From positions 1 through 45,328 of the forward strand of contig CAMSTM010000007.1 of assembly GCA_947063675.1 (NCBI GenBank): 45,328 nucleotides of DNA. Direction: 5' to 3'. The position numbers and the translations under genes are program-made. Below, piece by piece: positions 1 through 45,328 of this stretch. Origin of the DNA: an uncultured Lachnospiraceae bacterium (lineage in GTDB: Bacteria; Bacillota; Clostridia; Lachnospirales; Lachnospiraceae). Within the stretch, counting starts at the first letter, position 1. Each line of letters opens with the position of its first letter. The notes under the pieces are model-generated. The model did not search any database, was not told where the DNA came from, and saw nothing but the letters and a program-made list of their open reading frames with translations.

Positions 1-187
1 CGGTGCTTTTCTGCTCGAAATAAGCCAGCGTAATATGTCTTGTGGCTTTATCAATGGTAATCGGGGTAATCGGGGTAGGGATTTTCTGAATCAGCGCCAG
101 ACCGCTTTCCAGATATTTCTCATTGGTCCTGTTTACGAGCTCCTCCAGGGTGGAGCCTCTAAGACCTCTCGAACTCCATGTAGCCAT
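1..187 (-). CDS. recU: Holliday junction resolvase RecU, C-terminus missing at window edge
   Basis: Only the first 62 codons are present; the gene runs off the left edge. The reading begins MATWSSRGLRGSTLEELVNR and continues through IPTPITPITID to ITLAYFEQKST. The RGxRGxxLE start and the IPTPxxP and FEQKST segments are hallmarks of Firmicutes RecU, a dimeric nuclease that resolves Holliday junctions during recombinational repair and works with RuvAB. Much of the nuclease core, including most metal-binding acidic residues, lies outside the window. An AAGGA ribosome site sits about 11 nt before the ATG. The gene follows the pseudouridine synthase stop by 21 nt and is probably its operon partner. 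ruvA and ruvB occur elsewhere in this window. Confidence 0.9.
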   Translation of the reverse strand, partial: MATWSSRGLRGSTLEELVNRTNEKYLESGLALIQKIPTPITPITIDKATRHITLAYFEQKST

Positions 188-208
188 TGCTTAACACATC
201 CTTCACAA

Positions 209-1297
209 TTATTCTGAAAGTGTCCGAAATCTTTCGGGAACAGGCGCTTCAAATACCTTTTTGCTTAAGGCTTCAAAAGGCGCTTTCATTTCAGGAAATT
301 CCAGACGGCAGGCGTATAAAAGCTGGCTGTTTATGTGAAATTTCCTTTTATAGCTGTCATTAAAACTCCTGTCACCGTATTTGTAGTCCCCGACCAGCGG
401 ATGGCCGATGCCCGCCATATGGACACGAAGCTGATGGGACTTCCCTGTAATCAGCTCTGCTTCCACCAGCGTGCGGTCTTTAAACTGCTTTATGGGATAA
501 TACCTTGTTTTTATAAATGCGGCTCCGGCATCTGTACTTCCGTCTGCAAAATTACATGCTTCGGCGCCTGATTGTCCGTCCGCGGCAATGCCCCCGCTTA
601 CCAGCCGTACCTTATTGGAAGCCTCATCCTTTATAAGATACCCTTCAAGGACATCTCCCTCACCGACGCGCCCCTTCACAAGCATCCGGTAATACTTTCC
701 AATCTCCCGGTTTCGGAAAAGCCGGCTCATCTCCCGGCTTCCGGCAAGGGATTTTGCCCCCACAATAAGTCCGGCGGTATTGCGGTCAAGGCGGTTGCAT
801 ACAGAGGGTTTCCAGGCAGCAAGACTGCTTTCATCGAATTTCCGGTACGGTTTTTCATTTCCCGTCCGTGTTTCTTTTTTGCCGCTGTCTCCTGACAGCA
901 GATAGCCTGTCATCCATTCATTTAAAGACAAATCGGAAAATTCCGCCTTCTGCGACAAAACGCCGGCGGGTTTATTCATAATCAGAATATGTTCATCCTC
1001 ATAAATAACCTGAATCCCTTTCAGCTTTTTGTAAGCTTCCTCATATTCCGTGATTTTCCTTGCGGTTTTATCCTGCGCCTCCTTAAAATTGCCGATAGTT
1101 TCGTCCGAAAGATAAAGGCACAGTATATCCTCTTTTTTAAGGCGTTCGTTCCCCTCCGCCTTTTTCCCGTTCAGAGTAATGTTTTTTTTCCGCAGCATCT
1201 TATAAAAAAAAGAGGATGGAGCCAGAGGCATAATCTTATGAAGAAACTTATCCAGCCTCTGTCCGGCTTCATCTGCGCTTATTTTAATCTCCTGCAT
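209..1297 (-). CDS. RluA-family 23S rRNA pseudouridine synthase
   Basis: 362 aa from the chosen ATG. It converts specific uridines in structured RNA, probably 23S rRNA, to pseudouridine. The N-terminal ~75 residues look like an S4 RNA-binding domain (GQRLDKFLHKIM, then LRKKNITLNGKKA). The catalytic core follows, with the RluA motif as CNRLDRNTAGLIV; the Asp of RLDR is the expected nucleophile. C-terminal landmarks are LITGKSHQLRVHMAGIGHPLVGDYKYG. The open frame extends upstream to 1420, but that version overlaps the next gene by 41 nt. The internal ATG at 1297 has an AGGAAAGG site and starts where the S4 domain starts, so I chose it. An ATG at 1327 is a second option. Substrate specificity (RluC, RluD or another) cannot be set from sequence. 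Confidence 0.88.
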   Translation of the reverse strand: MQEIKISADEAGQRLDKFLHKIMPLAPSSFFYKMLRKKNITLNGKKAEGNERLKKEDILCLYLSDETIGNFKEAQDKTARKITEYEEAYKKLKGIQVIYEDEHILIMNKPAGVLSQKAEFSDLSLNEWMTGYLLSGDSGKKETRTGNEKPYRKFDESSLAAWKPSVCNRLDRNTAGLIVGAKSLAGSREMSRLFRNREIGKYYRMLVKGRVGEGDVLEGYLIKDEASNKVRLVSGGIAADGQSGAEACNFADGSTDAGAAFIKTRYYPIKQFKDRTLVEAELITGKSHQLRVHMAGIGHPLVGDYKYGDRSFNDSYKRKFHINSQLLYACRLEFPEMKAPFEALSKKVFEAPVPERFRTLSE

Positions 1298-1379
1298 TAC
1301 TTTCGCCTTTCCTGCCGATATTCTCATCTTTCCCCGAGAAGCAAATCCGCGCTGACTGTCTGCGCCCGCTTCAGATGCC

Positions 1380-1949
1380 TTAAAGTGAAATATCATACAA
1401 TAATACCCGAACCTCATCATCCTTTTTCGGATTGTTATCCGGTTTTATCTGATTCAGATTCTTAAGCTGTTCACAGTACTTCTGCAGCCTGTCAGAAATC
1501 GTGATGGTCATATCCTTTATACCGCCCTGCTTCAGCATGGTCTGCAAATGTTCCTGACAGGCTCTGATATCGCATTTTTCATCCTCCGTATAGCCTAAGA
1601 TGACTTTTCCCTCCACAATCATATGGCTTAAAGCAAAATTATTCTGATAGGAGGTAAAATACATATCGTACATACCGATTAATCTGCCTTCCAGGGGCCT
1701 GATGGATTCTTTTGCCAGCTCGCTGCAGCCCTTCGCACGGAAAAGCATAATCGTGTTTACCAGACTTTTACAGGCCGGAAGGCAGCCTAAAACGGCTACA
1801 ATGGTAAGAAGATTTTCTTTTTTGCCGGTGGTGACGATACCCGCCGCAAAAAGGGCGAGAGAAATTCCGAAAAGCACCGCCGTCCATGCCGTCGCCCGGA
1901 TTCTTTTTGCCGCAAGATAGCCAAAACAGCCCTTAACCGCTTTCTTCAA
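1380..1949 (-). CDS. Conserved membrane protein of unknown function, 189 aa
   Basis: I do not recognise the family. Two hydrophobic segments lie near residues 20-40 and 45-65, so the protein is probably membrane-anchored with a large soluble C-terminal part (about 66-189). That part contains two cysteines spaced around KCDIRACQEH and ends in a charged Asn/Lys/Asp stretch. The start lies 1 nt from the stop of the HAD phosphatase gene, which implies translational coupling. It sits between a phosphatase and the pseudouridine synthase/recU genes, and these neighbours do not suggest a function. Codon use looks like its neighbours, with no sign of transfer. Confidence 0.75.
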   Translation of the reverse strand: MKKAVKGCFGYLAAKRIRATAWTAVLFGISLALFAAGIVTTGKKENLLTIVAVLGCLPACKSLVNTIMLFRAKGCSELAKESIRPLEGRLIGMYDMYFTSYQNNFALSHMIVEGKVILGYTEDEKCDIRACQEHLQTMLKQGGIKDMTITISDRLQKYCEQLKNLNQIKPDNNPKKDDEVRVLLYDISL

Positions 1950-1950
1950 A

Positions 1951-2607
1951 TCAGCCTTCCTCCCTCCTGATATCGGAAAAATCCATGATATAGTAATCCG
2001 CCAGTTTCTTTTTCTCCGCCTCAGAGGTTCTTGAGCAGTTATCGTCCACGGCGCAGGTTTTCATGCCCGCCGCCCGTCCGGCGTTTATTCCGTCCACGAT
2101 ATCCTCAAAGACAAGGCATTTTTCGGGACTTACCCCGCACCGCCTTGCAGCCTCCAGATAAATATCCGGCGAGGGCTTTCCTTTTTCCACCTCGCACCCT
2201 GTCACAATGCAGTCAAAATATTCGGAAAGTCCGTGAACCTGCATCACATTTTCCACAAGCTCTCTGGAATTGCTGGTGGCAATCCCCATCTTTATTCCCT
2301 TTTGACGGCAGTATGCCACAAATTCCCCGGCGCCTCTTTTTAGAGGAACCTGATGAGTATACTTATCCCATGCCATACGGTTCCAGTCTTCTTTTATTTT
2401 TTCCACGGAGTCGGGAATCCCGAACCTGTCCTTAAAATACTGCGCTCCCTCCGTAAAGCTCATTCCGCCGATATCCTCCTGAAGCCCCTCAGGGACAGGA
2501 ATCCCGAAACCGGCCAGATAGGCAATATCGATATCCTTCCATATCCACATGGAATCCACTAAAGTGCCGTCCAAATCAAACAGCACCGCATCTATGTTCT
2601 CAAGCAT
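1951..2607 (-). CDS. HAD-superfamily phosphatase (beta-phosphoglucomutase-like)
   Basis: 218 aa. Haloacid-dehalogenase fold hydrolase. Motif I is FDLDGTLVDS, where the first Asp is the nucleophile and the second the acid/base. A helical cap follows at roughly residues 15-85. Motif II is the Ser of IATSNS, motif III the Lys of KGKPSPDIY, and motif IV the acidic pair in VFEDIVDGINA. This arrangement matches the subfamily of PgmB, YhcW and related small-metabolite phosphatases; the substrate is unknown. The frame opens at 2622, but the ATG at 2607 has a GAGG site 9 nt upstream and the longer start has none. It is the first gene of a minus-strand operon running to recU and is divergent from the YlbJ-like gene. 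Confidence 0.88.
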   Translation of the reverse strand: MLENIDAVLFDLDGTLVDSMWIWKDIDIAYLAGFGIPVPEGLQEDIGGMSFTEGAQYFKDRFGIPDSVEKIKEDWNRMAWDKYTHQVPLKRGAGEFVAYCRQKGIKMGIATSNSRELVENVMQVHGLSEYFDCIVTGCEVEKGKPSPDIYLEAARRCGVSPEKCLVFEDIVDGINAGRAAGMKTCAVDDNCSRTSEAEKKKLADYYIMDFSDIRREEG

Positions 2608-2662
2608 AAGCGCGTACCTCATTTCATAAGTATAATTATAACATAAAAGGGAAAAAGCCTTT
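2608..2662. promoter_or_regulatory. Short divergent promoter region with a palindromic TATAATTATA
   Basis: Only about 55 nt separate the two divergent starts. The palindrome TATAATTATA at 2631-2640 reads as a perfect -10 box on both strands. On minus, transcription would begin about 20 nt before the HAD ATG at 2607. On plus, it would begin just before the AAAAGGG ribosome site of the YlbJ-like gene. No good -35 box is seen at 16-18 bp on either strand, so one shared -10 region is an inference. Confidence 0.35.
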
Positions 2663-3604
2663 ATGAAAACAAAATTGTCGTCCGCGGAGTTTTATTTTTA
2701 TACCTGCCTTGCTTTTCTGATTACCGCCGTTATTCTTCTCTTTCCGGCAGACTGTCTGTCCTTTGCCTTAAAAGGGCTCAACCTCTGGTTTGAGAGGATG
2801 ATACCCACCCTCTTTCCTTTTATGGTTTTATCCGGCATCATTATCCGTATGGATTTGACGGACGCCTTCGTAAAAATATTAAATCCCATTCTCGGCGGGC
2901 TGTTCCGAATAAGGCCCGCCTGCGTGTACGGAATGCTGGTGGGATTTTTGTGCGGATTTCCCATGGGAGCCCATGTGGCGGCCCAGCTCTATGAGCAGGG
3001 ACAGATTTCAAAAGCGGAGGCGGCTTATCTTCTTTCCTTCTGCAACAATATCGGCCCTGTTTACTTTTTGAGCTTCGTGATGCCGGTATTGTCTCTGGAA
3101 AAGCCGGCGCCTTTTCTTTTCGGCATGTACGGGCTGCCCTTTCTCTATGGGCTGCTTCTTCGATACACCGCATTTAAAGAAGAAATCGACGCCTGTACCG
3201 GAAGAAAGCTCCCCGCCAGGGGACAGACATCCCTTTTAAGCGCCATGGATGAATCCGTTTTCAGCGCCCTTTCGGGAATTGCCAGACTGGGCGGATATAT
3301 GGTCTTTTTTAACCTTCTGTTTATTCTTCCTGTGCTGGCAGCCGGAATTTTTTCTCTCAGTGAAAAGACTGCCGCGCTTTTTACAGGCGGCGCCTCCTGC
3401 CTTCTGGAAATCACCGGCGGCATTCATCTGGTGGGAAACAGCGCTCCTTATCTGGTGCTGTGCATTCTTCCCTTCGGCGGTCTCTCCTGCATCGCCCAGA
3501 CCTACAGCATGATAAAAAACACAGACCTTTCCATCACGGAATATGTAATGCACAAAATGATTCTCACCGCCGCCACTGTGCTGTACTACCTGTTGATTTT
3601 ATAG
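2663..3604 (+). CDS. ylbJ: Sporulation integral membrane protein, YlbJ-like
   Basis: 313 aa, mostly hydrophobic with about eight membrane segments. The nucleoside-recognition/Gate-type core is visible: MIPTLFPFMVLSGI, then GFLCGFPMGAHVAAQLY, then FCNNIGPVYFLSFV. The FPxG and CNNxGP motifs are typical of YlbJ, a membrane protein needed for formation of heat-resistant spores. The gene lies close to coaD and rsmD, the same neighbourhood ylbJ has in other Firmicutes, but on the opposite strand. An AAAAGGG ribosome site lies about 12 nt before the ATG. SpmA/SpmB share this fold, so the exact orthology is likely rather than certain. Confidence 0.8.
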   Translation: MKTKLSSAEFYFYTCLAFLITAVILLFPADCLSFALKGLNLWFERMIPTLFPFMVLSGIIIRMDLTDAFVKILNPILGGLFRIRPACVYGMLVGFLCGFPMGAHVAAQLYEQGQISKAEAAYLLSFCNNIGPVYFLSFVMPVLSLEKPAPFLFGMYGLPFLYGLLLRYTAFKEEIDACTGRKLPARGQTSLLSAMDESVFSALSGIARLGGYMVFFNLLFILPVLAAGIFSLSEKTAALFTGGASCLLEITGGIHLVGNSAPYLVLCILPFGGLSCIAQTYSMIKNTDLSITEYVMHKMILTAATVLYYLLIL

Positions 3605-3640
3605 ATTTGCAGGCTCTGTACAAAGCAGAAGCCGGATTTT

Positions 3641-3673
3641 AAAAACCCGGCTCACATATAGGAGTAAGCCGGG
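3641..3673 (-). terminator. Intrinsic terminator after the coiled-coil gene
   Basis: Read on minus, a 7-bp G/C-rich stem (CCCGGCT 3646-3652 with AGCCGGG 3667-3673, 14-nt loop) is followed at once by five T (3645-3641). It lies 15 nt past the stop at 3689 and ends the parE-parC-rsmD-coaD-coiled-coil operon. The convergent ylbJ-like gene stops at 3604, but the plus strand has no T run after the stem. Confidence 0.8.
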
Positions 3674-3688
3674 AACGCATTCTGTATT

Positions 3689-4309
3689 TTATAACAAATC
3701 AAGATTCAGGTTCTCACCGCCGCCGGCATTTGGGGCTCCTTCGGGACTTGCCGCCGGGTAGCTGTCCGGTTCCGGGGGATTCAGCTCCACTCTGTTGGTA
3801 TTTATCACGTCGTTATAATGATTCAGCGCACCGAAAAAGCTCTCGTAATGCTCTGTGGTGGTACGCATGGTCTGATTGATGAGATTTTCCACATTGGCTA
3901 AAATATCATCCGTATACTGCATTGCCGCCATCCGCATATTATTGGCCTCTATGGTTGCATTGTCAAGAATCTCCTGCGCCTGCAAGGTGGCCATCTTCAC
4001 CACCTCGTTGGCCTGCGCATAAGCCTGCTGCATGATTTCATGCTCATTAATCAGTTCATTGGTATGAACGGTGGCATCATTAATCAGAGCCTCGGCTTTA
4101 GCTCTTGCATCGCTCAAAATGGCTTCCTTATTGCTGATGATTTTCTGATACCGCTTGATTTCATCGGGAGTCTTCATGCGGAGCTCTCGCAAAAGCTCGT
4201 CAATCTCCTCCTTGTTCACAATAATCTTCGTATTGGAAAGAGGCTGGTATTTACAACTGTCAACATACTCCTCGATTTCATCAATTAATTGTTCAATTTT
4301 GCTGCTCAT
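3689..4309 (-). CDS. Coiled-coil protein of unknown function, downstream of coaD
   Basis: 206 aa, soluble, with no signal peptide. Residues 1-50 are acidic and helical (SKIEQLIDEIEEYVDS). Residues 50-160 form a long, charged alanine-rich helix with heptad character (NKEAILSDARAKAEALIND, then ANEVVKMATLQAQEILDNAT). The tail is Pro/Gly-rich and ends GGGENLNLDLL. The helix resembles V-/F-type ATPase stalk subunits or DivIVA-like scaffolds, and such proteins are often labelled ATPase subunit, but no other ATPase gene is nearby. It lies 14 nt after coaD and is the last gene before a terminator. A structural or scaffold role is inferred only. Confidence 0.75.
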   Translation of the reverse strand: MSSKIEQLIDEIEEYVDSCKYQPLSNTKIIVNKEEIDELLRELRMKTPDEIKRYQKIISNKEAILSDARAKAEALINDATVHTNELINEHEIMQQAYAQANEVVKMATLQAQEILDNATIEANNMRMAAMQYTDDILANVENLINQTMRTTTEHYESFFGALNHYNDVINTNRVELNPPEPDSYPAASPEGAPNAGGGENLNLDLL

Positions 4310-4323
4310 GCGCCTTCCCCCGT

Positions 4324-4815
4324 TTACTTCTTTAAAAACCCGTATTTCTGATACACAAGCTCTGCCACAAAATCAGGTACGCACATGGAAATATCCCCGT
4401 TAAAGCTCGCAATTTCCTTCACGCTGGAAGAACTAAGGTAAGCGTATTCCAGGCTGGTGGTAAGAAACATGGTATCTAATTCCCCTCTGGAGAGCTTGGC
4501 GTTTGTCTGTGCATTCTGGAGTTCGTACTCAAAGTCGGTAATTGCGCGCAGCCCCCTGATTACCACGGGAACATCTCTGGATTTGGCATAATCCACCAAA
4601 AGCCCGCTGAAAGATTCCACCTTCACATTTGGCATATCGGCAACAGCTTTCTGTAATATCTTAACACGTTCTTCCACAGAAAACAATGGAGTCTTTAATT
4701 TATTATTCAGGACGCTGACCGTTAATTCATCGAAGATTTTCGCCGCACGCTGTATAATATCCAGATGTCCGTATGTCATCGGGTCAAAACTGCCGGGATA
4801 AATTGCTTTTCTCAT
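4324..4815 (-). CDS. coaD: Phosphopantetheine adenylyltransferase CoaD
   Basis: 163 aa, the usual full length. It transfers AMP from ATP to 4'-phosphopantetheine to give dephospho-CoA, the fourth step of coenzyme A synthesis. The nucleotidyltransferase start [16 protein letters not shown] carries the (H/T)xGH motif as TYGH, with the catalytic His at 17. [16 protein letters not shown] and the C-terminal [14 protein letters not shown], the ISSTxVRE equivalent, are present. It follows rsmD by about 50 nt; rsmD-coaD is a conserved Firmicutes pair. A perfect palindrome GTCTGCAGAC (4855-4864) and two ATCGTCTGC copies lie in the gap, with no clear function. Confidence 0.97.
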
Positions 4816-4864
4816 AATCCTACACCCCTCATATCGTCTGCCGCTGTAAAAATCGTCTGCAGAC

Positions 4865-5413
4865 TCATAATTTTTTTATAAATACATGTTTGTTGGTTCT
4901 GTATTTCTTCTCCCTGACGGCTTCAAATCCAAGGTCTTTCAGGAAATCCATATTTTTCCCGGCTTCCGCTTCCAGGATTATCACCGTGTTTTCGGTAACG
5001 TAGGGCATCTCCCGGAGCGTTCTGAAAATGCCGGCCTCATACCCTCCCTGATAGGGCGGGTCCATAAAAATAATGTCCGCCTCCCGCTCGTGAATCTGGC
5101 GAAGCGCCGCAGCCGCATCCTGCCTGAGCAATGTTGCATTCTCTGAAAGCTTCGTAAAAATAAGGTTATCCCTGATACAGGCGGCGGATTCCGACGCGCT
5201 GTCAATAAAATAAGCGTGGCGGGCGCCCCTGCTTAAGGCTTCAATACCGATTCCGCCGCTTCCCGCAAACAAATCGATAAAAAGGCTGCCCGGCACCTCC
5301 ATCTGAATCATATTAAAAAGGGTTTCCTTGATTCTGTCCGTTGTGGGACGAACCTCTGTTCCGGCGGGGGTTTTGAGCCTCAGGCTCCTTGCCTTTCCGG
5401 CTATTACACGCAT
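4865..5413 (-). CDS. rsmD: 16S rRNA (guanine966-N2)-methyltransferase RsmD
   Basis: 182 aa. An SAM-dependent methyltransferase that modifies G966 of 16S rRNA. It begins [18 protein letters not shown], the typical RsmD start, followed by [14 protein letters not shown]. The SAM-binding loop is [18 protein letters not shown] and the catalytic motif is DPPY in FMDPPYQGG. The frame opens six codons upstream at 5431, but that would overlap the parC stop. The ATG at 5413 has an AAAGGAG site 5-6 nt away and matches the family start. It is 14 nt after parC. Confidence 0.96.
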
Positions 5414-5427
5414 ATGCGCTCCTTTCC

Positions 5428-7668
5428 TCAAAGCCCTCTTGGCTTTGTGCCTTTTCCGTCTCTCTTTGCCGTTTTCATTTTCGTCAAATCAAGAGGCTTG
5501 TTTTTATAGTCAATCACCAGGCTTTCGCCCACCTTCGTATAATAAACTTCTTCTATAAAATCGTCGCCGCCCAGCTTCATTCCCCGGACACCCACGGCGT
5601 TTTTCTTTTTGTCGGGAATTTCCTCCACGTCAAATTTCAGGAAGAAGCCGTTTGCGCTTTTTAAAATAACCTGTCTCTGTTCGTTTAAGACGGTGACGTC
5701 CGCCACCTCGTCTCCCTCCGCCAGTTTGGTCGCGGCAACCGTCCGCTTTGCCACGTCAAACTCGCCTCCGTCTACCACCTTCATCATGGCAAGCTTCGTG
5801 GTAAATACCATACGGTAGAGGTTCAGGCTCGTCTGGCTGTGGACGGCAATCACGGACTCCTTTTCCCCGTTAAAATTACTGATGTTATCAATAGGGATTC
5901 CCTTATCCCTGAATTTTCCAAAGGGAATATCCGAAACCTTTACGGTGTATAGCTGTCCGGTATTGGTAAATACGCAGATTCTGCCTGTGTTTTTACAGGA
6001 AATCACATATTTGTTTTCTCCCTCCGCCGCTTCCCGGTTCCTTTCATATGCGGCGGTATCGATAACCCTTGCGTAGCCAAAGCGGTCCATCAGGAAAACC
6101 ACTTCCGTTTCCTCAATTTTTTTCTCGGTATAAACCGCCTCCGCCGCGTTTTCAATGACAGTTCTTCTTTTCCTGCCATAAGCCTTACGGATGCCCTCAA
6201 GCTCGTTGATAATCACCTGTGCCATGGAATCCCGGCGCTCTAAAATATCCTCGTAGCGATAGATATTTGCCATGGTTTCCTCATGCTCGTTAATGAGAGC
6301 CTCCAGCTCCAGGCCAATGAGTTTATACAGACGCATTTCAAGAATGGCGTTCGCCTGCTTTTCCGTAAAATTAAGCTGAGAGGCCATCACCTTTGATTCT
6401 CTCGAACGGAATTTGATTCCTGTGGTTTTCCCTTCCGTGAGGCAGGCCTTTGCCATTGCCCTGTCTTTGGAGCCCCGCAGGATTTCGATTACAAGGTCGA
6501 TTACATTGCAGGCCTTGATTAGGCCCTCCTGAATTTCCTTCCGCTCTCTCTCCTTTTCAAGGAGGGTGGTGTATTTCCTGGCCGCCACCTGGAACTGGAA
6601 GTCCACGTTATGCTTAATAATCTGCCGAAGGCTCATTACCTCCGGCCTGCCGTCCGCTATGGCAAGCATATTTACGCCAAAGGTGTCCTCGAGACGGGTT
6701 TTTTTGTACAGCATATTGACAAAGTTGTCGGCATCGGCATCCTTGCGCAGCTCAATTACAATCCGAATGCCTTCCTTGGAGGACTGGTTGGAGATATCCA
6801 CGATGTCCGGCGCCTTTTTGCTCTCCGCAAGGGCGGCTACATCCATCAGGAATTTAGAGATATTCGCTCCTATCATGGGATAGGGAATCTCTGTGATTAC
6901 CACGTTGATTCTCCCAGCTTTGCCCTTCTCAATATCCACTTTCCCCCGGACTTTGATTTTTCCAACGCCCGTTTTATAGATACTTTTCAGCTCGTCCTTG
7001 TTAATCACAATGCCGCCGGTAGGGAAATCCGGCCCCTTGATATATTTCATCAGCCCCTCGTCGGTGATGGTCTCGTCCAGCATATAGGCTTTTACCGCAT
7101 CCACCACTTCTATGAGATTATGCGGCGGAATGCTTGTGGCCATACCTACCGCGATTCCCTCGGAGCCGTTTACAAGGAGGTTGGGAATTTTTGCCGGGAG
7201 AACCGCCGGCTCCGTCTCCGTTTCGTCGAAATTAGGGATAAAATCCACCACATCCTTATCCAAATCGGCCAGAAAAGCCTCCTGAGTGACCTTTTCAAGC
7301 CTTGCCTCCGTATAACGCATGGCGGCTGCGCCGTCGCCTTCAATATTTCCGAAATTTCCGTGGCCGTCAATCAGTGGAAGGCCCTTTTTAAATTCCTGGG
7401 TCATCACCACCAGCGCATCGTAGATGGAGCTGTCGCCGTGCGGGTGGTATTTACCCATGGTGTCTCCCACAATACGGGCGCTTTTCCTGTAGGGACGGTC
7501 GTACCGGATTCCCAGCTCATGCATGTCATAAAGAACCCGGCGCTGCACCGGCTTTAAGCCGTCTCTGGCGTCCGGCAGCGCTCTCGCGATGATAACGCTC
7601 ATGGCATAGTCGATATAGGATTTCTGCATCACCTCGGAATACTCGGCTTTGATAATTGTTTCTTCCAT
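5428..7668 (-). CDS. parC: Type IIA DNA topoisomerase subunit A (ParC/GyrA-like)
   Basis: 746 aa. The DNA-breaking subunit of a type IIA topoisomerase. [17 protein letters not shown] is the winged-helix start, and the catalytic Tyr is Tyr119 in [10 protein letters not shown]. The quinolone region reads [10 protein letters not shown] with Ser80 and Asp84, the drug-sensitive type of residues. The breakage/reunion domain and long coiled coil reach about residue 490 and a short beta-pinwheel follows. I find no QRRGGKG GyrA box, which supports a decatenating topoisomerase IV role over gyrase; the remaining doubt is because clostridial second copies are variously named gyrA or parC. It pairs with the upstream subunit-B gene, 69 nt away, and runs into rsmD. 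Confidence 0.88.
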
Positions 7669-7737
7669 TATTTTCCCCTGTTTCTGGTCTGCGCACCCGG
7701 CGCTGCGTTGCTTTCGCCGTTCACGCGCAGAGTAATT

Positions 7738-9660
7738 TTATATATCCAGCTCCGCATCCGTGGCGTGTTCGTAAATAAACGCTTTCCGCGGCGGCACATC
7801 CGTTCCCATCAGCATTTCCGTCACCTCCGAGGCCATGCGGGCGTCCTCAATGGCAACCTGCTTTAAAATTCTTGTCTCGGGATTTAAGGTTGTCTCCCAG
7901 AGCTGGGAGGCGTCCATCTCCCCGAGTCCTTTGTATCTTTGCAGCGTAAAAGGCCCCTTGTGGCGTTTTCGGTACTTTTCCAGAGCCTTGTCGTCGTAGA
8001 GATATTCCTCCTCCCCCTTAGAGGGCATGGCTTTATAGAGAGGCGGCATGGCAAGATACACGTGCCCCTCGTAAATAAGCTCCGGCATAAAGCGGTAAAA
8101 CAGCGTGAGAAGCAGCGTTGAAATATGAGCGCCGTCCACGTCCGCATCCGCCATGATGATAATTTTATCGTAACGCAGCTTTGAGATGTCAAAATCGTTG
8201 CCGTAGCCTTCGGAAAAGCCGCAGCCGAAAGCGTAAATCATGGTCTTGATTTCCGCATTTGCCAGAACCTTGTCAATGCTTGCCTTCTCCACGTTCAGGA
8301 TTTTGCCCCGGATAGGAAGAATCGCCTGATAGGCCCGGTTTCTTGCCATCTTCGCGCTTCCTCCCGCGGAATCTCCCTCCACGATAAAGATTTCGCATTT
8401 TCCGGCGTCCTTTGACTCGCAGTTGGCCAGCTTTCCGTTGGAATCAAAGGAAAATTTCTGCTTTGTGAGCATATTGGTTTTTGCCCGCTCCTCGCTCTTA
8501 CGGATTTTCGCCGCCTTTTCCGCACAGCCGATGACATTTTTGAGGGTATCCAGATTCCTGTCAAAATAGCGGACAAGCTCGTCCGACGCAATCTTGGATA
8601 CCACCTTTGCCGCGTCCTGATTGTCCAGCTTCGTCTTGGTCTGTCCCTCAAATCTGGGGTCAGGATGCTTTAGGGAAATCACCGCCGTCATTCCGTTTCG
8701 CACGTCAGTGCCGGTAAAATTGGCGTCCTTTTCCTTTAAAATGTTTAAATCTCTCGCGTAAGTATTGATAATGTTGGTAAAAGCCGTCTTAAACCCGGTT
8801 AAATGGGTCCCGCCCTCCGAATTGTAGATATTGTTGCAAAAGCCCATCACGTTTTCGTGGAATTCATTGATGTACTGCAGGGCCCCCTCCACGGAGATTC
8901 CTTCGCTTTCCCCCTTAAAATAAATCACGTCGCAGATGCTTTCTTTTGATTTATTCATATCCCGGATAAAGCCGATAATCCCGTCGGGTTCATGGTATTC
9001 GATATGTTCTGTCTGCTCTTTTCTTTTATCTTCAAAGACAATGGTCAGTTCAGGGTTCAGGTAGGCCGTCTCGTGCATCCGGCTCTTGATATCGTCCTCC
9101 TTGAACCGTGTCCTGTCAAAAATCGTATCGTCAGGAAGGAAGTTTATCTTCGTCCCGCTCTCTTTTGTTCTGCCCACCACTGGAAGCAGCCCGTCCACAA
9201 GCTCTGTTACCGGATTTCCTCTCTCGTAGCTGTCCTCATAAATACGTCCGCCGTTTTTGACCTGAACGGTCAATCTTGTGGAAAGCGCATTTACAACGGA
9301 AGAACCCACCCCGTGCAGGCCGCCGCTGGTCTTATAAGCCGAATCGTCGAATTTGCCGCCTGCGTGAAGTGTGGTAAAAACCAGACGCTCCGCGCTGATT
9401 CCCTTTTCATGCTTCCCCACGGGAATCCCGCGGCCGTTGTCCTCTACCGTGGCGGAACCGTCCGCCTCGAGAGTCACGTAAATGTGGCTGCAATAGCCTG
9501 CCAGATGTTCATCTACCGCATTATCCACGATTTCGTAGATAAGGTGGTTTAATCCTCTGGTAGAAACACTGCCGATATACATTCCCGGTCTTTTTCTTAC
9601 CGCTTCAAGACCTTCCAAAACAATGATACTGGAAGCGTCATAAACTTCCGTTTTTGCCAT
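7738..9660 (-). CDS. parE: Type IIA DNA topoisomerase subunit B (ParE/GyrB-like)
   Basis: 640 aa, the length of a ParE or short GyrB. The ATPase subunit that drives strand passage. The GHKL ATPase fold has EIVDNAVDEHLAGY (catalytic Glu and metal-binding Asn), VEDNGRGIPVG and the glycine-rich lid GGLHGVGSSVVNALS. The TOPRIM domain has IVEGDSAGGSAKMARNR and the DxD pair in IMADADVDGAHI. The tail RYKGLGEMDASQLWETT is standard. No long insertion is seen. It starts with ATG after an AGAGG site and lies 26 nt from the DegV gene's stop. ParE and GyrB are hard to tell apart; a second copy near the origin would settle it as ParE. Confidence 0.9.
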   Translation of the reverse strand: MAKTEVYDASSIIVLEGLEAVRKRPGMYIGSVSTRGLNHLIYEIVDNAVDEHLAGYCSHIYVTLEADGSATVEDNGRGIPVGKHEKGISAERLVFTTLHAGGKFDDSAYKTSGGLHGVGSSVVNALSTRLTVQVKNGGRIYEDSYERGNPVTELVDGLLPVVGRTKESGTKINFLPDDTIFDRTRFKEDDIKSRMHETAYLNPELTIVFEDKRKEQTEHIEYHEPDGIIGFIRDMNKSKESICDVIYFKGESEGISVEGALQYINEFHENVMGFCNNIYNSEGGTHLTGFKTAFTNIINTYARDLNILKEKDANFTGTDVRNGMTAVISLKHPDPRFEGQTKTKLDNQDAAKVVSKIASDELVRYFDRNLDTLKNVIGCAEKAAKIRKSEERAKTNMLTKQKFSFDSNGKLANCESKDAGKCEIFIVEGDSAGGSAKMARNRAYQAILPIRGKILNVEKASIDKVLANAEIKTMIYAFGCGFSEGYGNDFDISKLRYDKIIIMADADVDGAHISTLLLTLFYRFMPELIYEGHVYLAMPPLYKAMPSKGEEEYLYDDKALEKYRKRHKGPFTLQRYKGLGEMDASQLWETTLNPETRILKQVAIEDARMASEVTEMLMGTDVPPRKAFIYEHATDAELDI

Positions 9661-9686
9661 TAATACAAACCTCTTTTTCTTTCAAT

Positions 9687-10553
9687 TTATCTGATTTTTT
9701 TACAGCATGCCACCGCCAGTGAACCCGGTCCGATATGGCAGGCCACGCTTAAAGAAAGAGGATTAATTACGATATCAAAACCCGGAAATTCTTTAAGAAG
9801 CTCCTGCGCAAACTGCTCTGCCGCCTGCCGGTCTTTCGTATAGGCAACCTCCAGCCAGATATTATCAGGCGTTGCTCCGCCGAAGCGGCTCTCCATATCG
9901 TTTCTGATAGCGCTTGTCATAATGGATTTGCCCTGATTTGCCGTTCTCGCCTTGGCATAGGCGTCCAGCTTATCCCCCTGGATGGTAAGCACGGGCTTTA
10001 ATCTCAAAATGGTTCCGATTGCCGCAGCCGCCGGAGTGATTCTTCCGCCCTTTTTCAGATAGTATAAGGTGTCCAGCATAATATAGATACTGGAATTGAA
10101 TCTGTCTTTTTCAAGAAATTCTTTGATTTCGGACGCATCCATACCTCTCCCGGCCAAAAGCTTCGCGTCCATCACAGACTGACGCTGTGTTACGGAAATC
10201 CGCTGGTTATTCACCACCTGCACTTTTCCGTCAAAATCCTCCGCCAGCATGACCGCGCTCTGGCAGGAGCCTGAAAGGCCGCTGCTCATGGGAATATGCA
10301 CAATCTCGTCATACTCCTTTAGCGTCTCCTTCCACAAATCCATTACCGCCTCGGGGCTTGGCTGACTGGTCACTACATCCGCCCCTGATTCAAGCCTTTC
10401 ATAAAATTCCTCCTGACCAAGGGTAATGTCCTCAAAAAAAGTCTCCTCGTTAATCATAAAGGGCATGGGCAGAACCGCCACTCCAAGCTCCGCCGCCTCC
10501 GCCTGTGTAATACCGCTGTTTGAATCTGTCACGATTGCTATTTTCTTACTCAC
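9687..10553 (-). CDS. DegV family fatty-acid-binding protein (FakB type)
   Basis: 288 aa, normal for the family. DegV/FakB proteins hold a single fatty acid and present it to the kinase FakA for phosphorylation, feeding exogenous lipid into phospholipid synthesis. The opening IAIVTDSNSGI, the TSQPSPE loop, IPMSSGLSGSCQSA and the late HIGPGSLAVACCK match the family; the Ser of TSQPSP and the His-Gly of HIGPGS contact the lipid carboxylate in known structures. The start is GTG with AGGA 10 nt upstream. A fakA-like kinase gene lies 2 kb upstream on the same strand, so kinase and binding protein are encoded close together here. Confidence 0.92.
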   Translation of the reverse strand: MSKKIAIVTDSNSGITQAEAAELGVAVLPMPFMINEETFFEDITLGQEEFYERLESGADVVTSQPSPEAVMDLWKETLKEYDEIVHIPMSSGLSGSCQSAVMLAEDFDGKVQVVNNQRISVTQRQSVMDAKLLAGRGMDASEIKEFLEKDRFNSSIYIMLDTLYYLKKGGRITPAAAAIGTILRLKPVLTIQGDKLDAYAKARTANQGKSIMTSAIRNDMESRFGGATPDNIWLEVAYTKDRQAAEQFAQELLKEFPGFDIVINPLSLSVACHIGPGSLAVACCKKIR

Positions 10554-10594
10554 GTCTTCTCAATCCTTTCTTTCTACGCAAATACATCTTACTG

Positions 10595-12655
10595 TCAGAT
10601 TGTTCTAAAGTCAATAAAATTTCCAGCATTTTCATTCAGGTACCGGTAAAGAGACGCATGTCTTTCCTCTGTAAGCTGCGCGTCTTCCATGAGAATCCGG
10701 TCTACGGTAACGCTGATTTTCTTTAAAATTTCCGCATCCTGATAGATGTCGGCAATCTTAAATTCCATTTCCCCGCTCTGGCGGATGCCGAACAAATCCC
10801 CCGGCCCCCTAAGCTTTAAATCCTCTTCCGCAATGTAAAAACCATCGTTGGACTTATTTAAAATTTTCAGCCTGTCCATGGACTGTTCCCTGTCGGAGGC
10901 ATTTAGGAAAATACAATAGGACTGCTCCTTTCCTCTCCCGATACGCCCACGGAGCTGATGAAGCTGGGCAAGTCCGAATCGCTCCGCGTTTTCAACCATC
11001 ATCACTGTGGCGTTCGGCACGTTGATGCCCACCTCAATCACCGTGGTTGACACCAGCACATGGATATCCCCTGCCGCAAAGGCCTCCATAATCCTTTTTT
11101 TGTCCGCCGCTTTCATCTTCCCGTGAAGAATTTCCACATGGACGGACTTTGGAAGCTGCTCCTTTAGCTTTTCCCCGTAATCCGTTACGTTTTCAAGGGA
11201 GGAGTCCGAATTTTCGTCCGCCTCCACCATGGGACAGATGACATAAGCCTGATTTCCCTTTGCCACCTCGTTTGCAATAAACTCATAGGCTTTCTTCCGG
11301 TAGGAGGTGCCCACCACACAGTTTTTGATGGGGATTCTTCCCGACGGCAGCTCGTCCACTACGGATAGATGCATATCTCCGTATAAAATAATGGCAAGGG
11401 TTCTGGGAATCGGGGTAGCGCTCATCACCAGCACGTTTGCCCGTCCGCCCTTTTCGCTTAAGATTTCTCTCTGGCGGACGCCGAAACGGTGCTGCTCGTC
11501 TGTAATGACCAAAGCCAGTTTACTGTAATTTACCTTTTCCTGTATCAGGGCATGGGTTCCGATAACCACATTCGCCTCCCCCGATTCTACTTTCCGGCAG
11601 ACCTCCCTTTTCGCCGCCGTCCCCAAAGAGCCAGTTAGAAGAACCGGCTTAAAAGGGAGCTGATACCGGTTCGTCAGCATGACAAGCTGCTCAAAATGCT
11701 GGGCTGCCAGAATTTCGGTAGGCGCCATAAGCGCTCCCTGATAGCCGTTGCTGACGGTCAGAAGAAGGGCCAGAAAGGCCAGGATGGTTTTTCCGCATCC
11801 TACGTCCCCCTGAACCAGCCGGTTCATACACTTCCCGCTTACAAGGTCCGTCTCAATTTCCTTCCACACCCGCTGCTGCGCTCCTGTCAGACGATAAGGG
11901 AGCGCCTCCAGAAAGCGTCCCGTCCATGCGGTTTCCAACATAGGATAGCCGGTGGAAAGCTCCTCGTTATATTCCTTCATTTTCCTGACGGCTAAAAGAA
12001 ACAGGAAAAATTCATCGAACACCAGCCGTCTGCGGGCGCTTAAAAGGCTTTCACAGTCCTTTGGAAAATGAACCTGAGAAATTGCATGAAGCCTTGAAAC
12101 CAGCCCGTATTCCCTGATGATTTCCTCCGGCAGGTATTCTTCCTCAGAAAACCTCTCAAGGGCCTTTTCCGCCGCCTTCATAACCGTTTTATTGGTAAGG
12201 CCTGCGGTAAGGCCATAGCAGGGAAGCATCCGCCCGCAGACCTCCCGGTATTCCTCCCGGGTATAAAGCTTTGGCTGGTCCATGCGGTATTTTGAACCTT
12301 CCGGCTTTAATTTCCCGCGGAACAGATAAGAACTTCCGGCGCAGAGCTTCTTTTTCAGATAGGGCGTGTTAAAATAAGTGACGGAAACCTTATTTTCCCC
12401 GTCGCTGCAAAGCCCCGTGCCGATGGAGCGGTTATTCACCTTTTTCCATTTGAAATCCCCGAGAAGAAACAGCTCTAAGGTAACTGTTTTTTCTGCGGGA
12501 GCGTCAGCCAGCTTTACGGGAGGCTCAAAGGTTTCATAGCTTCTCGGATAATAGGAAAGAAGCTCTCCGGTGTCGTATATGCCAAGCCGGTGAAAGAGCC
12601 CTGCAGTTTTTTCTCCGATTCCTTTCAGACTGGTGATGTTTTCGGGACAACTCAT
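10595..12655 (-). CDS. recG: ATP-dependent DNA helicase RecG
   Basis: 686 aa, the typical RecG size. It remodels stalled replication forks and branched junctions. An N-terminal wedge/OB region (residues 1-~240, with TSLKGIGEKTAGLFHRLGI) precedes a superfamily 2 helicase core. Walker A is GDVGCGKT, the DExH box is ITDEQHRFG, followed by SATPIPRTLAIILYGD (motif III). Motifs V and VI are STTVIEVGINVPNA and HQLRGRIGRGKEQSYC. The C-terminal LKLRGPGDLFGIRQSG is RecG-specific. The frame opens at 12682, but the ATG at 12655 has GAGG 8 nt upstream and the longer start has no site. It follows the fakA terminator, so it probably has its own promoter. Confidence 0.97.
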   Translation of the reverse strand: MSCPENITSLKGIGEKTAGLFHRLGIYDTGELLSYYPRSYETFEPPVKLADAPAEKTVTLELFLLGDFKWKKVNNRSIGTGLCSDGENKVSVTYFNTPYLKKKLCAGSSYLFRGKLKPEGSKYRMDQPKLYTREEYREVCGRMLPCYGLTAGLTNKTVMKAAEKALERFSEEEYLPEEIIREYGLVSRLHAISQVHFPKDCESLLSARRRLVFDEFFLFLLAVRKMKEYNEELSTGYPMLETAWTGRFLEALPYRLTGAQQRVWKEIETDLVSGKCMNRLVQGDVGCGKTILAFLALLLTVSNGYQGALMAPTEILAAQHFEQLVMLTNRYQLPFKPVLLTGSLGTAAKREVCRKVESGEANVVIGTHALIQEKVNYSKLALVITDEQHRFGVRQREILSEKGGRANVLVMSATPIPRTLAIILYGDMHLSVVDELPSGRIPIKNCVVGTSYRKKAYEFIANEVAKGNQAYVICPMVEADENSDSSLENVTDYGEKLKEQLPKSVHVEILHGKMKAADKKRIMEAFAAGDIHVLVSTTVIEVGINVPNATVMMVENAERFGLAQLHQLRGRIGRGKEQSYCIFLNASDREQSMDRLKILNKSNDGFYIAEEDLKLRGPGDLFGIRQSGEMEFKIADIYQDAEILKKISVTVDRILMEDAQLTEERHASLYRYLNENAGNFIDFRTI

Positions 12656-12711
12656 CAGATATTCCTCATAGCCACAACACATGGCTTTATTTTCTACATT
12701 TCATTCCACAC

Positions 12712-12738
12712 AAAAAGGACGGTCTCTCCGCCCTTTTT
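12712..12738 (-). terminator. Intrinsic terminator after fakA (possibly bidirectional)
   Basis: An 11-bp stem (AAAAAGGACGG 12712-12722 with CCGCCCTTTTT 12728-12738, one G-U pair on minus) has a 5-nt loop and ends in five T on each strand. On minus it lies 23 nt past the fakA stop and 57 nt before the recG start. Confidence 0.8.
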
Positions 12739-12761
12739 GTACTCAAAGACTTTACCTGTAA

Positions 12762-14426
12762 CTATTCCGCCGAAATAATATAATAGTAAATCGGCTGTCC
12801 GCCAAACTGCAGTTCAACATCACAGGACGGATAAGCCTGCTCAACCTTTGCCTTCAGAGCGCCGGCCTCGTCCTCCGTGATATCCTCGCCGTAATAGATG
12901 CTGATTAACTCCAGCTCATCGGTCATCATTTCCTTTACCATATTGAAGGCCACATCCGCAACCTCCGTACCTACCGAGAGGATACCGTCGTCCCCGATAC
13001 CCATGAAATCGCCCTGCCTGATTTCCTTATCGTCAATCACCGTATCCCTGACCGCATAGGTAACCTCTCCGGTTCTCACATTGCGGATTTCCGCTTTCAT
13101 GGTATCTTCATTTTCTTCCACTGACATATCGGGTACATAATTGATGATGGCAGTTATTCCCTGCGGCACCGTCTTTGTGGGAACTACCACGATTTTCTTG
13201 TCCTTCACCAGCATCTGCGCCTGATTGGCCGCCAGGATAATATTCTTATTATTGGGGAGGATGAAAACCGTGTCCGCATTTACCTTATCCACCGCGTTTA
13301 AGATATCCTCGGTGCTGGGATTCATGGTCTGGCCGCCCTCAATCACGTAGTCAATCCCAAGGCCGGTAAAGATTTCATTGATGCCGGCTCCCACGGAAAC
13401 AGCAATAAATCCCACCTCCTTATGAGGCATGGGTTCTTCCGCCTGCGCAGGCGCTTTGGCCTGTCCGGCTTTAAAAAGCTTCTCCTCGTGTTCGAGACGC
13501 ATATTGTCGATTTTTAAATTGGATAACGCGCCATACTTAAGCGCCCTCTGGATAGCAAGCCCGGGGTCGTTGGTATGTACGTGTACCTTCACCACGTCGT
13601 CATCCGCAACCACCACGATGGAATCGCCAATGGATTCCAGATAATCCTTAAAATCCATTTCGTTTTTGATATTGAAATTCCGGCTCAGCATAATAATGAA
13701 TTCTGTACAATAGCCATATTTGATATCCACGTCAGCAGCAGCGCCGCTGCCGGCTCTGGAAGCGGAAGATGGCGTGGACGCCGCCTCTTCGACGGTAAAG
13801 TCGATTTCCTTGCCGAGAAATGCATCATAAGCGCCTTTTAAGACCTGCATCAGCCCCTGCCCGCCGGAATCCACCACGCCGGCCTGCTTGAGCACAGGCA
13901 GCATTTCGGGAGTCTTTTCCAGAACTTCATCCGAATACCTGATGATTTCATCAAAGAAAACTGCAAAATCCGTACAGCCCTCGTCCGCCAATTCCCTTGC
14001 CCGCACGGCGCCTCCCCTGGCAACTGTGAGGATTGTCCCCTCCTTGGGCTTCATAACCGCTTTGTAGGCGGTTTCCACCGCTTTTTCAAAAGCGTCGGCA
14101 AACATCGGAATGTCCAGATTATCGCTGTTTCTCACCGACTTGGTAAAGCCGCGGAACAGCTGGGATAAAATAACGCCCGAATTTCCTCTGGCGCCCCGCA
14201 GGGAACCGGATGAAATCGCCTTGCACAGGGATGTCATATCAATATTTTCCATGGCCGCCACATCCTTTGCGGCAGACATAATTGTCAGGGTCATGTTGGT
14301 GCCTGTATCGCCGTCCGGCACAGGAAAAACATTTAAATCATTAATCCATTCTTTTTTGGATTCCAGATTTTTGGCTCCGGCTAAGAACATCTTTGCAAGT
14401 ATCTTAGCGTCGATTGTATTAGTCAC
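12762..14426 (-). CDS. fakA: Fatty acid kinase FakA (DhaL/YloV family)
   Basis: 554 aa. It phosphorylates a fatty acid held by a FakB/DegV protein to acyl phosphate. The N-terminal DhaL kinase domain (about 1-205) contains NVFPVPDGDTGTNM, the Asp-rich loop that binds Mg-ATP, then SLRGARGNSGVILSQLFRG and DSGGQGLMQVLKGA. The middle and C-terminal parts carry VHVHTNDPG and the FakA C-domain signatures IEGGQTMNPSTEDIL and ILPNNKNI. The start is GTG with AAGGAGG 7 nt upstream, 12 nt after the Asp23 gene. The asp23-fakA order is strongly conserved in Firmicutes. A DegV-family partner lies just past recG. Confidence 0.95.
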   Translation of the reverse strand: MTNTIDAKILAKMFLAGAKNLESKKEWINDLNVFPVPDGDTGTNMTLTIMSAAKDVAAMENIDMTSLCKAISSGSLRGARGNSGVILSQLFRGFTKSVRNSDNLDIPMFADAFEKAVETAYKAVMKPKEGTILTVARGGAVRARELADEGCTDFAVFFDEIIRYSDEVLEKTPEMLPVLKQAGVVDSGGQGLMQVLKGAYDAFLGKEIDFTVEEAASTPSSASRAGSGAAADVDIKYGYCTEFIIMLSRNFNIKNEMDFKDYLESIGDSIVVVADDDVVKVHVHTNDPGLAIQRALKYGALSNLKIDNMRLEHEEKLFKAGQAKAPAQAEEPMPHKEVGFIAVSVGAGINEIFTGLGIDYVIEGGQTMNPSTEDILNAVDKVNADTVFILPNNKNIILAANQAQMLVKDKKIVVVPTKTVPQGITAIINYVPDMSVEENEDTMKAEIRNVRTGEVTYAVRDTVIDDKEIRQGDFMGIGDDGILSVGTEVADVAFNMVKEMMTDELELISIYYGEDITEDEAGALKAKVEQAYPSCDVELQFGGQPIYYYIISAE

Positions 14427-14438
14427 AGCAAGTCCTCC

Positions 14439-14813
14439 TTAATCAATCACTCTAACACCTTCTACAAAGATGTTTATTTTCTCAACTTCGATTCCTGTGA
14501 ATTCCTCTACCTTGTATTTTACATTGCTGATTAGATTGTCAGTAACCGCAAGTATGCTTACGCCGTAGGAAACAATTACATGAAAATTAATCGTCAGCTT
14601 GTTGTTTTTGATGGACACATTGATTCCTCTTGTCATGCTTTCCATTTTGAGCAGTTTGACAAGACCGTCCCTTACATTGATACCGGCCATGCCCACCACG
14701 CCAAAGCATTCCATGGCAATGCTGCCTGCGTACTGAGCTATCACTTCGTTGTCAATCACAATATTCCCCATATGAGTATTCATAAAAGTTTCCTTCATGG
14801 AAGAATTTTTCAT
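14439..14813 (-). CDS. Asp23/Gls24 family envelope protein (YloU-like)
   Basis: 124 aa. It matches the Asp23/Gls24 domain: GNIVIDNEVIAQYAGSIAMECFGVVGM, then LVKLL, then NFHVIVSYGVSILAVTDNLI and VEKINIFVEGVRV. These small proteins oligomerise at or near the membrane; their exact job is not settled. The first ATG has an ideal AAGGAGG site 6 nt upstream, so it is preferred over the internal Met at 6, 11 and 15. It is the first gene of the asp23-fakA unit, divergent from rpmB as in many Firmicutes. Confidence 0.92.
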   Translation of the reverse strand: MKNSSMKETFMNTHMGNIVIDNEVIAQYAGSIAMECFGVVGMAGINVRDGLVKLLKMESMTRGINVSIKNNKLTINFHVIVSYGVSILAVTDNLISNVKYKVEEFTGIEVEKINIFVEGVRVID

Positions 14814-14916
14814 AGGCTGCCTCCTTATTTTTTGAACATATATGAATTATTATAACCGTAAAACAAAAAAAAGGAAACAATATTTTCATTTAAGTTTCAA
14901 ATTCTTAAATTTTCGC

Positions 14917-14945
14917 TTGCAATCTAATTTAATATCTGCTATCAT
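14917..14945 (+). promoter_or_regulatory. Promoter of rpmB
   Basis: TTGCAA (14917-14922) as -35, a 17-bp spacer and TATCAT (14940-14945) as -10 lie about 45 nt before the rpmB ATG. The rest of the 176-nt divergent gap is A/T-rich. On minus it also holds a TATAAT (14850-14855) upstream of asp23, without a good -35. Confidence 0.6.
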
Positions 14946-14989
14946 ACAATCGTTGTGTACGTTATTTTTGAGGTGTTAGGAGGTGCGAC

Positions 14990-15175
14990 ATGGCTAAATG
15001 TGATATCTGCGGTAAGGGCGCTCATTTTGGGCACAATGTAAGCCATTCTAATAGAAAGACCAATAGAATCTGGCATTCAAACATCAAACGAGTGAAATGT
15101 ATCGTTAACGGAGCTTCCAAAAGGATGCATGTTTGTACACGCTGCTTAAGGTCCGGAAAAGTTGAAAGAGCTTAA
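14990..15175 (+). CDS. rpmB: 50S ribosomal protein L28
   Basis: 61 aa, full length. It begins MAKCDICGKGAHFGHNVSHS and ends CTRCLRSGKVERA. The two CxxC pairs (CDIC at 4-7 and CTRC near 52-55) mark the zinc-binding form of L28, as opposed to the cysteine-free paralog some bacteria make under zinc limitation. An AGGAGG ribosome site precedes the ATG. A promoter and a terminator flank it, so it is a single-gene unit. Confidence 0.98.
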   Translation: MAKCDICGKGAHFGHNVSHSNRKTNRIWHSNIKRVKCIVNGASKRMHVCTRCLRSGKVERA

Positions 15176-15186
15176 CGTAATTAATG

Positions 15187-15214
15187 AGAACTGGTCGAAA
15201 GGCCGGTTCTTTTT
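15187..15214 (+). terminator. Intrinsic terminator of rpmB
   Basis: A stem AGAACTGGTC / GGCCGGTTCT (with G-U pairs) closed by a GAAA loop is followed by a run of T reaching 15214. It starts 11 nt past the rpmB stop. The following 170 nt (15215-15385) hold a second inverted repeat (CAGAC 15242-15246 with GTCTG 15264-15268, around repeated GCATGC) and no supported gene. Confidence 0.85.
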
Positions 15215-15385
15215 ACTTTGAAAATCCCGGACGGCGGCGGACAGACTGCATGCCTGCATGCATGTCTGTTCCGACATTGGACGGGCAAGCCTGTATGAGC
15301 AAGGAGGGCTGTTGCCCGGATTGCGAATACTGGCGGCAGCTGCGGGAGCCGAAGGCGAAGCAGCTGGCTTTCAAACAAACATACC

Positions 15386-15523
15386 CTACATACAGCAATT
15401 ATACCCCACCAGTAAAAGAAGCGCGATGATAATAAGCGCAATCAGGTAATGGTGGGCAAGAAAAAGCATAAGCAGCATCCCTACCGCAATCCAAAATGCG
15501 ACAAATCCAATCAATTTTTTCAA
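15386..15523 (-). CDS. Small membrane protein, 45 aa, TTG start
   Basis: This small open frame reads MKKLIGFVAFWIAVGMLLML at its start and ends VGYNCCM. It has a basic N-terminus and two hydrophobic helices (about 5-22 and 26-41) joined by AHHY, as expected of a membrane microprotein. An AGGTGG site lies 5 nt before the TTG at 15523; a GTG nine bases further upstream is a weaker option. It lies 58 nt downstream of gerW on the same strand with no terminator between, so it may belong to the DUF2953-gerW unit. The function is unknown. It is supported by ribosome site, composition and context only. Confidence 0.55.
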   Translation of the reverse strand: MKKLIGFVAFWIAVGMLLMLFLAHHYLIALIIIALLLLVGYNCCM

Positions 15524-15581
15524 GGGCTCCACCTGCTTATGCTTCTTTATCTTATCTTATGCGCTTATCTGAAAAATATTC

Positions 15582-15977
15582 CTATTCGTTTTTGTCCTCG
15601 GGAAAAGCAATATCCACAGCCGCGTCGTCGTCAATCATCTCCTCCTTGGGCGCCGTAAACTTATCCACGATATCGGGAACCATATCGAGCACCTTGGTGA
15701 TGGTATCCTGATTTTTAATATTCACCAGCTTGGTGCTTCCGTTCTTGATTACCAGAACCGCGCTGGGCGTAAGCTTTCCGAAAAAGCCTCCTCCGCCTCC
15801 GTTTTTCTTATCCCCGGCATTTGCCCCGGCTCCCACGCCGAAGTTGACGTCCACAAGGGGTAAAATAATGGTATCCCCGATTTTTGTGGCCTCTCCCACT
15901 ACCGTCTTGGTGGACAAAACCGCGTTCATTCCCTTCATCAGGGAATCAATTACTCCCGAAAAGTTATTCTCTGCCAT
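15582..15977 (-). CDS. gerW: Spore protein GerW (YtfJ family)
   Basis: 131 aa. GerW/YtfJ is made in the developing spore and is linked to germination in Bacillus. The family core is visible: GVIDSLMKGMNAVLSTKTVVGEA, then GDTIILPLVDVNFGVGAG, then a glycine-rich loop (GGGGGFFG) and LTPSAVLVIKNG. The C-terminus is acidic. Its ATG directly abuts the stop of the DUF2953 gene, so the two are translationally coupled. The ytfI-ytfJ order is the same in Bacillus. Confidence 0.92.
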   Translation of the reverse strand: MAENNFSGVIDSLMKGMNAVLSTKTVVGEATKIGDTIILPLVDVNFGVGAGANAGDKKNGGGGGFFGKLTPSAVLVIKNGSTKLVNIKNQDTITKVLDMVPDIVDKFTAPKEEMIDDDAAVDIAFPEDKNE

Positions 15978-16886
15978 TTAAGCTGCCTCCCTTTTAAATA
16001 GTTTAATCAAACGACGCAAATCTTTGTTAAAATAAATTATCCATGCCGTCTTTAACGCTTTAAAAACAGTTATTTTCCCTTTGATAAGAAGTTCTCCCTC
16101 CACAATCTTCTGCTCGAAATCAGGGGTGAGGGCTATGTGGCTGCCAATCAAAGGATACAAAATTCCGTATGCCGCCATCACTTCTCCGGTGCTTGCAGGG
16201 TCTCCGGTTCCTATGAGAAGCGTTCCTTCAACCTTCCTCGGCCCGATACTTTTTAACAGGGAAAGCGCCTGTCTGGAGCATACGCCCCATGCCCTGCCAA
16301 AGGTATCGCTTTTAATAATTTCAATATAATACTGGATATTATTTACAACTTGTTTTATTTTATCATAAATTCCTGTAATTGTGTACCTGATATTTCGAAG
16401 CAGCTCAAAAAGTTTTCTGAAAAATTCTACAAATTTGTCAATGACGGATTTTTTCGCATCTTCCCTGTCAGCTTCGTCCGGCTTAGCGGCAGGGGCTGCT
16501 AAGGATGCCCCGGACTTTGCGGAATCTGCCTGCTTCAGTTTTTCCTCTCCGGCCTTTTTCTTTTCTGATTTTCCTTCCGTCTCCGAATCTGTGCCGGAAT
16601 CAGAATCGTCTACCGCGGATTTTTGGGTGGAAAAAACGGTAAAGCAAAACAGGCGCACTCTTACATACGCCGCCTTCGGGTAAGAAAACGCAGCGTTTAT
16701 TATGTGCAGAAGCCATGTGACTTTAACCTCCGCGGCTATGGGCTCCTCCTCCGGTTTCCGGCGAGCCGTAAGCTTATACCGGACGGGCACAAATAATACC
16801 AGAAGCAGAATTACCAGTATCAGTCCCATACAAAAAAGGAGCAGAATACCCAGAAATTTTAATATTGCCAGTAATGCCGAAATCAT
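15978..16886 (-). CDS. DUF2953 domain membrane protein (YtfI-like)
   Basis: 302 aa. An N-terminal membrane helix (about 2-30, LLAILKFLGILLLFCMGLIL) is followed by the DUF2953 start VRYKLTARRK. A charged Ser/Glu/Lys-rich linker occupies roughly 95-150, and the conserved C-terminal half carries WGVCSRQALSLLKSIGPRKVEGTLLIGTGDPASTGEVMAAYGI, split around the GTGDPA(S/L)TG motif. Its partner downstream is gerW. The ATG at 16886 overlaps the upstream TGA as ATGA and has AGGGG 6 nt away. A GTG at 16925 would overlap the upstream gene by 43 nt and is less likely. The function is unknown; a sporulation link is inferred from gerW. Confidence 0.85.
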   Translation of the reverse strand: MISALLAILKFLGILLLFCMGLILVILLLVLFVPVRYKLTARRKPEEEPIAAEVKVTWLLHIINAAFSYPKAAYVRVRLFCFTVFSTQKSAVDDSDSGTDSETEGKSEKKKAGEEKLKQADSAKSGASLAAPAAKPDEADREDAKKSVIDKFVEFFRKLFELLRNIRYTITGIYDKIKQVVNNIQYYIEIIKSDTFGRAWGVCSRQALSLLKSIGPRKVEGTLLIGTGDPASTGEVMAAYGILYPLIGSHIALTPDFEQKIVEGELLIKGKITVFKALKTAWIIYFNKDLRRLIKLFKREAA

Positions 16887-17194
16887 ACCTTTCCCCTCTG
16901 TTTTAAATACTCCTTTAAGCGACACTCTCCCGTTGCGTCAAGACATTCCTGCGTAATCTTTACAATAATATCCACAGCCTCGTCGTAGTCTGATGCGATT
17001 CCCACAATAACCGGAGGATGGTATCTGAAGTATTTCTGCTTCAAATACGCGCTGTGATATATTTCAAGCTGGTCGTCCCCCTGGGCAACGGCAATCACAT
17101 AAACCATAGTGCCGGCGTGGAATTTCAGCTTCCGCCTGATTTTTGCCGGATTAGTAACAGTATCGCCAATATAAAGATGTTTATAAAATTTCAT
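16883..17194 (-). CDS. Conserved small protein of unknown function, 103 aa
   Basis: It reads MKFYKHLYIGDTVTNPAKIR at the start and contains VYVIAVAQGDDQLEIYHSAYLKQKYF, VGIASDYDEAVDIIVKI and a basic tail. There is no signal peptide or membrane helix, and it looks like a compact mixed alpha/beta protein. A GGGAGAG site lies 7 nt before the ATG. Its stop overlaps the start of the DUF2953 gene by 4 nt (ATGA) and it lies 40 nt after the PBP gene, so it is co-translated with the cell-wall/sporulation unit. I do not recognise the family. Confidence 0.8.
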   Translation of the reverse strand: MKFYKHLYIGDTVTNPAKIRRKLKFHAGTMVYVIAVAQGDDQLEIYHSAYLKQKYFRYHPPVIVGIASDYDEAVDIIVKITQECLDATGECRLKEYLKQRGKV

Positions 17195-17234
17195 CTGTTT
17201 TCTCTCCCGTTATGAACAGACTGCAGATTTCTTT

Positions 17235-18692
17235 TCAGACTCCGAAATACGCGTCAAAGATTCTTTTGGCAATGGGAACCGCATAATCGCCGCCGGCTCC
17301 CGCCCCCTCAATGATAATGGTCACGCAGACTTCCGGGTTTTCCACCGGCGCAAAGCCTGTAAACCATGCGTGGCTGTCGCCCTTTACGGTTCCGTATTCC
17401 GCCGAGCCGGTTTTGCCGGCTGCCGTGTAGGACAGGCCCTTTAATCTTGACGCCGTCCCTTCTTCCACTACATCCGACATAAGTCCCCTGAGGGCCTGCG
17501 CCTCCGCGGGTTTTATCAACTGGCCGCAGGAAACGGGGCTGTAGGTTTTGATGCGGTTTTTACCGCTGCTTTCCACATAATCCACCACATAAGGCTCCAT
17601 AAGGACACCGTCGCCTGCGATGGCGCAGGTAATCATATTCAGCAGCAGGGGCGTAATCGAGGTGGTTCCCTGTCCGATGGAAACCTGCATCATATCCGCA
17701 TCCGCCATATTTTCCGCAACGTCCACGCTGCTGATATTATGGCTTAAGGCAGTTGGAAGCTCCATGCCGAATAAAAGGTCCTCCAGGGTATCATGAAAAG
17801 CATTCTTATCCAGCGAAAATCCGATATTGGCAAATGAGGTATTACAGGATTTTGCAAAGGAACGTTTGAAATCCACACCTCCGTGAACCGACCCGTGATA
17901 GCACTGAATCCTGTCCTGCCCTCTTGTGAGGGCGCCGGTGCAGTTGTAGCTGTAATTCTGCCAGGAATCCGGATTTTCTCTGATATATTCAAGCGCCGTA
18001 ATAATTTTAAAGGTGGAGCCGGGAGGATAAAGCCCCTGGGTCACCCGGTTGAGCAAAATACTGCTGTCCTTATCGGCTACCAAATCATCCCAGATTTCGG
18101 AAATTTCCTCAGGGTTAAAATCAGGCTTCGACACCATGGCCAGTACCTTGCCGGTGCCGGGCTCCGTCACAATGATTGCCCCCTGGTAAATGCCGAGGGC
18201 ATTGGAGGCAACTTCCTGCAAATTGACATCCAGCGTGGTATACACATCGTCTCCGGGATACTTTTCCGCGCTCAAATCCAGTCTTGCCTTTTCCGAAAGG
18301 GGGGCGTTGGAATTAATCAGATAGTAATTGGCCTGGGCCTCCACGCCCATTCTTCCGTTGGTGGCGTATCCCACCACATGGGAAAAAAGATTCTTGTAAG
18401 GGTATTCCCTCTTTTCCTTCCCATCTTCGTCCGCCACCGTCTGAGCCAAAACGCTGCCGTCGGCGGAAAGGATTTTCCCCCGCCTGTTCTGGGCAATCAG
18501 CATCTGCTGTCTTCCGTTATAGCTGTTATTGATTAATTCCTGCCTGTGGGTTGCCGAATAATGGATAATATAACCGGAAAGTCCCAGAAATAACAGCGTA
18601 AACAGCCAGGTGACTATCATAATTTCCCTGTTTTTCTTCCTTTTTACAGGCGCGTCCTTGGCGGATTTGCGCCCTTTGTCAGTACTCTTCAT
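17235..18692 (-). CDS. Class B penicillin-binding protein (transpeptidase)
   Basis: 485 aa. It crosslinks peptidoglycan outside the membrane. A short basic cytoplasmic start is followed by one membrane helix (about 25-45), then NRRGKILSADGSVLAQT, the usual class B dimerisation segment. The transpeptidase motifs are STFK (Ser226, the acyl-enzyme Ser), SCN (Ser282) and KTG in AGKTGSAEYG. The 485-aa size without extra PASTA domains resembles PbpA-type partners of RodA/FtsW proteins; a sporulation role like SpoVD is possible. The start at 18692 overlaps the FtsW-like gene by 14 nt. A longer frame from 18746 has no ribosome site. It is coupled to the glycosyltransferase just upstream. Confidence 0.9.
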   Translation of the reverse strand: MKSTDKGRKSAKDAPVKRKKNREIMIVTWLFTLLFLGLSGYIIHYSATHRQELINNSYNGRQQMLIAQNRRGKILSADGSVLAQTVADEDGKEKREYPYKNLFSHVVGYATNGRMGVEAQANYYLINSNAPLSEKARLDLSAEKYPGDDVYTTLDVNLQEVASNALGIYQGAIIVTEPGTGKVLAMVSKPDFNPEEISEIWDDLVADKDSSILLNRVTQGLYPPGSTFKIITALEYIRENPDSWQNYSYNCTGALTRGQDRIQCYHGSVHGGVDFKRSFAKSCNTSFANIGFSLDKNAFHDTLEDLLFGMELPTALSHNISSVDVAENMADADMMQVSIGQGTTSITPLLLNMITCAIAGDGVLMEPYVVDYVESSGKNRIKTYSPVSCGQLIKPAEAQALRGLMSDVVEEGTASRLKGLSYTAAGKTGSAEYGTVKGDSHAWFTGFAPVENPEVCVTIIIEGAGAGGDYAVPIAKRIFDAYFGV

Positions 18693-20187
18693 CTTCAATC
18701 TCGTCTCCTTCGGGAAAGGCGGTATCGTCCATTGCGTTTTCTTCATAATCCGCCGGAATTTCGTATTCCCTTATCCGCCTGCCGCCGCTCTCCGGCTTTC
18801 TTTTGCGCGCCGCATTTTTACGGGCGGCTCTCTTACTTTCGGCTTTTGCGCGCGTAAGCCTTGCCTGTGCAAGCTTCGCGCTTTCCTCCTCTTCCCGGCG
18901 GATAATGTACAGTCCTTCCAGTATGGCAAACATAATAAGAGTCGTAAGCACAGAGCTTCCGCCGTAACTGATTAAAGGCAGGGTCACACCCGTAAGAGGT
19001 ATAAATTTCGTCCCTCCGCCAATGGTGAGGAATACCTGAAAAATATAAGTAACGCCAAGCCCGAATGCCGTGAGCTGATAAAATTTATCCCGCAGCTTCG
19101 CTGCAACGTTCATGAACATAATAAAACAACTGACACAGATTAAAATAAGGCATACTGCAAAAATATTCCCCAGCTCCTCGGCAATGGCGGAAAAAATAAA
19201 GTCTGTCTCCACAAAAGGAATCGACTGCGGACTTCCCTTAAAAAGCCCCAGTCCGAACCAGCTTCCGCTGGAGATTGCAAACAGCGACTGGGTAATCTGA
19301 TACCCCTCCGCATCAATCACGCTCCACGGGTCTTTCCACGCCTGCACTCTCACCTGAACATGGGTAAAAACCTGCCATGCAATATAAGAGGCGCCACAGC
19401 CTCCCGCAATTCCCGAAAGGAGATACAAATAGTTTCCGGTAGCCACAAACACCGTCAGCACATAAACAAAAAAGAAAATCAGCGCGCTGCCCAAATCCTT
19501 TGAAATCACCAGCGTAATTACATGGGCCGCCGCCACCACTGCGGTGGTAAACACCTCGAAAAATCCTGAAGCCTCGTATAAGGCGCTGGCAATGAAAAAA
19601 ACAAACAGGATTTTGACAAATTCGGAAGGCTGGAACTTAAGCCCGGCTATGGAGTAGGAAAGCTTGCTTCCATAAGTGGTCTGTCCCAAAATCATTACGA
19701 CGGAAAGCGCTGCGACTCCCACCAGGGCATAAATCCATTTGAGATTCTTTAAAAACTTAAATTTATGGACAAAAAACGGAATCAAAAGGGCAACTGCCAA
19801 CGATACGGTTACAATAATAAGCTGCCTTGCAGCCTTTCCGATATCGAGCCTTGCCAGAATGACAAAACCAATGCCAAGCAGCATACACATATTGTTGACC
19901 ACAAGCCTGTTTGATTTTGGATAAATCATCCGGTACAAAACATTTACCGCATAGAGAATAATCTGCGCAAAGGCATAAAAAAACAGGTAGGAAATGTCTT
20001 TTTTTTCAAAACAAATCACGACAAAACAGGAAAAATGCAGTACAAACATCCAAAAGCTCTGTCTGAAATAAATTCCCTGCCTCTCCTCCTCATCTTCATA
20101 TCGAAATACGGCAAAACACTCAAAAGTATATAAAGCTATCAGCAATGCAATTACATATTTGGAAAATTCGCTGATATAAATTTCCAT
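18679..20187 (-). CDS. FtsW/RodA/SpoVE-family peptidoglycan glycosyltransferase
   Basis: 502 aa with about ten to twelve membrane helices. SEDS proteins polymerise lipid II into glycan strands. Family landmarks are AGLKFQPSEFVKILFVFFIA, DLGSALIFFFVYV, then the ETDFIFSAIAEELG motif and ITLPLISYGGSSVLTTL, seen here as VTLPLISYGGSS. The N-terminal ~100 residues add extra helices compared with E. coli FtsW, and the C-terminal ~80 residues are a charged cytoplasmic tail rich in Arg/Lys, then Glu/Asp. It overlaps the class B PBP gene, forming the classic SEDS-PBP pair. The start directly follows the U32 stop. Confidence 0.92.
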   Translation of the reverse strand: MEIYISEFSKYVIALLIALYTFECFAVFRYEDEEERQGIYFRQSFWMFVLHFSCFVVICFEKKDISYLFFYAFAQIILYAVNVLYRMIYPKSNRLVVNNMCMLLGIGFVILARLDIGKAARQLIIVTVSLAVALLIPFFVHKFKFLKNLKWIYALVGVAALSVVMILGQTTYGSKLSYSIAGLKFQPSEFVKILFVFFIASALYEASGFFEVFTTAVVAAAHVITLVISKDLGSALIFFFVYVLTVFVATGNYLYLLSGIAGGCGASYIAWQVFTHVQVRVQAWKDPWSVIDAEGYQITQSLFAISSGSWFGLGLFKGSPQSIPFVETDFIFSAIAEELGNIFAVCLILICVSCFIMFMNVAAKLRDKFYQLTAFGLGVTYIFQVFLTIGGGTKFIPLTGVTLPLISYGGSSVLTTLIMFAILEGLYIIRREEEESAKLAQARLTRAKAESKRAARKNAARKRKPESGGRRIREYEIPADYEENAMDDTAFPEGDEIEDEEY

Positions 20188-22527
20188 CTATTCAACTCCT
20201 CTTTTATAATGTCCCGTGGTATATTCCCTGTAAACAGGCTCCCTGTACTGCGCGGGCAGTTCCTGAAAATATTTAATGATTTTGTAAGTCTCCTCTTTGC
20301 TTTCCACAGTAAAGTCCAGCCGGTAATTTCCCCGAAAGAATGCATCCCCGGAGGCGTTTGGCCCGGCAGCCCGCTTCCCCGCGGAAGACTTTGCGGAAAA
20401 CATTCCGTGGAGGGACAGCGGCACGCTGTTATAAATTACATTATAACAGCTCCGGCAGTCTGTATAAACAGGAAATTGTTTTTCATACCTGTCTGTTAAT
20501 GTCAGTATTTCCGGCTTTTTGTCACATTTGCCCGATGTCTTTTTAAGGCACCCTGCCGTAACCATCATCGGCAGTAAGCCATAGATGACTGCGGAAGCTT
20601 TCATTGTCTGCTCCGGCACGGCGCGAAGAAGCTCCTTCCATTCCTGCCGCGTTCCCTCTATGGGAAGATAAAACTCCCCGGCTCTGTCCTTCCAGAAAAG
20701 CAGCGCTTCCCTGTTCCACACATAAAGCCCCGCATCTATTACCAGCTTCCCGGCGGGAATCCGCCCGGATAAAAAACCGCAGCTTTCCAGATTCCTTACA
20801 AGGATGCCGTCAATCCGGCCCTCAGCAAAGGAATCCGCCAGTATTTCCAGATAACGGAGATTATCGTCCCTCACGATGTAAGAAGTGGAAGCGTAAATTT
20901 CCGGCCGGGGGTGAGCCTTAGTCAGTTTTTGCGTCGGCGATTGCGTCAGCTCAGAAATCTTTGCCCAAAATGCCGGTTCTGCAGGCAGGCCATAATCCAG
21001 ATAAATACGGGATACGGAAGCTTCCAGAGCTGCCTCCATCTGGTCTGCGGTCTGCACAGATACATGCAGCTGCGGTAAATGCAGCCGGGATGCAGGAATC
21101 CGGTCAGTATGAGCCCCGGATTTTCCGGGAAGGTTATCGCCGCAGGTTCTTTTCTTAAAACCGTTTTCCCTGATAACAGCCGTTTCCAAAGCCTCCACAC
21201 ATCTGCGCCGCAGCCCGTTCAGGGATTTGACGGGAAGAAATACCGGCCCGTCTGCTCTTATGTCTACTGTTTCTATCCGTACAAAGCTGTTGCCGCTTTT
21301 TTGAATCTGTTCTCTGATTTTATCGTTTGTCAGAGGCTGTTTCACAGCCTGCTGAACCACATCGCCCTTTATGGTGACGGTGATTGCTTTCCGCAGAGTT
21401 TCAGGCGCGCTTTCCGCCGCCGCTTCTCCCTCCGCTGTGAATGCCTGGAGTGCGGGAGCGGCCTTTTCCTTCTCCGGTAAAAATGCAGTCAGATTAAGGA
21501 CGGCTTCTTCGCCCGCTGTCAGGAATATTTCTGCCTTTGCCGGGATTGTCATTTTGCCGTTAAGATATTTGTTTTCGATATCGGAAAGCAGCTTTTCGTC
21601 CGTCGCGCAGTAGGCCGGTGAAGAAAGGCTTATCATTTCCTTTCCATTTCTGCGCATATAATATCCGTTGCTGGTTTCGCTCCTGATATAAAGAGCATTT
21701 AAAACCTCCAAATCCTTTTTATCAACCCGGTAGTTTTCTCTGTCCTTTACATATAAATCAATATATTTCCTGTAGACGGCAGTAACTCCTGCCGCATAGG
21801 CCGGCTTTTTCATCCGTCCTTCTATTTTAAAAGAATCAATCCCGGCGTCTATCAGCTCGGGAAGAATATCTATGGTACGCATATCGCGCATACTTAAGGG
21901 ATAGCATTCCTCTCCGCCCCCTGTCTTATAAGGCAGACGGCAGGGCTGTGCGCACCTTCCCCGGTTGCCGCTCCGTCCTCCGAGAATACTGCTGAAAAGG
22001 CATTGTCCCGAATAGCAGTAACACATGGCGCCGTGGATGAACGCCTCAATTTCCAGACCCGTTTCCTGTTTGATTTTCCTGATTTCCTCCAGGGAAAGCT
22101 CTCTGGCAGGCACTATCCTTGAAACGCCTTCGTCCTTCATGAGCTGCGCGCCATAGCGCCCTGTAAGCGTCATCTGGGTGCTTGCATGGATGGGAAGCGC
22201 CGGAAAGCGATTCCTGATATAGCGCAGAACGCCCAAATCCTGTACGATAACGCCGTCCAGCCCCGCCTCATAGAAGGGAAGCAGAAAATCATAAAGCCCG
22301 TCCAGCTCTTTTTCCTTTACGAGTGTGTTGACCGTAAGATAAATCTTTCTGCCGAAAAGATGCGCCATACGGAGTCCCGAAAGTATTTCATCCTGTGTGA
22401 AGTTATCTGCGTATGCTCTGGCCCCGTAAAGCTCTCCGCCAAGGTAAACGGCGTCTGCGCCGGCGTTTATGGCGCCCTGCAGAGCTTCATAATTTCCGGC
22501 CGGGGATAGTAATTCCGGTTTTTTCAT
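20188..22527 (-). CDS. U32-family protein with DUF3656 (RlhA-like)
   Basis: 779 aa. It begins PELLSPAGNYEALQGAINAGADAVYLGG, split around the TIM-barrel start of the peptidase U32 family. The family signature EAFIHGAMCYCYSGQC is followed by GRSGNRGRCAQPCRLPY, whose cysteines fit an iron-sulfur site. A DUF3656-like insert covers about 370-500, and a second barrel-like half contains GLLPMMVTAGC and cysteines near CRSCYNVIYN. Long members such as E. coli RlhA hydroxylate a cytidine in 23S rRNA; most U32 proteins are RNA or prenyl-quinone modifiers and not peptidases. Exact activity is inferred. It lies between zapA and the FtsW-like gene, with a terminator-like hairpin just upstream. Confidence 0.88.
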   Translation of the reverse strand: MKKPELLSPAGNYEALQGAINAGADAVYLGGELYGARAYADNFTQDEILSGLRMAHLFGRKIYLTVNTLVKEKELDGLYDFLLPFYEAGLDGVIVQDLGVLRYIRNRFPALPIHASTQMTLTGRYGAQLMKDEGVSRIVPARELSLEEIRKIKQETGLEIEAFIHGAMCYCYSGQCLFSSILGGRSGNRGRCAQPCRLPYKTGGGEECYPLSMRDMRTIDILPELIDAGIDSFKIEGRMKKPAYAAGVTAVYRKYIDLYVKDRENYRVDKKDLEVLNALYIRSETSNGYYMRRNGKEMISLSSPAYCATDEKLLSDIENKYLNGKMTIPAKAEIFLTAGEEAVLNLTAFLPEKEKAAPALQAFTAEGEAAAESAPETLRKAITVTIKGDVVQQAVKQPLTNDKIREQIQKSGNSFVRIETVDIRADGPVFLPVKSLNGLRRRCVEALETAVIRENGFKKRTCGDNLPGKSGAHTDRIPASRLHLPQLHVSVQTADQMEAALEASVSRIYLDYGLPAEPAFWAKISELTQSPTQKLTKAHPRPEIYASTSYIVRDDNLRYLEILADSFAEGRIDGILVRNLESCGFLSGRIPAGKLVIDAGLYVWNREALLFWKDRAGEFYLPIEGTRQEWKELLRAVPEQTMKASAVIYGLLPMMVTAGCLKKTSGKCDKKPEILTLTDRYEKQFPVYTDCRSCYNVIYNSVPLSLHGMFSAKSSAGKRAAGPNASGDAFFRGNYRLDFTVESKEETYKIIKYFQELPAQYREPVYREYTTGHYKRGVE

Positions 22528-22556
22528 GAGGATTCCTTTTTCCTTAAATAAATATC

Positions 22557-22608
22557 AAAAAAACTGCCACACCTTCGATTCCCACATATCAATCGTCAAT
22601 GCAGCAGT
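22557..22608 (-). terminator. Terminator-like hairpin between zapA and the U32 gene
   Basis: On minus, ACTGC...GCAGT (22608-22604 with 22567-22563) encloses an inner CGATT/AATCG pairing, with most intervening bases able to pair including G-U. A T run follows at 22562-22557. It lies 30 nt before the U32 ATG, so it may act as a terminator or an attenuator for the genes downstream. A T run on the plus side (22610-22614) makes it nearly symmetric. Confidence 0.6.
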
Positions 22609-22610
22609 AT

Positions 22611-22667
22611 TTTTATTACAATAAGCTGACCCGCGAAGCGCGGCAGCGTTTGTTACGATAAGCTGAC
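22611..22667. repeat. 20-bp direct repeat around a small G/C hairpin
   Basis: Two 20-bp copies ending ATAAGCTGAC lie at 22611-22630 and 22648-22667 and match at 17 of 20 positions. The 17 nt between them contain CCGCG-AAG-CGCGG, a tight hairpin. The unit starts 6 nt past the zapA stop and runs directly into the terminator-like stem. Confidence 0.7.
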
Positions 22668-22672
22668 AGTAA

Positions 22673-23071
22673 TCAGTTTTTCAATTCAGTTTCAAGCCTT
22701 ATAATCTTCTTTGCGCTTTCGTTCAGCTCGCCTTGAAGGGATTTGACGTTTTTCTCGGTGTTTTCCAGCTTAATCTGGGTGGCAATCAGTTCGTGCTTTA
22801 AGTTATACAGCTCCTTTTCCTTGCCCTGAATCTCCTCCTCAAGCAGGCTGATTTGTCTTTTGGCCTTAAAGTAGTCGTCGGCAATGTTAAGCTGAAGAAG
22901 AACGTTCTGCATGTCCAGAGGCTGTCTTTTGTAGGATTCCACCTTTGCGTATTCCGACATTTTATTGTTAATGTAGGACGCGACTTTCTGCAGATACTCC
23001 TCGCTTTCGTATCCGCTTAAGGTAAATACCTTACCTCCGATAATTACTTCCGTATCTGTTTTTGCCGACAT
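22673..23071 (-). CDS. zapA: Cell division protein ZapA
   Basis: 132 aa. ZapA crosslinks FtsZ filaments in the division ring. The N-terminal domain reads TEVIIGGKVFTLSGYESEEYLQKVASYIN, split by the family's typical GxxYxL-like turn, and the rest (about 60-132) is a long coiled coil (SLLEEEIQGKEKELYNLKHE). It starts at the ATG at 23071, with a GAGGGG site just upstream; the open frame begins 11 codons earlier without a site. It lies 70 nt from ruvB and upstream of the U32 and SEDS-PBP genes, fitting a division/wall cluster. Confidence 0.9.
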   Translation of the reverse strand: MSAKTDTEVIIGGKVFTLSGYESEEYLQKVASYINNKMSEYAKVESYKRQPLDMQNVLLQLNIADDYFKAKRQISLLEEEIQGKEKELYNLKHELIATQIKLENTEKNVKSLQGELNESAKKIIRLETELKN

Positions 23072-23141
23072 GCGCCCACCCCTCTTGTATACCAAACGTA
23101 TCACTTTGTCTTCTGCTTATACAGCATTTATTATAAACAGA

Positions 23142-24140
23142 TTAGCCGGGAATTTCAAGCCCTAAATGGCGATATGCAAAATCTGTCACTATCCTGCCCC
23201 GGGGCGTCCTGTTGATAAAACCGTTTTTCAAAAGGTAGGGTTCATATACATCCTCAATGGTTCCCGAATCCTCCCCGATTGCCGCCGCAAGAGTATCGAG
23301 CCCCACAGGGCCGCCGCCGAATTTTTCAATCATGGTGATAAGAATATTCCTGTCAATATGGTCAAGGCCCATCCTGTCCACGTCCATCAGGTTAAGCGCT
23401 GTCATTGCCACCTCTTCCGTGATTATGCCGTCATGCTTTACCTGAGCGTAATCCCGCACCCTCTTTAAAATCCTGTTGGCAAGCCTTGGCGTTCCCCGGC
23501 TTCTTCTGGCCATTTCCATTGCCCCCGCCGGTTCCACCTCTGCGTTTAAGACTCTGGAGGAATGCATGATAATCGTCTGCAATTCTTCTATGGAATAAAA
23601 CTCAAGCCTGTCGATGATGCCGAATCTGTCCCGCAAAGGGGCGGTTAAAAGGCCTGCCCTCGTGGTTGCCCCCACCAGTGTAAAATGAGGCAAATCAAGA
23701 CGGATGGAGCGGGCTGTGGGCCCCTTTCCAATCATGATATCTATGGCGAAATCCTCCATAGCCGGGTAGAGCACCTCCTCCACCTGCCGGTTGAGCCTGT
23801 GGATTTCGTCTACAAACAGAACGTCCCCCTCCTGGAGATTGTTTAAAATCGCTGCCATTTCTCCCGGCTTTTCAATTGCCGGGCCGCTGGTAACCTTCAT
23901 ATTCACGCCCATTTCATTTGCAATAATTCCGGCAAGGGTCGTCTTGCCAAGGCCGGGCGGGCCGTAAAACAGCACGTGGTCAAGGGAATCCTCCCGCTGC
24001 TTTGCAGCCTTGATGTAAATATTGAGCTTTTCCTTGATTTTTGCCTGACCGATGTAGTCAGTTAATTTTTGCGGGCGCAGGGAGCCTTCAATTTTAATAT
24101 CCTCTTCCTGCACGTTGGTTTCTATCATTCTTTTAGCCAT
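23142..24140 (-). CDS. ruvB: Holliday junction branch migration helicase RuvB
   Basis: 332 aa, full length. The AAA+ motor of RuvABC-type (here RecU-partnered) junction processing. The start [13 protein letters not shown] is typical. Walker A is GPPGLGKT (60-67), Walker B is FVDEIHRL, sensor 1 is [18 protein letters not shown] with the arginine finger region, and the winged-helix end reads [17 protein letters not shown]. In most bacteria ruvA directly precedes ruvB; here ruvA is 6.4 kb upstream, with a sugar transporter module between. A separate promoter candidate lies just before this gene. Confidence 0.98.
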
Positions 24141-24189
24141 GGTTTCCTCTTATCCGGATTGATGTTTATCGTAAAGATTCCCTGTGGCT

Positions 24190-24218
24190 ATTATAGTGTT
24201 TCCCCGTGCTTTAAGCAA
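24190..24218 (-). promoter_or_regulatory. Promoter candidate of ruvB
   Basis: On minus, TTGCTT (24218-24213), a 17-bp spacer and a perfect TATAAT (24195-24190) lie about 50 nt before the ruvB ATG and downstream of the permease stop. It would let ruvB be transcribed independently of the transporter genes. Confidence 0.6.
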
Positions 24219-24236
24219 CATTTTTCTTTTGCCTGC

Positions 24237-25091
24237 CTATCCTTTTACCGCCCCTCCAGTCAGTCCTTCCACTATCTGGGAAGAAAACACAAAATATAAA
24301 ACAATAATCGGTATCAGGGTAATAATAACCGCCGCCATGGACTCGCCCATATACTTCATAAACTGCCCCATGTATTGATAAACGGACAGGGTCAGGGTTC
24401 TGGTACTTTTGTTTCCAAGCAGAACCATCGGCATATAAAAATCATTCCACTCCTGAATTGCCGTAATCAGAGCCATGGTTACGATAACAGGCTTGCTGAC
24501 AGGCATGATGATACGGAAAAAAATACGGAAATCCCCGGCTCCGTCAAGTCTTGCCGATTCCTCTAACTCCACAGAAATCGTTTTGAAAAATTTCTGGAAA
24601 ATAAAGCACGCCATGGAGATACCGGCCATATACACAAGAATCATGCCCAAAAGCCTGTTAATCAGGCCAATCTTTTTTAAGATGAGAAACAGCGGCAGAA
24701 TACTTACCTGAACCGGCACCATCATTCCAATCAGAAAATAAGCTGTGAGGAAGGATTTTCCTTTGAACTGATATCTGGAAATCCCATAGGCGGTCAGAGC
24801 CGCGAGAAGTATGGCTCCCGCCGTGCCGCAAAAGGTAAGAATGAAGCTGTTTTTAAAGTACTGTAAAAAGTTATCTTCCAGAAGGATTGTTCTGTAGCTG
24901 TCAAAGGAAATCGCTTTCGGAATACCTACAAAATTGCTCACCAAATCCCCTTTTGTCTTAAGAGAATCCATTATCGTCATTCCAATTACAAAAACAGTGA
25001 TAAAAGTATAAATAATCAAAATAAGCGCCCAAATCGCCCTGGCAGTCTTTGACGCCGGCGACAGGATTTCCCCGTTTTGTCTTTTTTTCAT
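24237..25091 (-). CDS. Carbohydrate ABC transporter permease (MalG-type, CUT1)
   Basis: 284 aa with six membrane helices. One of two channel subunits of a sugar importer. The cytoplasmic EAA loop that docks the ATPase reads EESARLDGAGDFRIFFRII, followed by PVSKPVI; the C-terminal NDFYMPMVLLGNKSTRTL is typical of MalG-like permeases. It lies 11 nt after the other permease gene and is the last gene of the transporter cluster. No ATPase gene follows; ruvB does. Confidence 0.93.
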   Translation of the reverse strand: MKKRQNGEILSPASKTARAIWALILIIYTFITVFVIGMTIMDSLKTKGDLVSNFVGIPKAISFDSYRTILLEDNFLQYFKNSFILTFCGTAGAILLAALTAYGISRYQFKGKSFLTAYFLIGMMVPVQVSILPLFLILKKIGLINRLLGMILVYMAGISMACFIFQKFFKTISVELEESARLDGAGDFRIFFRIIMPVSKPVIVTMALITAIQEWNDFYMPMVLLGNKSTRTLTLSVYQYMGQFMKYMGESMAAVIITLIPIIVLYFVFSSQIVEGLTGGAVKG

Positions 25092-25102
25092 AAATATGCT
25101 CC

Positions 25103-26002
25103 TTAATTTTCATACTCAAACCTGGATAAAAATTTGTTCTGCAAAGCCGTCACAAGCAGCATGACGACAAACATCAGTACGCAGATGGATGCCCCGAAGC
25201 CCAGATTGGATTTTCCGCTTAAGCCGCTTCCAAAGGTGTATCTGTAAAATACCAGATTGGCGAAATCCAGACATCCGTTTACGCCTCCGTTTGCACCGCC
25301 CAAAATGAAAGGCATATCGAAAATTGCCAGAGCCCAGATGGTACTCATGGTGATGATAGAGGCGCAGGAAGGAAGGGATAAGGGCAGGAGGATATAGAGA
25401 AACCTCTGCCATTCATTACACCCGTCAATCCGGCAGGACTCCATGACATCCCGGGAAATATCCATCAGGTTGGAATAAAAAATCATAATACCCGTGCCCG
25501 CCCCCTGCCAGATAATCAGGACAATCATCAGCTTGAACGCTCTGTTCGGGTCTCCGAACCATGCGCTCTGCCATTCTGGATGGTCCATCCACTCAAATAG
25601 TTTGTTGAGGAAGCCAATGTTGGGGTTAAACAACAGAGTCGCAAAAAAGCTTACAATCGTCGAGCTGATAACATAAGGCATAAATATCATAAACTTGATG
25701 TATTTGTGCGCCGGAATCTTGATATACAGCAAATATGCTATCAGATATTGAAAGGGAGTAATGATAAGCCAGACGCAGAGCAGATACTTCAAATTATTTT
25801 TCAGCGCGTTAAACATCGTAGGCGCGATTCGCTCGTTGAAAAACAGCGTCTTGAAATTTTCCAGGCCTACAAATTTCATCGGTCCCAAACCCGACCATTC
25901 AAAAACGCTTAAGTAAAGCACATAAAAAATCGGAAAAATAATAAAAATTGTGTACAGAATAAAGCCGGGGGCGATAAATAAAATATATTTCTTTTTCTTC
26001 AT
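25103..26002 (-). CDS. Carbohydrate ABC transporter permease (MalF-type, CUT1)
   Basis: 299 aa, about six membrane helices. It begins MKKKKYILFIAPGFILYTIF, and the EAA loop reads MESCRIDGCNEWQRFLYILL followed by PLSLPS. An AAAGGA site lies about 8 nt before the ATG at 26002; the frame opens 16 codons earlier with no site. It partners with the MalG-type permease and the lipoprotein binding subunit to import an oligosaccharide or other glycoside. The substrate cannot be read from sequence. Confidence 0.93.
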   Translation of the reverse strand: MKKKKYILFIAPGFILYTIFIIFPIFYVLYLSVFEWSGLGPMKFVGLENFKTLFFNERIAPTMFNALKNNLKYLLCVWLIITPFQYLIAYLLYIKIPAHKYIKFMIFMPYVISSTIVSFFATLLFNPNIGFLNKLFEWMDHPEWQSAWFGDPNRAFKLMIVLIIWQGAGTGIMIFYSNLMDISRDVMESCRIDGCNEWQRFLYILLPLSLPSCASIITMSTIWALAIFDMPFILGGANGGVNGCLDFANLVFYRYTFGSGLSGKSNLGFGASICVLMFVVMLLVTALQNKFLSRFEYEN

Positions 26003-26091
26003 TTTCCCATCCTTTCCGAATATAAATAATAGCCAAGCCGGAAGCTGCATCCGCGCCTGACTATTATCCAGTTAATCTGAAGAACCGAAGG

Positions 26092-27429
26092 TTAATCCAT
26101 TGCCGCGCTGATTTCGTCCGCAAAATCATCTACCGTCATTCCGCCGGTAAATACCTTGGAAAAATCCTCCACCCAGATATTATTGGCTTCGGCGTCTTTG
26201 GAGTGATAATTCAGCACGCTCTGCCAGCTTGTGTAAATGTTTCCCTTACCGCCCTCGGAAATCATTTTTGCAATATCCGTGGAAGCTTCAATTTTATCGG
26301 AAGCGGATACTGCGCCCTGGGACTGTACCCAGATTGTCTGTGCTTCCAGCGTTGCGCAGTAATTTGCAAACGCCAACGCCGCGTCCATATTTTCACTGGC
26401 ACTGTTTACGGAAAAACCGTTGGCGGGCGTTCCCACAAGCCCTGTGGTTCCATCCTCCGCCGGAACTGCAAAAGCGCCGAAATTCAAATCAGGATTATTT
26501 GCGCTGAAGGTAGTGGCTTCCCATGAACCGCCGATTTCCATAGCTGTGTTTCCGGTAGTAAATGCCAGGTACTGAGCGTTTTCGTCTGCCACACCAAGCC
26601 AGTTATCTCCGAAATATCCTTTGTCCGCCCATTCCAGCATTTTGTTTAAGCATCCCTTAACCACATCTCCGGCCGCAGGAACGGAATAATCTGAAAGCCC
26701 TCTGGTGTATTCCGCATCATATCCTGAAAGAATCGGCTCAAAAGCAAATAAAAGTGTCCAGGGGCTGTTGGGGCACAGAGAAATCGGCGTAATCCCGGCT
26801 TCCTTTATTGTGGCAAGGAGCTGCTCGAACTCTGAGAAGGTCTTCGGCACAGACCAACCGTTTTCCTCAAACATATCAATGTTATAATATACTGTACGGG
26901 TATCCATGGTAAGCCATGGCACGGAATAAGACTTCCCGTCAATCGTTGTCAGGCTCATGGCCGCCTCCGGCATTAGAGAATAATCAATCTTATCCGTCAG
27001 GTCCTCGCATACGCCGTTGCTCACAAAATTGCCCATGGTTGCAGTTACGTTGCCGTTTGTCCAGAACAAATCCGGCCCGTCTCCGGACTGCATTGCCGTG
27101 GAAAGAATACTGTCGTAATTATCGTCTTTAATTTCATATTCAACGGTTACATCGGGATACTTCTTCTCAAACCCGGCAATTACGTCCTTTACACATGCTT
27201 CAAAATGATAATCATGCTCCCACACGGTAATCGTCCCTGAAATCTCACCGCTGCCGCTTTCCGCTTCGCCCGATTCCTGCTCAGTCGCCGCTTCCTCTGT
27301 TACCGCCGCTGCCGTATCCTGACCGGAAGTCTGAGACTTATCGTCGCCGCTTCCGCCGCAGGCTGTAACCGACAATGCAAGCGCAAATGTGCCTAAAACA
27401 GCCGTTAATTTTTTTGTGTTCTTTTTCAT
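26092..27429 (-). CDS. Extracellular sugar-binding lipoprotein (CUT1 family)
   Basis: 445 aa. The lipoprotein signal peptide ends at LSVTAC, giving lipidated Cys24, followed by a Ser/Gly/Glu/Thr-rich linker to about residue 65. The solute-binding family 1 fold starts at GTITVWEHDYHFEACVKD, and has FEKKYPDVTVEYE, DGPDLFWTNGN, SVPWLTMDTRTVYYN and FTTGNTAMEIGGSWE. It captures a carbohydrate at the cell surface for the two permeases. The ATG at 27429 has GGAGG 8 nt away. Its promoter lies over a perfect inverted repeat upstream, so it is probably regulated by the adjacent YesN-like regulator or a repressor. Confidence 0.94.
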   Translation of the reverse strand: MKKNTKKLTAVLGTFALALSVTACGGSGDDKSQTSGQDTAAAVTEEAATEQESGEAESGSGEISGTITVWEHDYHFEACVKDVIAGFEKKYPDVTVEYEIKDDNYDSILSTAMQSGDGPDLFWTNGNVTATMGNFVSNGVCEDLTDKIDYSLMPEAAMSLTTIDGKSYSVPWLTMDTRTVYYNIDMFEENGWSVPKTFSEFEQLLATIKEAGITPISLCPNSPWTLLFAFEPILSGYDAEYTRGLSDYSVPAAGDVVKGCLNKMLEWADKGYFGDNWLGVADENAQYLAFTTGNTAMEIGGSWEATTFSANNPDLNFGAFAVPAEDGTTGLVGTPANGFSVNSASENMDAALAFANYCATLEAQTIWVQSQGAVSASDKIEASTDIAKMISEGGKGNIYTSWQSVLNYHSKDAEANNIWVEDFSKVFTGGMTVDDFADEISAAMD

Positions 27430-27458
27430 ACATTGTACCTCCATTTCATTTCCGCTTC

Positions 27459-27490
27459 GGCCCTTCAGGTACAGCTTTATCCGAAGGGCC
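27459..27490. promoter_or_regulatory. Hairpin in the binding-protein leader
   Basis: GGCCCTTC (27459-27466) and GAAGGGCC (27483-27490) are perfectly complementary, with two further inner G-C pairs. In the binding-protein mRNA it would sit about 30 nt before the ATG. On plus it is followed after 7 nt by six T, but no plus-strand gene lies upstream. It may stabilise the leader mRNA. Confidence 0.55.
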
Positions 27491-27520
27491 TGTGCTGTTT
27501 TTTAAAAAGCTTATACATAC

Positions 27521-27560
27521 AATATAAAAGTTTGTTGACGTAAAAACAATCAACAAACTT
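27521..27560 (-). promoter_or_regulatory. Binding-protein promoter overlapped by an 11-bp perfect inverted repeat
   Basis: On minus, TTGTTT (27549-27544), a 17-bp spacer and TATATT (27526-27521) form a promoter about 85 nt before the gene. A perfect inverted repeat, AAGTTTGTTGA (27528-27538) and TCAACAAACTT (27550-27560), has one arm in the spacer and the other just upstream of -35. This is a good operator geometry. Confidence 0.6.
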
Positions 27561-27629
27561 CTCCGTTTTCTTCACAAACCTATTTATTTCTTTTTGATTA
27601 TTCAAAATCTTATCTGTTAATTCCATTTC

Positions 27630-28781
27630 TTATTGCTGTCTGCGATAGTCTGTAATCGTCATGCCCGTTACCTTTTTAAATACCCGGACCATATAATTTT
27701 CATTGGAAAATCCCGTGTTTTCCGCAATTTCAGCCAGCGACAGCGAGTTGTCTTTCAGTTGTTTTTTTACACTTTCCACCTTGCGCTCATTCACGTACTG
27801 CACCAGCGTTTTTCCTGTCCTTGCCTTGAATTTTTTGCAGAAGTTCGGAACGCTCATATTGCTGTTCCCGGCAATATCAGCAAGCGGAAGGCTCTGCTCC
27901 AGATGTTTTTCAATATAATCTATGGCCTGTTCTATCTCGTCGGCCGGTTTTTCCTGATAAAAGAACAGATAACCCGCAGGAGACTGGAAAAACCTGTCTG
28001 CCGCCAGGGAGGCTTCTCTGTACATAACCGGAATTTCCTTTGTATCCGAAAATTCGCGGCTGACGCCCAAAAGTATCCTCTGGCTCATGATGCGTTCAAT
28101 GTCGGTTTTCAGGCGGGCGGCAGCCGCTGTCAGGAAATTCTGCTTTTCTTCCCGGGACAGGCTCTGTTTCATCTGAAAAACAATAAACATATCGCCTTTC
28201 GAGGGAGCGAACAGTGTTCCCATGTCATATCGGGAAAGCAGCTCGTCCAGAAAATGCACAGCCATTGTCCTGTCCATTTCATTTTCCGACTTTTTACCCT
28301 CCGGCGCAGCCTCCCGCCAGAAACGAAGAACTCCGACCCGGTATATCAGGCCGGGATTGTGCGCGGCCACTCCCGGATTCGTCACATGACCGTCTCCGAA
28401 ACGTTTCTTTTCTTTTTTATGATAAATTTTTTTGATTTCCTTTTCCAGAAGCTGCGTGTTTAACTCATGCTTAAGGAGATAACCGTCCGCGTCCAGCATA
28501 AGCGCTTCTCTCGCATAGCTGAAATCATTATGGCAGCTTAGTATCAGAATTCCCATATCCTCGTTATTGGCTTTGACCTCCCGAATCAAATCCATCCCGT
28601 GCATCCCGGACATTTCCAGGTCTGTCAGAAGAATATCCGCCGGTTCATCTTCCAGATACGAGAGCGCCTCCTGCGCATTGTCAAAGGTTTGCGCAACATG
28701 GATATCCTTTACACCGTCAAGAAGCGTCTGTATACCGATTCTGGAAAGCATCTCGTCATCTACAATTACAATTTCTATCAC
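27630..28781 (-). CDS. YesN-like response regulator with AraC-type DNA-binding domain
   Basis: 383 aa. The receiver domain (1-~120) has the acidic pair in IVIVDDE, the phospho-acceptor Asp54 in LLTDLEMSG and Lys in LKHEL. A middle region of about 150 residues has no clear motif. The C-terminal ~100 residues are two AraC-type helix-turn-helix units (LPLADIAGNSNMSVPNFCKKF, then SLAEIAENTGFSNENYMVRVFKKV). It should activate transcription when phosphorylated by the adjacent kinase, 5 nt upstream. The likely target is the neighbouring sugar-uptake promoter. Confidence 0.94.
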   Translation of the reverse strand: MIEIVIVDDEMLSRIGIQTLLDGVKDIHVAQTFDNAQEALSYLEDEPADILLTDLEMSGMHGMDLIREVKANNEDMGILILSCHNDFSYAREALMLDADGYLLKHELNTQLLEKEIKKIYHKKEKKRFGDGHVTNPGVAAHNPGLIYRVGVLRFWREAAPEGKKSENEMDRTMAVHFLDELLSRYDMGTLFAPSKGDMFIVFQMKQSLSREEKQNFLTAAAARLKTDIERIMSQRILLGVSREFSDTKEIPVMYREASLAADRFFQSPAGYLFFYQEKPADEIEQAIDYIEKHLEQSLPLADIAGNSNMSVPNFCKKFKARTGKTLVQYVNERKVESVKKQLKDNSLSLAEIAENTGFSNENYMVRVFKKVTGMTITDYRRQQ

Positions 28782-28786
28782 AATAC

Positions 28787-30505
28787 TTACCTCTCAATCA
28801 GGGGAAGCAGATATTCCACCGTCGTTCCCTTATCCGGCACGCTTAAAATTTCCAGACCATATTCATCTCCGTATTCCAGCTGAATAAGCTGCTCGATATT
28901 CCGAAGGCCGATGTTGGTATGGTTTTCCTGCTTCTCATCGCCGTTCCGCCAGCTCTCCACATCAAAACCGATGCCGTTATCCTCCACCTTAATCCGAAGC
29001 CTGCCATCCTCCCAGATATGCATTCGGATTTGACCATGGCATTTTCCCCTGGCAAATCCGTGGGTAATAGCGTTTTCCACCACCGGCTGCAACAGAAACT
29101 TTCGGATTTTGTACCGCCCGGGCTCTATATCTAAAGTAATATCCATTTCAAAATTCATGAACCGCGCTTTCTGTATCCGGGCATAATTTTCAATCAGCGT
29201 AATTTCCTCCTGCAGACTGTAATCCTCATCCTCGATGCGGGCGGCATTCATCAAAATTCCAACCAAAGCCTCCACCATCTTCTGTATATTATCCTGCTTA
29301 TTAATGACGGCCATCCATTTGATGGTATTAAGTGCATTGTAAATGAAATGAGGCTTAATCTGCGCTGTAAGCGCCTTCATTTCCAGCTCATTTTTTTCTT
29401 TCAGGCTTCTCTCGTTACTCATAACCAGAAGATTAATCTTTTCCGTCATTTTATTAAAATGCTGGCTTAAGCTTTGTATTTCTCCTATGGAAAGCAATTC
29501 CACCTTGGTATTTAAATCACCCTGGGCAAAAATATCCATCTTCTGGCTCATGACAGAAATCGGACGGAAAATATAGTGATTCAGCAAAAACAGCATGGAA
29601 AAAACAAAGGCCAGATAAATCAGGCAGATAAGGACTGTCGCCACGCGCAGCTTTGCTACCGGCTCCAGAATATCCGCAACAGGGCACACACTGACAAAAT
29701 ACAGCTTCGGAGAATTCAGAGCGCAGGAGGCAAAGATTACCTCCTCCCCTTCAAATTTGCAGCTGCCGTATAAGGTCTTTTCTCCCAGTACAAAATTATC
29801 AGCGGAAAACTCCGTGCCGATGTCTTCCCGTCCCATACTGAAAAAAATCCTGCCGTCGCTATCCAGTACATATCGCTCCACTCCTTTTGTGCGGAGCCCG
29901 CTTAAGGGTGTGGAAAAAATATTTTCACTGAGTGCCAGACATAAGGTTCCCACATTCTGGGCATCCGTGCTGTTCAAAGACCGCATCAGAAGATAGCGCT
30001 GGCTCCCGGACTGCCCAAATAAGGCATCCGTCCGAAACCATCTGGGCTTCCCGCCGGAACGGAGGATTTCTTCCTTGTGAGAAGCCACCACCTGCCTGAT
30101 ATCCACACTGTTTGACAGCCCCGCACTGTAAACCTGACTGTTACATACCAGATAGGCCGACAATACGTCGCTGTTGGAAAAGCAGATAGATTCCAGAGCG
30201 CTTATTATCAAATCGTCTTCCGGTTTCTCCGGCAGCACATTGACCGCGCCCCCATAGTATAAATTCATGGTGGCCTCCTCATATTTTTTCATAAGGATTT
30301 TCACCTGTTTTGAGACGGCTACCATGGTATCCGCCATGTTGGAACCGTAATTATCCACTACATTATTGCGGAACACCGTGCTGGCAAGCACCGCAATAGC
30401 CAGAAACGGAATAATGACAAGCACTGCGAACAGTACAAAAAATCTGTACCGGATACCGTATCTTTTAAAAATAGTTTCTGTCTTTTTCTCCAACGTATTC
30501 TCCAT
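28787..30505 (-). CDS. YesM-like sensor histidine kinase
   Basis: 572 aa. Two membrane helices (about 20-45 and 285-309) flank a ~240-residue extracellular sensor region (Cache-like by layout). A HAMP domain follows (about 311-362), then the His_kinase domain with LTAQIKPHFIYNAL and phospho-His386. The ATPase domain has QPVVENAITHGFARG (N box) and VEDNGIGFD (G1). This is the LytS/YesM class, which typically senses extracellular sugars or binding proteins and pairs with YesN regulators. It starts 57 nt after the ruvA stop, with GAGG before the ATG; a weak promoter TTGCTC/TATGTT overlaps the ruvA end. Confidence 0.94.
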   Translation of the reverse strand: MENTLEKKTETIFKRYGIRYRFFVLFAVLVIIPFLAIAVLASTVFRNNVVDNYGSNMADTMVAVSKQVKILMKKYEEATMNLYYGGAVNVLPEKPEDDLIISALESICFSNSDVLSAYLVCNSQVYSAGLSNSVDIRQVVASHKEEILRSGGKPRWFRTDALFGQSGSQRYLLMRSLNSTDAQNVGTLCLALSENIFSTPLSGLRTKGVERYVLDSDGRIFFSMGREDIGTEFSADNFVLGEKTLYGSCKFEGEEVIFASCALNSPKLYFVSVCPVADILEPVAKLRVATVLICLIYLAFVFSMLFLLNHYIFRPISVMSQKMDIFAQGDLNTKVELLSIGEIQSLSQHFNKMTEKINLLVMSNERSLKEKNELEMKALTAQIKPHFIYNALNTIKWMAVINKQDNIQKMVEALVGILMNAARIEDEDYSLQEEITLIENYARIQKARFMNFEMDITLDIEPGRYKIRKFLLQPVVENAITHGFARGKCHGQIRMHIWEDGRLRIKVEDNGIGFDVESWRNGDEKQENHTNIGLRNIEQLIQLEYGDEYGLEILSVPDKGTTVEYLLPLIER

Positions 30506-30562
30506 GAGAAACCTCTTTATGCCGCTTGCGCCCGGTATGCTTTCCGACTTCTTTTAACATAC

Positions 30563-31165
30563 TCAAAACATGTTTTTCAGAGCAAGCTTAAGCAGCGTCT
30601 CCACATCCATATTCTCGTCGGCCGGAACCTTCCTGACCGCCTGCAAAGCGTCCGTTGCGGAATAGCCAAGGGCCGTCAGCGCTTCTACCGCCTCGTTTAC
30701 CGCATGATTATCCTGCCCTGCCGGGGCAGATGCCTGCATCTCCTTATGAATCAGAGTATCTTCAAGGGAAATCTTATCCCGAAGGTCCAAAATCACTCTC
30801 TCCGCCGTCTTTTTCCCTACTCCGGGGGCTTTCGCAATCGCTGCCCCGTCCCCGGACACAATGGCAAACCGAAGCTCGTCCGCGCTCATAACAGAGAGAA
30901 TGGAAAGGCCGCCCTTTGGCCCGATTCCGTTAACCGTAATCAGCTTCTTAAACAGCTCCAGTTCATCCCTTGTCAGAAAGCCAAACAGGTTAAAGGCATC
31001 TTCCCTGACACTGGTATAAGTATAAAGCTTAACCTCCCCGCCGATTCCGGGAAGCAGATTGAAGGTTCCGGCGGAAATTTTAACATTAATTCCCACACCG
31101 CCGATATCCACCACTACATTTTCTTCCGATAAATCTTCTATTTTCCCTTTCACAAAAGCAATCAT
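30563..31165 (-). CDS. ruvA: Holliday junction branch migration protein RuvA
   Basis: 200 aa, full length. RuvA binds the four-way junction and loads RuvB. Domain I (OB fold) reads MIAFVKGKIEDLSEENVVVDIGG, split around the family start; the two helix-hairpin-helix motifs are ITVNGIGPKGGLSILS and IAKAPGVGKKTAERVILDL. The C-terminal ~50 residues form the flexible RuvB-binding domain III (ALTALGYSATDALQAVRKV). Its ATG overlaps the stop of the Gx-transporter gene by 4 nt. No ruvC is seen, fitting the use of RecU. Confidence 0.97.
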   Translation of the reverse strand: MIAFVKGKIEDLSEENVVVDIGGVGINVKISAGTFNLLPGIGGEVKLYTYTSVREDAFNLFGFLTRDELELFKKLITVNGIGPKGGLSILSVMSADELRFAIVSGDGAAIAKAPGVGKKTAERVILDLRDKISLEDTLIHKEMQASAPAGQDNHAVNEAVEALTALGYSATDALQAVRKVPADENMDVETLLKLALKNMF

Positions 31166-31731
31166 TTGCTCTTTCCTTTCGCAAGTATATTTTGAAGATA
31201 AGGCAAAACCAGCGCCGCCGCAATTCCGATTACCAGACCGGTGACAAGCCCGGCAGCTATCAATACCGGCATATAGTAAAGCACACTGTAAGTCTCTACA
31301 ACCATCATGGCAACCAGAAGCTGCCCCATATTATGGGCAATGCCTCCGGCCGCACTGACTGCCGGGACATGGAACCAGTTGCTCTTTTTCAGCAAAATCA
31401 TGACAAGCGCGCTGAAAACGGCTCCTGCCAGAGAGTATAAAATCATAAACAGATTTCCGAACAGAAGTCCGCTTAAAATTGCCTTTGCCACCGTTAAAAA
31501 CAAAGCCCTTTGCCAGCCGAACAGATACAGGCAAAGAACCACCGCAAGATTGGCAAGCCCAAGCTTTACACCCGGCATGCCTGTCTGAAAAGAAACTAAA
31601 AGCTCCACATAGGATAAAATGAGCGCAAAGGCAAGCAAAAGTCCCATATAAGCCGTTTGGCTTTCCAATGGTTTATCAGCAGACGGCAGACGTTCTTTCT
31701 TATTTTTATTAAATTCAGTAGGTGACTGCAT
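31162..31731 (-). CDS. Gx-transporter family membrane protein (HepS1/EetB-like)
   Basis: 189 aa. After a hydrophilic start, residues 27-180 hold five to six helices with the family marks ESQTAYMGLLLAFALILSYVE, then PGVKLGLANLAVVLCLY and AAGGIAHNMGQLLVA. It is often labelled heptaprenyl diphosphate synthase component I, but it is an ECF-like membrane fold. In Listeria a Gx-family protein (EetB) and a NusG-domain-II protein (EetA) act in flavin-based extracellular electron transfer; the same pair occurs here. The ATG at 31731 has GAGGAG upstream and overlaps the upstream gene by 17 nt. Substrate and function are inferred. Confidence 0.85.
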   Translation of the reverse strand: MQSPTEFNKNKKERLPSADKPLESQTAYMGLLLAFALILSYVELLVSFQTGMPGVKLGLANLAVVLCLYLFGWQRALFLTVAKAILSGLLFGNLFMILYSLAGAVFSALVMILLKKSNWFHVPAVSAAGGIAHNMGQLLVAMMVVETYSVLYYMPVLIAAGLVTGLVIGIAAALVLPYLQNILAKGKSK

Positions 31732-32089
31732 CCAGTTTTTGCTCCTCTCCCGACTCGACCTGAACCACAAGCTTATGCGGAAGGCAGATGATGCTTTCTC
31801 CATTGCCGGAAATGCTTCGCTGCTTTACGCAGAGCTGGTCAGGGCAATCCGCGTCGGAAACCGACACCCTTCCGTCTTCAATCAGCAGAAGGTTAAAATG
31901 TTCGTCCTCGTAAGTAATTGCTGTGACAAAATCCTCTGCAAGCGGGTAATCGGCAATCAGATTCCCGTCCTGATAGATACTGACCCTTGCAGGTTCATCT
32001 CTGTAAAAAAATGAAGGAAGCAGCCACAGGAGAAAAGCGGTCAGAAGAATTCCTGATAAAAGTATCAAATCTTTTTTAATCTTATCCAT
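31715..32089 (-). CDS. NusG domain II-containing membrane-anchored protein (EetA-like)
   Basis: 124 aa. One membrane helix (about 8-28) anchors an extracellular NusG domain II, with VSIYQDGNLIADYPL, then SDADCPDQLCVKQRSISG and SIICLPHKLVVQV. The CPDxxCV segment and third Cys near ICLPH are typical of these proteins. It is not the transcription factor NusG. It is first in the unit with the Gx-family protein and ruvA. No ribosome site precedes the ATG, and the promoter's -10 box ends only 6 nt before it, so the message may be leaderless. Confidence 0.87.
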   Translation of the reverse strand: MDKIKKDLILLSGILLTAFLLWLLPSFFYRDEPARVSIYQDGNLIADYPLAEDFVTAITYEDEHFNLLLIEDGRVSVSDADCPDQLCVKQRSISGNGESIICLPHKLVVQVESGEEQKLDAVTY

Positions 32090-32095
32090 GAAAGT

Positions 32096-32124
32096 ATTTT
32101 ATCATATGCGAACATACGTTTCAA
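32096..32124 (-). promoter_or_regulatory. Promoter of the NusG-II / Gx / ruvA unit (leaderless geometry)
   Basis: On minus, TTGAAA (32124-32119), a 17-bp spacer and TAAAAT (32101-32096). Each box is one base from consensus. The ATG starts at 32089, so transcription would begin at or within 1-2 nt of it. Confidence 0.65.
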
Positions 32125-32183
32125 CATAAATATGCTGCGTTTTATCCTGGGACAGAGATATGACCTCTCAGAATCGGAAGCTA

Positions 32184-32235
32184 AAATCGGTTTATGATAT
32201 ACGCTAACCAAATCGGTTTATGATATACGCCAACC
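32184..32235. repeat. Two 26-bp tandem direct repeats upstream of the phosphatase promoter
   Basis: Copies at 32184-32209 and 32210-32235 match at 25 of 26 positions. Each begins AAATCGGTTTATGATATACG and holds GGTT and AACC as inverted half-sites 13 nt apart. The second copy ends 5 nt before the -35 box of the plus-strand promoter. This arrangement suggests protein-binding sites. The remainder of the 277-nt divergent gap (32090-32366) is described in the neighbouring entries. Confidence 0.85.
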
Positions 32236-32240
32236 AGCTC

Positions 32241-32269
32241 TTGAAATTCGCCCTGTTTCGATATACAAT
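32241..32269 (+). promoter_or_regulatory. Promoter of the histidine phosphatase gene
   Basis: TTGAAA (32241-32246), a 17-bp spacer and TACAAT (32264-32269), each one base from consensus. The predicted start is near 32276, about 90 nt before the ATG. Confidence 0.65.
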
Positions 32270-32272
32270 AAG

Positions 32273-32310
32273 TACTGCCTGTGCAAAACCACAGAAAAAG
32301 GCAGGCAGTA
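32273..32310 (+). promoter_or_regulatory. Inverted repeat at the start of the phosphatase leader
   Basis: TACTGCCTG (32273-32281) and CAGGCAGTA (32302-32310) pair perfectly, with TGTG/CACA inside. It lies at the predicted transcription start, with no T run after it, so it is an operator or a 5' stabilising stem and not a terminator. Confidence 0.55.
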
Positions 32311-32366
32311 ATAACATAAATAGTATTCGAGACATTAATACAATTTGACCAGAAAGGAGCTTCTTT

Positions 32367-33152
32367 ATGAAAATCATATTTGTACGTCACGGCGAACCTG
32401 ACTATGCAAAGGACTCTTTGACAGAAAATGGATGGCAGGAAGCGGAATGTCTGGCCGGGCGTATCAGTAAGTGGCAGGTCACCGACTTTTACTGTTCTCC
32501 CTTAGGACGCGCAAAAGATACCGCCGCCCCCACCTTGAAAAAAATGAACCGCGAGGCCGTAACGTTGGATTGGATGCGGGAATTTTCTTATCTGATTGAC
32601 GACCCCATTACCGGAAGGCACGGCGTTCCGTGGGACTTTGTCCCCTCCTATTGGAGCGGAAACCCGCTTATGACAACCGGAACAGACTGGGTAGATGCCG
32701 AAATTATGAAGCAGAATCCAGAGATAAAAAGTCAGTTTCAAAATGTATGCAAAAATCTGGATAAATTTTTAGCTTCCTATGGTTACATAAGAGAACAGAA
32801 TTTTTATTTTGTCCCTGATATGGAAGAACGCTTTATTTCACAGACGGTGGCTCCGGGTAATGTCCGCACCATAGATAAGCTTCCCGACGAGAGTAATGAA
32901 CCTGTAATTGTCATATTCTGCCATCTGGGAATCACCTGTCTGGTTCTCTCCCACCTGCTTAATATTCCATTTCCGCTGCTGACCCACGGATTTTTCCTGC
33001 CTCCGGCAAGTATTACCATCGTTTCCAGTGAAAGAAGATGGGGGAAGGAAGCCTATTTCAGAGTACAGACTATGGGAGATGTTCACCACCTCCTTGCAAA
33101 CAATGAACCGATTTCACCGGCAGGGTCTTTTGCAACGCCTTTTCCGGGATGA
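32367..33152 (+). CDS. Histidine phosphatase (phosphoglycerate mutase-like) family protein
   Basis: 261 aa. The phospho-His motif is IIFVRHGEPDYAKDSLTENG (His at 8). The second Arg lies in YCSPLGRAKDTAAPT, the acid near REFSY and the second His in IVIFCHLGITCLVLSHLL. These four elements define the branch-1 histidine phosphatases. It is longer than cofactor-dependent mutases because of a ~75-residue insert (about 75-150), so it is more likely a phosphatase than a glycolytic mutase. The substrate is unknown. An AAAGGAG site lies 7 nt before the ATG. It is a lone plus-strand gene with an elaborate upstream region. Confidence 0.88.
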   Translation: MKIIFVRHGEPDYAKDSLTENGWQEAECLAGRISKWQVTDFYCSPLGRAKDTAAPTLKKMNREAVTLDWMREFSYLIDDPITGRHGVPWDFVPSYWSGNPLMTTGTDWVDAEIMKQNPEIKSQFQNVCKNLDKFLASYGYIREQNFYFVPDMEERFISQTVAPGNVRTIDKLPDESNEPVIVIFCHLGITCLVLSHLLNIPFPLLTHGFFLPPASITIVSSERRWGKEAYFRVQTMGDVHHLLANNEPISPAGSFATPFPG

Positions 33153-33202
33153 AATTGCGATAATTCTCAGAAGGTATGCAGCAACAGGACAAAATTTTCT
33201 GT

Positions 33203-33253
33203 AAAAAAAACGTTCAGAGGCATATGAAAATTGAAATCTTTCATATGCCTCTG
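33203..33253 (-). terminator. Intrinsic terminator after the PpiC-like gene
   Basis: A perfect 15-bp stem (CAGAGGCATATGAAA 33215-33229 with its complement 33239-33253, 9-nt loop) is followed on minus by AACG and eight T (33210-33203). It is 48 nt past the gene's stop. On plus the stem is followed by A, so it is a poor terminator for the phosphatase gene. Confidence 0.8.
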
Positions 33254-33300
33254 TTAAAAAACATCATGATATACATAACCATCCGGGGAGCATCAGCCCG

Positions 33301-34674
33301 TTACTCCTCCACGCTCTCATCAGAACCGTCTTCCGAAGGTGCTTCTTCGTCAGAAGCCTCTCCGTCTGCAGACGCTCCGTCTCCGGCGTTGTCCGCAGCG
33401 CTTCCGGCATCTTCACCCGTATCGGAGCTGCCTGTTCTGTCAATGGTAAGATATTTCAATTCGCCTTTCACATCAACTACCTGACACTCTTCCACAAGCC
33501 CTGCCACGTATTCGGAGGTTCTCTGTGATGCAATGGTATTGGCGATGTTTTCGTTGTCAGCCTCGTCAAAATATCTCTTTACAAACTCAACAACATGATA
33601 CTGATGAGCGGTTTCATCCGCCAGAACGGTGATATCGCCTTCCTTGCGGCCGTCTTCATAGAGCCATCCCGATATCACAGAGGAAGTACCTGCAAAATAT
33701 CTCCCTTCTGTAAGGCTGTACTCTGATTCTGCATCTTCATAATTTGCCCTGGCGTCCTCAGAAGCATTTTCAGCGCAGAGAGCTTCAAAATCCTCCCCGG
33801 CCCTGCGGGCTTCCATCATGGCGTTTGCCTTGCTTTCAAGCTCCTTCATGGCGTCAGCTATGGCGGCGTCATCCGCATCCTCTGCAAGCTCCGCTGTAAA
33901 AATAAAGCTTCTGTAATCTACCTTGTCGTAATCCTGCTTATGCTCGTCGTAATAGACGCCAACTTCCTCGTCGGTTGCCGCATTTTCTTCAAGCAAATGG
34001 CTGTAATAAGCGCTTGCAAGCATATTTTCCCTGACAAACGGCTCGATGTTTTTCTGTGTGGCATATTCGCCAAAATTCTGCTTATAATACTCTTTGACAG
34101 TTATGCCTTCGCTATCCGCATAGGACTGTACGCCGGTCAAAAAGCTTTCATAATCTTCATTGGCGTCATAGGTAAAGCCTTTTTCACCGGCTTCCTTCAC
34201 CATAACCCTTGTCTGCTTAATCTGCTCCACAGCCATTTCATCAAACATGTCCTTCCAGGTCATATCCTCTGAATACTGCTGTTTATCAAAATCAACGGAA
34301 GTGTCCAGTCCCATATAAGGCATAAGGGATGCATAAGTCATCAGATAATTATTTACAGCCGAATTGAAATAGTAGTCATATTCAAGCTGCGTCAGCTCAT
34401 GGTCTCCCACCTTTACATATGCGCCCTTTAACGCTGAATTTTTCCTGACAACGGATGAGCCTATGGAAATCACCGCCGCAAGAACCACCACGGCGCAAAC
34501 TGCCAGGGCTGTAATTTTTGCAATTTTATCCTGGCGGGCTTCCTTAATCTTCTGCTGCTTCCTGGCCTCTATTTTCCGGTCATATTTTGTCTGTACTTTT
34601 TGCTCTGTCTTTGCTTCCGGCATGTTTTTTCCAGCATTTTGCTGTGTTTTCTTACCGGCTTCCTGTTGTGCCAT
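33301..34674 (-). CDS. Membrane-anchored PpiC/SurA-like peptidyl-prolyl isomerase (foldase)
   Basis: 457 aa. A Lys/Gln/Glu-rich cytoplasmic start (1-50) precedes one membrane helix (about 53-75). A SurA-type N-terminal region follows (VKVGDHELTQLEYDYYFN), then a chaperone core and a parvulin-like stretch (about 260-390, VDYRSFIFTAEL, DFEALCAENASED, VSGW-like ISGWLYEDGRKEGDI). The parvulin core is divergent, so isomerase activity is uncertain. The last 50 residues are Gly/Ala/Asp/Ser/Glu-rich and acidic. There is no lipobox, so the anchor is the helix, unlike Bacillus PrsA. Likely role: folding of exported proteins. A GGAGG site lies 10 nt before the ATG. Confidence 0.82.
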   Translation of the reverse strand: MAQQEAGKKTQQNAGKNMPEAKTEQKVQTKYDRKIEARKQQKIKEARQDKIAKITALAVCAVVVLAAVISIGSSVVRKNSALKGAYVKVGDHELTQLEYDYYFNSAVNNYLMTYASLMPYMGLDTSVDFDKQQYSEDMTWKDMFDEMAVEQIKQTRVMVKEAGEKGFTYDANEDYESFLTGVQSYADSEGITVKEYYKQNFGEYATQKNIEPFVRENMLASAYYSHLLEENAATDEEVGVYYDEHKQDYDKVDYRSFIFTAELAEDADDAAIADAMKELESKANAMMEARRAGEDFEALCAENASEDARANYEDAESEYSLTEGRYFAGTSSVISGWLYEDGRKEGDITVLADETAHQYHVVEFVKRYFDEADNENIANTIASQRTSEYVAGLVEECQVVDVKGELKYLTIDRTGSSDTGEDAGSAADNAGDGASADGEASDEEAPSEDGSDESVEE

Positions 34675-34721
34675 CTGTAAATTTCCTCCTCACATAAAAT
34701 CACGGCTTCAAACCATCACAA

Positions 34722-34730
34722 AGTATACCA
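34722..34730 (-). promoter_or_regulatory. Possible extended -10 promoter of the foldase gene
   Basis: On minus, TGG-TATACT (34730-34722) is an extended -10 box about 48 nt before the ATG. No convincing -35 is seen. The 109-nt gap after leuD also shows no terminator for the leu genes. Confidence 0.35.
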
Positions 34731-34783
34731 CCTAAATGTGTCCATCCTGTGACTTGTCATCAATGCAATTCCTTTTGTTTTTG

Positions 34784-35272
34784 TCACCTCTGATTAATAT
34801 AATTCACAAGCCCCTCTGCGTCAATGATTTTCTGCATAAATTCAGGAAATGCCTGGCCTTTAAACTGTGTGCCTTTCGTCAGATTTTTGATGATGCCGGA
34901 GTCGAAATCAATTTCCACTTCGTCCCCTGCCCCGATTCCTTCCGAGGCCTCGGGACATTCGATGATGGGAAGTCCGATATTGATGGCGTTTCTGTAAAAA
35001 ATCCGGGCAAAGGTCTGTGCAATCACGCAGCTTACGCCAGCCGCCTTGATTGCAATGGGCGCGTGCTCTCTCGAGGAACCGCAGCCGAAATTTTTATCGG
35101 CTACGATAATATCGCCTTTTTTTACATTTTTGATGAAATCCCTGTCGATATCCTCCATACAGTGCAACGCCAGCTCCGCCGGGTCGGAGGAGTTTAAATA
35201 CCTTGCCGGAATAATTACGTCCGTATCCACGTTGTCGCCATATTTAAAAACAATTCCTTTTGCTGCTTTCAT
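34784..35272 (-). CDS. leuD: 3-isopropylmalate dehydratase small subunit LeuD
   Basis: 162 aa. With LeuC it isomerises 2-isopropylmalate to 3-isopropylmalate in leucine synthesis. The swivel-domain signatures are [18 protein letters not shown] and the substrate loop [20 protein letters not shown], followed by [15 protein letters not shown]. The ATG at 35272 has AGAGGG upstream and gives the normal length; a GTG at 35290 is an alternative. It is 31 nt after leuC. The short form and loop resemble the HacB/LeuD2 group used by Clostridia and archaea. Confidence 0.96.
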
Positions 35273-35303
35273 AATTCCCTCTTTCCTCACTTTCCGATAT
35301 CAG

Positions 35304-36569
35304 TCAGTTAAGCCGGCACGGGCAGGCAATTTTTCCAAGAGCCGCGCTTGCCGCGGCAACTGCCGGACTGGCCAGATAAATCTCCGAATTCACATGTCCC
35401 ATACGTCCTACAAAGTTGCGGTTGGTTGTGGAGACGCATCTCTCCCCCTCCGCAAGGATTCCCATATAACCGCCAAGGCAGGGACCGCAGGTAGGGGTGC
35501 TCACAACCGCTCCCGCTTCGATAAATATTTTAAGGAGCCCTTCCTCCATGGCCTGCATATAAATAGCCTGGGTTGCCGGAATCACGATACAGCGCATTCC
35601 CTTCGCCACATGTCTGCCTTTCAAAATCTGTGCGGCAGTCCGCATGTCGTCGATTCTTCCGTTAGTGCAGGAACCGATAACCACCTGGTCGATTTTGATA
35701 TCCTCTTTTATCTCGTCAATGGTCTTTGTATTTTCGGGAAGATGGGGAAATGCAACGGTGGGACGAAGGCTGCTTAAATCGATGGTGTATTCCTCGTCGT
35801 AAACCGCATCCTCGTCCGCCTCATAAACGGTATATTCCTTTTGGGAATGTTCTTTCATGTAAGCGATTGCCAAATCGTCCACCGGGAAAATCCCGTTCTT
35901 TCCGCCGGCCTCGATAGCCATGTTGGCAATTGTAAAACGGTCGTCCATAGAAAGATTCTTAATTCCGTCGCCTGTAAATTCCATGGATTTATATAAAGCG
36001 CCGTCCACGCCAATCATACCGATGATATGTAAAATAACGTCCTTTCCGCTTACCCACTCTGCCGGTTTTCCGGTGAGGTTAAATTTGATGGCGGCGGGCA
36101 CCTTGAACCATGCCTTGCCGGTAGCCATACCGGCGGCCATATCCGTGCTTCCCACTCCCGTGGAAAAAGCTCCCAGCGCGCCGTAGGTGCAGGTGTGGGA
36201 ATCCGCGCCGATAATCACATCTCCTGCCACTGTCAGCCCTTTTTCGGGAAGCAGCGCATGTTCAATTCCCATTTCACCGACTTCAAAATAATTGGTAATC
36301 TGGTTGCGGTATGAGAACTCACGCACACATTTGCAATGCTCCGCCGACTTAATATCCTTATTGGGGACAAAGTGGTCCGGCACAAGGGCGATTTTATCCC
36401 TGTCAAAGACTCCGTCCACCTTCATTTTTTCCATTTCCTTAATGGCGACAGGACTTGTGATGTCATTGCCCAGCACCAAATCCAAATCCGCTTCAATCAG
36501 CTGTCCGGCTTCCACCTTATTAAGGCCCGCGTGAGCCGCCAGTATTTTCTGAGTCATTGTCATTCCCAT
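35304..36569 (-). CDS. leuC: 3-isopropylmalate dehydratase large subunit LeuC
   Basis: 421 aa, the short aconitase-family type. It carries the 4Fe-4S cluster; ligand cysteines are in [14 protein letters not shown] and [35 protein letters not shown], split around the DSHT motif, and RNFVGRMGH complete the active site. An ideal GGAGG lies 9 nt before the first ATG. A terminator separates it from ilvC upstream, and a hairpin lies in its leader. leuA and leuB are not in this window. Confidence 0.96.
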
Positions 36570-36613
36570 AAATCATATCCTCCAAACATTTTTAATCGGG
36601 CGAAAAACCTCTC

Positions 36614-36646
36614 TCTGCTATGGCGGACATATACCGCGTCAGCAGA
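36614..36646 (-). promoter_or_regulatory. Hairpin in the leuC leader
   Basis: TCTGCT (36614-36619) pairs with AGCAGA (36641-36646), and GCGG/CCGC (36623-36626, 36634-36637) pair inside. On minus it is followed 6 nt later by five T (36607-36603), 33 nt before the leuC ATG. This could be a weak attenuator. No T-box motif is seen. Confidence 0.4.
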
Positions 36647-36670
36647 AGCTGTTCCCCGCGCCGCATACAT

Positions 36671-36697
36671 AAAAAGCGGCAAATGTTGTTCTGCCGC
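36671..36697 (-). terminator. Intrinsic terminator after ilvC
   Basis: On minus, GCGGCA (36697-36692) pairs with TGCCGC (36681-36676) and five T follow (36675-36671). It starts 12 nt past the ilvC stop. It makes the leuCD genes at least partly separate from ilv. Confidence 0.65.
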
Positions 36698-36709
36698 CTT
36701 TTGTCCTGT

Positions 36710-37759
<1,050 letters not shown>

Positions 37760-37827
37760 TTAACCTCTTTTCTTATATTAAACAGATTTCTCAATCCTGA
37801 AATCCGATAATATTGCCGACCTGCCTT

Positions 37828-38325
37828 CTACAGATAAGTAACGTTTTCCGACCCCCGAAGAAGCCCCGCAATTCCGGTTCTCGCAACCTCCAGTATTTCG
37901 TAGCCTTCCAGAAGGCTGATAAAGGCGTCAAGCTTCGCCTGATTTCCGGTAAGCTCGATTATTAAGCTGTCAAAAGCAACATCAATGATTTTCGCCCGGA
38001 AAATATCCGCGACGGCTATGATTCCCTGCCTCTGTTCGCTGTTTGCCCGAACCTTGATAAGCGCCAGTTCCCGGTAGACGCTGCTCTCCGGCTTAAGCTC
38101 CTTGATATCCCGAACATCCACCAGCTTGGCCACCTGCTTTTCTATCTGGTCGAGAACTTCATCCTCGCCTGACGCCGTAATGGTAATCCGCGTGTAGCGG
38201 GGGTCTCCGATGACGCCTGCGGTAATGCTTTCGATATTGTAGCCTCTCCTTGAGAAAAGCCCTGAAATCCGGCTTAAAGTACCGGCATTGTTATCTACCA
38301 GAAGTTGAAATACTTTTCTTTGCAA
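37828..38325 (-). CDS. ilvN: Acetolactate synthase regulatory subunit, distal paralog
   Basis: 165 aa. An ACT-domain regulatory subunit that binds feedback amino acids and stimulates the catalytic subunit. The ACT start is VFQLLVDNNAGTLSRISGLFSRRGYNIES, split at the family GxLxRxxxLFxRRGxNI core, and the C-terminal ALSS-C domain is YRELALIKVRANSEQR to EVARTGIAGLLRG. It starts with TTG at 38325, with a perfect AGGAGG 8 nt upstream; no in-frame ATG is near. It is closer to standard IlvH than the proximal copy. Both follow one ilvB. Confidence 0.94.
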   Translation of the reverse strand: MQRKVFQLLVDNNAGTLSRISGLFSRRGYNIESITAGVIGDPRYTRITITASGEDEVLDQIEKQVAKLVDVRDIKELKPESSVYRELALIKVRANSEQRQGIIAVADIFRAKIIDVAFDSLIIELTGNQAKLDAFISLLEGYEILEVARTGIAGLLRGSENVTYL

Positions 38326-38423
38326 TTGCCCATCCTCCTAACATTCGAAAAATATTTTATCAATATCCCCCGAAAAAGTCAACTTACATAATTAACTATA
38401 AAATTGATTTATTTTGTTCTTAC

Positions 38424-38909
38424 TTATTCTGTCTCATTGCATTTCTGCAAAGCCAGGGTGCCGGTGCGGGCAACCTCCACGATGCTGATACTCTTAAACA
38501 TACCGATAAAGAGCTGAATCCGCTCCGGGATGTCGCACATCTGGATGAGCATCATGTTTTTTGACATATCCACAATCCTGGCGCCCATGATTTCACAGAC
38601 CTCCATGATATCCCGCCGGTTGGATTTGTTGTATTTTACTTTCATGAGAAGAAGTTCTCTGCTGATGCTGCTCATCTCGTCAAAGGTTTTTACCTTAATC
38701 ACGTCAAGCTTTTTGTTAAGCTGCTTTTCGATTTGCTCGATAGTGCGCTTATCTCCGCTGCTTACAATCGTCATACAGGAAACGGCGGAGTCGTCTGTCT
38801 CTCCCACCGCAAGGGAGTCAATGTTAAAGCATCTCCTGGAAAAGAGTCCTGCCACCTTACAGAGCACGCCGGAACGGTTTTCCACCAGTACGGAATAGAT
38901 TTTCTTCAT
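38424..38909 (-). CDS. ilvN: Acetolactate synthase regulatory subunit, proximal paralog
   Basis: 161 aa. Same ACT plus C-terminal layout as its neighbour: YSVLVENRSGVLCKVAGLFS, RRCFNIDSLAVGETDD and SRELLLMKVKYNKSNRRDIM, ending EVARTGTLALQKCNETE. It has Cys where the distal copy has Gly in the RRGYNI motif (RRCFNI), and is clearly diverged. It starts 13 nt after ilvB with AGGAGG 9 nt before the ATG; a GTG two codons upstream is an option. Two regulatory subunits beside one catalytic gene is uncommon. Confidence 0.93.
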   Translation of the reverse strand: MKKIYSVLVENRSGVLCKVAGLFSRRCFNIDSLAVGETDDSAVSCMTIVSSGDKRTIEQIEKQLNKKLDVIKVKTFDEMSSISRELLLMKVKYNKSNRRDIMEVCEIMGARIVDMSKNMMLIQMCDIPERIQLFIGMFKSISIVEVARTGTLALQKCNETE

Positions 38910-38922
38910 AACCACTCACCTC

Positions 38923-40539
38923 CTATTTCACCAAATCCATAGGATTAATGATGCATTCAAGCAGCACCGATTCATCCTTTTCCAGAAACTCATCCAAAAT
39001 ATTCTCAGCCTTATCCATATTCTCAAGGCGGAGAAATTTCATATCGTAGGCAGAGGAAAGCTTCTCCAAATCCGGGCTTCCCGACAAATCCACCACAGAG
39101 TAATTGTCCTTATAAGTGTAATGCTGAAACTCCCGCACCATCCCCAGATAATTGTTCTTAAGGACTATGATTTTCACAGGAATATTGTGCTGGCGCATGG
39201 TGGCAAGCTCCATCATAGACATCTGGAAAGAGCCGTCCCCGCAGACGGCAATCACCTGCCTGCGTTTATCCGCCAGCTTTGCGCCCATGGCGGCCGGAAT
39301 CGAATACCCCATGGTCCCCATTCCGCCGGAGGTCAGAAATCTGCCCTTTTTCACCACGTGATATCCGCAGGACCAGATTTGGTTCTGCCCCACATCGGCG
39401 ACATAGACGCCGTCCTCCTCCATCTTATCGGAAAGCATGGTGATAAATTTTGCCGGGTCAACGTAGGCCGGGTCAGGATTTCTTTTCGGTGCCATGGTCT
39501 GTCTGTAGCCCTTAAGCGTCGATACCCAGTCTTCGCATTTACAGGAAAACTCCTGGGCAAGAAGGTCCTCAAAAATATGTCTGGCGTCGCCTACAAGGGG
39601 AATCGTGGGACCTACGTTCTTGCCGATTTCCGCCGGGTCAACATCCATATGTATCAGTACTTTATTATTCATAATCAAATCCGGCTGGTTCACGGCGCGG
39701 TCAGCAACTCTCGCCCCCACCATCAGCAAAAGGTCGGATTCGTTCATGGCACGGTTGGCATAAGCTTTTCCGTTATTGCCCACCATACCGAAATACAACG
39801 GGTGCCTTGTGGGCATAACGCCGATTCCCATCATGGTGGAAACCACAGGTATCTGCTTTTTTTCGGCAAAGGCTAAAAGCTCTGCTTCCGCGCCGGACAA
39901 AAGTACGCCGCCCCCCGCGCAAATCAGCGGACGACGGGCCTTTTCAAGCTCCGCCACCACCTTTTTTATCTGTACGATATTGCCTTTTACCGTGGGTTTG
40001 TAGGTTCGCATGAACACCGTTTCCGGGTATGAAAACTTCTTTATCTCCGCATTTTGAATATCGCAGGGAACGTCAATTAAAACCGGCCCACGTCTTCCTG
40101 TGTTTGCAATGTGGAACGCCTCCTTGAAAATGCGGGGAATGTCGTTTACATCCTTTACCAGATAGCTGTATTTCACAAAGGATTCCGCCGCTCCCGTAAT
40201 ATCCGCCTCCTGGAACACGTCGCTGCCGATTAATTCCGAATTTACCTGCCCCGTGATGCAGATAAGGGGAATGCTGTCCGCAAAAGCCGTGGCGATTCCC
40301 GTAAGTACGTTGGTTGCCCCCGGACCTGAGGTCACGGCGCACACACCCACCTTGCCGGATACCCTGAAAAAGCCGCTGGCCGCATGAGCCGCATTCTGCT
40401 CTGTCCTTATCAGGATTGTTTCAACAGGCGACGAAAGAATACTGTTGTAAAACGGGCAGATAGCCACGCCCGGGTAGCCAAACACATATTCCACGCCTTC
40501 CTCTTCCAAACACTTTATAATTGCATCTGCTCCTGTCAT
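38923..40539 (-). CDS. ilvB: Acetolactate synthase catalytic subunit IlvB
   Basis: 538 aa. A thiamine-diphosphate enzyme that joins two pyruvates, or pyruvate and 2-oxobutyrate, the first common step of branched-chain amino acid synthesis. The catalytic Glu47 is in IRTEQNAAHAASGF; VTSGPGATNVLTGIATA follows. The FAD/central region reads GIGVMPTRHPLYFGMVGNNG, and the ThDP-Mg motif is VCGDGSFQMSMMELATMRQ to LKNNYLGMVREFQ. FGYPGVAICPFYN at the N-terminus and the full length support a working anabolic enzyme. The ATG at 40539 has AAAGGA 7 nt away; an upstream frame extension lacks a site. It follows metH by 80 nt. Confidence 0.95.
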   Translation of the reverse strand: MTGADAIIKCLEEEGVEYVFGYPGVAICPFYNSILSSPVETILIRTEQNAAHAASGFFRVSGKVGVCAVTSGPGATNVLTGIATAFADSIPLICITGQVNSELIGSDVFQEADITGAAESFVKYSYLVKDVNDIPRIFKEAFHIANTGRRGPVLIDVPCDIQNAEIKKFSYPETVFMRTYKPTVKGNIVQIKKVVAELEKARRPLICAGGGVLLSGAEAELLAFAEKKQIPVVSTMMGIGVMPTRHPLYFGMVGNNGKAYANRAMNESDLLLMVGARVADRAVNQPDLIMNNKVLIHMDVDPAEIGKNVGPTIPLVGDARHIFEDLLAQEFSCKCEDWVSTLKGYRQTMAPKRNPDPAYVDPAKFITMLSDKMEEDGVYVADVGQNQIWSCGYHVVKKGRFLTSGGMGTMGYSIPAAMGAKLADKRRQVIAVCGDGSFQMSMMELATMRQHNIPVKIIVLKNNYLGMVREFQHYTYKDNYSVVDLSGSPDLEKLSSAYDMKFLRLENMDKAENILDEFLEKDESVLLECIINPMDLVK

Positions 40540-40563
40540 TTTCTCATCCTTTCTATGATAATG

Positions 40564-40581
40564 TTGCAGGATTTCCTGCAA
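40564..40581. promoter_or_regulatory. Perfect inverted repeat upstream of ilvB
   Basis: TTGCAGG (40564-40570) and CCTGCAA (40575-40581) form a 7-bp stem with a 4-nt centre, 24 nt before the ilvB ATG. The half-site TGCAGGA recurs once more just upstream on minus. It could be an operator or a leader hairpin. No T-box or other riboswitch motif is visible here. Confidence 0.45.
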
Positions 40582-40619
40582 ATCTTATATTTCTCCTGCA
40601 TTTAACAGCCGCCAGGCGC

Positions 40620-43220
40620 TCATTGCATTCCAAGAAGCTCTTTTGCTACCCTGACAGCGTCCGCCGCATCCTTCGAATATCCGTCGGCGCCGATTTCTCT
40701 CGCGTATTCGGGAGTTATCACCGCGCCGCCAATCATTATTTTTATATCGGGCTGCTCCTGCCTTACATAGTCCACCACCCGCTTCATCTCCTGCATGGTC
40801 GTGGTCATAAGGGCGGACAGCGCGATAATCTTTGCGCGGCGCTTTATCGCCTCCCCGGCAATCACTTCCCTGGGAACATCCTTTCCCAAATCAACCACCT
40901 GAAAACCGTGATTTTTCAGCATCAGCGCCACCAGATTTTTTCCGATATCATGAATATCGCCCTCCACTGTGGCGATAACCACCGTGGGCATTTCTTCTCC
41001 GGCTTTTCCCATGGCAAGAAAAGGCTCTAAATATTCAATGGAAAGCTTCATAGCTTCCGCGCTTGCGATAAGCTGGGGAAGGAAATATTTCCCTTTGTCA
41101 AACAAATCCCCTACCTCGCCAATGGCGGGAAGAAGCAGTTCGTTTAAGATAAAAGCCGCCTCCTGACCGCTTTCCACCGCGGCTTTTGTATGCTCTTTTA
41201 TCTGCTTCCTGTTGCCTTTCATTACATCCTGATAAATCTGATTGCCGGATGGGAGGTTTTCCTTCCCGTCCCCTGCCGCATTTGAAGATGCGCTCAGGGC
41301 TGCGTCTTTTGTCCCGGCAAAAGCTATCTCCCCGGCTGCCGAAGCCCCTCCGCCAGATACAATATTTCCGGCTGCCGAAGCTCCTTTGGCCGGTATAGCT
41401 GCCGCCGGAATTCCCGGCTGATAATCTTTCATTCTCTCAATATAGCGGATATCCCCGCCCTCTTTATTCATCAGAAGGTCGCTGGCAAAAGCCGTGTTCA
41501 CCAAAAGCTCCTGGGAGGGATTGGCTATGGCCATGGTAAGCCCGGCCTGAATCGCCATGGTAAGGAATGCGGTGTTTACGAAGCTCCTTTCAGGCAGCCC
41601 GAAAGAAATATTTGACAGCCCGCAGATGGTAGCAAGGCCTTTGTCTTTACAGTAGCGAATCACTTCAAGTACCTCGCCTGCCGCTCCCGGATTTACGCCT
41701 GCCGTGGTCACCAGGCCGTCCACCACAATATCTTCCTTTGTGAGACCGATTTCAAATGCCATACGGCTGATTTTATCAATAATTTCAATTTTTTCTTCCA
41801 GGCTCTCCGGCAGTCCCTTGTCGGAAAGAGGAAGGAGAATAAACATGGCTCCATACTTTTTTGCCAGAGGAAGAAGCTTTTTGAGCTTTTCCGTTTCCCC
41901 GGAAATGGAGTTAATCAGCGCCCGTCCGGGATATCTTCGAAGAGCCGCCTCAATCACATCCACATGACTGGAATCAATGGCAAGGGGAAGGTTGGAGGCT
42001 ACCGTGACCTCGTCCAGCGCTTTCAGCATCATTTCCTTCTCGTCAATGCCGCTCATTCCCATATTGATGTCCAGAAGCGCCGCGCCGTTTTCCTCCTGTT
42101 CTTCCGCAAAGGACAGAACCATATCCAGCCGGCCTTCCCGCAGCTCGTTCTGAAGCTTTTTTTTGCCCGTAGGATTAATGCGTTCCCCTACAATCATAAA
42201 TGGGGAATCCAGTCCGAAAGCGACCGTTTTGCGCTCGCCGGAAAGATAGCGCATTCCCTGCCTGCATTGTGAGCCGGGCGTCCGTGCCGTGCCTTTTTGG
42301 CAGTATTCCTTTGAACTGTCCCCTGGCATAAGGTCAGCTTCCGCTCCGCTTCGCATCGCCTTTACCAGCTTTTCAATATATTCCGGCGTGGTGCCGCAGC
42401 AGCCGCCTAAAATACCCGCCCCGGCCTTTGCCAGCTTAATCATCTCAGCGGCAAAAACATCGGCGCTCATATCATAAACCGTTTCTCCCCGGCTGTTTAA
42501 TCCGGGCATCCCCGCATTGGGTTTGGCAATAACCGGAATCGCCGCCGCACCGGCCATGGCTTCTATGAGACCGGCCATTCTATCGGGACCGGTGGAGCAG
42601 TTGGCGCCCACAGCGCATACGCCCAGCTTTTCAAGTGTCACAGCCGCTGTCACTCCGTCCGTTCCGTAAAGGGTCCGCCCGTCCGCCTCAAAGGTAAGAC
42701 TTGCCATCACAGGCAGTCCGCAGACCTCCTTTGCCGCAATAACCGCCGCCCGGGTTTCCTGAAGGCTCATCATGGTCTCCACCACCAAAAGGTCGGCTCC
42801 GGCGTCGGCAAGCAGCTTAATCTGCTCCTTATAAACACAGATAAGCTCCTCAAAATCCAGATTCCCCATGGGAAAAAGCTGTCGGCCTGTCATGGTGATA
42901 TCTCCGGCTACAAGCGCTTTTCCGTCCGCCGCTTCCTTTGAAAGCGCAACCAGCCTGTGATTAATTTCTTCTATTCTGTCCTCAAGGCCGTACTCCGCAA
43001 GTTTGATGCGGTTGGCCGTAAAGGTCGGCGCATAGATAATATTGCTTCCGGCCTCCACATACTCCCTCTGCAGACCTGTAAAAATATCCGGGTGTTCCAA
43101 AATCCATGTCTCCGGGCATACGCCGGCCGGCATTCCCCGCTTTATCAGATTGGAGCCTGTCGCCCCGTCCAGAAAAATCAGTCTGTTTTCCGTAAATTTC
43201 CTGAAATCCTCTGTATTCAC
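40620..43220 (-). CDS. metH: Cobalamin-dependent methionine synthase, without reactivation domain
   Basis: 866 aa. It moves a methyl group from methyltetrahydrofolate through cobalamin to homocysteine. The homocysteine domain (1-~300) has its zinc ligands Cys208 (GANCSTG), Cys274 and Cys275 (GGCCGTTP). The pterin domain spans about 335-590 (VGERINPTGKKKL, LLDINMG, GLSNISFGLP). A Gly/Ala-rich linker at ~602-655 leads to the B12 cap and the Rossmann domain with DIHDIG (His757, lower cobalt ligand). The protein stops there: the C-terminal AdoMet-binding reactivation domain of E. coli MetH is absent, as in many Firmicutes where it is a separate protein. The start is GTG; an in-frame TGA lies 9 nt upstream. 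Confidence 0.95.
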   Translation of the reverse strand: MNTEDFRKFTENRLIFLDGATGSNLIKRGMPAGVCPETWILEHPDIFTGLQREYVEAGSNIIYAPTFTANRIKLAEYGLEDRIEEINHRLVALSKEAADGKALVAGDITMTGRQLFPMGNLDFEELICVYKEQIKLLADAGADLLVVETMMSLQETRAAVIAAKEVCGLPVMASLTFEADGRTLYGTDGVTAAVTLEKLGVCAVGANCSTGPDRMAGLIEAMAGAAAIPVIAKPNAGMPGLNSRGETVYDMSADVFAAEMIKLAKAGAGILGGCCGTTPEYIEKLVKAMRSGAEADLMPGDSSKEYCQKGTARTPGSQCRQGMRYLSGERKTVAFGLDSPFMIVGERINPTGKKKLQNELREGRLDMVLSFAEEQEENGAALLDINMGMSGIDEKEMMLKALDEVTVASNLPLAIDSSHVDVIEAALRRYPGRALINSISGETEKLKKLLPLAKKYGAMFILLPLSDKGLPESLEEKIEIIDKISRMAFEIGLTKEDIVVDGLVTTAGVNPGAAGEVLEVIRYCKDKGLATICGLSNISFGLPERSFVNTAFLTMAIQAGLTMAIANPSQELLVNTAFASDLLMNKEGGDIRYIERMKDYQPGIPAAAIPAKGASAAGNIVSGGGASAAGEIAFAGTKDAALSASSNAAGDGKENLPSGNQIYQDVMKGNRKQIKEHTKAAVESGQEAAFILNELLLPAIGEVGDLFDKGKYFLPQLIASAEAMKLSIEYLEPFLAMGKAGEEMPTVVIATVEGDIHDIGKNLVALMLKNHGFQVVDLGKDVPREVIAGEAIKRRAKIIALSALMTTTMQEMKRVVDYVRQEQPDIKIMIGGAVITPEYAREIGADGYSKDAADAVRVAKELLGMQ

Positions 43221-43282
43221 GTCTCCTCATTTCCGCGCTGTCCCTTGTCTTTCATCGCAGCGCCGATATAAACTCTTTTCAT
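43217..43282 (-). CDS. Possible 21-codon leader ORF overlapping the metH start
   Basis: It reads MKRVYIGAAMKDKGQRGNEE plus one Thr and stop. Its TGA overlaps the metH GTG as GTGA. The only ribosome site is a weak AGGCGG 9 nt before the ATG, but the GAGGAG that serves metH lies inside it. Translation of the short frame could feed ribosomes to the metH GTG by coupling. Very short, so support is geometric only. Confidence 0.35.
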   Translation of the reverse strand: MKRVYIGAAMKDKGQRGNEET

Positions 43283-43627
43283 GCCAGATATCCGCCTGAC
43301 AATGTCACTTTTTCAATGTTAGCATAAAATGAAGAAAACTACAATTTACAAATATATCATTTTATGGGGATAGAATTTAACTTTTTTTAATTGATTTCTA
43401 CAAATTTCAGGGGAAATGAGATGATTTCTGCTTTGTCACGGGACAAATTCCCGGAAAATTCCGGTCGGATTCCGGCATACATTTGGGGACTGTTTCGGGC
43501 GGATAGTTGACTTTAAATATCAACTGTGATACCTTGTTGTCAGGACAGAATTGTCATAAAGCTGTCAGCTTCGGGCGGATATCAGCCCTTCTGCTGCGGC
43601 AATACAAAAGAATCCGGAGGATTTGTT
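43283..43627. promoter_or_regulatory. 345-nt divergent region between metH and the lipoprotein gene
   Basis: No gene is supported here. On minus, TTGTAG (43344-43339), 17 bp and TAACAT (43321-43316) may be the metH promoter. A perfect 9-bp inverted repeat, ATAAAATGA (43324-43332) with TCATTTTAT (43357-43365), spans it. On plus, TTGACT (43507-43512), 17 bp and TACCTT (43530-43535) is a weak promoter for the lipoprotein. A perfect 12-bp direct repeat TTCGGGCGGATA lies at 43494-43505 and 43570-43581. No cobalamin or SAM riboswitch core is seen. Confidence 0.45.
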
Positions 43628-44206
43628 TTGAAAAATCTGAATGTGAAACTTCTTATACTTCTCATAGTCCTTCTGACAGCGGCAACAGGCTGCGGAGACA
43701 ATACCGAAATTGAAAGCTACAAGGCGAACATGAACCAGTTCTTTGAAAATGTCAGGATATTTGACTCGTCTATCAACGCCATTGACCCGAATGATGAAAA
43801 TGCGCCTGCCGCGCTGCTTTCGCTTTTGGATTCCATGAATACGTCCTTTGAGCAAATGGCGGCGCTTGAGGTTCCAAGCGGGTTTCCTGGTGTGGACGAG
43901 CTTGCGGACGAGGCCAGCAGATATATGTCGGAGGCTGTTTCCTGCTATCATCAGGCATATGAGGGCGAAAGCTTCGATGCCACTGCCGCGGAGATGGCTT
44001 ATTATAATTATGAATGCGCTAATGTAAGACTTCAATATATCATTTCTATACTGCACGGCAATATTCCTGAGGAAATTTTCACCTATGACGAGGACGAAAC
44101 GGAAGGCGGGGAAGATGCTTCGAACGAAAATGCCGGTGATACGGACAACGAGGCGGAAGGCGGCGGAGACGATTCCGGTATGGAAGGGGAACTTCCGGAG
44201 GAATAA
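43628..44206 (+). CDS. Acidic lipoprotein of unknown function, TTG start
   Basis: 192 aa. A lipoprotein signal peptide (KNLNVKLLILLIVLLTAATG) ends at Cys22 in ATGCGDN. The mature part is helical and acidic, with ANMNQFFENVRIFDSSINAI and PSGFPGVDELADEASRYMSEA, resembling small extracytoplasmic helical-bundle proteins, and ends in a ~45-residue Glu/Asp/Gly-rich tail. The start is TTG with GGAGG 7 nt upstream; an in-frame ATG at 43526 lacks a site and would put the signal peptide in the middle. I do not recognise the family. It is a lone plus-strand gene closed by a strong terminator. Confidence 0.78.
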   Translation: MKNLNVKLLILLIVLLTAATGCGDNTEIESYKANMNQFFENVRIFDSSINAIDPNDENAPAALLSLLDSMNTSFEQMAALEVPSGFPGVDELADEASRYMSEAVSCYHQAYEGESFDATAAEMAYYNYECANVRLQYIISILHGNIPEEIFTYDEDETEGGEDASNENAGDTDNEAEGGGDDSGMEGELPEE

Positions 44207-44275
44207 TATGGTATCTTTCCCTCTGCTCCCCGCGCGCTGCACAAGCAGCAAATTCCACTGTGCGCCCCTGTACAT

Positions 44276-44325
44276 AAAAACTGCCGGACACACGGCTCTG
44301 TTGGAAAGCGTGTCCGGCAGTTTTT
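44276..44325. terminator. Bidirectional intrinsic terminator
   Basis: A perfect 16-bp stem (AAAAACTGCCGGACAC 44276-44291 with its complement 44310-44325, 18-nt loop) has five T at the end on both strands. It lies between the convergent lipoprotein and DUF4870-like genes and can serve both. Confidence 0.9.
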
Positions 44326-44329
44326 GTCT

Positions 44330-44596
44330 CTATTTCAAAAGCCTGATTTGTCCAATCAGGGGAACTTCCTTTTCCTCCTGATTGATTGCGGCAACAAAGC
44401 CCAATATCCAACACACGACCATGAATATTCCCCAAATCCAACCGATACATGGAATTATCGCAATCATGGAAAAGAGTAAAATCACAAGAGCCTGATTCAT
44501 GTGGAATTTGGCTCCTTCCTTATCTCCTGCAAGAAGTGCAATCAAAAATCCAATCCATGATAAATACGCTACAATACTCGTTGTCTTTGCGTCCAT
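44330..44596 (-). CDS. Small membrane protein, DUF4870/Tic20-like
   Basis: 88 aa with three hydrophobic stretches (about 8-23, 33-52 and 53-72). The layout SIVAYLSWIGFLIALLAGDK, KFHMNQALVILLFSMI and a terminal charged stretch with PLIGQIRLLK fits the DUF4870/Tic20-like family: a short hairpin, then KxHxxQA. A GGGAGG site lies 9 nt before the ATG. Function is unknown. It lies 18 nt after the DUF2752 gene. Confidence 0.82.
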   Translation of the reverse strand: MDAKTTSIVAYLSWIGFLIALLAGDKEGAKFHMNQALVILLFSMIAIIPCIGWIWGIFMVVCWILGFVAAINQEEKEVPLIGQIRLLK

Positions 44597-44614
44597 TTTA
44601 AATTTCCTCCCTGG

Positions 44615-45046
44615 TTATATAATTAACAATATCATTCTCACGATTTTTATCATCCACTGAACCAGAATAACCGCAATGGCGGCATACATATAGTACGGAA
44701 TATAAATTTCCTCCTGCCGTCCTCCGCCTCTTTTATGCTTCCGGTAAAAATACAGCAGCATAAAATGTATGTAGGCCACAACCCCGTAAATCACTGTGGG
44801 GTTCATCCGAAAGCTCTCTCCCAGTTCCCCGCAAAACAGGTAATAAAAGGCTCTGGTCCCTCCGCAGCCGGGGCATGGCAGGCCGCTGATTTTCTTTATG
44901 CTGCACTCGGCCAGCTCTCCATATCTGTCATAACCCTCATATGCAAACCAGAAGCCTGCAATGATAAAGGGAAGCCAGATAACCTTTCCTATCTGATAAA
45001 ACACCTCGTCGGCGCGGTATTTCCTGTTGGTTTTAATAGAATTCAT
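44615..45046 (-). CDS. DUF2752 domain membrane protein
   Basis: 143 aa. The DUF2752 signature is SGLPCPGCGGTRAFYYLFCG, with the CPxCGxTR core. Two to three membrane helices flank it (about 22-40, 82-100 and 115-140). The ATG at 45046 overlaps the upstream gene by 14 nt; a longer frame to 45100 would overlap it much more. The ribosome site is weak, which fits coupling. The role of DUF2752 proteins is not known. Confidence 0.83.
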   Translation of the reverse strand: MNSIKTNRKYRADEVFYQIGKVIWLPFIIAGFWFAYEGYDRYGELAECSIKKISGLPCPGCGGTRAFYYLFCGELGESFRMNPTVIYGVVAYIHFMLLYFYRKHKRGGGRQEEIYIPYYMYAAIAVILVQWMIKIVRMILLII

Positions 45047-45284
45047 CCATGAACCCGCGCATGAATTCTTCGTAAGCCGTTGTTCCGGTGGCAAACGCAA
45101 TAATCAGGATGATAATCCGAAACACCAGCGCAACGCCGCCTGTTGCAATACCGGCAATCGCCATTCCCTTGCCGTCATACTTAAAGCAAAGTGTGATGAC
45201 TCCCAGCACAATCGCCGCAATGGCAAGTATCGGACTGAACAAATCAAGACAGCAGCATAACAGGGAAAGAATGCCGCACACCAT
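45033..45284 (-). CDS. DUF4190-like small membrane protein, 5' end missing
   Basis: 83 codons are visible, starting MVCGILSLLCCCLDLFSPIL, with three hydrophobic segments and GKGMAIAGIATGGVALVFRI, the usual two-repeat DUF4190 pattern. Family members normally have residues before the (S/M)VCGIL motif, so the apparent Met is probably internal and the true N-terminus lies past the end of the real sequence. The last genomic base is about 45285, where adapter begins. It overlaps the DUF2752 gene by 14 nt. Confidence 0.75.
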   Translation of the reverse strand: MVCGILSLLCCCLDLFSPILAIAAIVLGVITLCFKYDGKGMAIAGIATGGVALVFRIIILIIAFATGTTAYEEFMRGFMDEFY

Positions 45285-45285
45285 C

Positions 45286-45328
45286 AGATCGGAAGAGCGT
45301 CGTGTAGGGAAAGAGTGTAGATCTCGGT
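45286..45328. other. Illumina adapter sequence left on the contig end
   Basis: From 45286 to the end (43 bases) the sequence begins AGATCGGAAGAGCGTCGTGT and ends GTAGATCTCGGT. This is the reverse complement of the Illumina universal adapter as I know it, and is not genomic. Confidence 0.97.

Follow-up and report, generated by a model that had tools for sequence, protein, structure and literature searches.

An untrimmed Illumina TruSeq adapter at the end of a draft-genome contig

The window, by which we mean the whole stretch of 45,328 nucleotides that was analysed, spans contig C7 from end to end (1-45328) in a draft assembly (G000) of 3,736,429 bases in 272 contigs, so that the contig really stops at position 45328 and was not cut there by windowing. 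On the plus strand it carries a Clostridiales-1 RNA and, on the minus strand from 35304 to 43220, a run of amino-acid synthesis genes whose enzyme names are inferred from their Pfam domains. At the right edge stand two minus-strand genes, a short overlap with another contig and a synthetic tail.

15217-15375, plus strand: Clostridiales-1 RNA (RF01699), full length, 98.9 bits (gathering score 48)
35304-36569, minus strand: aconitase family (Pfam)
36710-37729, minus strand: ketol-acid reductoisomerase (Pfam)
38923-40581, minus strand: thiamine-pyrophosphate enzyme of the acetolactate-synthase kind (Pfam)
40620-43220, minus strand: homocysteine/pterin/B12-binding protein, methionine synthase-like (Pfam)
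44615-45100, minus strand: DUF2752 protein, 61.9 bits against a cut-off of 27
45033-45284, minus strand: truncated DUF4190-like gene, last 83 residues (weak PF13828 match, and identity to the last 83 residues of a related protein, L043)
45261-45285, plus strand: last genomic bases of C7, matching exactly the final 25 bases of C192 (6338-6362, minus strand)
45285-45326, minus strand: spurious leader of 14 residues, RDLHSFPTRRSSDL, continuous with the frame of the truncated gene (open-ended reading frame 45033-45326)
45286-45328, plus strand: adapter artefact, reverse complement of the Illumina TruSeq universal adapter, first 43 of 58 bases, 43/43 identity

The last 43 bases of the window, which read AGATCGGAAGAGCGTCGTGTAGGGAAAGAGTGTAGATCTCGGT, proved in a script comparison to be identical throughout to the reverse-complemented 58-base TruSeq universal adapter from adapter base 1. 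With up to three mismatches allowed, the window has a single match to the 43-mer and none of 100 dinucleotide-preserving shuffles has any, and with uniform bases a 43-base match has a chance expectation of about 10^-21; a chance match was rejected on these two grounds. A 13-base core of the adapter, searched with up to two mismatches, was found within the window solely at 45286. Since the same search gave at least one match in 77 of the 100 shuffles, the core alone would be weak proof, and it is the full 43 bases together with the position at the contig edge that decide the call. The initial annotation had taken the last 43 bases for the reverse-complemented universal adapter, beginning exactly at the adapter junction at 45286; its coordinates are exact, and the identification is borne out both by the complete match and by 11 further contig ends that carry adapter tails of this kind.

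Across the assembly the 13-base core occurs exactly 12 times, against 0.11 occurrences expected with uniform bases, and at each of these places the adapter heads off a contig end that is no more than 50 bases away. As exact cores were searched, so that shorter or altered ends would escape, 12 is a lower bound. Tail length ranges from 21 to 49 bases, and the eleven further ends besides that of C7 (L009-L019) are included in the two groups below.

Universal-adapter tails (6): C7, C21, C155, C179, C194, C210
Index-adapter tails (6): C32, C158, C177, C181, C186, C212

Judged by eye, the tails of C194 and C210 are each one base off the universal adapter. Where an index tail passes base 34 of the index adapter, which three of them do (C32, C158 and C177), it continues in every case with TTAGGC, presumably TruSeq index 3. 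A barcode held in common, along with the presence of both adapter types, is the signature that one sequencing library would leave.

The genomic bases that precede the adapter lead into another contig. Positions 45261-45285 have one further copy in the genome, at the end of the 6362-base contig C192, where the exact overlap is 25 bases. In two separate alignments, the tail of the window and contig C192 were each compared with one 8-kb stretch of a related draft genome (G022): the alignments of the window stop at base 3454 of that stretch, their long segments being 94.1% and 93.2% identical, and C192 gives a single alignment at 97.1% from base 3431 to the end of the stretch, the two contigs thus taking up consecutive, slightly overlapping coordinates. 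The adapter core was not found in C192, nor on either strand of the 8 kb of G022, and this relative crosses the junction between the two contigs without it. These alignments indicate that the chromosome goes on from 45285 in C192 and that the adapter is absent from its continuation.

Four of the 12 adapter ends were tested for such a continuation (C7, C21, C32 and C155), and the clean picture given by C7 and C192 was repeated at none of the other three. For C21 and C32, a search of the assembly found the 20 bases preceding the adapter nowhere else. At C155, the 23 bases adjoining the adapter tail (L004, 47-69) recur at 16306-16328 of contig C68 (L078, 207-229), in the interior and more than 460 bases from the end of that contig; these common bases may represent a repeat or an assembly fork. 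The results at the three ends leave the identity of the adapter untouched, and the behaviour of the assembler is only partly understood.

The gene that runs into the contig edge was compared with the Pfam family DUF4190 (PF13828), which matches the 83-residue fragment with an E value of 0.00023 and 21.3 bits and matches two full-length relatives with 30.4 and 30.6 bits. As all of these scores fall below the curated gathering cut-off of 35 bits, the gene is DUF4190-like only, and the use of this very term in the initial annotation was fair. A search of the species genomes gave at least 31 related loci (L043-L073), seven of which were read upstream. In all seven the frame is open for a further 129 to 165 residues between the nearest upstream stop and the matching part, with a CxxC...CxxC pair of motifs in this extension, and the fragment aligns solely to the C-terminal part of these longer proteins. 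The nearest among the matches listed, L043 of Bacterium 1xD8-48 (QZDS01000043.1), encodes from its first ATG a protein of 216 residues with a zinc ribbon (PF13240, 35.6 bits, above the cut-off) and the DUF4190 match of 30.4 bits, below it. The 83 residues of the window are identical to the last 83 of this protein, whereas its first 133, including the zinc ribbon, are missing from the window because the contig ends; the part of the protein just before the break has a close counterpart, in frame, at the end of C192, whose translation ends ...GGGNIGFAIASMVCGILSL. Given these upstream extensions in the seven relatives and at the end of C192, the ATG at 45284 is most probably an internal codon and not the start of the gene. 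The gene is cut by the contig break, which upholds the earlier view that it is truncated. The adapter core is present in none of the loci L043-L073, among the matches listed. The listed TTG start of the neighbouring DUF2752 protein overlaps the end of the truncated gene, and its true start may lie further in.

The frame of the truncated gene runs on without a stop into the adapter, so that an open-ended gene call on the minus strand would gain the false leader RDLHSFPTRRSSDL, and on the plus strand an open-ended frame at 45088-45327 ends in RSEERRVGKECRSR. Apart from a single genomic nucleotide that completes the final codon of RDLHSFPTRRSSDL, both peptides are encoded by the adapter, in line with the earlier warning that gene calls on the tail bases are artefacts. 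No mention of the peptide SEERRVGKECRSR was found in the literature searched. The peptides RDLHSFPTRRSSDL and RSEERRVGKECRSR are to be discarded and positions 45286-45328 trimmed, and at least 11 further contig ends of the same assembly, this number being a lower bound, need trimming too; the significance of all this is one of data hygiene only.

These data show that the 43-base tail is synthetic TruSeq adapter, a technical artefact that recurs at contig ends and is absent from the continuation of the chromosome; for the explanation as a whole, in which we propose that it arose by read-through of short inserts, we give a probability of about 0.96. Where a library insert was shorter than the read length, sequencing would have carried on past its end into the 3' adapter; the adapter bases would have been trimmed incompletely or not at all, and the assembler would then have extended C7 past 45285 into them, the true next bases landing on C192. 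The tail is without biological function. It is conceivable that the adapter was joined instead by chimeric ligation, or by adapter-dimer joining, during library preparation, and in the contig itself this route and read-through look alike, as in both the adapter starts at its base 1 directly after genomic DNA. We nevertheless give the ligation route only a slim chance, as universal and indexed tails stand six and six at the contig ends and always point outward, a pattern to be expected when short inserts are read through from both sides, by read 1 and by read 2, and as read-through is the commoner of the two routes. That the 43 bases are real chromosomal DNA resembling an adapter, for example the end of a replicon, is practically impossible: they do stand in a deposited contig and keep the minus-strand frame open, but set against this are the vanishing chance expectation given above, the tails at 11 other ends of the same assembly, some with the library barcode, and the different sequence with which C192 and G022 continue. 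Genuine genomic sequence was accordingly rejected, given the exact adapter match and the adapter-free continuation in G022.

Adapter tails of this kind are also present in other genomes of the genus. The 30-base start of the adapter occurs in 4 of 37 genomes, that of C7 and three of the 36 others, and in these three each place is no more than 50 bases from a contig end:

L039: contig end, genome G012, contig C274
L040: contig end, genome G023, contig C20
L041: contig end, genome G006, contig C75

Up to base 33 the tail of G006 follows the single-index universal adapter; beyond it the two differ, which would fit a dual-index library. Among public records, the 43-mer has matches in 7 of 50,697 phage records (one over all 43 bases, six over 32-33) and in a single one of 72,556 plasmid records (over 29 bases), and no match was found in the 20,395 records of E. 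coli complete genomes. In the phage records MW202825.1 (6021-6053) and PQ462667.1 (7573-7605) the adapter matches of 32-33 bases fall within stretches annotated as genes, one for a hypothetical protein and one for an endonuclease, and the gene models at these places may be affected.

Comparing the tail with the Illumina TruSeq read-through left in draft assemblies, we found no difference between the two. The tail shares with it the exact adapter from base 1, the location at a contig end and the outward direction, as well as the recurrence at other contig ends of the same assembly with one barcode.
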